Source: Cavenderia fasciculata (taxonomy: Eukaryota > Evosea > Eumycetozoa > Acytosteliales > Cavenderiaceae). Taken from it: DNA of 64,000 bases. Below are positions 1 through 64,000 of this stretch, piece after piece. The notes under the pieces are model-generated. The model saw nothing but the letters and a program-made list of their open reading frames with translations. It had not been told where the DNA came from and made no database searches. Made by a program: the position numbers and the translations under genes. The DNA is taken from NCBI RefSeq assembly GCF_000203815.1, contig NW_004457644.1, forward strand, positions 558,001 to 622,000, given 5' to 3'. The stretch's first letter is position 1. Every line of letters starts with the position of its first letter.

Positions 1-1172
1 AAGAAAAGAAATAAAAGAAAAAGAAGAAATTAATATTACTTTTGTTTATTTATTTATTTGTTTGTTTATTTATATATTATTTATATTTACCTTGCTCTTG
101 ATAAAAGTTTTAAACTATCATATGGATATAATATGATATAAATGATTGATATTATAATAGTCGCCCATAATGTAGTTGTTAAATAGATACTATTTGTATC
201 AACAATTATTAAATTCATTGTCTCGAGTATTCTTCAAACTATATATGTAGTTGTACAACAATTGTAATAATTGATATTTAAAAAAAGTATAATACTACTA
301 CTATTTGTCAACCAGAGAACAAAAAGGTTGATTTTTGTGATGAATTGGTTGATTGGTATGTATGTTATTGGGTTGTTTGTGGAGTGGAGTAGTGAATAGA
401 TTGTTTTATTGGATCTACTTTTATAAACCACAAAGTAAGAAGAAGAGTATGTATGATACTCTTTAATTGTTATTGTGTAAACCACACACTCTTTTTAGTT
501 TGATATCTAATAAATGATTGACTGTGTAGTGTTGCTCTGTGTTGATGTTACGTTGTTAATCTATTTAATATCTTGGATGCATGTTATATAAACTACAATT
601 GTAAAATAAAACATATAATTATTATTATTATTTAGAGATCAACATTAAATATAATGGGTGTGTTTTAAATGACTACTATGAAGATAATGATAGGTGTTAA
701 AGAGTACTACTATTTCTTTTAAAACTCTTTAATTAACCCATTAAAAAAGGTGTGTAATAATAAATAAAAAATCAATTGTGTTGTTGCATTGGAATAAAAA
801 GATGTTTTAATATTTTTAAATAAAGGGGTAATAATTTGGTCACACCGTTTTTCGTCTCAAATGGAATTACTTTTTATGGATGGTATGGAGAGAAAATTAA
901 ATAAAATAATTATTTATTATATTATTATTATTTGAATGAGGAATAGGATTATTATTATCACTATTATCTTTTTTTTTTTGACTTTTGTTTTGGATTGTTT
1001 GTTATTGTTGTACAAATGGGTGTGTGTTGGAGAAATTAAATTATCCGTTATTATTATTATTAATAATGATGAATTTGGTATGGAATTTGGTATGGCATGG
1101 TACCTTTTACCCTTCCATTGGAAGTTTTGGTCTAAATCTATCTATATAATTATATTTATATTTGATTCGATT
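1..1172. other. AT-rich region without a supported gene
   Basis: The left edge is AT-rich with T and A tracts and short tandem patterns such as repeated TTTA/TTTG near 40-75. Two short open frames (234-485 minus and 936-1220 plus) have AT-driven Ile, Tyr and Asn composition, no recognisable motif and no splice structure that extends them. The plus frame also runs into the 3' end of the next gene. I see nothing else here. Confidence 0.5.
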
Positions 1173-2386
1173 TTAATGTTTTTTTCTATTGCTACAAGTG
1201 GAAAGATATTTTTGAAGTAATTCTTTTGGTGATTGAATGACTAGATTGTGATTTCCACTGGCACGAAGAACGTCATGAAGTTCTTTAATGTCTTCGGTAC
1301 TGAGTTGCAATGAATCGATTTCACTAAAGTCAATTGGCTTGTCAATGTTTAGTTCTTTGAATCTACTGTTGAGTAGAGGTGAGCAACATCTCTCGTGATT
1401 GGCTGGACTGAGATTAGATGTGTGTCCGGGACGTGTAGCATGTTGGTGTTGGTGGTGAGCATGTCCTGGGTGTCTGTTGGGTGATGAGGTGGAGGAGGAG
1501 GTGGAGGAGGGGGATGAGGTGGAGGAGGATGCGTCAGTGTTTCTGTCCATTGGCGGTCTATGCGATTGCTCAAAACTGTCACGAATAGCCATATCATATG
1601 GCACGTTAATGTACATGTTTTGTTTATTCTCCACCTTGCTGTTGATATCCAACAATTGGTTGTGAAGTAGTTCCAAGTAGTTGATCAAATCAATGATCTT
1701 GTTTTGTGTAAGCTTTCTGAATTTTCTTAACTTGTGTGGACCATATCTAGCATCTTCTTCTTCATCAGATGATGAGTCAGATGAAGATTCAGAATCATCT
1801 GAAGAATCATATGAATCATCGTCATCATTATTATTCAATTCAGATAATTTAGTTGCCAATAAATCTGAATGAGATATTTCAAGCTACAAACCAAACACAC
1901 AAACAAATCCAAATATTTATATTAGTCGTCTGTAAAAATATCTATATTTCTATTTTCTATTTTCAAACATACCTCTGATTCTTTTTTATGTTGTTCTGTT
2001 GTTGTTGTTGTTGGATGTTCTATACCAGATTTCTTTTGTTGTTGTCTAAGTCTTTTTCTTTCTTTTCTGGCACGTCTGTTGTGTTTGAGGTGACCTGTGA
2101 TTTGGAGACTGTCCAAGATGGCGAGTACTTGAAGTAACTCTTCAACCTCCAACGATACAAAATAGACCAATCTCTTTATCTTTCTGAGACAATGTTCGAA
2201 ACCTTTATCTGGCTGGTCAACGTTGATTGAATCCTTTGCCATCTGAATCGATTCCGTAGCCTTTATACTATTTATCAATCTATAATTACAATCTTTGACA
2301 ATGTTTAATTGATCATTTAATATATTGGATGACGACGACGATGTTGTTGTCGTTGTTGAAGATGCTGTTGTTGATGTTGTTGCCAT
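1173..2386 (-). CDS. Unrecognised two-exon helical protein, 374 aa
   Basis: Two exons on the minus strand: 2386-1973 and 1883-1173. The intron is 89 nt, with a GTATGT donor and TAG acceptor, and the join is phase 0. The start is the ATG at 2386, followed by a Thr/Ser-rich leader. Residues of about 25-110 form predicted helices, with a core around LLQVLAILDSLQITGHLK and then a basic stretch of Arg/Lys before a Gln-rich segment. Exon 2 opens with an Asp/Ser acidic run (about residues 150-180), then helices around LRKFRKLTQNKIIDLINYLE and a Ser/Thr/Pro and His/Gln linker. It ends in a compact predicted helical C-terminal region with the motif KELLQKYLS. The central helices are faintly like a BAG-type bundle, but I do not regard that as an assignment. 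Function is unknown. The splice join is well supported because both sides stay open and in phase. Confidence 0.72.
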
Positions 2387-2984
2387 TTCTTTATATTATA
2401 TAGATATATACACACAAAAGAAGATATATAAATAAAATGGTGAAAGAAGGGAGGACGGTTTTGTTTGCAAAGCTTTGCCTGCTATTTCTGTCTTTTCTTT
2501 TTTTTTGGTTTTTCTTCTTTGTCAGAAGTTCTTGTTTTCTTGTGACACGACTACTATTTATAGAAGATATTTTCTTCTTCTTTTTGGAGTAATAATAATA
2601 ATATGTCTTGTTGCTCTTGTCTTTCTCTTAAAAAAGTATATGAATAAATAATTGTTTGTTTGTTCACTTGGTTTTTGTTTTTTTACTAATACCTCATACA
2701 AGTATACTCGAGAGATGAAAGTTTGAAAAGGTTCAAGAGTAAAATATTTAATTAATTATTTTTATTTTTTATTTTTTATTTTTTTTTGGGTAGCCTATGG
2801 TGAGTGGGTTATTATAATATAAGATTTTTTTTGTTCAAAATCTATCTATATATCGAAATATGAAATATATATATCTTTATTTGAATCAAAAAGGACAGAG
2901 GTGATAATTATGATCAATCTTGTGAATATTATAATGACAACAAATTTGTTTAAATGTTTATTTATTTATTAATGACTCATTCAT
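2387..2984. other. Intergenic region between two minus-strand genes
   Basis: About 600 bp of AT-rich DNA upstream of the 1173-2386 gene and downstream of the EML-like gene. It contains T-tracts, for example around 2500 and 2760-2790, of the kind found near dictyostelid transcription starts. No coding or RNA feature was seen. Confidence 0.5.
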
Positions 2985-5147
2985 TCATTGGTTTTGTACA
3001 GACCAAATAATAATGGTTCTATCACCACTTCCAGTTGTTACAATGTATTTATCATCCTTTGAAAACATAACAGATGTAACATGTGATGAATGTCCTTTGT
3101 AAATTCTTTTGTTTGTCTAAATAATTAAATTAAATAATTAAAATAATTAATTAATAGGTATACTTTTTTTTATCTTTTCTTTTTTAATATTTCTACTTAC
3201 ATTTTCATTATTGACAGGATATTTAAATAAATTAACATTAAATGTATCATCACCAGTAACAAGTAAATCTTGAGAGTTTGATCTATAGACACTATTGATA
3301 TCTGATCCATCTTCACCTTTACTCCATATTCCTTGGACTGGCCATCCAAGCTTACAACTCCAAGTTGCCCATTCAGTGTCTTTGAGTGTATGAGATTGAG
3401 TGATTTGAAGACTTGTTTTAGCGTCCCAGAATAAAAGCTCGTATGCTTCACAATTGGATTGAAGATAGTTTCCATCAACAGACCAGTCAATGTGGAGTAT
3501 AGCACTCTTGTGACCTGAGCAAGTTGTAAACTTTTCAACCAATTTACCATCTACATTTAGGTTAGCAAGAACAATATCATCATTGTGACTACCAATTGCC
3601 AATCTAGATCCATCAGGTGAGAACTTTAATACACTTATTTTCTTTGCATCTTTTGAAATCAATACTTCTTGAATAAATGTAGCTACAGCACCGCTGTCTT
3701 GACGTTTATATACTTGAATATAACCATTATTTAAACCGACAACAATAGTTTTAGTGTCAGGTGATAAGGTGACTGATTCAGATGGACCTCCAACCTTTAT
3801 CTTTTCAACTTGCTCCCAAGTAGACCCATTCTTTTTCCAGATGCGTACAGTCTCGTCGGCAGAGCTAGTTACCAACTCGCCGTTATTAGCAAAGAATGCA
3901 CAGTTTACATCTCCACCATGACCATGTGCAATGGATTGGAATTGTGGTTCTTGCTCATTGAATGAGATAATGACAATATCACTTGTTTGTGTACCGACTA
4001 GTATGTTTCCATCGGCAACTCTCAGCGAACGGATAGGAGTGGATGAACTGACATCTGGGATGACGATCTGAGCGTGTCCGTGATAGGTGGTGCTTGTGTG
4101 ATCTGTCGATGACCAGAAACTCACCTTTCCATCACCTGCAGACGCATAAATCTGGTCAGTCACCTTGCACAGCGACATGACTGGTCCATTGTAAGCAGAC
4201 TTTGTGATATGAGCGATATTGACTTGTTCCATCACAAGAATCGTTCCATCATTTGCACCAAACACTGTAGTGCTAGGTGACAATGGTAAATAACTATGAA
4301 TAGCCGAGATAGTATTAGATGTACCTAAAATACCCTTTTTCTTGGTCCATGCAGCTGCAGCTGTTGTAGCATCACTACCATCAATAGTCCAAAAATTAAT
4401 ATGTTTTTCACCAAAACTAACAAATGATAGGTCTTTTTTACTTGTTATAAAAGGAGAGAATCTAGCACTAAATACACGATAAGAGTTGATTTCAGATTTG
4501 ATCATTGTCTGTTTCTTCCAATCCCAAAGTTGAATGGTTGATTTGTCGTCTCTGAAAGCAGCCAACAAGTATTTACCATCTTTGGGTGAAAAGGAGAGTG
4601 ATGCAACACCTTGTAGTTTGCCAGCTGACAATTTAGCGATCACCGATAGATCTTTGGCATTCCAAATGTATATAATCACCTCTTTACCAAGTTGACCAGT
4701 TGCAATAATATTATGGTCGTCTGGATGAATGGTCAATGCAACAATATCATCGGTATGTTGATTAAAGAACTTTTGTTCACCAGTCTTTGTATTTTGAACT
4801 ACACCCAAAGCAGCCGATGGATAAACAACATGATCTTGATCAATTTTAAATAGATTATTTCTACTATCATGTGATCTGAATCCCAAAACATGACTTGGTG
4901 ACAATGTCACACTTGGTTCTTTACCATCACTTGTCTTTGGATTACTTGGACTATGAATAGACCCTAACCATGAATGAAATGCATTATTAAATGTTTTTTT
5001 TGTTGATTTAACTACAAAAAAAAAGAAATAAAAGAAATAAAAAGAAAGAGATATTAATATTAATATTAATTGATTTCAACAAACTATTTCAACAAACTAC
5101 AAATACATACCACCTGATGAATTATCATGAATTGATAATGATTCCAT
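2985..5147 (-). CDS. EML-like HELP/WD40 microtubule-associated protein, 659 aa
   Basis: Three exons on the minus strand: 5147-5111, 5011-3201 and 3116-2985, a total of 1980 nt. The donors are GTATGT and GTAAGT, and the joins keep frame. The first exon codes only 12 residues plus one base. The N-terminal third carries the HELP-type sequence of echinoderm microtubule-associated protein-like (EML) proteins: LGFRSHDSRNNLFKID, followed by NQHTDDIVALTIHPD. The rest is a long series of WD40 repeats, with IQLWDW, VRIWKK, LLFWDA and a last repeat ending IIIWSV in the terminal exon. EML proteins fold as paired beta-propellers (TAPE domain) and bind tubulin and microtubules; that role here is inferred from family. 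No trimerisation coiled coil precedes HELP, as in the short EML members. It shares a roughly 500-bp divergent promoter with the ATP synthase epsilon gene. Confidence 0.85.
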
Positions 5148-5644
5148 TTCTTTTATTTATTTAATAATACAAATACAAATAACACAATTACAACAACAAA
5201 TATAAATAACTTAATTAAAGGGCGATTCTTTCTTCTTCCTACACCATCTAGTTTGAAAAAGGTAAAAAGATTAAAATATCTTCTTCAATTTTTTTTTTCA
5301 ACATTTCCTCTTTCATAGTGTTTGCGTGTTATGTTGAGAGCAATCATATTATTATTTGTGTATAGGTGTGAATATTTTAATATCTTCAAAACTAACATTT
5401 TTACAACACGTAAATAAATAAACTATAACTTTTTACTTGTATCTGATTAACATATGAAAGTAGAAGAAGACTAAGAACTAAAGTTTTATAATGACGATTT
5501 TGAGGATTATTTTTTTATTTTAATTTTTTTTTTTCAATGATCATTCACACTCTGTGTGTGCAGAGTCTCGTTTCATTATCATCATCATTGCTTTAGTGTT
5601 TGTTTAGATATCTTTAATATATAAATTAAAAGTAGAAAGTAGAA
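5148..5644. promoter_or_regulatory. Divergent promoter region, EML-like / ATP15
   Basis: About 500 bp separate the two start codons. Oligo-dT runs occur at about 5288-5300 and 5510-5536, and AT-rich TATA-like stretches lie close to both starts, as usual in dictyostelid promoters. No specific operator is claimed. Confidence 0.4.
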
Positions 5645-6012
5645 ATGGCACAACAATTCTGGAGAGTCGCTGGTTTAACTTACCTCGAATACGTCAACCT
5701 TACTAGCTCACACCTTCGTAACTGTCTCAAGGACAAGTTCAAGGTTGCTGCCAAGAACAGAGAAGCCTTTGCTTCAACTTACACCTCCTTTGCTAACGGA
5801 AAGGAAGTCAGCACCAGTACGTATTATATAATATGTGATACATACAAACACACATATAATCAGATGAGCAACCCCACCTCTTTATATAGATCTATTTATG
5901 AACAAAGATCACTAACTAATACAATCACTACCTACTACTTACTACTTACAACTATTATACTATAGTCAACATTACTTATTCTGATGTCATCCCAACCCCA
6001 AAGAAGAACTAA
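5645..6012 (+). CDS. atp15: Mitochondrial ATP synthase subunit epsilon, 72 aa
   Basis: Two exons, 5645-5816 and 5966-6012. The intron is 149 nt, with a GTACGT donor and TATAG acceptor, and it splits codon 58. The protein begins MAQQFWRVAGLTYLEYVNLT and continues with a basic helix around NCLKDKFKVAA. It ends VIPTPKKN. Length and the pattern WR-AG-TYL-Y-N match the eukaryotic epsilon subunit (ATP5F1E/ATP15), a small central-stalk protein of the F1 sector at the inner mitochondrial membrane. It has no bacterial counterpart of the same name. No cleavable presequence is seen, as is normal for this subunit. Confidence 0.88.
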
Positions 6013-6226
6013 ATCAATTAATTAATTAAATAATAATAGATAATAGTATAATAATTTGTAAAGCAGACATAGAGAGAATGAATAAATAATATAGATTAAA
6101 AGATATTACGAACTAAACAAACAAATCAAATCATATTCGTATCAACAAACAAATCAAATGAATGAACAAAATCAACAAGAAAGATGGATGGTGATTAATT
6201 CAATTGGTTTAAAATAGATGATTGAT

Positions 6227-7588
6227 TTATTCTTTCTTTAATCTATCAATATAAGAGCCAGAATTTCTTTTTGTAAGGATTTCAACACCTGTTTCAGTGA
6301 TCAACAAAGTTTGTTCAAATTGTGCAGATCTCTTACCGTCCATAGTGACGGCAGTCCAATCATCTGGCCAAATGGTATCTTTCCATGAACCTTCATTAAT
6401 CATTGGTTCAATTGTAAAGATATGTCCTGCTTTCATTGTTCCAACTGCTTTGTTATCTTTTAAATAATAATAATTAATTAATATTGTTTGTTTGTTTAAA
6501 TATGTTTGATTTGTTTGATTTGTTTATATCTTACTAGCATAATGAGGAACAGTTGGATTACAATGGAAAAGTCTACCAACACCATGACCACAAAAGTTTC
6601 TAACGACAGAGAGGTTGTGAGCAGAAGCATGCTTTTGAATGACATCACCGAGTTCTCTATACATTACACCTGGTTTACAGATGGCAATTGCTTTCTCTAA
6701 ACATTCATAGGCAACACGGACAAGAGTTTGACCGGCTTCATCAACATTACCTATTAAAAAGGTTTCATTGAGATCAGAGTGGAAACCCTTGTAATAGACA
6801 CTGACGTCTACATTGAGGATGTCACCGTCTTGAAGTGGACGGAGATCAGGAATACCATGACAAATGGTTTCATTGACCGATGTACAACACGATTTTGGGA
6901 AACCAAGATAGTTGAGAGGAGATGGGTATCCACCACGTTCAATGATTGCATTATGTACAATAATATCAATTTCCTCGGTTGTCATTCCAATCTTTGCTAC
7001 ATTTCCTGCAATATCTAATGCTTCTCTACCAATCTAAAAAGTACAATTAATATATATATATAAATCATCATTATATATATCTTTGATACAAACTCTACAA
7101 GCTTCACGCATAGATTCAATTTCTTCAGGAGTATGTACTACGATGGGAGTCTTTTTACGATCGGCTTTTCTTTCACTATGTGGAATAGAATCGATTGCAT
7201 AGTCTGGTAAAAGGGTGCCTTCAGGTGCCTTTCTTTGTGGTGTCACCTTGAATGGTCTAAGTTTACCTGTAAAGTTGTATCCCTTGAATTCATTTCCTGC
7301 TTGTTTACGTTCTACGTCGGAATCTATCAACAACAAATTTGAATCAATACATTTTCATTCTTCACATTCTTCTATCCTTATCTTCTTATCTTCTCTTCTC
7401 TTCTTGTCTTGTCTTGTCTTACAATGTACGATTTTATGTAAATGCCATAATGATTTGAAACATTCTTGTGAACAAAAGTTTGCTACTGGCAAGCTAAGCT
7501 TTTCACAATTGGGACAATGGAAATTAGATTGTTTGCCACAAGTTAAACACTTGTCTTCTTCAGTTTTTGCTGTAGTACTAGTACTCAT
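6227..7588 (-). CDS. Methionine aminopeptidase 1, 374 aa
   Basis: Four exons on the minus strand: 7588-7423, 7323-7094, 7033-6535 and 6456-6227, totalling 1125 nt. Donors are GTAAGA, GTTTGT and GTAAGA, and all joins keep phase. Residues of about 12-60 form the eukaryote-type MYND-like zinc finger (CLTCGK, HCPNCE, FCSQECF, WHLHK), which tethers MetAP1 to ribosomes. The catalytic pita-bread fold follows. Metal ligands are visible as the Asp in LNVDVSVYY, the Asp in HSDLNET, the His in GHGVGRLFH, the Glu in TIEPM and the Glu in FEQT. It removes initiator Met from nascent cytosolic proteins. The gene shares a 210-bp divergent promoter with the AlaX-like gene. Its 3' end converges on atp15, 214 bp away. 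Confidence 0.93.
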
Positions 7589-7798
7589 TATCTCTTTCTA
7601 GTAATATATATAAATAGAGTGTTTGAACTAAAGTGTTTTTTGAGGTTGGTGGATGAACGAAAGTGACAGAAACATCGTTATTCCCTTTTTCGCCTTTTTT
7701 TATTATTTTTTACAAACTCCAAGTCGACATGTATGATTGTTTGAGTTCATTTTAGATAGTTATATATTATATATATTTAGAAGAGAGATAGAGAAGAA
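7589..7798. promoter_or_regulatory. Compact divergent promoter, MetAP1 / AlaX-like
   Basis: Only 210 bp separate the two ATGs. The interval holds a TATA-rich stretch next to each start (around 7600 and 7760-7780) and a T-run near 7690-7710. It must serve both genes unless transcripts overlap. Confidence 0.45.
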
Positions 7799-8608
7799 AT
7801 GTCAAAAGTTAGAGACCCAATTACAGATACTGCATGTCATATTTTAAAGGGAGCAGTTGTGACTGTTCTAGGTACACCTGTTACAGCATCGGTTGAATGT
7901 AACAACAAAGTCAAGGGTAGATTGACAGTCGAATACGACTCTGACGTCAAACCATCAGACGAGAATGTAAAGAGAATCGAAAAGGAAGCAAACAATATTG
8001 TCAAGGCTAACCTCCCACTCAAAGCATTCTCAATGGATCGTAAAGAAGCTGAAACCAAATACACTGAATCTAAAGTTAACAATACTTATATATACGATAA
8101 ATTCCCTGTTCCAGAGTAAGCAAATACAAATACACAAATGTATATTTAGAAAATGTATGATTATTAATATGTTTAACTTTGCTTTTGCAGATCAGTGACA
8201 ACATTAACATTGGTAGAAATTGAAAATTGGAATATTAATTGTTGTCCAGCACAACATTTGGAAAAGACTGGTGATATTGGATACATAAAGATTATTGGTA
8301 CTAATCATCGTCCACAAAAGAAAGAGTTTGAATTGAGATTTGAAATTGTCAGCAAGGAGGCTGTCGAAGCTGAACAAGCAGCTCAAGATAAATCACGTTT
8401 GGAAAAGGAAAAGAAGATCAAGGATGAACAAGATCGTCTCAAGAGAGAATCTACCAACATTGAATTGGTCACCAAACGTGTCATGGAAATTACTCTTGCC
8501 AATCAACAAGATAAATCTAAAGCAATCACTGAAATCTCTACTCTTTTAAACATACTAAAAAATAATTCTTATATGAATGGTATGAATTGTACTATTTCAA
8601 AACAATAG
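7799..8608 (+). CDS. AlaX-like tRNA-editing (tRNA_SAD) domain protein, 244 aa
   Basis: Two exons, 7799-8115 and 8191-8608. The intron is 75 nt, with a GTAAGC donor and TGCAG acceptor. The first part matches the alanyl/threonyl-tRNA editing fold: DPITDTACHILKGAVVTVLG in the position of the usual HxxxH helix, and VEYDSDVKPS. The second exon has CCPAQHLEKTGDIGYIKI, where CPAQH fits the conserved CxxxH zinc motif and the following strand fits the SAD domain. A Glu/Lys-rich coiled-coil C terminus follows (about residues 160-215). Free-standing editing domains hydrolyse mischarged Ser- or Gly-tRNA(Ala). The second His of HxxxH is replaced (HILKG), so zinc binding and activity may be altered. It could instead be a related non-catalytic SAD protein. 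Family assignment is moderate; specificity is unknown. Confidence 0.65.
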
Positions 8609-8735
8609 TAATATTAATATTAATACTAATAATAATAACTATAATAAATAATTTAAATTATTATATATATACAAAATTTACATATTTCTTTATTATTATT
8701 ATTGTTTATCCCTCCCCTCTACTATTATTATTATA

Positions 8736-8904
8736 TTATTGTTGTAATTCTGGTGGTTGTTGTTGTTGATTTACAATTGGAATTGGAACATTATTATGAT
8801 TAATATCAACTATTTGATGTGAATCGTTCATTTGTTCTTGTTGTTGTTGATTATTATTATTTTTCGGTTGATTTTGATTATTATTTTGATTATTACAATT
8901 TGAT

Positions 8905-8936
<32 letters not shown>

Positions 8937-10021
8937 AGCCCATCTCCAAAACCAAAAGTCGGCAACTGAAACATGATTGTTGGCACCGAATAATGATAAA
9001 AAGTTGAGTCTGTACATGGAGAATGCAGTGATTGTGCCAATGAACCAACCCTCTAATACATTCATAAAGGTGTGACGATAGTCGACTATACGAGAGACAC
9101 CAATTAAAAGTGCGGCAGTGATACAAAACATCACTAAAACATATATGATAAGATGACCTCTATTTCTAAAGGTCTTGAGACGTGCGTGTAGGAATAGTGC
9201 TAGATATACTAGTCCACCAGCTGCCAATCCAGCATGACCAGATGGATGTGAAGACATTGCATCATTGACATCACTCTTACTACCTCTACAAATATCACTA
9301 GAATAATAAATCCCTCCATATCCAGTACCAACTGTGACACCAGGTATAATTAAAGGATCACATCTTGATAAAAAGTTTGGTCTCAAACCTCCAATAAAAC
9401 ATTTAAATATTGCTACCATCATTAATGTTATTGCTATAATCAATCAAACAAACAAACAATAATAAATTAAAAGTAAGTATGTATTAATAATATATTTTCT
9501 TTTCTTTTTTGGATATATATATACGTACCAATAGTTTGAACTAGACCAAGTTGAGCATGATGAAAATCATGCCAATTACGTTTATGAGCCAAAGTTGTTA
9601 GAAAGATGATTACTATTGGTATGACCATAGAGACGGTGACTAGGATTGGAAAGGGTATTAATTCGGGTACGACGGGATATGAAATGGTTGGATCGGTCAG
9701 AGTAAAAAGTCTACCACGAACAGGTAAGAAATAGAACAAGAATGCACCACATAGAGCTGCAATCAAACTAAACACCCAATCGAATAGATACATTGCCAAT
9801 CTATACCTCTTTCTAAATCCAAAGTTAAACATTGCATCTCGATCATATTGAAATAAATCTTCTTGTTGTTTTTCTTGTCTATGTTGTTGTTGATATTGTA
9901 ATTTATGATGTTGTTGTTGTGATACTTGATATTGTTGATATAAATGATCCAATTCATTTTTACATTTTGAACATTTCGATGTAGTTGATGATACATCTTC
10001 ATTATTTATATCTTGTCCCAT
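8736..10021 (-). CDS. PAP2-family lipid phosphate phosphatase, 396 aa
   Basis: Two exons on the minus strand, 10021-9529 and 9433-8736, with a 95-nt intron, GTACGT donor and TATAG acceptor. The N terminus is cytosolic and Gln/His-rich with CSKCKNE. Six hydrophobic segments follow, beginning about residue 90 (YLFDWVFSLIAALCGAF). The three phosphatase motifs are present: KCFIGGLRPNF (motif 1), SSHPSGHAG (motif 2) and SRIVDYRHTFMNVLEG (motif 3). They include the catalytic His of PSGH and the nucleophilic His of motif 3. The Asp that usually follows that His by four residues is Asn here. The C terminus is long, poly-Gln and Asn-rich. The family dephosphorylates phosphatidate, lysophosphatidate and related lipids at membranes. 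The product is most like Dpp1/LPP enzymes; the exact substrate is inferred only. Confidence 0.85.
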
Positions 10022-10665
10022 TATTTATTATTTATTATTTATCTCTCTCTATCTTTTGTTTATATATATATATGATCAAAATAAATAATGATTAAAAGTT
10101 TCGTTGTTTCAATTGTGTTGTAGTAGTCGATGTGGTTGTTTGAAAGGGGGTTCTAAATTCGATCCCGAAGAAGTGTTCTGTTGTTGTTTTTTGCGATTAC
10201 ACCCCAATAAACAGCGTTAGTGATTAATAAATGAATTTTTGATATTCTCTGAATTGTTGAAATGAAATAAATTAGATAACGTTGATGATAGTGATAGTGA
10301 TGAGTAGAGAATGAATGAAACGAAACGAAATGATCTTTTCTTTGTTGTTTATATAGACAATAATGATCTAATTAATTTAAGAGCAATATTCTTAAAAATC
10401 AAAGAAGTTTATTATCATAAAAAACCATGGACTCCGATGCAATTGGCAATTGCAAATATAAAAAAAATTAAATCAAAAAAACTATAATTAATTATTATTA
10501 TTTCTTTCTTTTTCAAAGTTTTTTAGTTTTTTAGTTTTTTGTTTTATTAATAGATGGACACAAACAATAATTTCCTTGATTTTTAAAAAGGTAGTTGAGT
10601 ATTGTGTTATTGCACCAAATAAAAAAAAGAGGAGCACTGTATTTGTTTTAATTTAATTAAATTTC
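10022..10665. other. Intergenic region, PAP2 gene to hydrolase gene
   Basis: About 640 bp, AT-rich. It contains the upstream region of the PAP2 gene and the 3' flank of the hydrolase gene, with T-runs near 10500-10545. The segment 10140-10215 is less AT-rich than its surroundings but has no open frame. No further feature was seen. Confidence 0.45.
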
Positions 10666-10938
10666 TTAGAGACCATAGTTATGGCCACCATGAGAGTGTC
10701 CGTGGTCTCCTCCACCGTGAGAGTGTCCATGGTCTCCACCACCGTGAGAATGACCGTGGTCACCACCACCATGAGAGTGTCCATGATCTCCTCCACCATG
10801 AGAATGTCCATGGTCTCCACCGTGAGAGTGACCGTGGTCTCCTCCACCGTGAGAATGTCCATGTGAATGTGCACCACCACCATGAGAGTGTCCATGTCCA
10901 TGTGAATGACCATGTGAATGACCATGACCACCACCATG
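10666..10938 (-). repeat. Tandem His/Gly codon repeat at the 3' end of the hydrolase gene
   Basis: A roughly 270-bp degenerate minisatellite. The main unit on the coding strand encodes GGGDHGHSHG, repeated about six times, preceded by shorter HGHSH units. It is fully in frame with the hydrolase, so selection or replication slippage has kept the frame. Similar His/Gly strings occur in zinc and nickel handling proteins. Any role in metal binding here is inference. Confidence 0.85.
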
Positions 10939-12350
10939 AGATTCAGTAGGAATATTAATATATTCTATTTTTCTAGCATTTGGATTTAAAGTATCAGCAA
11001 TAAATGCTGCATATTGAGCAATACCAATTGGATACTCTTCAAGCATCATATAATCAACTTGCATCAATTGAGAATAAGAAGTTCTAATTTTAGATTGGAA
11101 ATAATCACTCTATAAAATATATAGTAAAGTAAAAAGGTTAATATTATTATTAGATATAAAATGGTTATTGTAATCTATTCAATTCTTTACATTATGACTT
11201 TGTAAAATTTTAGTTGATAATAAAACTTGTTTTACAATGACAGAATCATAGTTGATTCTAGAGTTTCTAAGATTATATGAAGCTTGAGGATTCATTTGAG
11301 ATTGTTGGATCGATTTGATATAATTATTTATATTATTTTTGTATCTTAATGAATAGGCATAACTATCAATAATCTCTCTTGTAACATTAATATTTGAACC
11401 TTGACTAGTTATATAACCATATCTCAAAGATGAAAAGATTGAACTTGTTGCAAGTTGTACCAATTCTCTATTAATAAATGGTAATCTAAAAAATAAATCA
11501 ATTAATAATGAATCCAAGTTGGAATGTAATTAATATATATATTTCTTTCATACGTTGCATATTTAATATAAAATGGTTGATTATCAATATCAACATCTAG
11601 GGAAGGGTCAATAAAGGAAAGTGATTTGACACGATTTGGGTAACGATCAAATAACATGCTACCAATGACAGCACCAGTATCGTAGAGGAAAAGATGAGCC
11701 GACGGCATTTGAATGGCGTCCATAATATCGGCGAGACGATCTGCAAGATTAGAGTCTGAACAATTGGCAAGACTGTTTGAGAAACCAAAACATGGTAGAT
11801 CAATCGCAACGGCTCTAAGATTTTCTCTATACATGTGTTCCATGACATTACGGTATGCAAAGCTAGTAGATGTTCTACCATGAACGAGTAACACTGATTC
11901 ATTGGCAGGTACACGTTTACGACCAAGATCCTCCTCGTAGACTAGACGACCATCTTGATCACCCGACTGAACTACAAATACATTTATAATCTTTCTAGTT
12001 GATTTATCATAGACTGGTACCATTGTACCACTTTGATAATGAGCCAACAATGGAGGTGGCATATCCTTTAAAAATACTGATGGATCGATAACATCATAAT
12101 CAACTTGATTAAATTTACTCCATGCAATAAATGTTATGATTATAATCATTATTATACCAATGATTCTTATACATGTTGCATTCTTTGGTTGAGATTGTTG
12201 TTGTTGTACTCTTGTCTTTGTAGTTGGTTTAACATTCTTTTTGTCTGCTGTCGTCGTAGATGGAGAAGAAGGAGATGGTGAAGAGGTAGTTGTAGAAGTA
12301 GAAGTAGAAACCTTCTTTCTATTTTTAATATCTTGGTGTTTATCTTCCAT
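10666..12350 (-). CDS. Membrane alpha/beta hydrolase with His/Gly-rich tail, 511 aa
   Basis: Three exons on the minus strand: 12350-11554, 11485-11191 and 11109-10666, totalling 1536 nt, with in-phase joins. After a Ser/Thr-rich cytosolic leader, residues of about 61-78 form one membrane segment (IRIIGIIMIIIITFIAW). The hydrolase core follows. It has the oxyanion motif LLVHGRTSTSF (about 154-164), AIDLPCFGFS, and the nucleophile elbow LFLYDTGAVIG (about 220-230) with Asp where lipases have Ser. The Asp elbow is the pattern of epoxide hydrolases and dehalogenases. The lid and C-terminal core lie in exons 2 and 3. The last 90 residues (about 422-511) are almost only His, Gly, Ser and Asp, built of HGHSHGGGD-like units. 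This suggests a metal-chelating tail. Substrate is unknown. Confidence 0.78.
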
Positions 12351-12735
12351 CCTTTTTTTGCGCTATGATAAAATAATAATAAACATGTGGTTCATTGCAT
12401 CTTCATTCTTCAAAATCATGATCTTCACAAAAAAAAAAAAAATTAATTTAAAAGATAATATAAATAAATCTTTACTAGTTAGAACACACTTGTTAATTTA
12501 TCATCTATACCATATATAATTAATAAAAGTATTTATATATTTTAATATTAAAAGATATCATTCAGATGGATATTTATGTAGTTTTTTTTTGTTGTGTACA
12601 TGACGACCTAGCTCGGTCTCCCCTTTTTTTTGAGACAATGTCTTGTTGTTTGTCTTTTTTATTTATTTGTTACAAAGAGAGAGAAAGAGATATAGTATAT
12701 ATTATATAGTATAACATATTATAGAGTTAATCGTG
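12351..12735. promoter_or_regulatory. Divergent promoter region, hydrolase / kinase-RhoGEF
   Basis: About 385 bp between two divergent starts. There is an A-run at 12429-12441 and T-runs at about 12580-12590 and 12625-12632. The interval 12605-12630 is briefly GC-richer. No specific binding site is claimed. Confidence 0.4.
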
Positions 12736-15700
12736 ATGGTAGGAGGATTACCATCATCAAAGTTATGGGAGATTGAATATAACGAATTAATATTTAAAGA
12801 GGTGATTGGTAAAGGCAACTTTGGGTGTGTCTATAGAGGTCTGTATCTATCGACAGAGGTTGCAATAAAACAAATTGAACCTACACTGTTTGAAGATCCA
12901 GACTATGCAAAGTATATTGAAAGAGAAGTTAAAGCTCTTAGGTATATCAGACACAATGGTATCGTCTATTTCTATGGAGCGTGTCATCATAGTACTGGCT
13001 TTTATCTAGTGACAGAGTTTGTAGATGGTATGGATCTACGTCGCTACATTAAAACCTTTGTTTCATCTCCTCCAAGTTGGTCAACTCGTATCTCTTTGAT
13101 GTTGGATCTAGCAAAAACTTGTTACTTTCTTCACTCTAAGGGTATTCTTCATCGTGACCTAAAATCAAAGAATATACTTTTATATTTACAACCTGATTGT
13201 AAAATTCAACAACATCAAAATAATTATCAACAACAAAATAATATTAGTCAAAGTAATAATCAAAATAATAGTAATAATCAAAATATAAATTATAGTATAA
13301 AATCAAGTAAATTATGTGACCTTGGATTTGTTAGAATTGGTTCACAATATAGTAATGGAGAAGATAGTAGTAGTAGTGAAGAAGAAGAAGATGATGATGA
13401 TGAAGATGAAGAAGAGGATAATGATACTAAATCATCGGTTTATAAATTTAATGGTAATGGAAAGATGGCAAAGAATAGACTTAGAAGGATGAGTATTTGT
13501 GGTACACCTTCATTTATGCCACCAGAAATATTACTACAGAAACGGTATGATTGGACAGCCGATGTATTTAGTTTTGGTGTTGTGTTGGCAGAGATTGTTA
13601 CACGTCGTCGACCTGGTAAAGATCTTTGGGTTCGATCATCAGAGAATGGATTTGATATTAGTAAAGAGGAATTGGTCACTGGTCAAGATTTTGATTGTCC
13701 ACCATCTCTCTTTGATCTATGTCTCAAATGTTGTAGTTATCGATCGATAGATAGACCAAAATTCTCAGATATTGTTTTCATTTTGGAAAATTTATTACAA
13801 CAACAAATTGATCAAGAAGAACTACAACCAAACTCGAATAATGTTAATAATTTGATTGGTCAAAATCAAATCATTATCGAACCAATTTGTTATTTTAAAC
13901 AATCTTTAAAATCAAATTATAGAAAAAGTATTAGATTACGTTCTGAATCTATTTCTAATCATTCCCCTATTCAACAACAACAAGAGGGTATATTAAAAAT
14001 ATCAAAAACAAAATATTTAAATGGTTGGAAAGATTTTGGTTTGGATATTTCAAAATTGGATCAAATTTGGATTATTTATTATTTAAAGTAAATAGAAAAA
14101 ATAGATAGATAGATAGATAGATATATATTAATTTTAATTTGATTTAATTTTTTTAATAGTGAAAAGATTGAAATGACAATTGGAAAAATTAAATCAACAA
14201 GTGGTAAAAATAGTCTAACTATAAGTTATATGGATAATAATTTAATTGATAATGTATCAATTATAAATGTTAAATCATACAAGGAACAATTTCCTCATAC
14301 CATTGACACTACATATATCCATTCCCATTCATCTTTTACTATTTCAAAGACATTTGGAAATATGACAATTTCAACAGTTGATAAAATATTGTGGCATAAA
14401 AATGTTGATCTTTTAATTCAAATACAATCAAATATTAGAAAATGGATTGTACAATCTAAATATCAACAACTTTTAAAAAATTGGAAACAAGATAATAACA
14501 ATAACAATAACATTGTCCAACAAACTAGTTCTACGATTAAAGAATGGATGACAACAATTGATCAATTTATACAATCTGAAAAAGATTACAAGGAAAGATT
14601 AGATTTTATTGTTAAAGGTTATTTGGTACCTTTACAATCAAAATTTAGAATTAACAAACCTTTATTAAATTATAAGGAAATTACTGCAATCTTTTCAAAT
14701 ATTGAAACTATTATTGAAATTTCAAATAACCTATTATCAACTTTTCAACCAATCAATCAAGAATTGAAAAATACCACCACCTATCAACAACAACAATCAT
14801 CTCCATCTACTTCACAATCACTTTCAACTATAGATTTTATTTTTAATAATAATAATAGAAATTTTCAATTTTTAAATTATTTTATTCAACATTTTGAAAA
14901 TATCAAATCAATTTATGGAAAATATACCTATAATTTTAAATTTGCAATGAATATATTGGTTTGGTGTAGAGGAAATCCAGATTTTTCACGTTTCCTCGCT
15001 CAATCAAATACTCTTGGTGGTGATGAAGAATTTGATTTGGCTGCATTGTTGGCGTTGCCAGTGAATCGTATCCAAACTTATAATCTTCATCTATTGACTC
15101 TTACTCGTTTGGTTCCTGTCAAACATCCAGATTACAAGGATATCATGGCTGCTCATACCCTCATTACAAACCTAAGTAGTTTTCTTCAAAGTCAATTGGA
15201 AATGTCTTTAAATTATAGTTCAATCATGTCTACTGAAATTATGTTACAAAGTAGTAGTAATAGTAAAAAAGAACAAATTACATTATTGGCAAGTGGTAGA
15301 TCTATTATTCGTCAAGGTCTCGTAGAACAATCTAGATATAATAATAATAATGTAAATGGATCATCATCATCATTATCTGCTTCTCCTTCTCCTTCACTTT
15401 ATAATAGTTCTGGTAATGTCGGAGGAGGAAAGAAAAAATATCAATTAATTTTAATGACAGATTTAATTATTTTGGCAAAACCAATTCTTTCAAAGTGTAG
15501 TAATAGTAATAGTAAACCATCATCTTTATCCTCTTCTTCAACCTCGAATACAAAATATTATTTAAAAGAAAAGATGGTATTAAATTTAAGAATAGATCAA
15601 GTTAATTTGAAATTATCTGGTGATCATCCTTGTGGTATTATTTTAACTTTTGGTGTCAATGGTTCTAAATCTTATAGATTCCTTGCACCTACAGATGATG

Positions 15701-16071
15701 ATGCTTATCATTGGGCATCTGATTTTGTTCGTACTATTCATTCAACTAATCCAATCTCAATTGATGAAAGTAATAATAGTAATAATAATAATAGTAATAA
15801 TAGTGGTATAATAGATCAACAACTAGAAAAGAGTCCATCATTTATTCAAAGATTTAGACCAAGATCAACATCTATTCAAAGTACTCCTGATAAAAGGTCT
15901 ACTGTTGGTACTGATCCATCTGGAATATTTAAAGTTCCCGATACTCCTCCTTCTTCACTATCATCATCTTTCAACACTCCTGGAAGTGAAAAGAAAAAAT
16001 TCTCTACTCTTGTTAAAAGTAAATGGAAAAGAATAAAGTCTAGAGGAATACAAGACGATGACTTGATTTAA
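12736..16071 (+). CDS. Protein kinase-IQ-RhoGEF (DH-PH) fusion, 1087 aa
   Basis: Two exons, 12736-14087 and 14160-16071. The 72-nt intron (GTAAAT donor, AATAG acceptor) joins them in phase. The start is the ATG at 12736, just after an in-frame GTG. The N-terminal kinase domain spans about residues 17-360, with GKGNFGCVYRG, VAIK (Lys45) and HRDLKSKNILL (Asp141). The metal motif is DLG, not DFG, at about 195, and the APE motif reads MPPEIL. A poly-Asn insert follows HRD, and an Asp/Glu run sits in the activation loop. The style is tyrosine-kinase-like (TKL). An IQ-like motif (IQIQSNIRKWIVQSKYQQL) lies near 532-555. A DH domain spans about 580-810 and a PH domain about 820-990. The domain set recalls the dictyostelid Kxc proteins (kinase and exchange factor for Rac). 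Activation of a Rac-type GTPase at the membrane is inferred. The tail is Ser-rich and basic. Confidence 0.85.
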
Positions 16072-16740
16072 AAGAGAGAGAGAGAAAATGTATAAATAAA
16101 TCTATAGAAATGATATTTATGAAAAGAAAGAGATTTATTTTCTGTTGGGCAGATAATCAGGAAAGCTTAATACTTTTAATAACACCATCTATTATTACAT
16201 GAATGAATAAAGCAAAGTGAAAAATTGTTTGAAAAGAGAACAATCAAAAAGGAAGTTTGACCAAATCCACAAATGGAACACAACAAAATAAAATAATCAA
16301 TTAATAAAAATAATTAAATGTACCTAGTCCAAGAGTAAGTCGAGTCGAGAGGAAATAATAGATATTTTTAGAGTGAGAAAGTAGAAATAAATAAAATAGA
16401 AATTATATTTTAATTGGAATACTCTACACTATAATGTGGGTACAGATGACTTCAAAGTATCTCATAAACTTGAGAGAGAGAAAGAAGTCTAAATCATAGC
16501 AATATTTAGTTGTCATGTTGAACAAATGAGGGGCCACCTTTTTTATGTTGTTACCTTTTTGAAAAAATCTATGACAGGTTTTCGTTGAACGTGACCCCAA
16601 ACACCAAAAAATCTTGGTGGCGATAGGGGCAAGAATCAATACAAATTTTTTAAAACCGTCTTTTGTTGATCAGTTTTAAATACAAGCCAGTTTGTTTTAT
16701 TTATAACTATATATTTTAATCCTCAAACAAATACAGAAAC
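16072..16740. other. Intergenic region with a GC-richer island
   Basis: About 670 bp. Most is AT-rich. The part at 16525-16630 is richer in GC and contains a minus-strand open frame (16424-16639) with no motif. The string around 16529-16553 resembles one at 17011-17040 inside an intron of the next gene, so a short repeated element is possible. No gene is supported. Confidence 0.4.
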
Positions 16741-17778
16741 ATGTCAATTTACGAAGATATTCTTAGAGCTCAAGTATGAAATAATAATTTATTCACATCT
16801 GACCCACGATACAAAATCAAATCGAGTGATCACGTGACTATAAATAACAACCACACATAACTAACAAAATTTCTTCAACATTTATAGGTTCAACAGGTAA
16901 ACTAACTACATTGCAAGCATATCAACAACATCAACAACTACACACCAACAACCAACATCAGGAAACATAATAGTCAAAATGTTTGATTTTAAGGAACATT
17001 TTTTTTTACTATGGCGCCCACCCCTTTTATGTTTTTTACCTAAATACTAATATATATATATATATCTACTACTACTTTCTAAATACTTCTTATAGGGTAA
17101 TATGGGAGGTAAAAAAGGCCCATTCGGTTACCTTGCTGCCAAGAAAAAGAAGAGACCAACCAAGGAGATCGTTTATGACAACTGGATGGCTTATCAAATC
17201 ACTATCATGTCTGCTGAATTGTACAAGGCTACGTATGTTTTAATCAAATCCCTCTATTGCAATTCAAACATAATTCTAATCCAACTCCTCCTCCTCTATA
17301 GTGACAGCAATGGTCTATCTGATCCATACGTAAGAGTTGGAAAGGTTGTATCTGATGGTCTCTTTTCCAAAAAGTGGGTCACCCAAACCCCATCTATTTC
17401 CAAGACTCTCAACCCAGTCTGGAACTATACTGACGAATTTTCCGTCAACACTGGCAAGAGCTCTGCTCTCACTGTTGAGCTGTAAGTTACCATTATTTAA
17501 TGTGGTATCAATACAATTAAATTAAAATTAATTAATTATTATTTTTTATTTATTTATTTTTCTCTAGCTGGGACAAGGACGCCCTAAAGGATGATTTCAT
17601 CGGTAGGGCCACACTTATCATCCCCACACATCTTGGAGGATCCGAGAGCAAGACTTTGGAAATTTATGATCCAAAGAACAGCAAAATCATCAACGCCAAG
17701 GTCAAAATTTCCATCAAATGTACTGACAAGCTCACCAAGGATAAGTTCAATGCCTTGTACAGTTCCTCATCTATTTAA
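16741..17778 (+). CDS. Small C2-domain protein with predicted 9-nt microexon, 189 aa
   Basis: Five exons: 16741-16773, 16888-16896, 17096-17232, 17302-17481 and 17568-17778, totalling 570 nt. All joins keep frame and have GT/AG ends. The protein starts MSIYEDILRAQ, and the microexon adds VQQ. A Gly/Lys-rich basic stretch follows (GGKKGP, AAKKKKRPTK). One C2 domain spans about residues 45-170: YQITIMSAELYKATDSNGLS, SDPYVRVGK, SISKTLNPVWN and VELWDKDALKDDFIGRA. Asp residues in the DSNGLSDPY and WDKDALKDD loops are the usual calcium ligands. A calcium-dependent membrane or lipid role is inferred. A shorter reading from the ATG at 17102 is possible, so the first two exons are less certain than the last three. 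Confidence 0.8.
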
Positions 17779-18529
17779 ACTTAAATTAATTTAAAGTTAA
17801 AATAAAATATTTTGATTTACATGGTTTTATGAAAAAAAAAGAAGTGTCATTCCACAACAAATTTGTTCCTCAGCGCTTTTGTGACCATCTTTTTGAAATG
17901 GTCCACTTTGAATTATCTCAGCCAGAATCCAATGATATCGATTATTCGTACTGTTAAATCGTTCAGCCGAGGACTATGTCCAAACCTACTTCTTTATAAA
18001 TAATAATTGAAAATTCAATTGAATCGAATGTTTCATTTTATTTAGTTGATTCAAATTATTCTCCCTGGTCATCCCACCAATAGCAAGAGAGAACAAACTC
18101 TCTCATAGAGTTTGTATTAAATATTTAAACATCTCCTCCTCTATAAACCTCTCTCTATCTCTTGAAATATTGATTAACATTGGTCCCAATAATTTTAGTA
18201 GAACAACTATGAAGTTACAGAATATTATTCTATTGCTATTGGTGATTGATAAACACCCGGGCTATGAATGCGGTGGGTGTTGGGGGGAGTTGATTTCTAC
18301 TACTAAACACCCTTATCAAAAAGTTTGTTGTTACTACTCTACTACTTTAAAGAGGTTGAGGGGATGGTGATTAAAAAGAGGGTGGGGGAGTGATGCAATT
18401 CCATCTAGCCATATGATAGCAAATGCTCATGATGGAGCATTATTATATCCTCATATACCAAGTACTTTTTATTTGTTCATTACAGATAGTCATAATATAA
18501 CATATCTCCTCTGCTATTTTAGTTGAACC
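17779..18529. other. Intergenic region with a small gene remnant
   Basis: About 750 bp between the C2 gene and the small secreted-protein gene. It holds a short signal-peptide-like fragment at 18208 (listed separately) and GC-richer patches at 18250-18300 with G-runs. Nothing else is recognisable. Confidence 0.45.
18208..18300 (+). pseudogene. Remnant of a small secreted-protein gene
   Basis: The stretch from the ATG at 18208 encodes MKLQNIILLLLVI. Its DNA around TATTCTATTGCTATTGGTGA closely matches the signal-peptide region of the intact gene at 18530 (TGTTCTATTGCTATGGTTGGTGA). Similarity stops after about 45 bp, and the frame then runs into unrelated sequence. It looks like a truncated duplicate. 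Confidence 0.45.
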
Positions 18530-18907
18530 ATGATCAAATTAGAGTCGACAGGTATTGTTCTATTGCTATGGTTGGTGATTGGTTCCAGTTTTTTTGCCAC
18601 AGTACACTCTGTTGAATTCATTAGATTAGGTACTTTTGATAACCTCAAACATATTAAAGCCAATTATCAAGATATCATCACTGTGCGACTCTATCATCTC
18701 CAAGGAATGTTTATACTCTCTCAACCCGAGTGCAGTGGACTAGATGTAGTGACACATAAATCAAACCATCATTTCGTGGAAACGACATTCGAAGTCCAAG
18801 ATCCGGGTTCCTATGTCATAACTTCAAATGGTACTGGCATTTGTTCTCCTCCCACACATTGTGATACTATCTATTACTCGTTTACCATTGATGTTGAGGA
18901 AATATAA
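18530..18907 (+). CDS. Small secreted protein of unknown function, 125 aa
   Basis: Single-exon gene starting at the ATG at 18530 and ending TAA at 18905-18907. The N terminus is a clear signal peptide: a Lys/Glu start, a hydrophobic core (IVLLLWLVIGSSFFA) and a likely cleavage after VHS near residue 28. The mature part is about 97 residues, predicted mostly beta strand: LGTFDNLKHIKANYQDIITV, SYVITSNGTG, IYYSFTIDVEEI. It has three Cys (PECSG, GICSPP, HCD). One N-glycosylation motif (NGT) is present. A frameshifted relative lies at 20401, with the same layout: DNLKTI, DYIQVRLNQIQGE, TYSITSTGNC, YYSVTVKV. Function is unknown; secretion is inferred from the signal. Confidence 0.72.
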   Translation: MIKLESTGIVLLLWLVIGSSFFATVHSVEFIRLGTFDNLKHIKANYQDIITVRLYHLQGMFILSQPECSGLDVVTHKSNHHFVETTFEVQDPGSYVITSNGTGICSPPTHCDTIYYSFTIDVEEI

Positions 18908-20400
18908 ATGGTGTTCCAATCAATCATTTAAATAAATAAAGTATCACTCCAAGCACCAAAGTTCAATATATATATTAGTGATGACTTTGAAATGTTGCAA
19001 TAGTGAACATTTATTAACCTCTCTGGTGCTGATCAGAATTGATTTCCAACCTACAATAAAAAGGAATTGATGGGCTCGTTGATACCTCAATGATGTGAAC
19101 AGTAAGTTTGACCTATGTTTGAATCACCAGTTGGTACGTTTGAAGCCAAAATACCTGTTCCAATTATATCAAATCAATATGCAAGAAGAAAAAAAAAAGA
19201 TATCTTTTTGCAATTTATTTATTTGTATAAAAATTTAAATTAAATTAAATTTTTCTAATTTACATTTTTTATTTATTTTTTTAGGACTACAGTGACTGAA
19301 GAAGAAAATGTAAACTATTCTACTACTATACCCAATATATTTATTGACGATTGATTAACAATGGACAGAGCTCAATTAAGAAAAAAATTTGTAGAACGAA
19401 CCACTCTCTTAAATTTCAGTCTATTGATGGTTAAACCAGTGACTTTATTCCAACCAACCATTTAATCATTTCAATGTAATCACCAGAGTATTTAACTCAG
19501 GGCATATGATTATTTAACATAGTATGGTCACATTTGAAATGATGAATCTCACCCTGCTCGATACCAACTCTTTTTTTTTTTGTAGGTTGACAACATGATG
19601 ATGGTGATGCGCAGGTAGTAATGAACTGACTGGTGTGCTGATCATTAAAAAAACTTTGTTACAGATTCCCAATACCAATTTAACCCTTAATACCTGAGTG
19701 GTAGTGCAGAGTTTTAAACCTCTGAAACTTGGCAGCCCGACATTATTCATTTTATTATTTTCAACACCCCCACCACATATCAGAGCTACCCAACATATGT
19801 TTTTTTTGGTCATTTGGCCAAGTATCAGCACTCTGATTTTGTACTAGACTCACATATGGGTTTGATACTTCATTTTAACAGTGGGTTTTTTGTGACATAG
19901 GTATTTGATAGCTCTAATGAGTTGAGTTGATCAACTTTTTTCTTTTAAATTGATTTCATTTTCAAAAAGTAGTAATCCCACAATATAATTATTAATTCCC
20001 CATCTCGGCAGTAAAGTTTACTAAAAGAAATAATATTAATATTTTTCGGTAAGATATCACAACATATCTTGAATAATAGTATGTGTAATTCGAAACATAT
20101 ACGTATCTGTTTGTTCAATTCTTTTTCTCCAATCTAAAAACCATCTTTTCCACCTCATCCTCTGACTATTATTCCTAATCTATATAGTAATTTACTCTCC
20201 TCCCTTCTATAAAGGAATAATTAAAATATTATCATTCAACATAGTTTCAAACTAATCATTTAATTTCTAGTTCAATTCCTTTGATTTTTTTTTAGACTGT
20301 ACTGTAATTAAAAGTAAAAAATGACTATTTTATATAACTATTATAATATTGATACCTTAAATAAGTTCTTTTCTTTATTTGGATTTAAATTTAGTTTAAA
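18908..20400. other. Gene-poor stretch with decayed sequence
   Basis: About 1.5 kb without an intact gene. The part at 19430-19480 resembles the 3' flank of the 18530 gene (GTTCCAATCAATCATTTAA), suggesting a decayed duplicate. A segment at 19284-19354 after a TTTTTAG acceptor-like site is open and ends in a stop, but I find no upstream exon. A DUSE-like motif at 19975-19983 is followed about 70 bp later by a 7-bp hairpin (see findings). Confidence 0.4.
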
Positions 20401-20756
20401 ATGAACATAGGACAACGAATTATTTTTCTATCTCTGTTGGTGATTGTTTCTTCTTTTGCGCATCGCAAGTCGATGCATCCTTTTTAGCTCTCAGTAATGT
20501 AGACAACCTCAAAACTATTACTGTAGATAGAGGTGATTACATCCAAGTCAGACTCAATCAAATCCAAGGAGAGGTTAAATACGCTCCACTATCATCCGAT
20601 GGATTAAGAGTAATTTCACGTCTCTCAAACGATTATTTAGAAGAAGCAACATTCCGCCCCGTAATGTCAGGTACCTATTCCATTACCTCAACTGGAAATT
20701 GTGACATTGTCAGTGAGTGTACCTATTACTCGGTTACCGTTAAAGTTAGAAATTAA
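20401..20756 (+). pseudogene. Frameshifted paralogue of the 18530 secreted protein
   Basis: The ATG at 20401 opens a signal-peptide-like sequence (MNIGQRIIFLSLLVIVSS). The mature-region homology is in another frame, starting about 20460 and ending with TAA at 20754-20756. The mature part reads VDNLKTITVDRGDYIQVRLN and ends YYSVTVKVRN, clearly related to the 18530 protein in spacing and motifs. The frame changes near 20455-20462, by one lost or two gained bases, and no intron fits there. It is therefore either a recent pseudogene or a sequence error. The long conserved frame argues that the break is young. Confidence 0.65.
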
Positions 20757-20831
20757 TTAATGAAAGAAACCAATCACTCATTCAATCAATAAATCAATTT
20801 AATATTCTCCACCTTGGTGAAATAAAACTAA

Positions 20832-21239
20832 ATAATCATTTTAACGTTTAATACCAAAAAACACTTGTCTAGTATTGGTAGAATCATTCGATACGTCCCT
20901 CAAGTGGCCGACAACAATGCAAGTGACATTATTCAAAATTGGTTTAATCATCTACCCATCCATACCGACGAGGATGAGACTGTCTTTGTCATTGATAACC
21001 TCGATGCCATCGTCCGTCTCTATACCAACCGAACCCTGGGTAATGATTATCAACATGTTGCTAAGGTACACAATATCATCAATCAATTTATCAATACCTG
21101 TCCACAAGTACGACCACAAGAAAAAGAACAGCTCTATCAAACATGGTTATTTATCAAAGATTCATTCAAAGAGAATTGGGATAATATTCCAAAAGATACA
21201 AGTGTTGAATTATTAAATTTAATCATTATTCAAAGATAA
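20832..21239 (+). pseudogene. C-terminal fragment of an importin-beta-like protein
   Basis: An open stretch with no ATG at a sensible place, ending with a stop at 21237-21239. It encodes about 125 residues, including IIQNWFNHLPIHTDEDETVF, NLDAIVRLYTN, AKVHNIINQF and YQTWLFIKDSFKENWDNIP. The W-LP-DE pattern and helix lengths recall the last HEAT repeats of importin-5/Kap123-type karyopherins (WLxWLPLxEDxEE). No upstream HEAT repeats are present in the previous kilobase. A run of 25 A residues begins inside the stop codon. It looks like a 5'-truncated copy. A host gene fragment by duplication is the alternative to retrocopying. Family assignment is tentative. Confidence 0.45.
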
Positions 21240-21262
21240 AAAAAAAAAAAAAAAAAAAAAAA
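21238..21262 (+). repeat. A25 homopolymer directly after the importin-like fragment
   Basis: Twenty-five consecutive A residues that begin with the last two bases of the TAA stop. Homopolymer A runs are common in dictyostelid DNA, but this one is long for the window and sits exactly at the 3' end of a truncated copy. Confidence 0.8.
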
Positions 21263-21585
21263 GTTAAAATCATTTGGAGTAGTGTTGACAGGTAATATAT
21301 GTAGGAGGAAATGGTTTCTTTTAACTGGAATAGTGACAGTCTTGCTATTGGAAACTGAATTAAATAAAATGAATAATTGCAAACTTTCTTATTCATTAAA
21401 TCATCTCACGATAGTCGACGGAAAATTAAAACAAAAACATACAATATTTTAAAAATATTGTGTAGCTCACAACAGTCAATTTCAATCAATTTCATGGATG
21501 TTGGAACCATCTTGGATGATGATTTGCATCAAAAATAAGCAAAAAATGAATTGTTTCGGCGCCAAGAAAAAAACAACAAAATATA
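21263..21585. other. Spacer between importin-like fragment and tRNA
   Basis: About 320 bp of AT-rich sequence. It contains the inverted 8-mer AATATTTT/AAAATATT around 21440-21460 and the tRNA's terminator tract at 21571-21581. No gene was seen. Confidence 0.45.
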
Positions 21586-21666
21586 CGACATCTGCAGGGT
21601 TCGAACCTGCGCTCCCGAAGGAAACAGATTTCAAGTCTGTCGGCTTAACCACTCACCCAAGATGCC
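21586..21666 (-). tRNA. tRNA-Ser(UGA)
   Basis: Minus-strand cloverleaf of 81 nt. The acceptor stem is GGCATCT paired with AGATGTC, with one G-U pair and discriminator G. The anticodon arm is ACAGA-CTTGAAA-TCTGT, giving anticodon TGA. The variable arm is long (TTCC-TTCG-GGAG), as expected for class II tRNA-Ser. The T arm is GCAGG-TTCGAAC-CCTGC, which contains the B box GGTTCGAACCC. There is no intron and no encoded CCA. A TTTT run about 5 nt and a longer T-run about 8-15 nt beyond the 3' end serve as Pol III terminators. It reads codon UCA. Confidence 0.95.
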
Positions 21667-23325
21667 GACTAAAAGTTATTTGGCTCTAGGCCTTTCTATA
21701 CCCAAAAAAATTCGTCCGCTTTTTTACTGGTTGATTTCTGGTTCGGCTCCCCAGGCCTAAAAACTTTCTCCTTTTTTTGATTGTATTAATTTCTAGTCAA
21801 TCGGTTAGACTACTTGAAGGTTTTTTTAAGAACTCCTTGTTTTAACAAAATTAAGACTCATTTCTCAACCCGACAGAAGGATACCACTAAAAGTGATTTC
21901 TTGAAAAAGATGTCGATCTTTTTAATTTTAACTTGCATCTATCTTTAAATCCTTTACACAGACGAATTCCATTGATCAATTATAATATTTGTGGTTCAGA
22001 AAACATGATGAATTCATGATTTTACTTTTTTTTTTTTGAAAGAATGTAATGTAAAAAAAAAGTTATTTGTTTTGATAACTATTATAACTAAATAAATCTA
22101 CTATTAATTTAATAAAACATATTAGAATACACAAAACAAAAAGACTATTATTATAGATATTTTTTTTTTAAAGAGTTTTGTAAATTGTAAACAATTAATT
22201 AAATAATTTATTGAATAAATAGCAACATTATATTAAAAAAACAAATTATCAATCGTCATTAAATATTGCACTACATACAATAATGCTTTGTGATCCATTA
22301 ATAACAAAAAACATATAATGATTAAAGTTTAGAAATATCACAATACAAAGATTTATACTTTATTTAATTCAAAATAATAAATTTATTTCTTAACCCCTTC
22401 GGCTTGTTGTTTTTTTGACTGACTCTAAAAAAATTTATTAAATTTTTAACAGTTTCGTGTTTTTTTTTAATTTAATTATAAATTAAATATTATTGTCGTT
22501 AAAACATATTCTTTTTCAAACAAAATGACTCTCACTTTATTCAAATAATTTTAAAAAGATTAAAGGTTATCTATCTATCTATCAATCTATTTGTGATACT
22601 TGCTACGAAGATATGAGAGATTTATTTTTAGAACAGTGTGACAATGGTGGTGTTTTAAAAAAAACAATTGTGTTAAAGGGGTTAAAAAAAAAGATTTGTT
22701 TCTTTTTAAATCTGTATCATCATTCACAGCAGCACAGGTGTGTGGTGGTGACAACGACAGAGTCGAGACGATAAATCAACAACATATGTTATTGTGATTA
22801 TTATTTTTCATATTTGTGTATACCAAGGGTTCACAATTCAATCAACCGCAATCCTCTCTCTCTCTTTTCTATGTTTCTTTTACTTTCATGATGTTGCAAC
22901 GATAATAAACAAATAAACAGTAGAGTGTGGCGACTAAATAAAGAAAGAGTTTGGTTCATACCCGTTACTGTTGTTGACATCGCACCCAACCCAACCACCA
23001 CACATATCGACCTAAACAAGAATATCTAGAAAGAATCAGAACTATGGATGGCTACTTGTCCGTTTTGGTGGCCTTTTTATGAGAACTGAAAGATTTGATT
23101 TTTTTTGTCGACCCAACGCCACAGGAGGTTAAGATCAAGTCCATCGTTTATAAAAGCCAACTGTTCACAAATACACTGTTCAATCAGTTGTTATTAAATT
23201 TTTAATATTTTATTTAATGTATTACCAATAGTCTTGTAAAAACTATAAAACTATAAACAACAACCAATCATTCATTTGTACAATTATTTATTTCCTATAT
23301 ACTTTTTACTCTTCTTATTAAAAAA
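21667..23325. other. Gene-free interval upstream of the GH9 gene
   Basis: About 1.65 kb, strongly AT-rich from 21960 to 22730, with many A and T homopolymers. The part at 21690-21770 is GC-richer and carries two AGGCCT palindromes about 70 bp apart. A (CTAT)n tract lies at 22570-22583. The segment 22730-23160 is less AT-rich, with open minus frame 22831-23019 but no motif. The last 150 bp are the presumed GH9 promoter. Confidence 0.45.
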
Positions 23326-25014
23326 ATGTATTTTAAAAATGTATTAATATTTATGACCTTATTGGTCACCCTATCACAATCACAATCAACGATCGATTAT
23401 TGTCAATTACTTTCAAACTCTTTAAAGTTTTACAAGGCACAAAGAGCAGGATCTCTTCCAGACAATGATATACCATGGCGTAACAACTCGGTGCTACAAG
23501 ATGGACAAGATGTTGGCATCAACCTTTCAGGAGGCTATTTTGACGCTGGAGATTATATCAAGTTGGCCTTTCCAATGGCCTTTACCATGACCACACTCGC
23601 CTGGACCTACATTGACAATGAAGACAAGATCAAGACTACTTGCCAATTACAATCGAGCTACCTCTCTGTGTTAAAGCAGGGTACCGACTGGTTGATTGCT
23701 GCCCATCCATCCGACAATGTATTTTACACTCAAGTCTCTGACGACGGAGAACACAACGTCTGGAACAATCCATGGGAGATTGACCAAGCCGCCAGAAAGA
23801 GTTACAAGATTACTACCGCTGCTCCAGGTACCGATATGGCCATGGAGGCTGCCGCTGCACTCGCCGCCACATCCATTGTCTACAAGTCGATTGATCCAAC
23901 CTACTCTGCCACCTGTTTGGCCCACGCCAAGTCACTCTACAACTTTGGAAAGACCTACAAGGGCAAGTACTCTGATTCTTTGCCAGAACGCAAACTCTAC
24001 CCATCCAGTGGTTATGATGACGAGATGGTTTGGGCATCCGCTTGGATGTATATTGCCACTGCCGAGCAGACCTATGCTACCGATGCCACTGCCAACTTTA
24101 ACGCATACCTAAAGTCCAAGTCATTCACTGATCTCTGGTCAGCCGTCTACTCGTGGGACAGCAAGTATGCCCCTGCCGCCGTACTCATGTACAAAAAGGT
24201 CACCAATCTCGGTCTCGACTATACCAACATTATCAACCAAATCACACAAACCTATACAACCGCCTCCAAGCAATCAAATGGCATCATCTCCAATAGCGGT
24301 TGGAAATGGGGTAACAACAGATATGCCATGGGTGGTGCTTTCCTCATGTCCATGATTGGTGGTACTGCCGCCAATGCATTTGCCGAACAACAACTCACCA
24401 GTGTTTTGGGTAAATCCAGTACCAACTCTGTTTCATTTATGATTGGTTACAACAATGGTCCAGTCAATCCACATCATCGTTCATCTCATAAACCAACGGG
24501 CAAAGACATCAATACTCCAGTCAATAATGTAAACTTGCTTGTTGGTGGTCTTGTAGGTGGTCCATCACTCGAAGGTTCTTGGGTAGATTCTCGTACAAAC
24601 TATGAAAATAATGAACCTGCCTTGGATTATAATGCTGGTTTTACTGGTCTCCTTGCTAGATTTGTTAGTCAACCAAGTGCCTCCACTACTACTAGTACAC
24701 CAACTTCTACTACTTCATCGACTACTACCAATACACCAACTGGTACTACTTCATCGACTACTACCAATACACCAACCTCAACTACTTCATCAACAACTAC
24801 CAATACACCAACTTCTACTACTTCATCGACTACTACCAATACACCAACTTCGACTACTTCATCGACTTTGACTACTTCCACTTCATCGACTGCATCATCT
24901 ACCACTACCGACGGCGAAGAAGATTCATCACAGTTGGGTTCATCATCAACTGTTTCAGTCAACCTATTTGTATCATTACTTGTATTACTTGTACCAACAT
25001 TCCTTTTAATTTAA
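23326..25014 (+). CDS. Glycoside hydrolase family 9 cellulase with TP/S-rich tail, 562 aa
   Basis: Single exon. A signal peptide covers about residues 1-20 (VLIFMTLLVTLSQSQS). The catalytic domain (about 22-450) has the GH9 signatures: FYKAQRAGSLP, GGYFDAGDYIKLAFPMAFT with the two Asp of DAGDY (base/nucleophile water ligands), GTDWLIAAHP, MIGYNNGPVNPHHRSSH, and NYENNEPALDYNAGFTG with the acid Glu. These residues make an active endo-beta-1,4-glucanase likely. The 12-residue TPTSTTSSTTTN unit is then repeated about five times, followed by a Ser/Thr linker. A hydrophobic C terminus (VNLFVSLLVLLVPTFLLI) looks like a GPI-anchor signal or membrane tail. Dictyostelid cellulases act on spore-coat and stalk cellulose, for example at germination. 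Codon use here is GC-richer than in the neighbours. The TatD-like gene starts 112 bp downstream. Confidence 0.93.
   Translation: MYFKNVLIFMTLLVTLSQSQSTIDYCQLLSNSLKFYKAQRAGSLPDNDIPWRNNSVLQDGQDVGINLSGGYFDAGDYIKLAFPMAFTMTTLAWTYIDNEDKIKTTCQLQSSYLSVLKQGTDWLIAAHPSDNVFYTQVSDDGEHNVWNNPWEIDQAARKSYKITTAAPGTDMAMEAAAALAATSIVYKSIDPTYSATCLAHAKSLYNFGKTYKGKYSDSLPERKLYPSSGYDDEMVWASAWMYIATAEQTYATDATANFNAYLKSKSFTDLWSAVYSWDSKYAPAAVLMYKKVTNLGLDYTNIINQITQTYTTASKQSNGIISNSGWKWGNNRYAMGGAFLMSMIGGTAANAFAEQQLTSVLGKSSTNSVSFMIGYNNGPVNPHHRSSHKPTGKDINTPVNNVNLLVGGLVGGPSLEGSWVDSRTNYENNEPALDYNAGFTGLLARFVSQPSASTTTSTPTSTTSSTTTNTPTGTTSSTTTNTPTSTTSSTTTNTPTSTTSSTTTNTPTSTTSSTLTTSTSSTASSTTTDGEEDSSQLGSSSTVSVNLFVSLLVLLVPTFLLI
24697..24876 (+). 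repeat. 36-bp in-frame minisatellite in the GH9 gene
   Basis: Five tandem copies, the last diverged, of a 36-bp unit encoding TPTSTTSSTTTN. Copies differ mostly at third codon positions (TCT/TCG/TCA), so the amino-acid repeat is conserved more than the DNA. It forms an O-glycosylation-type linker between the catalytic domain and the C-terminal hydrophobic tail. Confidence 0.9.
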
Positions 25015-25126
25015 ACAAATTGTATTTAATAAATAATTAATAACAAAACTATCGAAACTCTTTTTAACAATATAATTCCCAAAAATGTCTTTCTTGTCTT
25101 TTTTTTTAATTTAAATTTATAAACAA

Positions 25127-26161
25127 ATGTGTATAAGTGATAAAGAAGAAGAAGTAGAAACAACTTCAACAACTTCAACTTTAACTTCAAATACTATCAA
25201 AGAAGAGGAAGAAGAAGATGATGAATTATATTTAAAAGATATTCAATATCAAGAATCAAAACATTTAATAATTGATAGTCATTGTCATATTCAAGAGGAT
25301 CAAGAGATGATATCAATGGTAGAGAATCAATCAACTTATCCAATGCATTGTAGTTGGTTAATGGGAACAACGGTAGAGGATTGGGATAGAGTAGATAGAT
25401 ATGCAGACAAGATGGGTGATCGTGCACTTCGTTGTTATGGTATACATCCTTGGTTTGCTTATCAATATCATCCACCAAAGGAATTAATCGATCAAAAAGA
25501 TAACGATGGTCAATATCGAATAGATGATAAATGGTATATAGAACTTGAAAAGAGATTAATTAAATATCCAAATGCAATGGTTGGTGAATTGGGTATAGAC
25601 AAGGTGACAAAGGTAAAAGCTACCGGTAAAAATGATCTAGACGGTCAATGGGAAGTACTAAAGAGACAATTTAAAATTGCTGTCGATCATAATCGTCTTT
25701 TAAGTTTACATTGTGTACAACTGCAAGGTAAACTATTAGATTATTTCATTTCTCTACCATTGGATCAATTTCCAAAAAAAATTGCTCTTCATACTTTTAG
25801 TAAGTAAAATAAGAAAAAAAAAGAAAAAAGAAAAATAAAAAAGAATAGATCTAATATTTTTATTTGTTTGTTTCTAGGTGGAAAACCAGCAATGGTAAGA
25901 TCATTATTAAAATTAAAAGATAAAGGAACAAGATTATATTTTGGTATATCATTTATCAATTTATCATCATCAAAAGTGTTAAAATTGATAGAGGCCATTC
26001 CAGATGATCGATTATTATTGGAAAGTGATCAAAATACACCAGAATATGCTGAATCTAGTATTTATAAAGTATTGGTTGCCATTTCAAAAGCTAAAAATTG
26101 GTCTATAAAAGTTTCAATTCTAAATACTCAAAAGAATGCAATCGCTTTTCAAAATAATTAA
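25127..26161 (+). CDS. TatD-family metal-dependent hydrolase, 318 aa
   Basis: Two exons, 25127-25799 and 25878-26161. The intron is 78 nt, with a GTAAGT donor and TCTAG acceptor. After a Glu/Thr-rich leader of about 45 residues, the TIM-barrel metal motifs appear in order: LIIDSHCHIQ (HxH), GIHPWFAYQY, MVGELGID (Glu), LSLHCVQLQG (His), ALHTFSGGKPA (His) and LLLESDQNTPEYA (Asp). This order is that of TatD-related DNases and of the fungal Scn1/Cut9-interacting group, whose shorter inserts fit better. A nuclease or other phosphodiesterase activity is likely. The substrate is unknown. The gene's 3' end converges on the first HssA-like gene. Confidence 0.85.
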
Positions 26162-26274
26162 AGAAATGTTTTTAAATAAAAGTTTAGTGTAGATGTTTTA
26201 TTTAAAAGGGAAATAGGAGAATAATGATAGTTTAATATCTATTCATCAACACAGATATGGTAGGTATTTATTAT

Positions 26275-26597
26275 TTACCACCATCCATTACGAGCGCCAC
26301 GACCACCAAATCCATTGTCGATACAAAAATCAATATCAATATCGATATCGATGTTGTTACCACCACCACAACATCCACGACGACGTCTACAAGCAACTGA
26401 ATTAACAGAATCACTTGATACATCTGAATAACTTTGGTTGGTCACATTTTGATTGGTTCCATGATTAGAAATTGGTGATAGTTTTGATAGGTTTTCTAAA
26501 GAATAAGAAATATAGAATGAGAAGAGATAGTTTGTTAATAACTGTGTAAATAATATATTTAAATAAATTATTTATTTATGTTCATACTAAAGATCAT
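26275..26597 (-). CDS. HssA-like small protein, W-tail type, unit 1, 76 aa
   Basis: Two exons on the minus strand: a 10-nt first exon, 26597-26588, and 26495-26275. The 92-nt intron has a GTATGA donor and TTTAG acceptor and splits codon 4. The protein starts MIFKNLSKLSPISNHGTNQN, continues Ser/Asn-rich to NSVACRRRRGCCGGGNN, then an Ile-Asp repeat (IDIDIDIDF), one more Cys, and GFGGRGARNGWW. The layout is a Ser-rich start, NSxAC, a CCGG core, a two-residue alternating repeat and a Gly/Arg tail. It resembles the dictyostelid HssA/2C/7E family, in which the repeat is usually Leu-Gly. Those genes are developmentally regulated in large multicopy families, and no biochemical role is known. The family link is by pattern only. 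Confidence 0.72.
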
Positions 26598-26714
26598 TTT
26601 GGAGATTTTGATGATTTGGTGTAAAAAGAATTTAAAAGATAATTGTTTATATTATTTGTATACTTTGATTTGATGAATTAAAGAGAAAAAAGTTGAGTAT
26701 TTATAGCTTCAATG

Positions 26715-26798
26715 TTCTAAAAAGGTTGTTAAAATCAATCAAAAATCCTAAAATATTATTCTAAACTAATACCCCCCAATTCTAAAATAGGAATATTT
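26715..26798. promoter_or_regulatory. Shared promoter elements of HssA-like pair 1
   Basis: Two blocks are conserved in all three pairs. Block one (26715-26750) centres on AAGGTTGTTAAAATCAATCA. Block two (26772-26798) is a C-run followed by AATTCTAAAATAGGAATATT. CTAAAATAGG differs from the CArG consensus CC(A/T)6GG at one base, and the C-run recalls C-rich boxes of developmental promoters. Because both genes start from this interval, the elements probably act on both. Confidence 0.6.
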
Positions 26799-26962
26799 AA
26801 TACAGTTTTGGATTTTGATATGATTTTTAGAGAAATAATTGCTGGTTGCTAAACTATAAATATTATCGCTAAATACTATTTAATTCATCAAATATTAACA
26901 AATATTAATTAATTATCTCTTTCTTTTACTATTTACAGTTCACAAAACCAATTATTACCAAA

Positions 26963-27302
26963 ATGTTATTCAGTAAGTTTTAAAAAAAATCAAATAGTAT
27001 TACATTCATATCTATAGTTATGTGTACATACAATACATATTCTAACATTTCAATTTCCAATTTCCATTTCATTTCATTTTTCTGTTCTTTTAGAGAATCT
27101 TTCTCAACTCTCAGCAGTCTCTGGTCAATCCATCCAAAAGTCATCTTACCAAGGATCAAATCATTCAGGTGCGTCATCTGGTGAATCAACTATTGCTCGT
27201 AAAGGATGTTGTGGTGGTCGTCGCGGCCGTGGTAATAATATTGATATCGATATTGATATTGATATTAATATTGGAGGTGGTCGTGGCAATGATTGGTGTT
27301 AA
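26963..27302 (+). CDS. HssA-like small protein, C-tail type, unit 1, 72 aa
   Basis: Two exons: 26963-26972 (10 nt) and 27094-27302. The 121-nt intron has a GTAAGT donor and TTTTAG acceptor and splits codon 4, exactly as in its divergent partner. The protein starts MLFKNLSQLSAVSGQSIQKS, has a Ser/Gly-rich middle, then ARKGCCGGRRGRGNN, then IDIDIDIDINI, and ends GGGRGNDWC. It shares the MxFKNLSxLS start, the CCGG core and the Ile-Asp repeat with the minus-strand partner. The two are thus paralogues born from an inverted duplication. Three Cys are present: the CC pair and the last residue. Function is unknown. Confidence 0.72.
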
Positions 27303-27828
27303 ATACATTATTATCATCTAACAATCAAGTCAACCATTTACGACTATTAATAGTCCAAAATAAATTACTCTTGACTTTTTGTCTGTCATCTAAATATTGA
27401 TTTATAAACTCTAAAGATTACAACCACCTCTTGTAAATGAAGAAACTAACCAAGAGGATATCTTTCTTTCCATTCATTATCATCTTTCGTCAAACAGTCG
27501 TATTTGGTTTCTATGAATCTGATATTGCTTCTTCACTCTTCTTTCCAGCTATACCAAATCATTATTATTGACCGATTCACACATCGAACAAGATGAACCA
27601 AAGAGTTGATTCGTTTGTTTATCTCTTTAACATGATTTCGATTGTTGATAAAATTTTAAAAATTTTCTTGCAATCTGTTTGGCGATTCTTGAGAATAGTC
27701 AAAAAAAAAAAAAAAAAATACAATATTAATTTTAAATAAAAGTTTAGTAGATGTTTTATTTAAAAGGGAAATAGGAGAATAATCATAGTTTAAAATCTAT
27801 ATTATTCATCAGATATCATATGGTAGGA

Positions 27829-28154
27829 TTACCACCATCCACTACGAGCGCCACGACCACCAAATCCATTGTCAATACAAATATCAATATCGATATCGAT
27901 ATCGATGTTGTTACCACCACCACAACATCCACGGCGACGTCTACAAGCAACTGAATTAACAGAATCACTTGATACATCTGAAATACTTTGGTTGGTCACA
28001 TTTTGATTGGTTCCATGATTTGAAATTGGTGATAGTTTTGATAGGTTTTCTAAAGAATACGAAAAATGGAATGAGAAGAGATAGATAGTTGGTTAAGTTA
28101 ATAACTGTAAATAAAATTAAATAAATTATTTATTATGTCATTACTAAAGATCAT
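27829..28154 (-). CDS. HssA-like small protein, W-tail type, unit 2, 76 aa
   Basis: Two exons: 28154-28145 and 28049-27829, with the same phase-1 intron in codon 4 (95 nt, GTAATG donor). The product is nearly identical to the unit 1 copy through NSVACRRRRGCCGGGNN. It then reads IDIDIDIDICIDNGFGGRGA and ends RSGWW. The coding exon has the same length as in units 1 and 3 (221 nt), and no indel separates the copies. This is what purifying selection or gene conversion would leave. Confidence 0.72.
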
Positions 28155-28283
28155 TTTGGAGATTTTGATGATTTTGAGTAAATAGAATTTAAAAGATAAT
28201 TGTTGATAATATTATTATTTGTATACTTTGATTTGATGAATTGAAATAGTGTAAAAAAGGTTGAATATTTATAGTTTGAAATG

Positions 28284-28367
28284 TTCTAAAAAGGTTGTTA
28301 AAATCAATCAAAATATTATTCTAAAATGATTACTAATAACCCCCCCAATTCTAAAATAGGAATATTT
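28284..28367. promoter_or_regulatory. Shared promoter elements of HssA-like pair 2
   Basis: Same two blocks as pair 1. AAGGTTGTTAAAATCAATCA lies at about 28291-28310. The C7 run with AATTCTAAAATAGGAATATT spans about 28340-28366. The near-CArG decamer is identical to that of pair 1. Confidence 0.6.
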
Positions 28368-28537
28368 AAATAAAGTTTTGGATTTTGATTTGATTTTTAG
28401 AGAAACAATTGATGGTTGCTAAACTATAAATATTTATCACTAAATACTATTTAATTCATCAAATATTAACAAATATTAATTAATTAAATTATCTCTTTCT
28501 CTACTATTTACAGTTCTCAAAACCAATTATTACCAAA

Positions 28538-28855
28538 ATGTTATTCAGTAAGTTTGTAATAGTAATATATTCATAGAATGTATATATATAGTTGTGTATA
28601 ATATTCTAACATTTCAGTTTCCAATTTCCATTTCATTTTTCTTTTCTTTTAGAGAATCTTTCTCAACTCTCAGCAGTCTCTGGTCAATCCATCCAAAAGT
28701 CATCTTACCAAGGATCAAATCATTCCGGTGTATCATCTGGTGAATCAACTATTGCTCGTAGAGGATGTTGTGGTGGTCGTCGCGGCCGTGGTAATAATAT
28801 TGATATCGATATTGATATTGATATTAATATTGGTAATGGCAACAACTGGTGTTAA
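28538..28855 (+). CDS. HssA-like small protein, C-tail type, unit 2, 70 aa
   Basis: Two exons: 28538-28547 and 28653-28855, with the same codon-4 intron (105 nt). The start MLFKNLSQLSAVSGQSIQKS is identical to the unit 1 copy. The core is ARRGCCGGRRGRGNN, followed by IDIDIDIDINI and a shorter tail, GNGNNWC. It lacks the two extra Gly/Arg residues of the unit 1 tail. The DNA of the Ile-Asp repeat (GATATCGATATTGATATTGA) is nearly self-complementary to that of the minus-strand partners. Confidence 0.72.
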
Positions 28856-29455
28856 ATACATTATTATCATCATCTATCAATCAAGTCAACCGTATATGAC
28901 TATTAATAGCCAAAATAAATTTACTCTTGTCTTTTTGTCTGCCATCTAAATATATATATTGATTGATTTATACACCACTCTAAAGATAACAACCACCTCT
29001 TGTAATAAAGATACTACATTGTTGATTAGAATTGAGTGTTTGGAAAGAAAGAACTCTTGGTCTATTAATTTGGTGACATACCTTTATATCAGTGTATCTC
29101 ATCGAAGGATGTACATATTGAGCAAACCAAGCCAACGCCATGATCCTGCGTAACCAAGAGGATGTATTTCTTTCATTCAATACCATCTTTCATATGTCAA
29201 ATCATTATTGACTGTTTCACTTATTGCAACGAGTTGATTCGTTTGTTTATCTCTAAACATTATTTCGATTGTAGAGAATATTATTAAATTTTATTTCGAT
29301 CACACAGAAGATCAAAGGCAAAAAAAAAAAAAAGAAAATTAATTAAAAATGTTTTTAAACAAAAGTTTAGTGTTGATGTTTTATTTAAAAGGAAGAATAA
29401 TGATAGTATAATATCTATATTATTCATCAACACAGAAATGGGAGGTATTTAGACA

Positions 29456-29807
29456 TTACCACCATCCACTACGAGCGCCACGACCACTAAAACCATTGTC
29501 AATACAAATATCAATATCAATATCGATATCGATGTTGTTACCACCACCACAACATCCACGACGACGTCTACAAGCAACTGAATTAACAGAATCACTTGAT
29601 ACATCTGAATAGCTTTGGTTGGTCACATTTTGATTGGTTCCATGATTTGAAATTGGTGATAGTTTTGATAGGTTTTCTAAAGAATAAGAAAAAAAAAAAA
29701 AAGGAAATGGAACAATAGATGGGATGGTAAGTACTAAGTAATATTATTATTATTATTATCATTTTTTTTAATGTCTACTATTATGTGTGTGACATACTAA
29801 AGATCAT
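29456..29807 (-). CDS. HssA-like small protein, W-tail type, unit 3, 76 aa
   Basis: Two exons: 29807-29798 and 29676-29456. The codon-4 intron is 121 nt with a GTATGT donor. The product matches the other W-tail copies, with ACRRRRGCCGGGNN, IDIDIDIDICIDNGFSGRGA and a tail ending WW. One Gly in the tail is changed to Ser. The intron carries an A-run and an ATT repeat absent from units 1 and 2, so intron sequence has drifted while the exon has not. Confidence 0.72.
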
Positions 29808-29940
29808 TTTAGATTTGATTTGATAAAAATAGAATTTGAATAATAATTTAATTGTTAATTAATTGTTTGTTTGAATATTTGTATTTGTTTTGAATGATTT
29901 TAAAAGGAATGAACAAGTTTACTATTTATAGTTTAGAATT

Positions 29941-30017
29941 GTCTAAAAAGATTGTTAAAATCAATCAAAAATCCTATATTCCATGATGACTATGCACCCC
30001 CAATTCTATAATAGGAA
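29941..30017. promoter_or_regulatory. Shared promoter elements of HssA-like pair 3
   Basis: Diverged versions of the two blocks: AAGATTGTTAAAATCAATCA at about 29948-29967, and C5-AATTCTATAATAGGAA at about 29997-30017. The CArG-like decamer reads CTATAATAGG, so it keeps the ends and the AT core. The distance between blocks is preserved to within about 10 bp. Confidence 0.55.
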
Positions 30018-30181
30018 AAACCTAAAATGGTTGGATTTTTTCATAGTTTTTTTAAAGTATTCATTACATTTATTAACTATAAATAATGAGCATTGAATAG
30101 CAGTAATTCATCAAATCAAATCAAATTAAATTAATTATCTCTTTCTTTCCTATTTACAGTTAATACTATCAAATCAATAAA

Positions 30182-30462
30182 ATGTTATTCAGTAAGTTAA
30201 ACAAGAATCATAATCATAAAAATACCAATTAACAAGAATTCTTTTCCAAAACATTTTTCTTTTAGAGAATCTTTCTCAACTCTCAGCAGTCTCTGGTCAT
30301 TCCATCCAAAATTCTTCTTACCAAGGATCAAATCATTCCAGTGTATCATCTGGTGAATCAACTATTACTCGTAGAGGTTGTTGTGGTGGTCGTCGTCGTA
30401 ATAATATTGATATCGATATTGATATTGATCTTAATATTGGTAATGGCAACAACTGGTGTTAA
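30182..30462 (+). CDS. HssA-like small protein, C-tail type, unit 3, 68 aa
   Basis: Two exons: 30182-30191 and 30266-30462. The intron is shorter (74 nt) at the same codon-4 position. The start MLFKNLSQLSAVSGHSIQNS differs by two residues from the other copies. The core is TRRGCCGGRRRNN, followed by IDIDIDIDLNI and the tail GNGNNWC. It is the shortest and most diverged of the three plus-strand copies, in keeping with unit 3 being the oldest or least converted. Confidence 0.72.
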
Positions 30463-30668
30463 ATAGATTGATATTATCATCTATCAAACAAAAACATGTA
30501 TACCATAAAAATAAATGTTTTGTTTCAAGTGCTATTATAAAATAGACACCATCAATTTAAATTTAGATAATTTATTATTTTCTTTTAATTTCTTTTATTT
30601 TCTTTATTGGTGTGTTTCAATACCTTATTATTTTATTGATACCTTTTTTTTTTTTGTTTGTTTTTTGT

Positions 30669-33600
30669 TTAATTTGGTCTTTGAATAAATCTTATTGGAT
30701 TTACTTTGGTTAATAGAATTGATAATAAAACAAACATTACCAAAACCAAACCAACAAGTGAGAAGAAATTTTTAATAAATAGGTATGATTTACTTGATCC
30801 ATTCAATGGGACTAGTTTGACCTGATGTGAAGAGGAGGAGGTTGATTTAATAGCCAACTCATTTTGTTGTTGTTTAATTGTTTGTTGTTGTTTTTGATTT
30901 AATTGTTTACGATTATTTAGATCATTGGTCAAGTGTTTAAATTCCGTCATTTGTTTAGTGATCCATTCATCAATCTCTAATTGTAGTACCGATATTGTTT
31001 CATTAAATGATTCCAAATGTGGTTCAAGTTGTGGTTTTGATTCTACACCTCTTAATAATCCATTAATCTCTAATGTTTGTAATCTTTCTTCTTCCAAAAC
31101 GCGTTTTTGTTGTTGATGTTGTTCGTCTTGTTGTTCAAAATGATTTTGATCTTGTTTTGTTTTTAAATAATTAATTAATCCTTGAATAGTTGATACCATT
31201 TGTTTTACAATTTCATTGTATTGCAAGTTTGCCAATTGTTTTTGTTCCGTGTATCGTTTGGTGAGCGTTTCTATTTGATTATTGTAATTTTGAATTTCAT
31301 CGGCGTGTTGATTTAATGCGAGTTGGTGTTCTTTGGTAGCACTTTCAATAGTCGCTTTCATTTCTTGGTTTACTTGATCAGCTTCTTTTAATTTCTTGAC
31401 AACTCCCATGGCTCGTTCAGTCAAGGTCGTGTGTTTGGTTGCCAATTCATTCTTTTCTTTTTCCAATTGATCATATTTTGTCTTTTGTTCAGCCGATAAC
31501 CGTTCATATTCTCTAGTCTTTGTTTTTAATTGTTGATCATAACCATTTTTCAAATTTTCAATCGATCCAATTTGTAGACTTGACAATTGATCAATTTCAT
31601 TAACTGCTTTAGCCAATTCATTTTTCAATTTTGTATTTTCCAACTGAATAGTTTGTTCATTTTGATTTTTCTTTTCCAATTGTTCATCCAAACTTTTCTT
31701 TTCATTAATTGCTTTTTCCAATTCCTCTTTTAATTTTATATTTTCAATATTTGATTGATCACTTGATTGATCATTTTCCAATTTAATCTTTTCCAATTGC
31801 AACTGAATAGTTTGTTCATTTTGATTTTTCTTTTCCAATTGTTCATCCAAACTTTTCTTTTCATTGATTGCTTTTTCCAATTCCTCTCTCAATTTTATAT
31901 TTTGAATATTTGATTGTTGACTTGATTGATCATTTTCCAATTTAATCTTTTCCAAATTTGATTGTAAATTATTAATCTCCAATTCTTTTAATTTTTGTTC
32001 ATTTTTAATAGTGTCCAATTGATTTTGTAAATTGTTCAATTCCATTTCCTTTTCTTTTGTAATTTTTGTAATTTCTTGTATCTTTTCTTCTATTTTTTCT
32101 TGTTGTTTTGATAATTGTTGATTTAAATTTTCAATTTGTTGATTTAAATTGTCAAGTTGTGTTTGATGATCAGTAGTTGTAAGTACTTGAATTTGCATTT
32201 TTAAATTATCAATAGTTGCAATTAAATCTTCACTATTATTATTTTCCAAATGATTTAATTTCTTTTGATCATCCAATTGTGATTGACCAAGAATTGAAGA
32301 ATTTAAATAGGTATTTTGAACTATAATATTTTGTTGTTCTTTTTCAACCAATAACCGTTGTTGTTGAAGTTCTTTTTGATGTTGATCTTCTTCTTGATTC
32401 TTTAAATCTTGTAATAGAGTTTCAAACTCTTTGGCATTTTTCTCCAACGTGGCAATACGTTTTCTTAATCCTTTAATCTCTTGGTCTTTGGTTTCAATCT
32501 CGTCAGATAGATTCTCTTGTTTTTGTTCATTTTTGGCAAGTTCTTCCTTTTGTTTGGTGATTTGGTCAGTCGATCGTTGTTTATGTTTTTTTAAATCATC
32601 CACTTCCTTTTGAGTGTCCAACTCTCGTTGTTTACTCTTTTCAAGTTCCGTAGTAAGATTTGATTTCTTTTTCTCCTTTTCTCGAATGACTTGAGCTTCT
32701 CTTTTCACCTTGGCCAATTCCTTGTTACTACCATCCAATTCCTGTACAACCTTTTGGTATCTTTCTTCGGCCTCATTTTTAGATGTGATTGCTAGTTTTT
32801 CATTGTCCTTTGATGCAATCAATTCTCTCTCTAATCTATTCACCTCTAATTGTAAAAACTCTTGTGTACTAATCTCTGTACCATAAGTTCCTACTCCTTC
32901 AAAATCTCCACTTGGTGGTATCATCTAAAAAACAAAGATAAAGAAACAAAAAATAAAATTAGAGACAAACATTTTTTTCTTTTTCTTTTTTTTTGATTTA
33001 CATACAGATTGAAATAATCTATTATTTCCTTGTAAAATACGAATTGGATGATCTTCAAGGTCATAAGAGGAATCATCAGTCATGGTTGAAGTATAACCTT
33101 TTTGCATTTCCAAAAACTCTGCATTGGAACAAATACCATCTCTAAAGGGAAGGTTACCAATGATGTATTCTTGATGTTCTTCGTTATAGGCCGCTAGGAT
33201 TTCCTTCATTTCATTGATTGTAATGTATCCTTGAGGATCACTTTCAATTCTCTTGTAGAATGCGTGTAATTCATTTTCTTCGTTTGGTGGTGTTTTCAAT
33301 TGATCGTCAAATGAATATTCATCATTATATTCTTGATCATATTTATATGATCCATGTTGTTGAGATTGTTGTTGAGATGGTATTGAAATGGGAGTAGATG
33401 GGAATTGAGTCATACTTGTCAAATAATGATTTCTGCGTACTGTGAAATGTGGTGATGTTGGTCCAAATGATGAATTGTTATTTGTTGAATGATCCTCTTG
33501 ATTATTATTATTATCTGTTTGTTGATTTTGTTGTTTAAATATAGATTGATGTATCTTTTTGTTATTTTCATTTAATTCATTACTTATCAATTGTTGTTGT

Positions 33601-34346
33601 TGACTACTACTATTACTACTTGACTGTAATAAATGAGGTTGTGAAAGTGATTGTATCAATGGTTGATGTCTACTGTCAGAGGCAAGAGAAGAGTATCCAC
33701 TAAACGTGTTTCTACTATTACCACTACTACCAATATTGCCATTCAACAATGATGCGCCAAGAGGTGTTCCCGAAAGACTGCTACCACTCCAAGTACCAGA
33801 TTTCTTCGAGCTGTGGAAATGTGCCAATTGCTGTATAGACCGAGCAAGCTTTGTAGGAGGTGTCAACGTACCACTCACTTGTGGCGTCGATAACAGACTC
33901 GCACTAGTATAGAGATGATGTTGTAATTGTGATCCTTCAAATTGCAAACTTCTACGATTCAATGATTTATTAATCGATGTAGTTGAAATGTTCGATGATG
34001 ATGAAGACGCGTTATTTATATTACTTATATTAATACTATTGATATTATTACTATTACTATTACTTTGATTACTATTACTATTATTACTATTACTACTATT
34101 ATTTGCAGTATATAATTCAGATAAACTTAATTCTTGATGTTGTTTATTACTAATACTAGTAGTAGTAGTAGTAGTAGTATTATTGCTGCTGTTATTATTA
34201 TTATTATTATTAGTATGATTTATGATACTGATATCATGATCGAGATGAGGATTATTATTATTATTGTGAGTATCGTCGATTAGGTCAATATCGACCCCTC
34301 CTCTACCACTATCTTCATCATGACTAATATCATGATGAACTTCCAT
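30669..34346 (-). CDS. Tail-anchored long coiled-coil protein with EF-hand-like segment, 1198 aa
   Basis: Two exons on the minus strand: 34346-33006 and 32924-30669. The 81-nt intron (GTATGT donor, TTTAG acceptor) joins them in phase 0. The N-terminal 350 residues are low complexity (poly-Asn, Ser, Thr, Gln). Residues of about 360-420 have an EF-hand-like helix-loop-helix (FYKRIESDPQGYITINEMKE), but the calcium loop is incomplete. Exon 2 is a nearly continuous coiled coil of over 600 residues, with an internal duplication: the block ending EKAINEKKSLDEQLEKKNQN occurs twice. A single membrane segment near the C terminus (FFSLVGLVLVMFVLLSILL), followed by a short basic tail, marks a tail anchor. 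The plan is that of golgins or ER/nuclear-envelope tethers. Which membrane is unknown. Confidence 0.82.
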
Positions 34347-34862
34347 TTTTTATCTAAAGAATCGATTCTTCCTTCTTATTCTTCTTCTTCCTCTTTGTTT
34401 GTGTCTTGTGATTGATTGGTTTATTAATAAAATGTATAAATTAAAAAATAATAATGAATGAAAGAGTCGAACCCCTCCTTTTTTTCCCATTTTGACTTTT
34501 TGGGAAGGTCAAGTTCATTGTCCGTGGCATTGATTTCCCCTCCTTTTTTATACCAGTATATATGCGTATAAAAATATATAGTTATATATATAAATTTTAA
34601 TTTTGTTTGAATCTAATTAGAGAAACTAGTTTGTTTAAGATATATATTTTTTTTTTTTTTTTTTTTTTATATTTTTGGTGTACCAACGCAGATGACTACT
34701 AAAACTTTATTAAACCACCCCCACCACCCTTATCACTATCATTATCATTATCATTGTCTTCTTTAGATGAGATTATGTCAGCTCTAGATATATAGAGAGA
34801 GAAGGAGAGACAGAATATATAGTAATCACATAAATAATAGTCATATATATAGAAAGAGAGAG
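34347..34862. promoter_or_regulatory. Divergent promoter region, coiled-coil gene / MUS81-like
   Basis: About 515 bp. A T-run of more than 20 bases at about 34647-34668 is the longest oligo-dT in the window. A second T-run is near 34540 and TATA-like DNA lies at 34560-34590. Oligo-dT next to TATA is typical of dictyostelid core promoters. A B-box-like string at 34473 was examined for a tRNA and rejected. Confidence 0.45.
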
Positions 34863-35541
34863 ATGAAGATATTTCTAAGATCAAAGACACAATATGAAAG
34901 ACCAAACACTGATGGTAAAACGTTGATAGAGATTGAAGTCAACCCTACAGATCATATAGGTCGACTACATGACACTAAAGGTGCAAATGCTTCAAAATAC
35001 CTATTCTATCTACACCACAAACATCTACCTTCTCTTGGTGCACCAACTACCACATTTGAACAAATGGGTATCGTCGAAGGTAAATATGACCGTTTACAAT
35101 CAACAAACAAACATATATCCTAATCACTTTCTCTTTTTTTTTAGGTGATATTATTGAAGCAACATCAAACCCATTAATGATGGTATTTCTATATGCATTG
35201 ATGAATCGGTTAAAGAATGAAGAATTGAAATTCCCTGCTCATATTGCAAGTTCATCGGGTAATTCGTTGATTCACGTGAAAAAGATGATCAAAGATCTAT
35301 TTGCTCGACCAATACCCTATTGTGGAACCGATCTTGCAAAGGTCAAACAGTACACAAGTAGTCCTATCAACCTATTTCACTTTAAGAATGATTTGGAAGA
35401 GTATGAACTATTTGATCAGAATCATATCGATCCAATCGGTCATTTTGTACTTAGGTGTGCAGATGCTCTACCTGAAAAGGAAATGATCTATATTAGACAG
35501 GCTATTGATCAAAAAAGAGGTGTAAAATCAATGCCACCATC

Positions 35542-35572
<31 letters not shown>

Positions 35573-36241
35573 TCAACTTCTTCAACCACTTCAACCACTA
35601 CAACCATGACAACTACAACAACTACAACAATGACAACTGCAGCTGATGTTGATGCCGACGTTGATGTTGATGTAGTTGATATCGATGAAATGTTGACTCA
35701 ACCAGATACAGATACAAATGCTATCATTTCCTATGAAGCAGTAGATACAGATTTTGATTTCGATGATCATGAACAAGAAATAGTTTTAATTGCTAGTCAA
35801 GATAATCAACCAATGACGAATCAATATAATCAAAATAATCAAAATAATCAAAATAATAATTATACTATTCATCATTATAATCAAAATACTAATAACAACA
35901 ACAATAACAACAATAATAATAACAATAATAATAATAACAACAATTATAATAGTAATAATAATCATAATAATAGTCAGAATAATCATGATCGAGATCACAC
36001 AGAGAATATATTGGGAAAAAGATGTACAATTGAAATAATGTTAAATAATGGAAAAGTTGTACATAGTAATGATTATCAATTTTATAAAAGAATGAAGTTT
36101 TTAGAGGATGAAAACAATAGATTTGTGAAAATGTGGCCTAATTGCGGAATACCCATCATACCACGTATGGCAATGATTCCATTCATAGAGACAAAGAGTG
36201 AGTATTTTTATAAAGATACTGATATTGTAAATAATAATCAA

Positions 36242-36279
<38 letters not shown>

Positions 36280-39070
36280 CAATAATGGTGGTCAGAATAA
36301 TAATAGTCAGAACAATAATAACAACAATAATAATAATGGTCAAAATAATAATAGCAATAACAATAACAATAATAATAATAGCCAAAATAATAATCAAAAT
36401 AATCAAATTATCTCTAATAATTTTAATATTAATAATAATCCAATGGTATTATCACCCAAACAACATTTATCAACTTCAACTACTTCAACCTCATCCTCAT
36501 TTTCTCAACCAACTCCATCAAGCCTAAGTAGTGATAATCATTCATCACCACCAGGATCACTAGCTTCATCTTATTCTGGAACAACAACAACAACATCACC
36601 AATTGTAAATACACCACAAAAAACAATATCACTCAAAATTACACCAAAATCAACTGTATCCAATAATAATAATAATAATTCATCAAATATTAAAATGAAT
36701 AATGGTTCTACTTGTTCTTTATCATCTTCATCAACGATGGTAACACCAATGAAATCAATGATATCTAGTACCATTGGTACTCCATCTACAGCATCATCTA
36801 CATCGGATCGATCATTTAATTATACACCACAACCATCAGATCCAGACTATAAACTATTATCAAATTCAGTTAGTCCACCTGGAAAATTATTCTCTACCTT
36901 TTTAAGTAATTCCACCAATAATAGTCCAACTTCTAGTCAAAATATTTTTGATCCAAATAATAATAATAATAATAATAATAATAGTCAGAATAATAGTCAA
37001 AATCAAAATAATAGTCAAATGGATCCTCCTCCTCTTCCTGCTCCTGCTCCTGTTCCACCTTCAACACCAATGAATTCAAAATTACAATATTTATCATCTC
37101 AATCATCATCAACTCTATTGAGTACACAGAGTGCACAAAAAGCAAGTAGAAAATATATTCCACAATTTCAATCATCAATGTTTGCCAATATCATAGCATT
37201 GTATTTGAATGGTGATTCAATGGCAGAGAAACAAATGAGTGTTAAAGCACAGTCATTTACTCCTATCGATGTTGTCAATGGTGAACAATCCAAAAAGCAC
37301 AACACTCATTACTTTATGCGTAATCTCAAAGATAAAAATATCATTGAAGGAAATGAACACAGTTGGTGGCTAACGTCAGAAGGCTTTGATTATGGCAAAC
37401 ATTGTCTCGATTTTCACAATGATAAACAAAAATTTGAAGCAATTAATAATATTCAATTGAAATTGGATCAATCCAAAGTTGTTGTTGTAATTGATCAAAG
37501 AGAAGGAAAATCAAAACAAATTGAAGCTGTAAGTAAAAAAGAAAAAGAAAAAAGAAAAAAAAGAATAATTTGTTTATTTATTTTTTTATTTTTTAGACAT
37601 TAAAAGAATTTGGAGTAGATTGTTTATTAAGAGCTTTACCAACAGGTGATTATGCATTTATTCAAGCCTCAAATGACAACTTGTATTCACATGATCTTTC
37701 TGAATGTCTAATGTATCCATACTTGATTGAAAGAAAGACATGGCGTGATTTTGATCAAAGTGTCAAAGATAATCGATACCTTAATCAAAAATCAAAAATG
37801 GTTTCTCTGGAAATTCTTAATCGTCGTGGTTTATATTATCTCATTGAAGGTGATGAAAATGTTTATCGTGAAAAGAATCCTCCTCCAACTGGTATTCCAT
37901 TGGAAGATTTAAAAAAAGTAAGTAAAAATGAAATATTGATAAGATTATAGTTTATTTAAAATTTTGTTTTCTTTTTATTTTTCTTTTTAGAGAATGGATA
38001 CAATGATATCAAATGAAAAGTTTAATTTAATTACTACTTTATCATTATTGGATACATGTAGACATTTGGCAATGTTTGCAAAAATGTTGAGTGAAGAGTG
38101 GTCAGAAGCAAGAGGGTTAGTTCACTTTTCAGTGTTGAAAGAAGCAAAGTCTATCAAGTATAATCCACTATCTGACAATTCAAAAATGGAACCAGTATTG
38201 CTACAAGACAAGGAGCCCCATATATTGGTGGAATGGGAAAAGGAAACTTTTTTCGAGTACATGATGAATGCACAGTACAGACCACAAGCACAACGAGAAA
38301 TATTGCGTACACCAACAGTTAAAATCGTCATGCTAAAGGACCATTGGACCGCAAAGACACAACTCGGTTCTATCGCCAACAAGATGCTCAAAGAGTATCT
38401 GCGATACAAGATGTGTAGTCAACCTCTCACAACATACTACAACACGGACGATCTAATGATGATTGAACATATCGACCCACTTTTATTCGACTATTATCGA
38501 CTACATCTACAGGTGATTGGGTGCTGCAAAGTCTTCCCATCACCATCGTCTGACTCTCTCCTCAACCTCAATGCATACAACGACTCTGATCAAGGTCTGA
38601 CAGAGGCATTTAAGCTTCCAACCACAACATTTAAAGATTATCGTTCAGTCGGTCTAAAATCTCTATCTGATCCCGAAACAATGAGTTATTTTGGTATTAA
38701 ACATCAACCTCAATTACCTCCTCCTCCACCAACACCATCTCAACAACAACAACCACCAGCAGTACATTTAATTCAACCAGCTTCACAAAACACCTCAACT
38801 ACGACTACAACAACGACTACAAACAATCAAGTTATTCCTAATTTACCACCTCCAACCACTATTCCTCCTTTACAACCAACCAATCTCAATCCCGTTCATT
38901 TTAATGGTAATACTAATGGTAATAGTAATGGTACGACGACAACAACAACAACGACTACTGTTTTTGCTCACAACAATATACCTCCATTGTTGGCAAGCAA
39001 GTCGCCAGTGCCAAATGATGTTTTGACACAAAATCGAATTAATCAATTAAATCCAATTGATTTGGAATAA
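34863..39070 (+). CDS. mus81: MUS81-type structure-specific endonuclease with ubiquitin-like N terminus, 1333 aa
   Basis: Four exons: 34863-35079, 35145-37528, 37597-37917 and 37991-39070, totalling 4002 nt, all in phase. Residues 1-82 look ubiquitin-like (IFLRSKT, TLIEIEVNPTD, FEQMGIVEGDIIEA). Residues of about 85-200 could be the MUS81 N-terminal helical domain. A very long Ser/Thr and poly-Asn linker follows (about 220-735). The MUS81 winged helix is at about 739-815 (KYIPQFQSSMFANIIALYLN, NLKDKNIIEG, WWLTSEGFDYGKHC). The ERCC4/XPF nuclease starts at about 851, with VVVVIDQREG, LPTGDY and LIERKTWRDFDQSVKD, which carries the ERK-x3-D catalytic motif, then GLYYLIEGD. The C-terminal 130 residues are Pro/Thr/Asn-rich. 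It would cut branched DNA with an Eme1-type partner in the nucleus. The nuclease call is strong; the N-terminal fusion rests on one intron join. Confidence 0.82.
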
Positions 39071-39139
39071 ATTGACTCTGTATTAAATTAATTTATTTCT
39101 TTTTTTTTTTTCCATTACTTTTACTTTTACTTTTAATTT

Positions 39140-41341
39140 TTATTTATTAATGGATTGATAAATAAGAGGAATAAGATTATTTAATTTTTCGATAATATTA
39201 AAGTTACGGAAAAGAAGTAATTTCCTATCTTTGTTGGCTAGTATTTGGAGGGCACTGTACCCACCGGCATCGACAATATGGAGACTATAAATATTTTGTT
39301 GGTCTTTACGTGTGGTCATGAGTCGTGTACCTTCACCTACTAATCGTGTCATTAGATCTATAATATTTTCAAAAGTCGATAGGATGATACCTCGGTATCG
39401 TGACGTTTGATCGAGGTGTTGGTGTATGTTTAGATATCTACAGACCAATTCGATTGCGCCAGTTTCGAGTATTTGATCGATATGATGAGGTTCTCCAAAT
39501 GACATCATACACACAATACTAATAGAACAAGATATGACGGCTTGTGCATCATTGTCATAGTCCATTTGCATTTCTGGATCATAGGTCTGATGTGATAATA
39601 TAGTCTTTTGCCTCGATATACGATTGATCATGGTTTGTAAAAATGTAGATTGATAAATACTATCTATATCGGCCAATGATTTAATCATCGATGAAAATAT
39701 ATCAATTGATACTCTTAATTGATCAAAATCACCTTTTTCAACAATTCCAACTACTTTATCAATTACTTCTTTTGTTACAAATGGGTAGATTTCTAAAGAA
39801 ATAAAATAAGAAAATGAATAAAATATTATTCATATTTGTTTTTGTTCTTTTTTTGACTTACGTTGATTTGCACGATGATGATCTAAATAAGATAATATAA
39901 CATGTAAAGAACCAAGGATTTCACTTTGATCTTGACTTGATAGAGAATCTATAATTTTTCGAATGATATTGACACCATTCAAATGAAGTAGATCGTCCAT
40001 ATCGAATCCTGGGCAATCTTTAAAGGCTGATATCGCAGAGAGGCATTTTGCTCGTACCAATGAATTGGGAACGTCATAGAGAGACACTACACTTCTAGCA
40101 AGTGGGAGACATGTCTCCCATGCAATTCGCTCACGACATAATGCAATGACAAAGAAAATGGTAGATTGGAGACTTGAAAAGGATAGTTTTTGAGATTCCT
40201 TTAATTGGTCACTTATAAATTGTACAATTCCTTGTTTGTTTACCAAATCTTGTTTGTATTTTGGGTCATTTAAAACTACATCTGATAGTGTGCCAATAAT
40301 ATAATGAATAATATGTTTGTTGGTTGTATTTTTCAATACATTCATCACTGCTTCATAATATCCCATCGACAACATCTTTTTAATATTTTCTTTTGGTCCT
40401 CTCATTATTGATGACAGTAATAATATTATTTCTTCCTACAAAAAAATTGAAAATATTAGTAATCTAAAGAATATTTAAAAATATATATTGAGCTACCTAC
40501 AAGATAAACAGTTTCAACCTCTTGAAAATGATTTCTAACAATTGTCAATAAAAGTGCAACAAAATCTTGATCATTTAACAATTGTTCCAAATATTCTTTT
40601 AAACTTTTACTATCGATTGTAATGTTTGTAAGAGTCATCAGTGACAATAGATCCAATGTTTTCGTATCTTTATATTGTTTCTTTATCTTTGCCATGATTT
40701 TAGGTACCAATTTAATATGTGATTCTACAATTTGTTTTGAAAATTCTCTTCTTTTCTTTTTATATTCTTCATTCTCTTCAATTAATGATAAATGTTCCTA
40801 TATATTGAAAAATAAAGGGATAAGTATAATATTTATTATATGATTATTTTCTTTTTCTTTTTGTAATTACATTCTCAGCACCAAGTAGAATCAATTCGTC
40901 GATCTTGTCTTTTAATAGTTGTTTGAGGTATTCACGTATTTCAACCGATTGCATGACACGAAATACAAGTAATAGACAGTATTTTGAACATGCATAGATC
41001 TCATAATTATCCAATACATATGATTTGAGAGGTAAAGCAAGTTGCATTACTTTTGTGACCAAATCTTGCTTTTCTGTAAAGGAGAGTGTCCTGCCATCAA
41101 ATACCAAATCCACTGTATTATAATCTATTCGTTCAATGTGATACTTTACTATCTCTTTGACAATCAAATCTAGTCGATGTACCCATTTTTCTTTTGTTTC
41201 ACCATTATTAATACTCTTAATTCGATTAAATAGTTGATGATTCAGTTAGTTAGTTTGATTGTCAGCTGATATGTGATTGATCGATTGATGACGACTGCAT
41301 ACATTTAATATATTATCTATTAGACCAAATATAACATCCAT
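39140..41341 (-). CDS. ARM-like helical repeat protein, 635 aa
   Basis: Five exons on the minus strand: 41341-41303, 41215-40871, 40797-40501, 40435-39862 and 39792-39140, totalling 1908 nt. Every join is in phase. The first exon (MDVIFGLIDNILN) is the least certain because its acceptor lacks a strong pyrimidine tract. The protein is almost all alpha helix in 35-45-residue repeats, with segments like HIIHYIIGTLSDVVLNDPKY, LVRAKCLSAISAFKDCPGFD and GSLHVILSYLDHH. This is the pattern of armadillo/HEAT solenoids, for example importin-alpha-like or ARMC proteins. I do not recognise a named family. It is convergent with the MUS81-like gene, leaving only 69 bp between stops. Confidence 0.75.
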
Positions 41342-41562
41342 TCATTACAACTAACTACAACTACCAAAGCAAACAAATAAAAGCAACACCTTTTATTTAT
41401 TAATAATTTTTTTTTTTTTGCTAAGATCATTCGTTATGTAAAGTGCATCAATGAACAAGAACTCTTTTTATATACATATTATTCGATTACTCTTATTAAT
41501 ATTTATTCACTATAATAGATGGCAGACAGATAAACAGGTATGTTGATATGGACTAGACAATG

Positions 41563-41793
41563 TTAAAAGGATTTGTTCATAGTAGACTCAAAAGGCTTCC
41601 AATGTCCTTTTCCATTTCGTAAATGATGGACGACACCTCTCGATCTCTTTCGCGACCTTTGATCAAAGGGAAGTGAGAAACTTTGATGGTACCTCATCGT
41701 ATCGAATTCTAGAGACACAATGTTGCTCTCTACAATGACCCAATGATCATCGTTAATGAATTTTTCAGAACAATCAAAGAGAACATTACGCAC
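41563..41793 (-). pseudogene. Open coding-like fragment without a start codon
   Basis: A 76-codon open frame with no ATG near its 5' end; the first sense codon after the upstream stop region is GTG-like. Composition is coding-like, unlike the Ile/Asn/Lys noise of intergenic frames: DCSEKFINDDHWVIVESNIV, SLEFDTMRYHQSFSLPFDQ, then a basic RSRKRSRG and GHWKPFEST. No known motif was recognised. It may be a leftover 3' exon or a decayed duplicate of a dictyostelid multicopy gene. Confidence 0.3.
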
Positions 41794-41864
41794 TTTTTAC
41801 TGCCACATTCTACTTTTCTATATACTTGTATTGGTTAGAAAGAAATGCGACAGTAAAAAGGGCG
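41789..41864. repeat. Imperfect inverted repeat, 23-24 bp arms
   Basis: The left arm (41789-41811) CGCACTTTTTACTGCCACAT.. and the reverse complement of the right arm (41841-41864) CGCCCTTTTTACTGTCGCAT.. agree at all but three substitutions and one indel. A 29-nt loop separates them. The arms are GC-richer than the surroundings. The structure overlaps the 5' end of the open fragment above. Confidence 0.6.
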
Positions 41865-41996
41865 TTTATGTATCTCTCCCAATTAGAATAGAATCGTTCC
41901 CACCCTTTCCTACCTTATTGTAAGATTGAAATATATTAGATATTAAATATACTGATTGATGGATAATATTAATGGAACAGTTTTACATTTATTTTA

Positions 41997-44393
41997 TTAG
42001 TTTTTTCTTCTTCTTGGTTTTCTATCTTCCTCTGAACTACTGCTACTACTACTGCTATCGCTATCACTACTATCCGAGTCACTACTATCACTGTCACTAT
42101 CACTACTATCAGAGTCACTACTACTATCCTTTGATTGAGGTTTTGTAATTTTTGGCGCATGTTCAAGATAGTGACGAAGTTCATTGGTGACGGCACCCAA
42201 GTTAATGGAAGTGAAAAAGTTGATAGAGTAACGAGTGTTTTTGGGATTGTCTCTTGGGAAGATGCCGGTAAAGTAGGACTGGAGGTTTGGATCTTGGAGA
42301 CGAGCATTGAGTTTTTGGATACCGATAAACTCGCTAATCTCTTGAAAGATAATCTTGATAAAGATACGACTGGCACTGTTGGTCTCGTCTGGGTTGAGAT
42401 GGATGTATTCGAGGATGGTCCAGGGAAGGGCATCGGTGTAAAGAAGATGTGCATACATCTTGGCAATGTTTCTGAATTTGTTGGTCTCGAGTCTGTGCAC
42501 AGTGGCATACTGCTCGACAAAACATTGCTCAAAGTTGTCGCGATACACTCGTTTGAGATTACAGAATCGTTGTGCAAGATTGCCATAAAAGTTGAGGTAT
42601 GTACGTTCTTGTGCACAACATTGGATGATCATGTTAGCAACCTCTATCTCTTGGCCTGGTGGGATCACCAACTTGAGTATCTTGTGAGCGCATTCTTCAA
42701 AGTCCTTGCTACTCATAATAACAAGGTAGATAGTTCTCTTGAGTGTGATAAGGTTGGTCTCTGTCATATCTTGTACTTCAACAGTCTTTGATTGACTTTC
42801 AGTTGATACTTCTCTGTATGCCATTTCTTGATCACTTCCATCTTCTTGGTCGTCATCACTTTCTCCGCTACTTTCTTCCTCTTCACTTTCATCACCAAGA
42901 ATACTACGTTTAATTTCCAAATATTGTTGTTGATGTTCAAGAAAATCTTTATCCTCTTTAAAGAAATTAGTGTCTTCTTCGGTATTGTAGGTTTCTTCGA
43001 GTGTGAGATACTCGTGCGTGATTTGGTCGTCAATGTCGACCACGTCGAGATCGGCGACGATCGCAGGATGATCTTTGAATCCGGTTCGGATCACCTTGAA
43101 CAACTCCTCGATCATGTACTGCACACGCTTGTCAATCTCTCCTTCATGAAGAATAGCACGCAAACGGTCATAGATACCGCTGAATCCTTGCGACGACACT
43201 TCTTGTACGATCTGTCCACAGTCCTTGAGGAACTCGACAGCTACCTCGACCGAGTCGTCTGTGGGACGTTCAAGCAGCAACGTGATCACCTCGAGTGGGA
43301 TGAGCACACCCACCACCTGTTGATTGGTCAAATGAGCCAAGAACCGAGCCGACGCAATACAGGTGGGCTTGTCGTTTCTACGAAAGGCCTTTTTGAAGCC
43401 CTCAATCAAACGTTTGGCAATCAACTCTCCATTATCGGGTATCTTGGTATTGATAATCGCCACCAACGCTGCATACACATTGGTAAACATCGGTGAGATT
43501 TGTTGGGCACGGATCAATGAACGTGCCAACAATCCACGTCCACGCACAACATTCTCGCCAAACAACTCGACTGCAATGTTCTTAATGTTGGATACCGACA
43601 CCTTGTTGATGAGACCATTGATCGACTTTTTGAGTGCATCCCATTCCAAACGTTGGTATTCCACCGATGACTTGTCATCCACCTTTTTCTGCATCATTGC
43701 CAATTTAAAAGGTGGTATGTACACACCAGCACTTCTTTCCTTTACCAATGCTTCTTGTACCTTTTCTTCAACTCTTTGTACTCTTTCTTCTTTTTCTTTA
43801 TATTCTCTATCTCTATATTGTTTCTTTTTTTGTTGATTATTCTTTGATTCAGGTTCTGAAGAATCAGATGATGAAGATGGTGATCTATCTCTATATCTTT
43901 TCTTTTCTCTATCATTATTATCTCTTTTATCTCTATTGTCTCTGTTGTGGTCGTCATCTCTTCTACGATGACTGTAGTTGTCTCTTCTATCTCTATGGTT
44001 GTTATCTCCTCTTCTATCGTCTCTATCTCTTCTATCATCTCTATCTCTTCTATCGTTATCTCTGTGATAATCATCTCTTCTATTATATTCTCTTTTTCTA
44101 TCATAATCTCTATCTCTATCTCTTTCGTTGTTGTTTGATCTGTCTATAGCCATTTTTTCATTGTTGTCTTTTTCCTTTCTATATTTATGATAGTATTCAT
44201 CTTGATCTTCTTCACCTTCTTCTCTATCATCATCCTCCTTTGGTCTACGATCTACAGCAGAGTCATTGTTGGCAATGTCTTCCTTTTCAACTTTGACTCT
44301 GACAGGTGATGCCTCTCCATTATTTGAATTATCTTGTTTACGACGACGATGATGTGACTCATCCTCGCTACTACTATTACTACTGCTGTCCAT
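41997..44393 (-). CDS. cwc22: Pre-mRNA-splicing factor CWC22, 798 aa
   Basis: Single exon from the ATG at 44393. The N-terminal 200 residues are Arg/Asp/Ser-rich (RS-like DRRDRDDRRD repeats). AGVYIPPFKLAMMQKKVDDK marks the start of the MIF4G domain (about 235-440), with SRIRAQ-type helices such as LIRAQQISPMFTNVYAALVA and VLIPLEVITLLLERPTDDSV. After an acidic linker, the MA3 domain (about 555-670) contains LKRTIYLVIMSSKDFEECAH and IIQCCAQERTYLNFYGNLAQ. These are the hallmark sequences of CWC22/nucampholin, the spliceosome protein that holds eIF4A3 for exon-junction-complex deposition. The C terminus is a long Ser/Asp run. Its codon use is GC-richer than average for the window. Another spliceosome gene, PPIL2, lies immediately upstream on the same strand. 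Confidence 0.94.
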   Translation of the reverse strand: MDSSSNSSSEDESHHRRRKQDNSNNGEASPVRVKVEKEDIANNDSAVDRRPKEDDDREEGEEDQDEYYHKYRKEKDNNEKMAIDRSNNNERDRDRDYDRKREYNRRDDYHRDNDRRDRDDRRDRDDRRGDNNHRDRRDNYSHRRRDDDHNRDNRDKRDNNDREKKRYRDRSPSSSSDSSEPESKNNQQKKKQYRDREYKEKEERVQRVEEKVQEALVKERSAGVYIPPFKLAMMQKKVDDKSSVEYQRLEWDALKKSINGLINKVSVSNIKNIAVELFGENVVRGRGLLARSLIRAQQISPMFTNVYAALVAIINTKIPDNGELIAKRLIEGFKKAFRRNDKPTCIASARFLAHLTNQQVVGVLIPLEVITLLLERPTDDSVEVAVEFLKDCGQIVQEVSSQGFSGIYDRLRAILHEGEIDKRVQYMIEELFKVIRTGFKDHPAIVADLDVVDIDDQITHEYLTLEETYNTEEDTNFFKEDKDFLEHQQQYLEIKRSILGDESEEEESSGESDDDQEDGSDQEMAYREVSTESQSKTVEVQDMTETNLITLKRTIYLVIMSSKDFEECAHKILKLVIPPGQEIEVANMIIQCCAQERTYLNFYGNLAQRFCNLKRVYRDNFEQCFVEQYATVHRLETNKFRNIAKMYAHLLYTDALPWTILEYIHLNPDETNSASRIFIKIIFQEISEFIGIQKLNARLQDPNLQSYFTGIFPRDNPKNTRYSINFFTSINLGAVTNELRHYLEHAPKITKPQSKDSSSDSDSSDSDSDSSDSDSSDSDSSSSSSSSEEDRKPRRRKN

Positions 44394-44578
44394 CTCTCCC
44401 CTGCAAGTACTTTAATCGAATACCTTAATTAACTTTTGAGGATAAAGAATAACTTAAAGTTATATCTTTCGCTTTTTCAACTTCATTTTCAAATTTTCTC
44501 AAGTCAAAGAAAAAAAAATCTATTTTAATAATTACAAAAGTATCACTTTCCAGGTTTATTATTATTATTATTTCTTTT

Positions 44579-46513
44579 CTAGAAATTAGAGAAATCACCA
44601 AAAGATTTTAATTTCTTTTGTTGTTGTTGCTGTTGTTGTAATCTATCTTGAATGATTTGATTTTTTAGTTGAGTAGATGATGAACTAGCTGATGCTGCAG
44701 TGGTGGTTGTCGTCGTACTACTACTACTACTACTTGATGCCAATTTCTTTGGAGCTGCAGAGGTCTCTTGAATATATTTACCAACACCAGTTTTAGTTGT
44801 TTTAATAGGATTTGGATTTGGGTTGGAGTACCATTGACCCTTTTCATAGTCGTCGTCTGTAAATTTCAATTGTTGTTGGTTAATCTTTTCTTGTTGTTTT
44901 TTCTTAATGTCCAATTCTTCTTGATCTATTTGGTGGAATGGATTCTCAAATACTTGTGTACCTGTTATTTTAATTACACCTATTGGTCTATCACCTTCAT
45001 CTGTTTTAATCATCTCCATTAATTTTATAACATCTAATCCTCCAACTACCTTTCCAAATATCTAAAATTTAATTTAATTAATTAGTTTAATTCATTTTTG
45101 TTTTTTTAATATTTATAGTTACATACAGTATGTTTACCATCTAAATGAGTACATGGTCTAAGAGTAATAAAGAATTGTGAACCATTTGTATTTGGACCAC
45201 TATTTGCCATACTGAGAATACCGCGTTCACTATGAGTCAGTTTCGATTTCTCATCTTTGAATGGTTTTCCCCAGATTGATTCACCACCTCTACCTGATCC
45301 GGTAGGATCACCACCTTGAATCATAAAGTTTTTGATCAAACGATGAAAGATGACATCGTTGTAATATCCCTTTTCACAATGTTGTAAAAAGTTTTCACAT
45401 GCCTTGGGAGCAATATCGCAGTGTAGTTGAATGTTTAAATCTCCTAGATTGGTTTTCAGTCTTGCATATCCTTTCTTTTTAGTTATCTTTCCTGGTTGAT
45501 CTGCTATATGATCCTCTACAACCTGTCCCAATGAAAATCCAGTCGATGTAAATGATGGTGCTTGTCCAGATTGTTTTCTTTGATTTTGTAATTTTGTTTC
45601 TTTTTCTTGTTTATAATCTTTTAATTCCTTTGATTCAGTAGATGAAGTTTTTGTTGTTGATGACGTAGATGTTGAAGGTTGAGTAGTTGTTGTTGATGTA
45701 GATGATGAAGATATTCCTTTTTCTTTTAATTCATCAAATATTCTTTGAGCAGTTTGATTTACATTTATATTTGATGTTCCATCTAAAATTAAATAAATAA
45801 ATCAATTAAATATTTGATACATTATATTGTATATTCTAATCTTTCTTTAATTACTTACCATTATTATTATTTTGATTAATATCTAATCTATTTTTAATAA
45901 AATAAAAGGTATCTAATTTTCTATTGGAACGATCCTTTGGATCTTGGATAGTAATGATATCATCTTTTGTGAATGGTGTGTCGTCCAATGGATCTATCAA
46001 TTGTTTTGGTTCAAAGCACAGCTTTTCAATTGCTTCATAGCTAAACACATTGCCTGTTGCACGATTGATAACAATGTGACTGTAATCGGTAAATGATTTC
46101 TTCATGATAGGACATAGGTAATCTCCATCTTGATTGATTGTAAAATTTGCTTTAAATAGATCTTTCATCGTTGTCTTCTTTCCAGTCACTGGATCAATAC
46201 CATGTTTCTTTATAAATGGTATAATATTACTATATAAGAGTAAAGTAAACAGTAAAGAGATATAGATAGATAGGTTAGTCATAATACTTATAAAGTACAC
46301 TATATAAATACTATTAAATACATACAGCATATCATATAGATGACCATTATTTGTACACATTGCATCTTCAAATGGTTGAAATGACATACAACAACATGAG
46401 AATGGGAGTGGACGCTCTGCACCACGTGTCTCTCCTTCTCTCTTTCCACCAAACTCATTGATCCATTCACTAACGGTCATAAACACATTAGCTGTTCTTC
46501 TCTTTCTTCCCAT
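44579..46513 (-). CDS. ppil2: U-box cyclophilin PPIL2 (Cyp60), 565 aa
   Basis: Four exons on the minus strand: 46513-46326, 46229-45859, 45782-45127 and 45061-44579, totalling 1698 nt, all in phase. The start MGRKRRTANVFMTVSEW was chosen because it aligns with the family's conserved N terminus. An upstream in-frame ATG at 46591-46594 would add an AT-rich Ile/Phe stretch. Residues of about 35-115 form the divergent U-box (CCCMSFQPFEDAMCTNNGHL, NIIPFIKKHG, DYLCPIMKKSFTDYSHIV). Ser/Thr-rich linkers follow. The cyclophilin domain (about 289-440) has FHRLIKNFMIQGGDPTGSG and GSQFFITL with the catalytic Arg. The cyclosporin-contact Trp is His (CTHLDGKHT), as PPIL2 members commonly vary there. The protein is a nuclear, spliceosome-associated isomerase and probable E3 ligase. 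The C-terminal tail is Ser/Thr and Gln-rich. Confidence 0.93.
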
Positions 46514-46669
46514 CTCTCTCTGTAGTAATTTATCTCTAAATTGAATGAAAAATATAAATAATAAATATTTGAAAATTAATGATTGAATGATCAAGACGAG
46601 ACGATTCCCGATAATTTACTCATTTTTTAGAAATATTGGTTTAAAGATACAGATAGATAGATAGATAGA
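46514..46669. promoter_or_regulatory. Compact divergent promoter, PPIL2 / DPH1
   Basis: Only 156 bp between the two start codons. A GATA tetranucleotide run (46650-46667) lies directly before the DPH1 ATG. The short distance implies a shared bidirectional promoter. Confidence 0.45.
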
Positions 46670-48273
46670 ATGGAAGATATCTCAACACAATCAGCAAGTG
46701 ATGCAGCAGCTACAGCTACTGATATACCATCAAAGAAAGTGATTAGAAAGTTTGTTGGTAAAAAGAAATTGGCTGCAATGAAAGAAGAACAAACAGCAAC
46801 TACACCATCAACTACATCGTCGTCAACAGATATTACAATTAAAGAAAAAGTAAAACCAAAAGTATATGGTAGAAACTTTATACAACAAATACCAGATGAA
46901 ATATTACAAGACCCAATATTGAAACAAGCAGTCTCTGTACTACCGAGTAACTATAACTTTGAGATTTACAAGACGATTTGGAGAATCAAACAAGCAAAAT
47001 CAAAACGAGTAGCTCTTCAATTCCCAGAGGGATTGTTGATGTATTCGTGTATCATTGCTGATATATTGGAGCAGTTTACACAATGCGAGACTATCATTAT
47101 GGGTGATGTCACCTATGGTGCCTGTTGTGTAGACGATTACACTGCCAAGGCTCTAGGTGCCGATTTCATGGTACACTATGGTCACAGTTGTCTCGTACCA
47201 ATAGACGTTAGTGAAATCAATATGCTCTATGTCTTTGTTGACATTCAAATCGATCTTCAACACTTTATCGACACTCTTAAATTCAATTTCAACCTAAACC
47301 AAAAAATAATCCTAGTATCAACTATTCAATTTTCTGCTTCTCTTCAAGTATGTAAACAAATATTTGTTAATAATAATTAATTAATTAATATGTTCATTTT
47401 TAATCTACCTATCAATAGTTTGCAAAAGATAAAATAATGGAACATTTTAAGAATATTTATATACCACAAGAGAAACCGCTATCACATGGTGAGATTCTAG
47501 GTTGTACATCACCAAAGATTAATGCAAATATATTCAAACAACAACCAGGATATCAAGAACAAGTGGATGGAGAAGAAGAGCAAAGTGAAGTATTGGTGTA
47601 TCTTGGAGACGGTAGATTCCATTTGGAATCGATTATGATTTCCAATCCAACTTTAAAGGCATATCGTTATGATCCATACAGCAAAGTATTTTCAATTGAA
47701 GAATATGATTTTCAAGAAATGTATAAAATTAGAAAAGATGCAATCACCAAGAGTAAAGATGCAAAGAAATATGGTCTCATTCTTGGTACTCTTGGTAGAC
47801 AAGGTAGTCCAAATATTTTAATTGTTTGTATCAGTGAAATTTGAATCAAGATATTCAAATCAACATTACTAATAATATTTAATATTTAATTTATATTTTT
47901 AGCATCTTGAAGAATTATTAAAGAAAAATAATAAGGAATATACTATAGTTTTATTATCTGAAATTTTCCCAACCAAATTAGATTTATTTAAAGATATTCA
48001 AGTGTAAATAATTTAAACAAACAAAAAAGATGATGGTTGATGTGATATTAATATTAATATTAATATTCATTAATTTTTTTATATTCCTCTTTTTTTAGAT
48101 GGATTCAAATAGCATGCCCAAGATTATCAATTGATTGGGGATATGCATTTACAACACCATTATTAAATACTTATGAAGCTGAAGTTGCTTTGGGAGGTAT
48201 TGAATGGCAATCAATTTATCCAATGGATTTCTATTCTAAAAATGGTGGAAAATGGTCAAATTATCATAAATAA
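46670..48273 (+). CDS. dph1: Diphthamide biosynthesis protein 1, 452 aa
   Basis: Four exons: 46670-47347, 47419-47823, 47903-48003 and 48099-48273, totalling 1359 nt. Donors are GTATGT, GTTTGT and GTAAAT, and all joins are in phase. The joins restore conserved strings such as SPNILI-HLEELL and [18 protein letters not shown]. The Thr/Ser/Lys-rich leader is about 65 residues. The three Cys that hold the 4Fe-4S cluster in Dph1/Dph2 are visible in [10 protein letters not shown] (about 152), EILGCTSPK (255) and [11 protein letters not shown] (401). With Dph2 it performs the first step of diphthamide formation on eEF2, using a non-canonical radical-SAM mechanism that transfers the aminocarboxypropyl group. 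It is cytosolic. Confidence 0.95.
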
Positions 48274-48383
48274 CAAAACAAATAACTCTTTTTTTTGACT
48301 AGTATATACAATTTTGTTTTTTTTTATATTTATTATATTATTATTATTATTAATTATTATGTATGTGTAAAATAATCTTTAAT

Positions 48384-50783
48384 TTAATTTGAATGTTTAA
48401 AACAAATTAAAGATTTGGCAGCATCTTCTTTTTTTGGTTTAAGGATACTGTTGCTACTGTATGACAGGCTGTTACTAATACTACCAAGACTGCTGATGGG
48501 ACCACCGCAGTGCAACTTGGAGAATTGGATGTTCATTGAAGAGGTTGGGGTCAATGGTGCCACCAAATGTTGCATGCCGTTGCTGTTTGGCGATGGTGGG
48601 GTGGTTGGCACGACTGAAGCCGATGGTGATGGGAATGGCGATGGTACAGACACACGTGGTGATGAAGATGGTGTTACAGGTTTCTTGTAGATCCATTGGA
48701 TCTCGTCTCCTCCTCCTCTCTTGGCCGACGACGACGACGAAGCACTAAACAAAAAGTTTGGTGATGATGGACCGGTGCCGACAGTGGTGGGTGAGTTGGT
48801 ACCAGTTTGGCTCTGACTAAGATAACGTTTGCCAGAGGATGAGATTGGTACTTGATTATAATCATCTTCGATGGAAGCCTTTGAAAAGATTTCTAGTTTG
48901 GAAGTGGACAATGATTTGCGACACACAAATGGCGATGATGATGAAGAGTGATGGTTGTTGGAACCCTCGAATGGTGGTGAAGAGATTGGTTTGTTGTTGC
49001 CAAAGGTTGGTGAGAGGAGGGGTGGGGAGATGACGCTGATCGAGTTGACGCCGTGGCTCGAGCCGATGGGACTTCCACATTTGGTCGATGAATTGTTGAC
49101 ATTGACGGTGAGGTTTTGGTAGGACTTTTTGCTCTTGAGTGCTGGTTGCAAGGCAATTGGTTGAGTGGAAGAGGAGGAAGACATGTTCAAACCACCAGAC
49201 TTGATACTATCTTGAAGTGGTGATAGGTTGGGAGTCGACTGGGACGAGTAGAGACATGGGGTGTTTTGGAGTGATGCGAGGGGAGGTGGTGAGCATGGGA
49301 TACGTGGGTTATTGACAGAGGACTTGGGGAGGAATGGTTTGAGCTCCTCTTTAATCTGGTCGCCCTTGCGCTCATGCTTGGCAATGTGACGCGAAAAGTT
49401 GGTCAACATGCGCAATTGGCAGCCGTCGAAAAAGCAGAGATACTTGCCCTGGTTGTCTTGACGAAAGAGGTTGAGACCATAGTGAATCATTTGGTTGCGT
49501 AGTTGGACACCACGCTGCGATGGCTTGAGTGGCGTGGTGAACTCTTCCTCCTCGCCTTCCTCCAAGTTGTTGATGCCGCGCGACTCTCCCGCCTCGGCAT
49601 CCAAACGTCTGTGCCAACGGAGATGAGACGACAAGTTACCCTTGTTACCCTTGATTGTCTTGTTGCAGGTGGGGTATGGGCAGCTGTAGGTGCCGTCCGT
49701 GTTTTGCTTGACCTGCTCACTCTTGACCTTGTAGTCGAGTGTTGGGAAGGGACGTGATGGCGTGCCAACGTGTGACTTGGGTGTACTTGGCGTCGACGAC
49801 GAGCTGCCTGGCACACAACGGAAACGTTGTGGAGATCCCAATGGCGAGGCCAAAGGCGACCCAACAGGCGATGGTGCAACAATCTGCAGCTTCTTGGGAG
49901 AAGTTGACGAGCCGGCTCCATTGGACGACGAGCCATGTTGCTTCATCTCTTCAAATAGTGATTGTAGTTGGTGGTGGTTATGGTGTGGTTGTTGATGATG
50001 GGAGGCATAATGATGGTGGTGATGGTTTTGGTGTGCCCCCGCACTGTTATTGTTAATGTTGATATTGTCCAAACGGAACTCTTCACCCTCTTCATCTTCG
50101 TCGTCATAGTCGTCGTCGTATTCCTCGCCAAACTCACCATCATCAATCTCTTCGTGATCAATGTAGTTGTCGTCGACAGTTGCCACTTGTTGTTCAGTAG
50201 TCTCAAAACTTTTACTCTTGGTCAATAATTGTTGATGACCATGACTATGATGATTGTGATGAGATGAAGAGTTGGGAGAGATGCCGTTAAACTTGTAATA
50301 GTGAAGATATTCGAGAGATGGTGGCGAGGATGGTGATGGACATGTGTGATCGGCTGATCCTACCAATTCAGAGTTGACCTTGGAACTGATGTATTCAGGT
50401 GTATATAATTGTTTGCTGGTTGGAATGATCTGACTCTTTGTGAGCAATAATGGAGGTGAATTGGTTGGACTAGAGTGGTGATGATGATGATGATGATGAT
50501 GTTGTTGTTGTTGATGATGAGATTGTTGTTGAAATTCGTCATTGTATTTTGTTTTCTTTGGTGATTTGATGAGTTCCTGTTGTTGTTGTTGGAATCTGAT
50601 CACGTCTTCGTCATCATATCCCATCACTCTCTTGTGGTTCAACAATGATGGAGAAGATGTTGATGATGATGCTGTCAAGTTGGTTGGTTGACTAGTAGTA
50701 GTGTAGTGATGATGTTGTTGAGCAATGTGTTGGTTTGGGTTGGATTCCTCAATAAGATTGAGTAACATTGAGAATTTAGACAT
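48384..50783 (-). CDS. Two-finger C2H2 protein, probable transcription factor, 799 aa
   Basis: Single exon from the ATG at 50783. Most of the protein is low complexity: Ser, Pro, His and Gln, including a His run and an Asp/Glu stretch near residues 205-230. Two C2H2-like fingers are embedded. The first, TYSCPYPTCNKTIKGNKGNL..HLRWH, is at about 360-390. The second, KYLCFFDGCQLRMLTNFSRH..KH, is at about 447-475. The fingers have C-x4-C spacing with long inner loops and are more basic than the rest. Nuclear DNA binding is inferred. Codon use is GC-rich, and the reading frame is long and uninterrupted, so the call as a gene is strong. Upstream lies the longest gene-free stretch of the window, as expected if this is a heavily regulated gene. 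Confidence 0.85.
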   Translation of the reverse strand: MSKFSMLLNLIEESNPNQHIAQQHHHYTTTSQPTNLTASSSTSSPSLLNHKRVMGYDDEDVIRFQQQQQELIKSPKKTKYNDEFQQQSHHQQQQHHHHHHHHHSSPTNSPPLLLTKSQIIPTSKQLYTPEYISSKVNSELVGSADHTCPSPSSPPSLEYLHYYKFNGISPNSSSHHNHHSHGHQQLLTKSKSFETTEQQVATVDDNYIDHEEIDDGEFGEEYDDDYDDEDEEGEEFRLDNININNNSAGAHQNHHHHHYASHHQQPHHNHHQLQSLFEEMKQHGSSSNGAGSSTSPKKLQIVAPSPVGSPLASPLGSPQRFRCVPGSSSSTPSTPKSHVGTPSRPFPTLDYKVKSEQVKQNTDGTYSCPYPTCNKTIKGNKGNLSSHLRWHRRLDAEAGESRGINNLEEGEEEEFTTPLKPSQRGVQLRNQMIHYGLNLFRQDNQGKYLCFFDGCQLRMLTNFSRHIAKHERKGDQIKEELKPFLPKSSVNNPRIPCSPPPLASLQNTPCLYSSQSTPNLSPLQDSIKSGGLNMSSSSSTQPIALQPALKSKKSYQNLTVNVNNSSTKCGSPIGSSHGVNSISVISPPLLSPTFGNNKPISSPPFEGSNNHHSSSSSPFVCRKSLSTSKLEIFSKASIEDDYNQVPISSSGKRYLSQSQTGTNSPTTVGTGPSSPNFLFSASSSSSAKRGGGDEIQWIYKKPVTPSSSPRVSVPSPFPSPSASVVPTTPPSPNSNGMQHLVAPLTPTSSMNIQFSKLHCGGPISSLGSISNSLSYSSNSILKPKKEDAAKSLICFKHSN

Positions 50784-51748
50784 TTTTTTTGTTGTTGTTG
50801 TTTGTTGTTGGATTTATATATGAAGGTGAATTTACAAGTTGAAAATTATATTACACAAATGTTATATGTTATATATTATTAATGATTAATATTACAAAAA
50901 TAAAAGGGTTATATATATATATATAAATATATATGGAATTATATTTTGATTGATTGATTGATAATATTTCAATAGTTTAAAAAACCAACTTAAAGTTCTT
51001 TAAATACTAGAATATAATTACGATTGTTTGATTGATGAATGGAATAAATCTAACTTCTAAAGAATGAAAGAAATGGGAAAAAAGATATATTAATTAATAT
51101 AAATATTTAATAATGATTGATTGATTGATTAATTGATGATTGTTGATGATATTTAAAAAAGAAATATGTATGTATTTATATATAGAACAGATTATGATAA
51201 TATATTAATTAAAGAGTTTTTGGTGTTGGGTTATATATATTTTTGTTTGCTTGCTCTGTTGTTGTAAAAATATATATATATAAATAAACACGTAGCTTGT
51301 TATATAACTCCAATATGTCTCATTTACAAAAAGTAGTAGTACTTCTTGTTGATTATGATGATGATGATGATGGTGTTGGCAGAAAGAGAGAGAAGGAGAA
51401 AAAGAAGAAGTTGTAGAAAAAAAGGAGGAGGAGTATCATCCGAGCCAGATAGATAGGTGACTGGTTAAAAGGTGTCAGTCAGCTAAACAACCGGCCAACC
51501 ATCTCCTACAACACAACATTAACAGTTGTTGTTGTTGTTGTTGCTATGTTAGGGGTAGCAGTTTTTAGAATTCCATACCCATGAGAGAGACTGTGGACTA
51601 TTGGGGTGTTGCGATTGATTGATTGATTGATTGAATGACTGTGTGTTGGGAACCAAAAACACCATCCATCTACAATAGGAGGAGGAGGAGGAATTATAGT
51701 TTTCTATTGATTGGAGGATCACTTGTACCCCGCATATCAATCAATCAA

Positions 51749-51895
51749 TCAATCATCGATATTGGCTTGAGAAAAGTGCCGATACCGCTTCAATAACAAC
51801 AGACGATAACGCTCCTCTGCTACAGTCTCATACCATCTTCGACTACTACTCCACCGCTCTCCAACCCATGGTATTGATCCATCATTGTACTTTTT
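51749..51895 (-). other. Possible 3'-terminal exon
   Basis: A minus-strand open segment ending in TGA. It encodes YNDGSIPWVGERWSSSRRWY and ETVAEERYRLLLLKRYRHFS, then QANIDD. Its composition (Arg, Trp, Tyr, Glu) is unlike the repeats around it and looks coding. I found no certain acceptor or upstream partner. Its left flank is a GATT repeat. Confidence 0.25.
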
Positions 51896-52620
51896 CTTCT
51901 TCTTCTTCCTTTCTCTCTCTCTCTCTACACAATATATCACACACAACACACAATCAATCAGTGCACACAATGCAAACACACACCACACATATTCAGCAAC
52001 AACACAACGACAGCAATGCCAATATTTACATGCATCACCTTCTTGGTCGTTGAAAAAACCACAAATCCAAGCTTGTAATATTTTTAAAGTGGATATAGTG
52101 ATTGCATCTGATGATGATGATGATGATGATGCTGAAGGTGTAGATGGCAGTGCACTGATATAATGTGCAAATGTAATGTAATGCAATGCAATGGAATGGA
52201 GAAGAATTGGTGGTGAGGTCGCCATGTTGGTGGTGGTGGACACTAATTATAATTAATTGTGTAAGTTTGGAAGATAAAGGAGCTGCTGAGCTCTTCGGCA
52301 ATAAATAAATACATATGGGGTGGTTGGTGGCGTGGTGGGAAATATGAATGGTGGATGCATTATTAATATTAATTTTTGTTTTTGTTGAATGAGGGGGTCT
52401 AATGGATCCATTCTCCATCTTTGCCATGCATCCACACAATAGATGGATGTAGATGTAGATGCAAGAACTACTGGATGGCATGGCAAATTTGAAGTTTGGA
52501 AAACAACAAATCATTGACAACAACAATAACAAAACAAAACAATTACAAAACAAACCATTTAAACAAACTACTACTACTTCTACACCTATACTACTACTAC
52601 TACTATCCTATCTAATAGTT

Positions 52621-52671
52621 GTTGGTTTGTTTGGTTGGTTGGTTGGTTTGGTTGGTTGTTTGGTTGTTTGG
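52621..52671. repeat. (TTGG/TTTGG)n microsatellite
   Basis: About 50 bp of alternating GGTT and GGTTT units on the plus strand, directly 3' of the exon-like segment at 52695 when read on the minus strand. Confidence 0.85.
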
Positions 52672-52694
52672 TGATTCATGATGATTTCTCTTAC

Positions 52695-52750
52695 CTTGTT
52701 GGATAGATCTAATGGGCGACGACGTTGGTAAGTTTGTGGTGTTACTTCTC
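52695..52750 (-). other. Possible 56-nt internal exon
   Basis: On the minus strand the segment is bounded by a good acceptor (TTTAAAGCAG) and a strong donor (CAAG-GTAAGAG). One frame reads EVTPQTYQRRRPLDLSNK without a stop. Boundaries of this quality are rare by chance in this region. The upstream and downstream exons are not identified. Confidence 0.3.
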
Positions 52751-54890
52751 CTGCTTTAAACAAAAAGGCGAATTTAACAATGAAGATATATAGAAAACCT
52801 TTGGTTGGTTGGTTGGTTGGCAAATAAGAGAATTGAAAAGAGAAAGAATGAGAATAAATAAGAAAGAGAGACGTATAATTAGTATTAGCCAGTATACATT
52901 TAATAATCTTATTCAATGTATGAGATATATCTAGGTAGGTAGGTGTGGGTGGGTGTAGGTGAGGTGTGGGTGGACCATCACCGATTGACAATTGTGTGAT
53001 TAGATGTTTTAACGGTGGTTGGGTGAGACCACTAGTAAGCGAACCCCACATGTGGGTAGGGTTGATTGGTTGTCTGATACCAACAGATATACCAACAAGA
53101 GTCTTCCATTGTAGAATACGACAGAGTCAAAATACTACAAGAACCTACTGGTAAGACTAGGACATCTATAGATTGGTTGGTAGATCTCTGTAGTATAACG
53201 ATGATGAGGAAAGGATGAGGGAAGATGAAGAGGAGGATAAAGAAAGTTGAGGGAAACCAAACATAAAGATTGTTGATGACATACAATTGTGTGCAAGCAG
53301 CAATGCTAGTCGAGAGAGAGAGAGAAGTATAATGTTACAAGTAGTTATAAATAAATAATGTTTGTTGTTGTTGTTGTTGAACAATGGTCAAACCATGTCC
53401 TTTTATAGTTTCTTGCATCATTGTTCATCCCCTCTTTCTCTCCTTCCTCTAGCTAGCTGAAGTACCCTCTTTCTTCGGTCAGTCAATAATGATTGATCAT
53501 GAGATGTACGACTAAAGATATTCAACTTTTAATTAATCTCCTCACCCAACAATTTTTTTTGGGCAAAGAGGATAGGGTGAGCTGGTGATCCGGATTGGGC
53601 TGAACGATGTTGTTTTGATAGAGTTGAATGAATTTTGAGTTTGACACATCTTTAAATTGAATGCGTGAGTGGGGGGGGGATGTGCGTGCGAGCAACAAAA
53701 CTCATTGAGAGAGAGAGACCCGCACAACAACAGTGAGAGTTGTTGACATTTGTTTAATGTTTTATCAATTGCACTGAGATGTGTGAGAAAGGAAAGGAAA
53801 GGATGTAAGGAAGAAAAGAAGGGATGAATGAATGATGGCGATAGAGTTGTGAATGAAACAAGTTTACCTTTTTTAGTGTAGAGATGGGGGAGAGGTGAAT
53901 TGGTAGGGAGGTAGGTAGATCTTTTAAAATAAATAAATTAAATAAATAAATAATAAATGCAGAAAATAATATTATTTTCTAAAACCAAAATTAAACACTA
54001 CAACAATTAAATAAATAAATGTTTGATGTCAACTGATTGTTGTTTGATGATGATGATGATGATGTTTGATATTTTGGTTGTTGTTGTTGTTAATAATGGA
54101 AGATGACAATTATTTGCGGCATTTGGAATACGAATTCCAAGTTTAAATATAAAAATAAATGGATAATGATGTTTGGTTGGTGTTTGATTGGTGGTAATGA
54201 TGATGATGATGATGATAATGATAATGATGGGGATTCCAATTGGTGGTAATATATAAAGAGAGAGAGTAGAGTAGAGTATATAGTAGTAGTAGTATAGGAT
54301 GATATCAAAATTATAGTAGATGTAGTAGTTACTGTTGACTTTTATATTCCGTTGAATGAAATACAGGCGTCGCGATGGTTAAATATGGATGATGATGAGC
54401 TGGATATATGGATTTGGTGGTACGTAGACGAGTATACTTACAAAACCAATTAATTTATATCAATATATTCGAGGTAGCAGTAGGGTGAATTGAGAATGGT
54501 CGACGATGGTGTGGGGGGGTAGGGGTAGGTATGGTGGTGATGGATGGTAGTGGTGGTGGATGGATGGATGGTGGTGGTGGGTGGTTGCTGTCTGTTGTTA
54601 GTACTAACTAATAACAACAACAACAGCAATTATTGATTGATTGATTATACGATTGGCATACAATTGCTTTATATGTACACAGTAGTAGAGGTAGAGGTAG
54701 TAATAATAATAATAATAATAAATAAAGAACAACTTTGATTGATTGATTGTTTGATTGATTGATTGATTGATTCCAACAATATGTTTGATGATTGTTAAAA
54801 ATTGAATTGACCAAACGTGTAAATGAATGATTTAAATCTTTTGATCGAGTATTATATTCCATATAATTCCTTTAATTTAAATTCTGTAAT

Positions 54891-54960
54891 CAGTCTGTCA
54901 GTCTGTCAGTCAGGTAGGTAGGCAGCTGTCTGTCGGCTTGATTGACAGCCGGTCTGTCAG
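54891..54960. repeat. GTCT/GTCA tetranucleotide cluster
   Basis: About 70 bp built of GTCT, GTCA, GGTA and GGCT units. Related GACT/GACC/GTCA arrays recur at 56277-56327, 56504-56536, 57416-57450 and 58267-58323. Confidence 0.8.
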
Positions 54961-55253
54961 TGCATGTTGACACTAGAAATTTTAAAATAAAATGTTAGAT
55001 AAGTGTTTGGAGGGGGTATGTCATGTTGTCTTTTGGCAAGTGTGTTTGAGCAAGCAAGCAAGCAGCATCATTCATGATGATGATAAAGATGATGCTGCTG
55101 CTACTGCTGCTGCTGGATGCATGGACGGACGGATGAGGAGGAGTATAACCAACAAACACTGTTGCACAATAAACAGTAGCAGCAGCAGTAGCAACACATA
55201 TTGTTGTAATATCTACTGGATGAATGAAGCACTTGTGCCAGTTGTTGGTATTA

Positions 55254-55259
<6 letters not shown>

Positions 55260-55291
<32 letters not shown>
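55260..55291. repeat. (GCT)10 microsatellite
   Basis: Ten uninterrupted TGC/GCT units followed by imperfect CAG/CAA units to about 55325. Further GCT/CAG-rich patches lie at 55090-55120, 55175-55195, 55360-55395, 59150-59180 and 59240-59272. Confidence 0.85.
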
Positions 55292-56979
55292 ACCACTGCT
55301 ACAGCAACAACAACAGCAGTAGCAAAGAGAGAGTGGTAATGGTAATGGTAATGGTAACAGCTACAGCATCGCAGTAGCTGCAACAGCAACAGCTGTGATA
55401 GAGATATATGTATGTATATATGTATGATGAGCGAAGAGATTGAATTGATTGGAAACTGCTTACCACCATTACTACCACTACCACTACTATCAACAACAAC
55501 AGATGTTTGTGGTGGTGACGAATGTAGTAGTAGTAAAACTAGTAGTAAAGATGGGAAAGATGGTGGGAGAAAGGTGAAAAGCGGGCGGGCACAGGCTATA
55601 TGTTGTACCCTGTGCGTGTGGTCAAAAGTCAATCCTGCTCTACTCTACTCTACTCTAGTCGACTTCTAGAGCAATCACCACATTGCCACCACATCGATAG
55701 TGGCAATTGTGAACTAACAACAAATGTGACAAGTTGTCAACACAATTGTGACAAAATCAATCTGTCAACCTCCCAAACATGGAAATTAATTTGGAGGAGG
55801 AGGAGGAGGAGGAAACAGGTTCATAAAATTTAATACTTCCCCTACACAGACTCTAAACAACACACACATCCTGACAAAGAGGAAGAGGAGTAGCAGCGGT
55901 TGAATATCATGGCTTGCTACTATTGTCGTTGTTGTTGGTGTTGGTGTTTTGGACAAAAGTGGTGGATGGCTGGTTAATAATATTAAATTAATTAACTCAG
56001 TACTAGTAGTACTCACACCCGTCAACAACATCTAATTAGTAAGGTTGTAGAAAAATGCTACAGCCACAAAGAGAGAGAGTGAGAGAGAGAAACTCAATTT
56101 TGATTGAGATTGTCATCGTTGCAACACACTGGGGTACTGGTTTAATTAACAAACGATTATTACAACATGTTGTTCAATATAAAAGTGAGAAGGGAGAATG
56201 AATGAATGAATGAATGAATTATAATAGTAATGGGGTGGTAGTAATAGTAGTAGTAGTAGGTAGCATTGGCAACAGAGTCAGACAGACAAACAGACAGAGA
56301 GACCGTTCTGTTCAGTCAGTCAGTAGGCTGAGATATTATTACCCACCTCCCAGGATGATTCATTCATTCATTCATTTCACCCATGGATTTGAAGAGGAGG
56401 AGGAGGAAGGTGGTAAGGATGGACGGAATTGCAATTCCATTCAAATGGAATTGGTAATTCAATTGACTACTCTTATTTTAATTTCATCATCATGATCCCC
56501 CTTTGACCGACTGACTGACTGACTGACCGACTGACCACACACAACAAGTTTAGTTTGGATGTTGAATCCATCTCCTCGAACAATATACCACAACAGTAAA
56601 AGTTACAGTTTATTGCAATAACAAGAACAAACAACAACAACAACACCACCACCACCACCACAACGATGAATGAGCTCCTCCACCTCTTCTTCTTCTTTTC
56701 TCCTCTTCCTCCTCTTTTGATCTACTCGTATCGTTACTACAAATAGTATCTGGTTTGAATGCTATCTATCTTGACGATCCCTATTTGGGACAAGTGGTAT
56801 AGTATAGAACAACAAACAAACAAACACCAACCATAATTATGGTTAGTGGTTCTCTCGGTAACATCAATCAAATAACACGGATGATGATGTGATAGTTATA
56901 ACAACCAACCTGGAAAGGTGTGTAAGTGTGTGTGTGTGAGTAAATCCCAAAAAAAACTGTTCCCCTAAATTTTGGGTAG

Positions 56980-57042
56980 TTATTGCTATCTAAAGCTGCT
57001 CTCGCGATAGATGATCATCAACCAAGCAATAGTAGTATCGGC
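56980..57042 (+). other. Possible 63-nt internal exon
   Basis: On the plus strand an acceptor-like TTTTGGGTAG precedes a 21-codon open segment encoding LLLSKAALAIDDHQPSNSSI plus G. A consensus donor, GTAAGT, follows at once. Composition is coding-like. A possible continuation lies at about 57316 after CAACTCTAG (SSIKEEEEKVW). No complete gene could be assembled. Confidence 0.25.
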
Positions 57043-57843
57043 GTAAGTATTTTAACAGCTTTGGATAGTGGTGGTTGCTTTTTTTGTGGTGATTCACAAA
57101 GAGAGAGGAGAGGAGAGGATTGGTTTGGTTGGTTGGTAGTTCCGACAAACTGTGAAACTGCCTGCCTGACCGACCGACTGGCCATGATCATATGGAACAT
57201 AGAGAGGATTGTCAAATCAACCACCAACTAACCAACCAACAACCAACCAATCTATCTCTCTATCTATCCATCTATCAATTTCTTAATCTATCTTTTATCT
57301 TTTACCAACTCTAGAGTAGTATTAAAGAAGAAGAAGAAAAAGTGTGGTGGTTGTTGTTGTTGATTGTTTTTCTACTATCCCCCATTCCACACCAAATTTA
57401 ACCCCAAATTTTTTTGTCTGTCAGTCTGTCAGTCAGTCAGTGTCAGTCACCATGACTACAATCATATTTTATCATGATTGCCAACAACAACAATAACAAC
57501 TGTTGTATAACACCCTCTAATTGATTTATCGTCGTCATGAATTAACACACACACACACACACATATTGATTGTACTAGTGATTCATTTGGATGATGGTGA
57601 AATTTGCCAATTCCCAAGTTTGTCATTCAATACAAAGTGTATTAAATCTATTAACTACTTTCTCTCTCTCTCTCTCTTTGATGGTTGGTTAATTAACCCA
57701 CCACCACCACCATTGAATGAAGAGTGTCGGCAATAAGAAACAAAGCAATAGCTTTGTACCCCCCACCTAGGTCAACCAACCAAAAGATTTATATATTTTA
57801 AATCTTTATCTGCTCGTTGATTATTATAATAATGATCACAAAA

Positions 57844-58053
57844 CTAACATTGGGTGGAGGGGGTGTGGAAATGGTAGAATTGCGTATTATTTCCAATGCT
57901 GGTGTTGGTTGCAATCAGTACAATGTTGGATTTCTTCTGTTCTCTTGTAGTTGCAACTACAATCAACTTCTTGGAATTATAGGCACCATACATAATTAGA
58001 ACAACATCACCTTCATATTGTCTATCTCTCTCTCTCAAATTCATTATTAGCAT
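57844..58053 (-). other. Coding-like minus-strand ORF, 69 codons
   Basis: The best coding-like frame in the gene-poor region. After an AG at the end of a GAGA run, it reads RQYEGDVVLIMYGAYNSKKL, then IVVATTREQKKSNIVLIATN and NNTQFYHFHTPSTQC before a stop. The alternating beta-strand-like pattern and balanced residues argue for present or past coding. No domain was recognised and no flanking exon is certain. The opposite strand is also open over part of it (57832-57999), so one of the two is a shadow. Confidence 0.3.
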
Positions 58054-58266
58054 TGTTGTTTGTTATAAAATTAAAACATATAATCCCTAACCAAATCATA
58101 GCAATCAATATATTTAATATTTAAAACTCTATATTCCTATTGGATGTCCAATAGGTGTGTGTGTGCGTTGTGATGGATTGGAATAGATATTGTATTGTAT
58201 CACTTCCCACTTGTTTTTTTTCCCCAATATTTTATAATAGATTGATTGTATGCTATGCTGCGCGGT

Positions 58267-58323
58267 TGACCGACCAGACAGACAAAGAGAGAGAGAGACC
58301 GACCGACCGACCGACCGACCGAC
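58267..58323. repeat. (GACC)n/GAGA microsatellite
   Basis: A GACC-rich start, a short GAGA run, then seven consecutive GACC units ending at about 58323. It is the longest perfect array of this motif in the window. Confidence 0.85.
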
Positions 58324-60062
58324 GATTCTCCTCTCCCCCTTTGTTGGTAAATTTAAATTAATTGACCGCAGACCGTATCATGGTAATATACGCTATTCGA
58401 AAAGTGAGTGATGGGTGATGGATGTGTGTAATTTTAAAACCGGATTCCATGAATCCAATATTATTTTTTTTGTATGACCATTGGTGATGGATGGTAGGCA
58501 GAGAATGATGATATGATATTTTTGGGTTGGTAGTAATTTGATGGTTTGACAACAATTGTTTAATAATAATAACAATATTTGGATTTAAAATTAGAATTTC
58601 AAAATGCTATGAAATAATTAAATTATTCTCGACACTCGATTCTATAATTAGAACCAAGAGTTCATAGTTGAATTGATTGATTGATTGGATTGGATTGAAT
58701 AGATGTGGTGATGATGATCAGGTTTGGTTGTTTATACAACATGGTATGTTTAAAAAAAAAAAAAAAATCCCAATACATACTATTGTCACATTCGATCAAT
58801 GTTGTGTGGATGGGAATGTATGTATGAATTGAATGGATACATACACTAACAAACAATGATTTGATTTACTATAGTAAGTGTGTATGCACAGCTAGGTTGG
58901 CACCCGCCCGAAATATAAGTAAATAATGACCCCAACAATGGTGATATATAGTGATATTGTCAATAGTTACCTTTTTCGTGGTGATTAGAAAAAAAAGGGG
59001 TGTTGTGGGATTGTTTCAACAACACCATTCGTCATCAATTGTTCGAACTTGCCAAGATGATGGTTACCATGCCATCCATATCCACCTTTGAATTTTGTTT
59101 CAAAAAAACAAGAAGCTGAAACCTGCTATAATATAATATCTGTTATCTGCTGCTACTACTGCTGCTGTTGCCTGCTGCTGATGTACTTTTACTGGCTCAC
59201 TGTTCACTACTAGTTGTTACTGTCTGTTACACTACTGTTACTACTGCTGCTGCTACCTCTGCTGCTACTGCTATATATGTGAAACTTGTTTCCAAAAAAT
59301 CTGGATCACGTCAAAATCCATAACCATTTCATCCACAGTTCAAAGTGATCGTTTCTAATAGTAGATGCCATATAGATTGTAATGTAACAGTAAAAATGAT
59401 GACGATGATTAGTATAATCTACAACCACTCCAGTCATCGTCATCGTCACCACCCAACTCTGTTGGAATGGCAATGGGATGAATGGAAACCATTTGGTTGG
59501 TTGGCTGGATGGCTGGGATGGCAGGTTGTTACACGTCATCTTTTAAACATTGGTTTGCAATGGCAATAGACTATGATGAAACCTACAAGTATTTTTTTTG
59601 GGGATTGTTATTATTAGTATTATTATTGTGCCCATTCCCTTGTTTTCATTGCCAACCTGGCACACTCTCTGCTCTCTCTTTCTGTTGCCATTGCAATTGT
59701 TGGCATGATGAACAAACAAACATGGGATTGGATGGATGGATGGATGGATGGATAGATGGATGAGATATCGTGTAGGTGGCACTATTATTGTATCCTTGCC
59801 GGTGACCCCAATCACTGCACTCACTACTGTTTCTTGTTTACATACATCGAGGTATTTTTCTATGCTATGGCTGCAATGCTACCAATACCTATAAATCTTC
59901 TCTTGTTCTTCTCTTCTCTTCTCGCTGCTGGATGCTCCAACAACAATAATTACACAGTACTGTTGTTAACAATTATTATTATTATTATTATTATTGTTGT
60001 TGTTAATGAGCATGAACATGAATGACAGCCAACAAAGAATGGCTGGTGTATTGGGTACTGAT

Positions 60063-60147
60063 GCAGCAACAACAGCAACAACACAACAAACAACAACAAC
60101 AGCAACAGCAACAACAGCAACAGCAACAGCAACAACAACAACAACTG
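60063..60147 (+). repeat. CAA/CAG repeat, Gln- or Thr-coding in two frames
   Basis: About 85 bp of CAA and CAG codons. One plus frame (ATG at about 60061) would be nearly all Gln, ending LL and a stop. The neighbouring frame (59994-60182) gives MNDSQQRMAGVLGTD followed by an Ala/Thr run and VVNVTDKFKFK. Neither is convincing as a complete gene. Confidence 0.7.
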
Positions 60148-60206
60148 TTGTAAACGTAACAGACAAATTTAAATTTAAATAATTCAATTGCAATTGGATT
60201 AGGTAG

Positions 60207-60428
60207 GTGAGGATTGGTTGGATTGATGAGGAGGACAGCAACAAAGCTGATGTTGCCGTTGTGCTGTGGCGGTCACCTACCATATGTTCCTACGCTTGTG
60301 CAACACAACACAACACAACAGCAACAACAACAACAACAACAACAACAACAAAAAAAAATCAATCATTTGCCAAAGCAATGGCCGATTTGCAAGCCACTGC
60401 CATAGTGATGGGTAAGAGGTTTGGGTAA
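60207..60428 (+). other. Possible coding segment around a CAA repeat
   Basis: The plus-strand frame reads DEEDSNKADVAVVLWRSPTI, then a Thr run from the CAA/ACA repeat (60298-60350), then NQSFAKAMADLQATAIVMG. A good donor (ATGG-GTAAGA) follows at 60411. The parts flanking the repeat look coding. A stop follows soon if the donor is not used. No downstream exon is identified. Confidence 0.25.
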
Positions 60429-61671
60429 ATCTTCCATCCCTCACTAGTTGTGTCGTAGGGTTTCCGGTCACCCCTCATCATCCCCATCCACCCCCATTGC
60501 TTTCAGCTGACAAACTTCAATTTGCCTATCAACATGGAACTGTATAAAAGAGGAGGGGGGTGGTGGTAGGTGGTGTGTGGGGAACATCTACAACATTAAC
60601 ATCAATGATGGTAACACTATTGGTTTTGTGGTGGTGGTGGTGGTGTGTAGTGTCAATCAAATCGTCTTTGCAACAACACTCTATTGGTGTTGGTTGTGTT
60701 GCATACAACATGAATATGATATTTGTGTTGTGTGGGTGTGTGCAATATTTAGTCATATATGTACTTACGACTACTATACGAGTTGAGGTATACATGATGA
60801 TATGTTATCTTTTATCATTCTACACTACTACATTTCTAAAATGGCGGTTGCTGGTGGATGGATGATCATCATTTAAAACTAACCAATAACCGTTGGTGTT
60901 ATTAATGGCAATAAGAAGAGGAAGGATGGATGGGGTAGGTGATTTTTATATTATGTACATTTCTAGTCTATAGACTGAATCAGACAGGATGAAATAATAA
61001 TATTAATCAATGTACAATGATTCAATAAATTGAATTACAAATTTAATGTCTGATTGTGTTTGCATGACCGTTATAACTCATGTGTTTCATTCTTGGCGCC
61101 AACAAATAATTTAAAATTCAAATTAGTTTGGATTGTCCAATCTTACAACCAAATCAAAAGGAAGGATTAATCATTCTTTACAAAGTTGGGTAGTAGTAGT
61201 TGTTGTTAATGATTGGTTCTTCATTCCAATCAAGTTGGGGATTCAATTTTTAAACACTAACTATCTCAAAAATGGTTGAGGATTAAAATGATTGGAATGA
61301 AAAAAGAGATTCATTGGAATCATTGGTTTCCCAAAAGAGTAATTGGTTGGAATCTCGTGTGATGGTGTAAACAGATCCAATCAAATTCCAAGAGTTGCCA
61401 ATATACTAATTAATTTTAATTGTAACTTGGATCTGTTGAGATCATCATTTCAAACATGTGGGTGTACGTCGTTAACAATGTATATCGGACGGAACCGCTT
61501 CAAATGTAAATCGGTCTCTGATTGAGCTAATAGATTGGTTGGGTGTGGTGATTTTTATTGCCATTTAGAGTCTAGTAGTGGGTGTTGGCGATACCCTTAC
61601 GGAATTGGTAAAGCTTGGCTTGTTTGTGGTTGTGGCAATCTACTCCCTCCTCCTCTTCTTTTCTTACCAAA

Positions 61672-64000
61672 TTATTGCATCTGTTTGTTTTGGGGTGTGG
61701 GAAGTGGCTGTTGTGACTGTTGGCCGAGAGGAATGGGTGGTTGTTGCAACAGCTGGTGTTGTTGTTGTTGAAGAGGAGGAGGGTGTTGGAGTGCTGACGC
61801 AATTGAAGAGAACGATGAAGATTTGGCAAAAGACACTTTCATGACATGCTCGCCAATTGGATGTCCGTGGAGTTTTACCAAACTATTGACCGACTCTTCA
61901 AGGCTGGACATCTCAATCAAAGCCATCCTGGCGTCTTTGCTATATGGAGTAAAAGTAATAGTGTTGGGAAAAGCGAAGTGATGGTGATGTTAGTAAAAGG
62001 GAAAAGGGGGTTTGGAGAATAATTGTGTAGTTTGGTCTGGATGGTGTGTGAGTCTCAAAGGGGAGGGATGGGAGAGTGAGTGGGTAAATTGTTTGTTTGT
62101 TTGTTTGTTTGCTGATTCCATTCATCTAATCTGATTCAGGTTCCTAAACGCCATGAAGTAACCCTTCTCTTGGATTGGTTGTTGTTGTCATCAATCTTTA
62201 CTCGCACACCATCTTGTAGATAGATCAAACACACTTTGATTTTATCATCAGTGGAATGTGGGTGGGGTAATAAAAAGTGAGGAGGAAGGCCCTAGCACCA
62301 GCAGCGGCAGAAGATTCTGATTGCTTTCTAGCAACGGCAGCAGAAACTTAACAGGAATTGCCCAATCAACAGCTGATAGCCCTGCCAATTATGGAGCAAG
62401 ATACTTTCGTTTGAATGACACGAGCAATGAACTGTTGTCGGTTTTTCCCTCCTTTTTTTCAAAATATTTAAAAAGTTTGAATTTTTGGGAGGGTGTTTGG
62501 CCTTGTGGCCTGCCATTGTCGGTCGTTTTTGGCTTGCCTTCTCTTCTTTTAATTCCAATGGAGGTTGGGGTAGACGTTAAATGAATAAACAAGAGACGGA
62601 TTAATTAATTAACCCCTTCCTTTGTTTCTTTGCCCTTTGAAGGGACTAGTACCTCCTCCTCTGTCTCTCCTTCCCCAACCTTGGTAATCGAGGGATCTAT
62701 TGGTATCCGAAATTCCTTGTCAAGATCTTGAGCTGCAGTACCCCTCATACTCGAGGGTATGTGGTGACTACTCTACTTAACAAAAAAAACAATTACAACG
62801 ATGAAGAAAAATTGTGTTTCCTGAATAGGAGGAGAGAAAAAGAGTAAAAAAGGAAACATAAAAAACAGGCTAGTTCCTATTAAAGAACCCAACAACAAAC
62901 AAAAGATTGAGAGATAATGATGGAGATTTGTTGTTGTAAACACATCACACAATCACAAGAGTTTTTGGGTTACAATTGTACCCCTTTGAAACTTTATAGC
63001 TCCACAAAACGACGATGATAGTAGATAAAGATAGATGAAGACGATGATGATAGCAAAAACATACTTGAATAAATGAAAGGAAACAACATTGCCAAACTTT
63101 GAAAATAATTCGGTAATGCAAGCTTCTATATCAAACCTTGGGGGTAAGTTTGAAAGATGGAGAATATGCGATGGTGGATGGATGTTTTGGTAATTCTTTG
63201 ACCCTGGCTGTTTAAATCTATGAGAAGCAGAGCCAGTATAATCTTTGGTGAAATCACTCTAAAATAAAATTGTATAAAAAAGGAAATTTAAATCTATTAA
63301 AATCGATCAAATCAAAACCAAAATAAATTATTTTTTTTTGAACATACTTGAGCATCACCAGACTTTGGCATGGAAATAGATGCATGCCTTGAAAGATTAA
63401 CTCTTAATATACTTCCTCTAAATGGTACATTATTTAAATATTGTAATGCTAATTCTCTAAAAAAAAAAAAAGATAAATATAAAAATAACAAACAAAATTA
63501 ATTAATTATCTCTTTTCTATTTTCTTTTTTTTTCTCTATTTTTTTATATTTACGCTTGTTGTGGTAAATTCATTTGAATTAAAGCTGTATCCTTTTTGTT
63601 AAACATGATTTTAATACGTATTGGGTCACCGTAAACACCGAAAAGATTAAAGAGGTCTTGTGGAGAAGCCGAAAGAGGAAGACCGCCGACGATTAGAACC
63701 GGAGTGGATATGTGTGGGAAGAGGGTGGCCATTGCCTGTGGTTGGAGACCTGTCATACCAAGACTTTGTGCAACCGCAGCAGCCGCTGCCGATGATGGGC
63801 CAACGCCCATATTGGTTGCCGGATTCACAAGATGTGGGTTACTAATTGCACCTTGATTGACAATCGCCGCAGCAGCTGCTGCATGTTGCTGAGACATTAA
63901 TTGCCCAGCAGAATTATTGCCAAATCCAATTGTACTAGGAATACCCGACATTAACGTCGGATTAGTAAAATCACGACTCTTATCATTATTGTATTTAATA
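61672..64000 (-). CDS. Polypyrimidine tract-binding protein (PTB/hnRNP I), partial
   Basis: Minus-strand gene that enters from the right edge; its 5' part lies outside. Exons in the window are >64000-63554, 63456-63348, 63258-63065 and 61939-61672, all in phase. IKYNNDKSRDFTNPT is the hallmark end of PTB RRM2. An Ala/Gln/Gly-rich linker follows. RRM3 reads VLIVGGLPLSASPQDLFNLF, GVYGDPIRIKIMFNKKDTAL and LQYLNNVPFRGSILRVNLSR. Next come SDFTKDYTGSASHRFKQPGS and KNYQNIHPP. RRM4 starts ILHLSNLPPRFDIEACITEL, crosses the last intron (HLF-NKDARMALIEM) and ends EHVMKVSFAKSS. A Pro/Gln tail closes the protein. PTB binds pyrimidine-rich RNA in the nucleus and controls splicing. The last intron is 1,125 nt, about ten times the local norm. 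An internal exon there cannot be excluded. Confidence 0.92.
62605..62748 (-). other. Unexplained ORF inside the long PTB intron, 47 aa
   Basis: Same strand as the host gene. The frame from the ATG at 62748 reads MRGTAAQDLDKEFRIPIDPS, then ITKVGEGETEEEVLVPSKGK and a stop after GVN. Its GC content and balanced residues are coding-like and unlike normal introns. An imperfect palindrome around CATACTCGAGGGTATG sits at its start. It could be a regulated cassette exon, a remnant of another gene, or chance. Confidence 0.3.

Follow-up and report, generated by a model that had tools for sequence, protein, structure and literature searches.

We propose that the three head-to-head gene pairs in this window of Cavenderia fasciculata (the whole 64-kb stretch of DNA that was analysed) are copies of a dispersed two-gene cassette, in which an M gene and a P gene are placed around a promoter. 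They would represent a branch of HssA that has the Ile-Asp stretch and no tail, both genes being expressed together from a bidirectional promoter with one central box, and we give this reading a probability of about 0.62. Under this proposal, the Gly-Leu tail would have been lost, and an older I/L/V-D stretch would have turned into a purer Ile-Asp one. The box would serve as a single activator site that switches on M and P in development, probably in cells of the prestalk or stalk lineage, as for sigN of Dictyostelium discoideum.

Gene pairs in the window and across the genome

The pairs occupy positions 26275-30462 (Table 1), each with M on the minus strand and P on the plus strand, and all six genes were found as the initial annotation had described them, their exons and frames being read in the window. 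Every gene has a first exon of 10 nt and an intron of 74-121 nt, placed after the first base of codon 4. Left unspliced, their frame reaches a stop after 6-18 codons. Successive pairs are spaced 1554/1627 and 1559/1613 bp apart, so the units measure about 1.55-1.63 kb and not the 1.2-1.6 kb first estimated. The public proteins identical to M1, P2 and P3 are annotations, not transcripts. Genome-wide, 14 of 25 spliced models match 13 public C. fasciculata proteins exactly.

Table 1. Genes and promoter features of the three pairs, in window positions (codon counts equal the lengths in aa)
Feature	Positions	Strand	Details
M1 gene	26275..26597	-	exons 26597-26588 + 26495-26275; 76 aa; end GWW; identical to public protein P0001, DFA_09376
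P1 gene	26963..27302	+	exons 26963-26972 + 27094-27302; 72 aa; end DWC
M2 gene	27829..28154	-	exons 28154-28145 + 28049-27829; 76 aa; end GWW
P2 gene	28538..28855	+	exons 28538-28547 + 28653-28855; 70 aa; end NWC; identical to public protein P0007, DFA_09379
M3 gene	29456..29807	-	exons 29807-29798 + 29676-29456; 76 aa; end GWW
P3 gene	30182..30462	+	exons 30182-30191 + 30266-30462; 68 aa; end NWC; identical to public protein P0012, DFA_09382
Central box, pair 1	26774..26793	+	exact match to 20-base pattern, on P-sense strand
Central box, pair 2	28343..28362	+	exact match to 20-base pattern
Central box, pair 3	29998..30017	+	one mismatch to 20-base pattern
TATA-like CTATAAA, P1	26854..26860	+	71 bp from box centre
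TATA-like element, M1	26700..26706	-	83 bp from box centre
TATA-like element, P2	28424..28430	+	72 bp from box centre
TATA-like element, M2	28268..28274	-	84 bp from box centre
TATA-like element, P3	30077..30083	+	70 bp from box centre
TATA-like element, M3	29925..29931	-	82 bp from box centre
Pair 3 promoter	29808..30181		sequence class unlike pairs 1 and 2; near C2 and C20 pairs

The pattern is not a product of chance, because a search with M1 matches 31 genomic places at E <= 0.001. The genome holds 25 gene models of the Ile-Asp type (13 P, 10 M and two mixed) and about a dozen back-to-back pairs. The original observation of three pairs was therefore correct for this locus and too narrow, the pair being a genome-wide unit with 13 box sites. 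These sites comprise nine intact M/P pairs, one P/P pair and three incomplete or decayed pairs, namely one in which no first exon of M could be recognised, one with a decayed P and one with both genes decayed (remnants at box sites were recognised by eye). Since one pair is P/P, the M/P partnership is not strict.

Both proteins contain a GCCGG core, accompanied by NSVAC in M. The length of the Ile-Asp stretch is constant in all ten M models and all but one of the 13 P models, with varying codons, and is 12 and 7 residues in the two mixed models. Constant length with differing codons makes a slipping microsatellite an unlikely source of the stretch.

Relationship to HssA/2C/7E proteins and to sigN

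Profile and gene-structure comparisons show that the Ile-Asp genes share common descent with HssA/2C/7E-type proteins. Alignment to an HssA-type profile with hhalign gave 97.6% and 97.4% over 57 columns, and the codon interrupted by the intron aligns at one and the same column in both groups, which bears out the likeness proposed initially. The two groups also share a Cys-Gly core, and the Ile-Asp genes possess the tiny first exon, phase-1 intron and long second exon that define HssA/2C/7E genes. The first coding exon measures 10 nt in all 25 Ile-Asp models and 13 nt in four C. fasciculata HssA-type models, counts that are not independent proof because the scripts sought exons of that length. 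Scores against the family's Pfam model, PF05710 ('Coiled', cut-off 21.4), lie at or below the cut-off (M1 21.8, M3 19.1, P1 14.4, P3 none), and in a genome scan three of the five Ile-Asp places listed exceeded it. Pfam also gave weak matches to Shisa_N, DUF5407, PT-VENN and YmgL, which were taken as chance, and a comparison of P2 with solved structures gave no match at E <= 1.

The Ile-Asp genes are an offshoot and not ordinary members of the family, because they lack the Gly/Leu-rich C-terminal tail; in the alignment, their proteins stop where the HssA-type tail continues. It had been suggested that Leu-Gly was replaced by Ile-Asp. This is probably not so. In HssA-type proteins of Acytostelium and Heterostelium, and in one C. 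fasciculata gene (C5), the Cys core is separated from the Gly-Leu tail by an alternating I/L/V-D/N stretch. Because these relatives already have such a stretch, loss of the tail and purification of the repeat fit better than replacement.

The short Ile-Asp form also occurs in Polysphondylium violaceum (CYY_001226, CYY_006789 and CYY_007508). These proteins have the same size range (69-74 aa), GCCGG core, Ile-Asp stretch and NWC end. They differ in their start (MIFNTISQIA or similar), and are placed by protein sequence alone, on an ambiguous branch of the tree. CRISPR knock-in has been reported to succeed in P. violaceum (PMC13046832). No D. discoideum protein was among the matches listed by searches that need shared exact words, one of which scored the best 7994 candidates. 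In an open-licence library, no paper was found on hssA in fasciculatum or on six DFA gene names, and the papers found for Ile-Asp repeats were unrelated as far as their listings show.

Inverted pairs of the HssA/2C/7E family are already known from sigN of D. discoideum, which has GBF-like sites and prestalk promoters (PMC2257962). There, a first exon of 13 nt occurs in 89 of the 96 sigN-like genes, and deletion of 13 sigN genes gave no phenotype (PMC2257962). Both systems consist of small genes with inverted neighbours thought to have multiplied as a pair, an upstream region common to neighbours, a tiny first coding exon with one intron, and a Ser-, Cys- and Gly-rich protein (PMC2257962). However, the members of a sigN group are close copies (about 95% identical in Group 2), whereas M and P are two distinct classes. 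In Group 2 the promoter is a palindrome that contains GBF-like sites in two pairs, whereas a single central box is found here. Further, the first exon of the Ile-Asp genes is one codon shorter, and their proteins end soon after the short Ile-Asp stretch.

The central box and the divergent promoter

Across the whole 31-Mb genome, 13 sequences match the 20-base box with no more than one mismatch. All 13 lie between divergent copies or remnants of M/P genes, and the same box read backwards as a control has no match. Because nearly every pair surrounds the same box, which is almost absent elsewhere in the genome, the two partners are probably activated jointly.

The layout of the promoter is regular. 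M-P promoters are 336-393 bp long, contain a single box at their centre and usually carry one TATA-like element per arm. Among the ten pairs in which a box and the two start codons are present, the P-side element lies 70-72 bp from the box centre in every case, and the M-side element lies at 82-84 bp in six and at 92 bp in two, none being found in the remaining two. Conservation of the promoter over ten pairs peaks in the 20 columns of the box, at 0.985, the mean being 0.70.

The head-to-head layout might instead be a scar of inverted duplication, with each gene driven by its own promoter arm, no coupling, and the box a leftover in young copies. The inverted symmetry of the arms exceeds that of shuffles in five of the ten pairs, but only in those five, and eight have TATA-like elements in both arms. 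Moreover, the box is absent within 450 bp of the solo genes M_C11, H_C3 and H_C2h. The C7 cassette has also lost its box, together with most of M, and retains an open P frame; P may therefore not need the box, or the C7 P may be dying. Against this explanation stand the conservation of the box within a promoter whose remaining sequence differs on average by 22% (nine pairs), its constant spacing to the P-side element, and the position of every box site between divergent copies or remnants. We consider a scar unlikely, and a shared bidirectional promoter remains our preferred reading.

Neither strict MADS-box site (CC(A/T)6GG for SRF and CTA(A/T)4TAG for MEF2, as quoted in PMC3640940) fits the box: the former matches none of the 13 boxes, and the latter has matches in the window, none of them on its three boxes. 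A relaxed form devised in this analysis, C(C/T)(A/T)6(A/G)G, fits all 13. When reversed, the C-run of the box fits the GBF-like pattern (T/G)G(T/G)G(T/G)G(T/G) in 11 of 13 cases (C20 and the decayed C18 being the exceptions). This means little, because the two strands of the window together contain 154 occurrences of the pattern, or about 2.4 per kb.

Selection, duplication history and possible roles

Pooled over the genome-wide sets, dN/dS is 0.22 (0.12-0.38) for M and 0.39 (0.25-0.58) for P, which shows, at the level of codon substitutions, that both proteins are under purifying selection. Five M copies are left out of these sets and of the tree: C2:923, which has a GC donor; C2:753, which is truncated; C5:2322, which is decayed; and C2:736 and C2:990, in which the first exon was unrecognisable and not found, respectively. 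The comparison of copies proposed at the outset thus gives values below 1 genome-wide, but the P copies of the window alone (0.44, 0.18-1.24) are not separable from 1. Of the two partner classes initially described, M is set apart as a whole by a single branch in 98% of bootstrap trees, and P in just 30%.

This selection bears on the suggestion that transcripts, and not proteins, are what matters. Over-expression of hssA, whether frame-shifted or in-frame, is reported to have suppressed a culmination defect (PMC6198379). However, both pooled intervals exclude 1, and the Cys core and Ile-Asp stretch are kept in the models while introns diverge, with the exception of M_C11, which has lost part of the core and the usual end. 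A role for the transcripts alone is consequently very unlikely.

Inverted neighbours appear to have multiplied as a unit, as in sigN. Coding distances of M and P are correlated across the nine intact M/P pairs (Mantel r 0.69, p 0.0013). Coding and promoter distances are correlated for P (r 0.53, p 0.011) and not significantly for M (r 0.35, p 0.059), and common descent could account for much of the likeness among promoters. Within the window, two tandem duplications proved too simple a history. Pair 3 is a mosaic, whose second exons match those of neighbouring pairs at 91-97% and whose promoter is only 72% identical to theirs; its 90% identity to the promoter of a pair on another contig rejects a simple tandem origin. 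Exons are indeed conserved while introns drift, as first noted, but this is incomplete, since synonymous sites are also similar (pooled dS 0.085 and 0.107). Because dS is low while introns differ at 22-53% of aligned sites, gene conversion or synonymous constraint is also needed.

Such mosaicism would suit a selfish or hitch-hiking cassette that multiplies through recombination and conversion and benefits its host little. Copies are scattered over several contigs, and several have decayed (C18, C2:923, C2:936, C2:753, C7 and C5:2322). Purifying selection on both proteins argues otherwise, as does the developmental nature of the sigN-related families in D. discoideum (PMC2257962), and we regard such a cassette as highly improbable.

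What the proteins do is the most tentative part of our preferred reading. M and P may be largely disordered, with a stretch of 11-12 residues able to form one beta-strand that would present Ile on one face and Asp or Asn on the other. AlphaFold2 models reached mean pLDDT values of 46.6 and 47.8 with no usable fold, from inputs of just 16-17 sequences, and are hence a poor guide to disorder. The two proteins might assemble weakly with each other, or cap strands that are prone to aggregate, as proposed for SRCP1 of D. discoideum, a small protein of the same gene class (PMC8554618). An 88-aa anti-polyglutamine protein (Santarriaga 2018) has been assigned to this class of small proteins (PMC8554618). 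SRCP1 differs in its C-terminal pseudo-amyloid domain, as described in PMC8741877, and is likened to M and P here by gene class, not by sequence.

Alternatively, M and P could be part of the stalk or slime sheath, as secreted or matrix proteins cross-linked through Cys and beta-strands. This explanation competes only with the chaperone-like last step, the weakest of our reading. Work on sigN reported vesicle staining, break-up of mounds by antibody, and a composition like that of small insoluble matrix proteins; however, antibody specificity and surface staining could not be demonstrated there (PMC2257962), and no signal peptide-like start was seen by eye in M or P. We consider a matrix role possible, if somewhat unlikely. 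A stronger version of co-assembly, which we think decidedly doubtful, would make M and P a two-component system, encoded by about a dozen cassettes with a private box, whose complementary Ile/Asp strand proteins are always made together and co-assemble. In this version, the Ile-Asp form would predate the split of the two dictyostelid orders, because P. violaceum has it.

HssA/2C/7E is a large and poorly understood gene family of social amoebae, yet one of its members reportedly suppresses the aggregation of polyglutamine (PMC8554618). C. fasciculata presents a smaller and cleaner version, with two sharp protein classes and an almost private promoter box, and also possesses natural copies without box or partner. 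This cleaner arrangement therefore makes it possible to test whether pairing means co-expression, and whether an Ile-Asp strand is able to replace the Gly-Leu tail.

Pair layout and genome-wide copies

All six Ile-Asp mini-genes in the window are open reading frames arranged as the initial annotation described, in three head-to-head pairs with the M class on the minus strand and the P class on the plus strand. Start codons lie 365, 383 and 374 bp apart in the three pairs, and all six introns begin with GTA and end with TTTAG. The public protein model DFA_09376 is identical to M1, the M gene of the first pair. Across the family, 14 of 25 spliced models exactly match 13 public C. fasciculata proteins, these entries being annotations, and three further public models (P0003, P0005 and P0006) are not identical to ours. 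In Dictyostelium discoideum, the tiny first exon of a sigN gene, from the related HssA/2C/7E family, is backed by a cDNA (PMC2257962).

Searches of the 31.0-Mb genome (21 contigs) found at least 31 places with M1 (E <= 0.001) and at least 33 with P1 (E <= 0.1), in overlapping sets. From the retrieved loci, 25 complete gene models could be built: 10 of class M, 13 of class P and two that mix M and P features (H_C3 and H_C2h). One M model, M_C11, has a shortened sequence with a different end. There are nine intact M/P pairs, of which three lie in the window, three on contig C12, two on C2 and one on C20; other arrangements are listed in the table. Among these, L012 is a case in which the promoter separating two inverted genes has been deleted naturally.

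Family loci outside the intact pairs (contig:position, in kb where abbreviated) and other window features
Feature	Location	Description
P/P pair	C2:731755 and 732128	
Pair	C2:736	M without recognisable first exon
Pair	C2:923	P decayed; GC donor in M
L012	C2:753669-754020	Truncated inverted copy; M and P second exons fused; whole promoter and both first exons absent
L022	C7:1499661-1500349	Pair with gutted M; C-rich half of the box and most M coding sequence lost; P still open
Pair	C18	Both genes decayed
Family fragments	C2:936 and C5:2322 (the latter being L035)	
L035	C5:2322153-2322257	Solitary M-like copy, decayed, with stops
L013	C2:907677-907383	Mixed-type member; upstream region without box; downstream of apparent calmodulin gene end (by eye)
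tRNA-Ser (tga)	window 21585-21667	Minus strand (ARAGORN)
562-codon ORF	window 23326-25014	By-eye likeness to family 9 glycoside hydrolase; Thr/Ser-rich linker, hydrophobic C-terminus
751-codon ORF	window 30669-32924	Minus strand; coiled-coil-like
159-base repeat	window 31638-31955	Two direct copies, 96% identical, within the 751-codon ORF

A conserved promoter box

Alignment of the regions between divergent start codons reveals a single common block, a 20-base box in mid-region. It reads along the P-sense strand in M/P pairs, and toward one of the two genes in the P/P pair. When no more than one mismatch is allowed, the genome contains 13 matches, every one of them situated between divergent family copies or their remnants, and a control search with the box written backwards gave no match. 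Three mismatches admit six additional matches; one adjoins a family fragment (C2:935935), and no family member was seen in the loci read around the other five. No box lies within 450 bp of the solitary genes M_C11, H_C3 or H_C2h, where the best candidates have 6-8 mismatches, and P_C7 lacks one too.

Across ten pairs the box is the best conserved stretch of the promoter (mean column conservation 0.985 vs 0.70 overall), followed by an M-side stretch, AAAATCAATCAAAAATCC, at 0.965. A TATA-like element lies 70-72 bp from the box centre on the P side in 10/10 pairs. On the M side it lies at 82-84 bp in six pairs and 92 bp in two, and was not found in the remaining two of the ten. The 92-bp spacing, about one helical turn longer, belongs to C12 pairs a and b (L017). 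In 11 of 13 boxes the reversed C-run agrees with the GBF site given in PMC2257962, a weak sign because the window contains 154 occurrences of this pattern. The second half of the box is similar to the SRF and MEF2 sites given in PMC3640940, without matching them.

Selection and duplication history

Pooled dN/dS is below 1 for the 10 M genes (0.22, codon-bootstrap 0.12-0.38) and the 13 P genes (0.39, 0.25-0.58). Window copies alone give 0.22 (0.03-0.95) for M, but for P the interval spans 1 (0.44, 0.18-1.24), with changes too few to decide. Synonymous sites in the window diverge by only ~8-10%, compared with 22-53% of aligned intron sites, which makes it likely that exon conversion or synonymous-site constraint acts alongside protein selection.

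In the protein tree, a single branch sets M apart (support 79/98; recovered in 98% of bootstrap trees), P does not come out as one group (30%), and HssA-type proteins stand separate (99/100). M and P coding distances correlate across the nine intact pairs (r 0.69, p 0.0013), as would follow from the multiplication of whole pairs. Promoter distances correlate with those of P (r 0.53, p 0.011) and less clearly with those of M (r 0.35, p 0.059). Inverted symmetry between the promoter arms exceeds shuffles in pairs C16a, C16b, C2a, C12a and C12b (0, 0, 0, 1 and 1 of 300 as high), and does not in the remaining five (16 to 214 of 300).

Sequence comparison shows the third pair of the window to be a mosaic. 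Its promoter shares 90% identity with the promoter of pair C2b and 72% with the promoters of the neighbouring pairs, yet its second exons match the neighbours at 97% (M) and 91-96% (P). The M-side flank is also closer to the neighbours (75-76% vs 51-62% to other pairs), and the P-side flank is no closer to them (45-48% vs 41-53%). Conversion or promoter exchange very likely followed duplication.

Origin and proposed working

A profile search recovered 25 proteins at E <= 1 among the best 7994 candidates, including 16 from C. fasciculata, four from Acytostelium subglobosum, three from Polysphondylium violaceum and one from Heterostelium album. The three from P. violaceum are of the short form too, with GCCGG, an Ile-Asp stretch and an NWC end. 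P. violaceum belongs to Dictyosteliales and C. fasciculata to Acytosteliales, so either this form is old or it evolved on two occasions. Replacement of Leu-Gly by Ile-Asp, as originally suggested, would be the longer path, since HssA-type proteins of Acytostelium and Heterostelium, and of a C. fasciculata gene on C5, already carry an I/L/V-D/N stretch directly before the Gly-Leu tail. We infer the shorter path, in which the tail was lost and this older stretch purified. Tailed HssA-type genes occupy at least seven places in C. fasciculata (C21, three on C1 on the same strand, C5, C2:1181 and C20:345), with no divergent pair among the seven found. The pair arrangement is already known within the HssA/2C/7E family from sigN of D. 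discoideum (PMC2257962); no description of the Ile-Asp subfamily was found in the open-licence literature searched.

What the analysis shows for the M/P cassettes is their shared layout, the box, their descent and the selection on them. One activator site would serve both genes of a pair, and the proteins might work as disordered chains in which a single stretch can form a strand. The HssA/2C/7E literature allows two roles: mounds break up when treated with antibodies to Group 2 SigN (PMC2257962), consistent with a role outside the cell, and polyglutamine aggregation is limited by SRCP1 (PMC8578527 and PMC8741877), consistent with a role inside.
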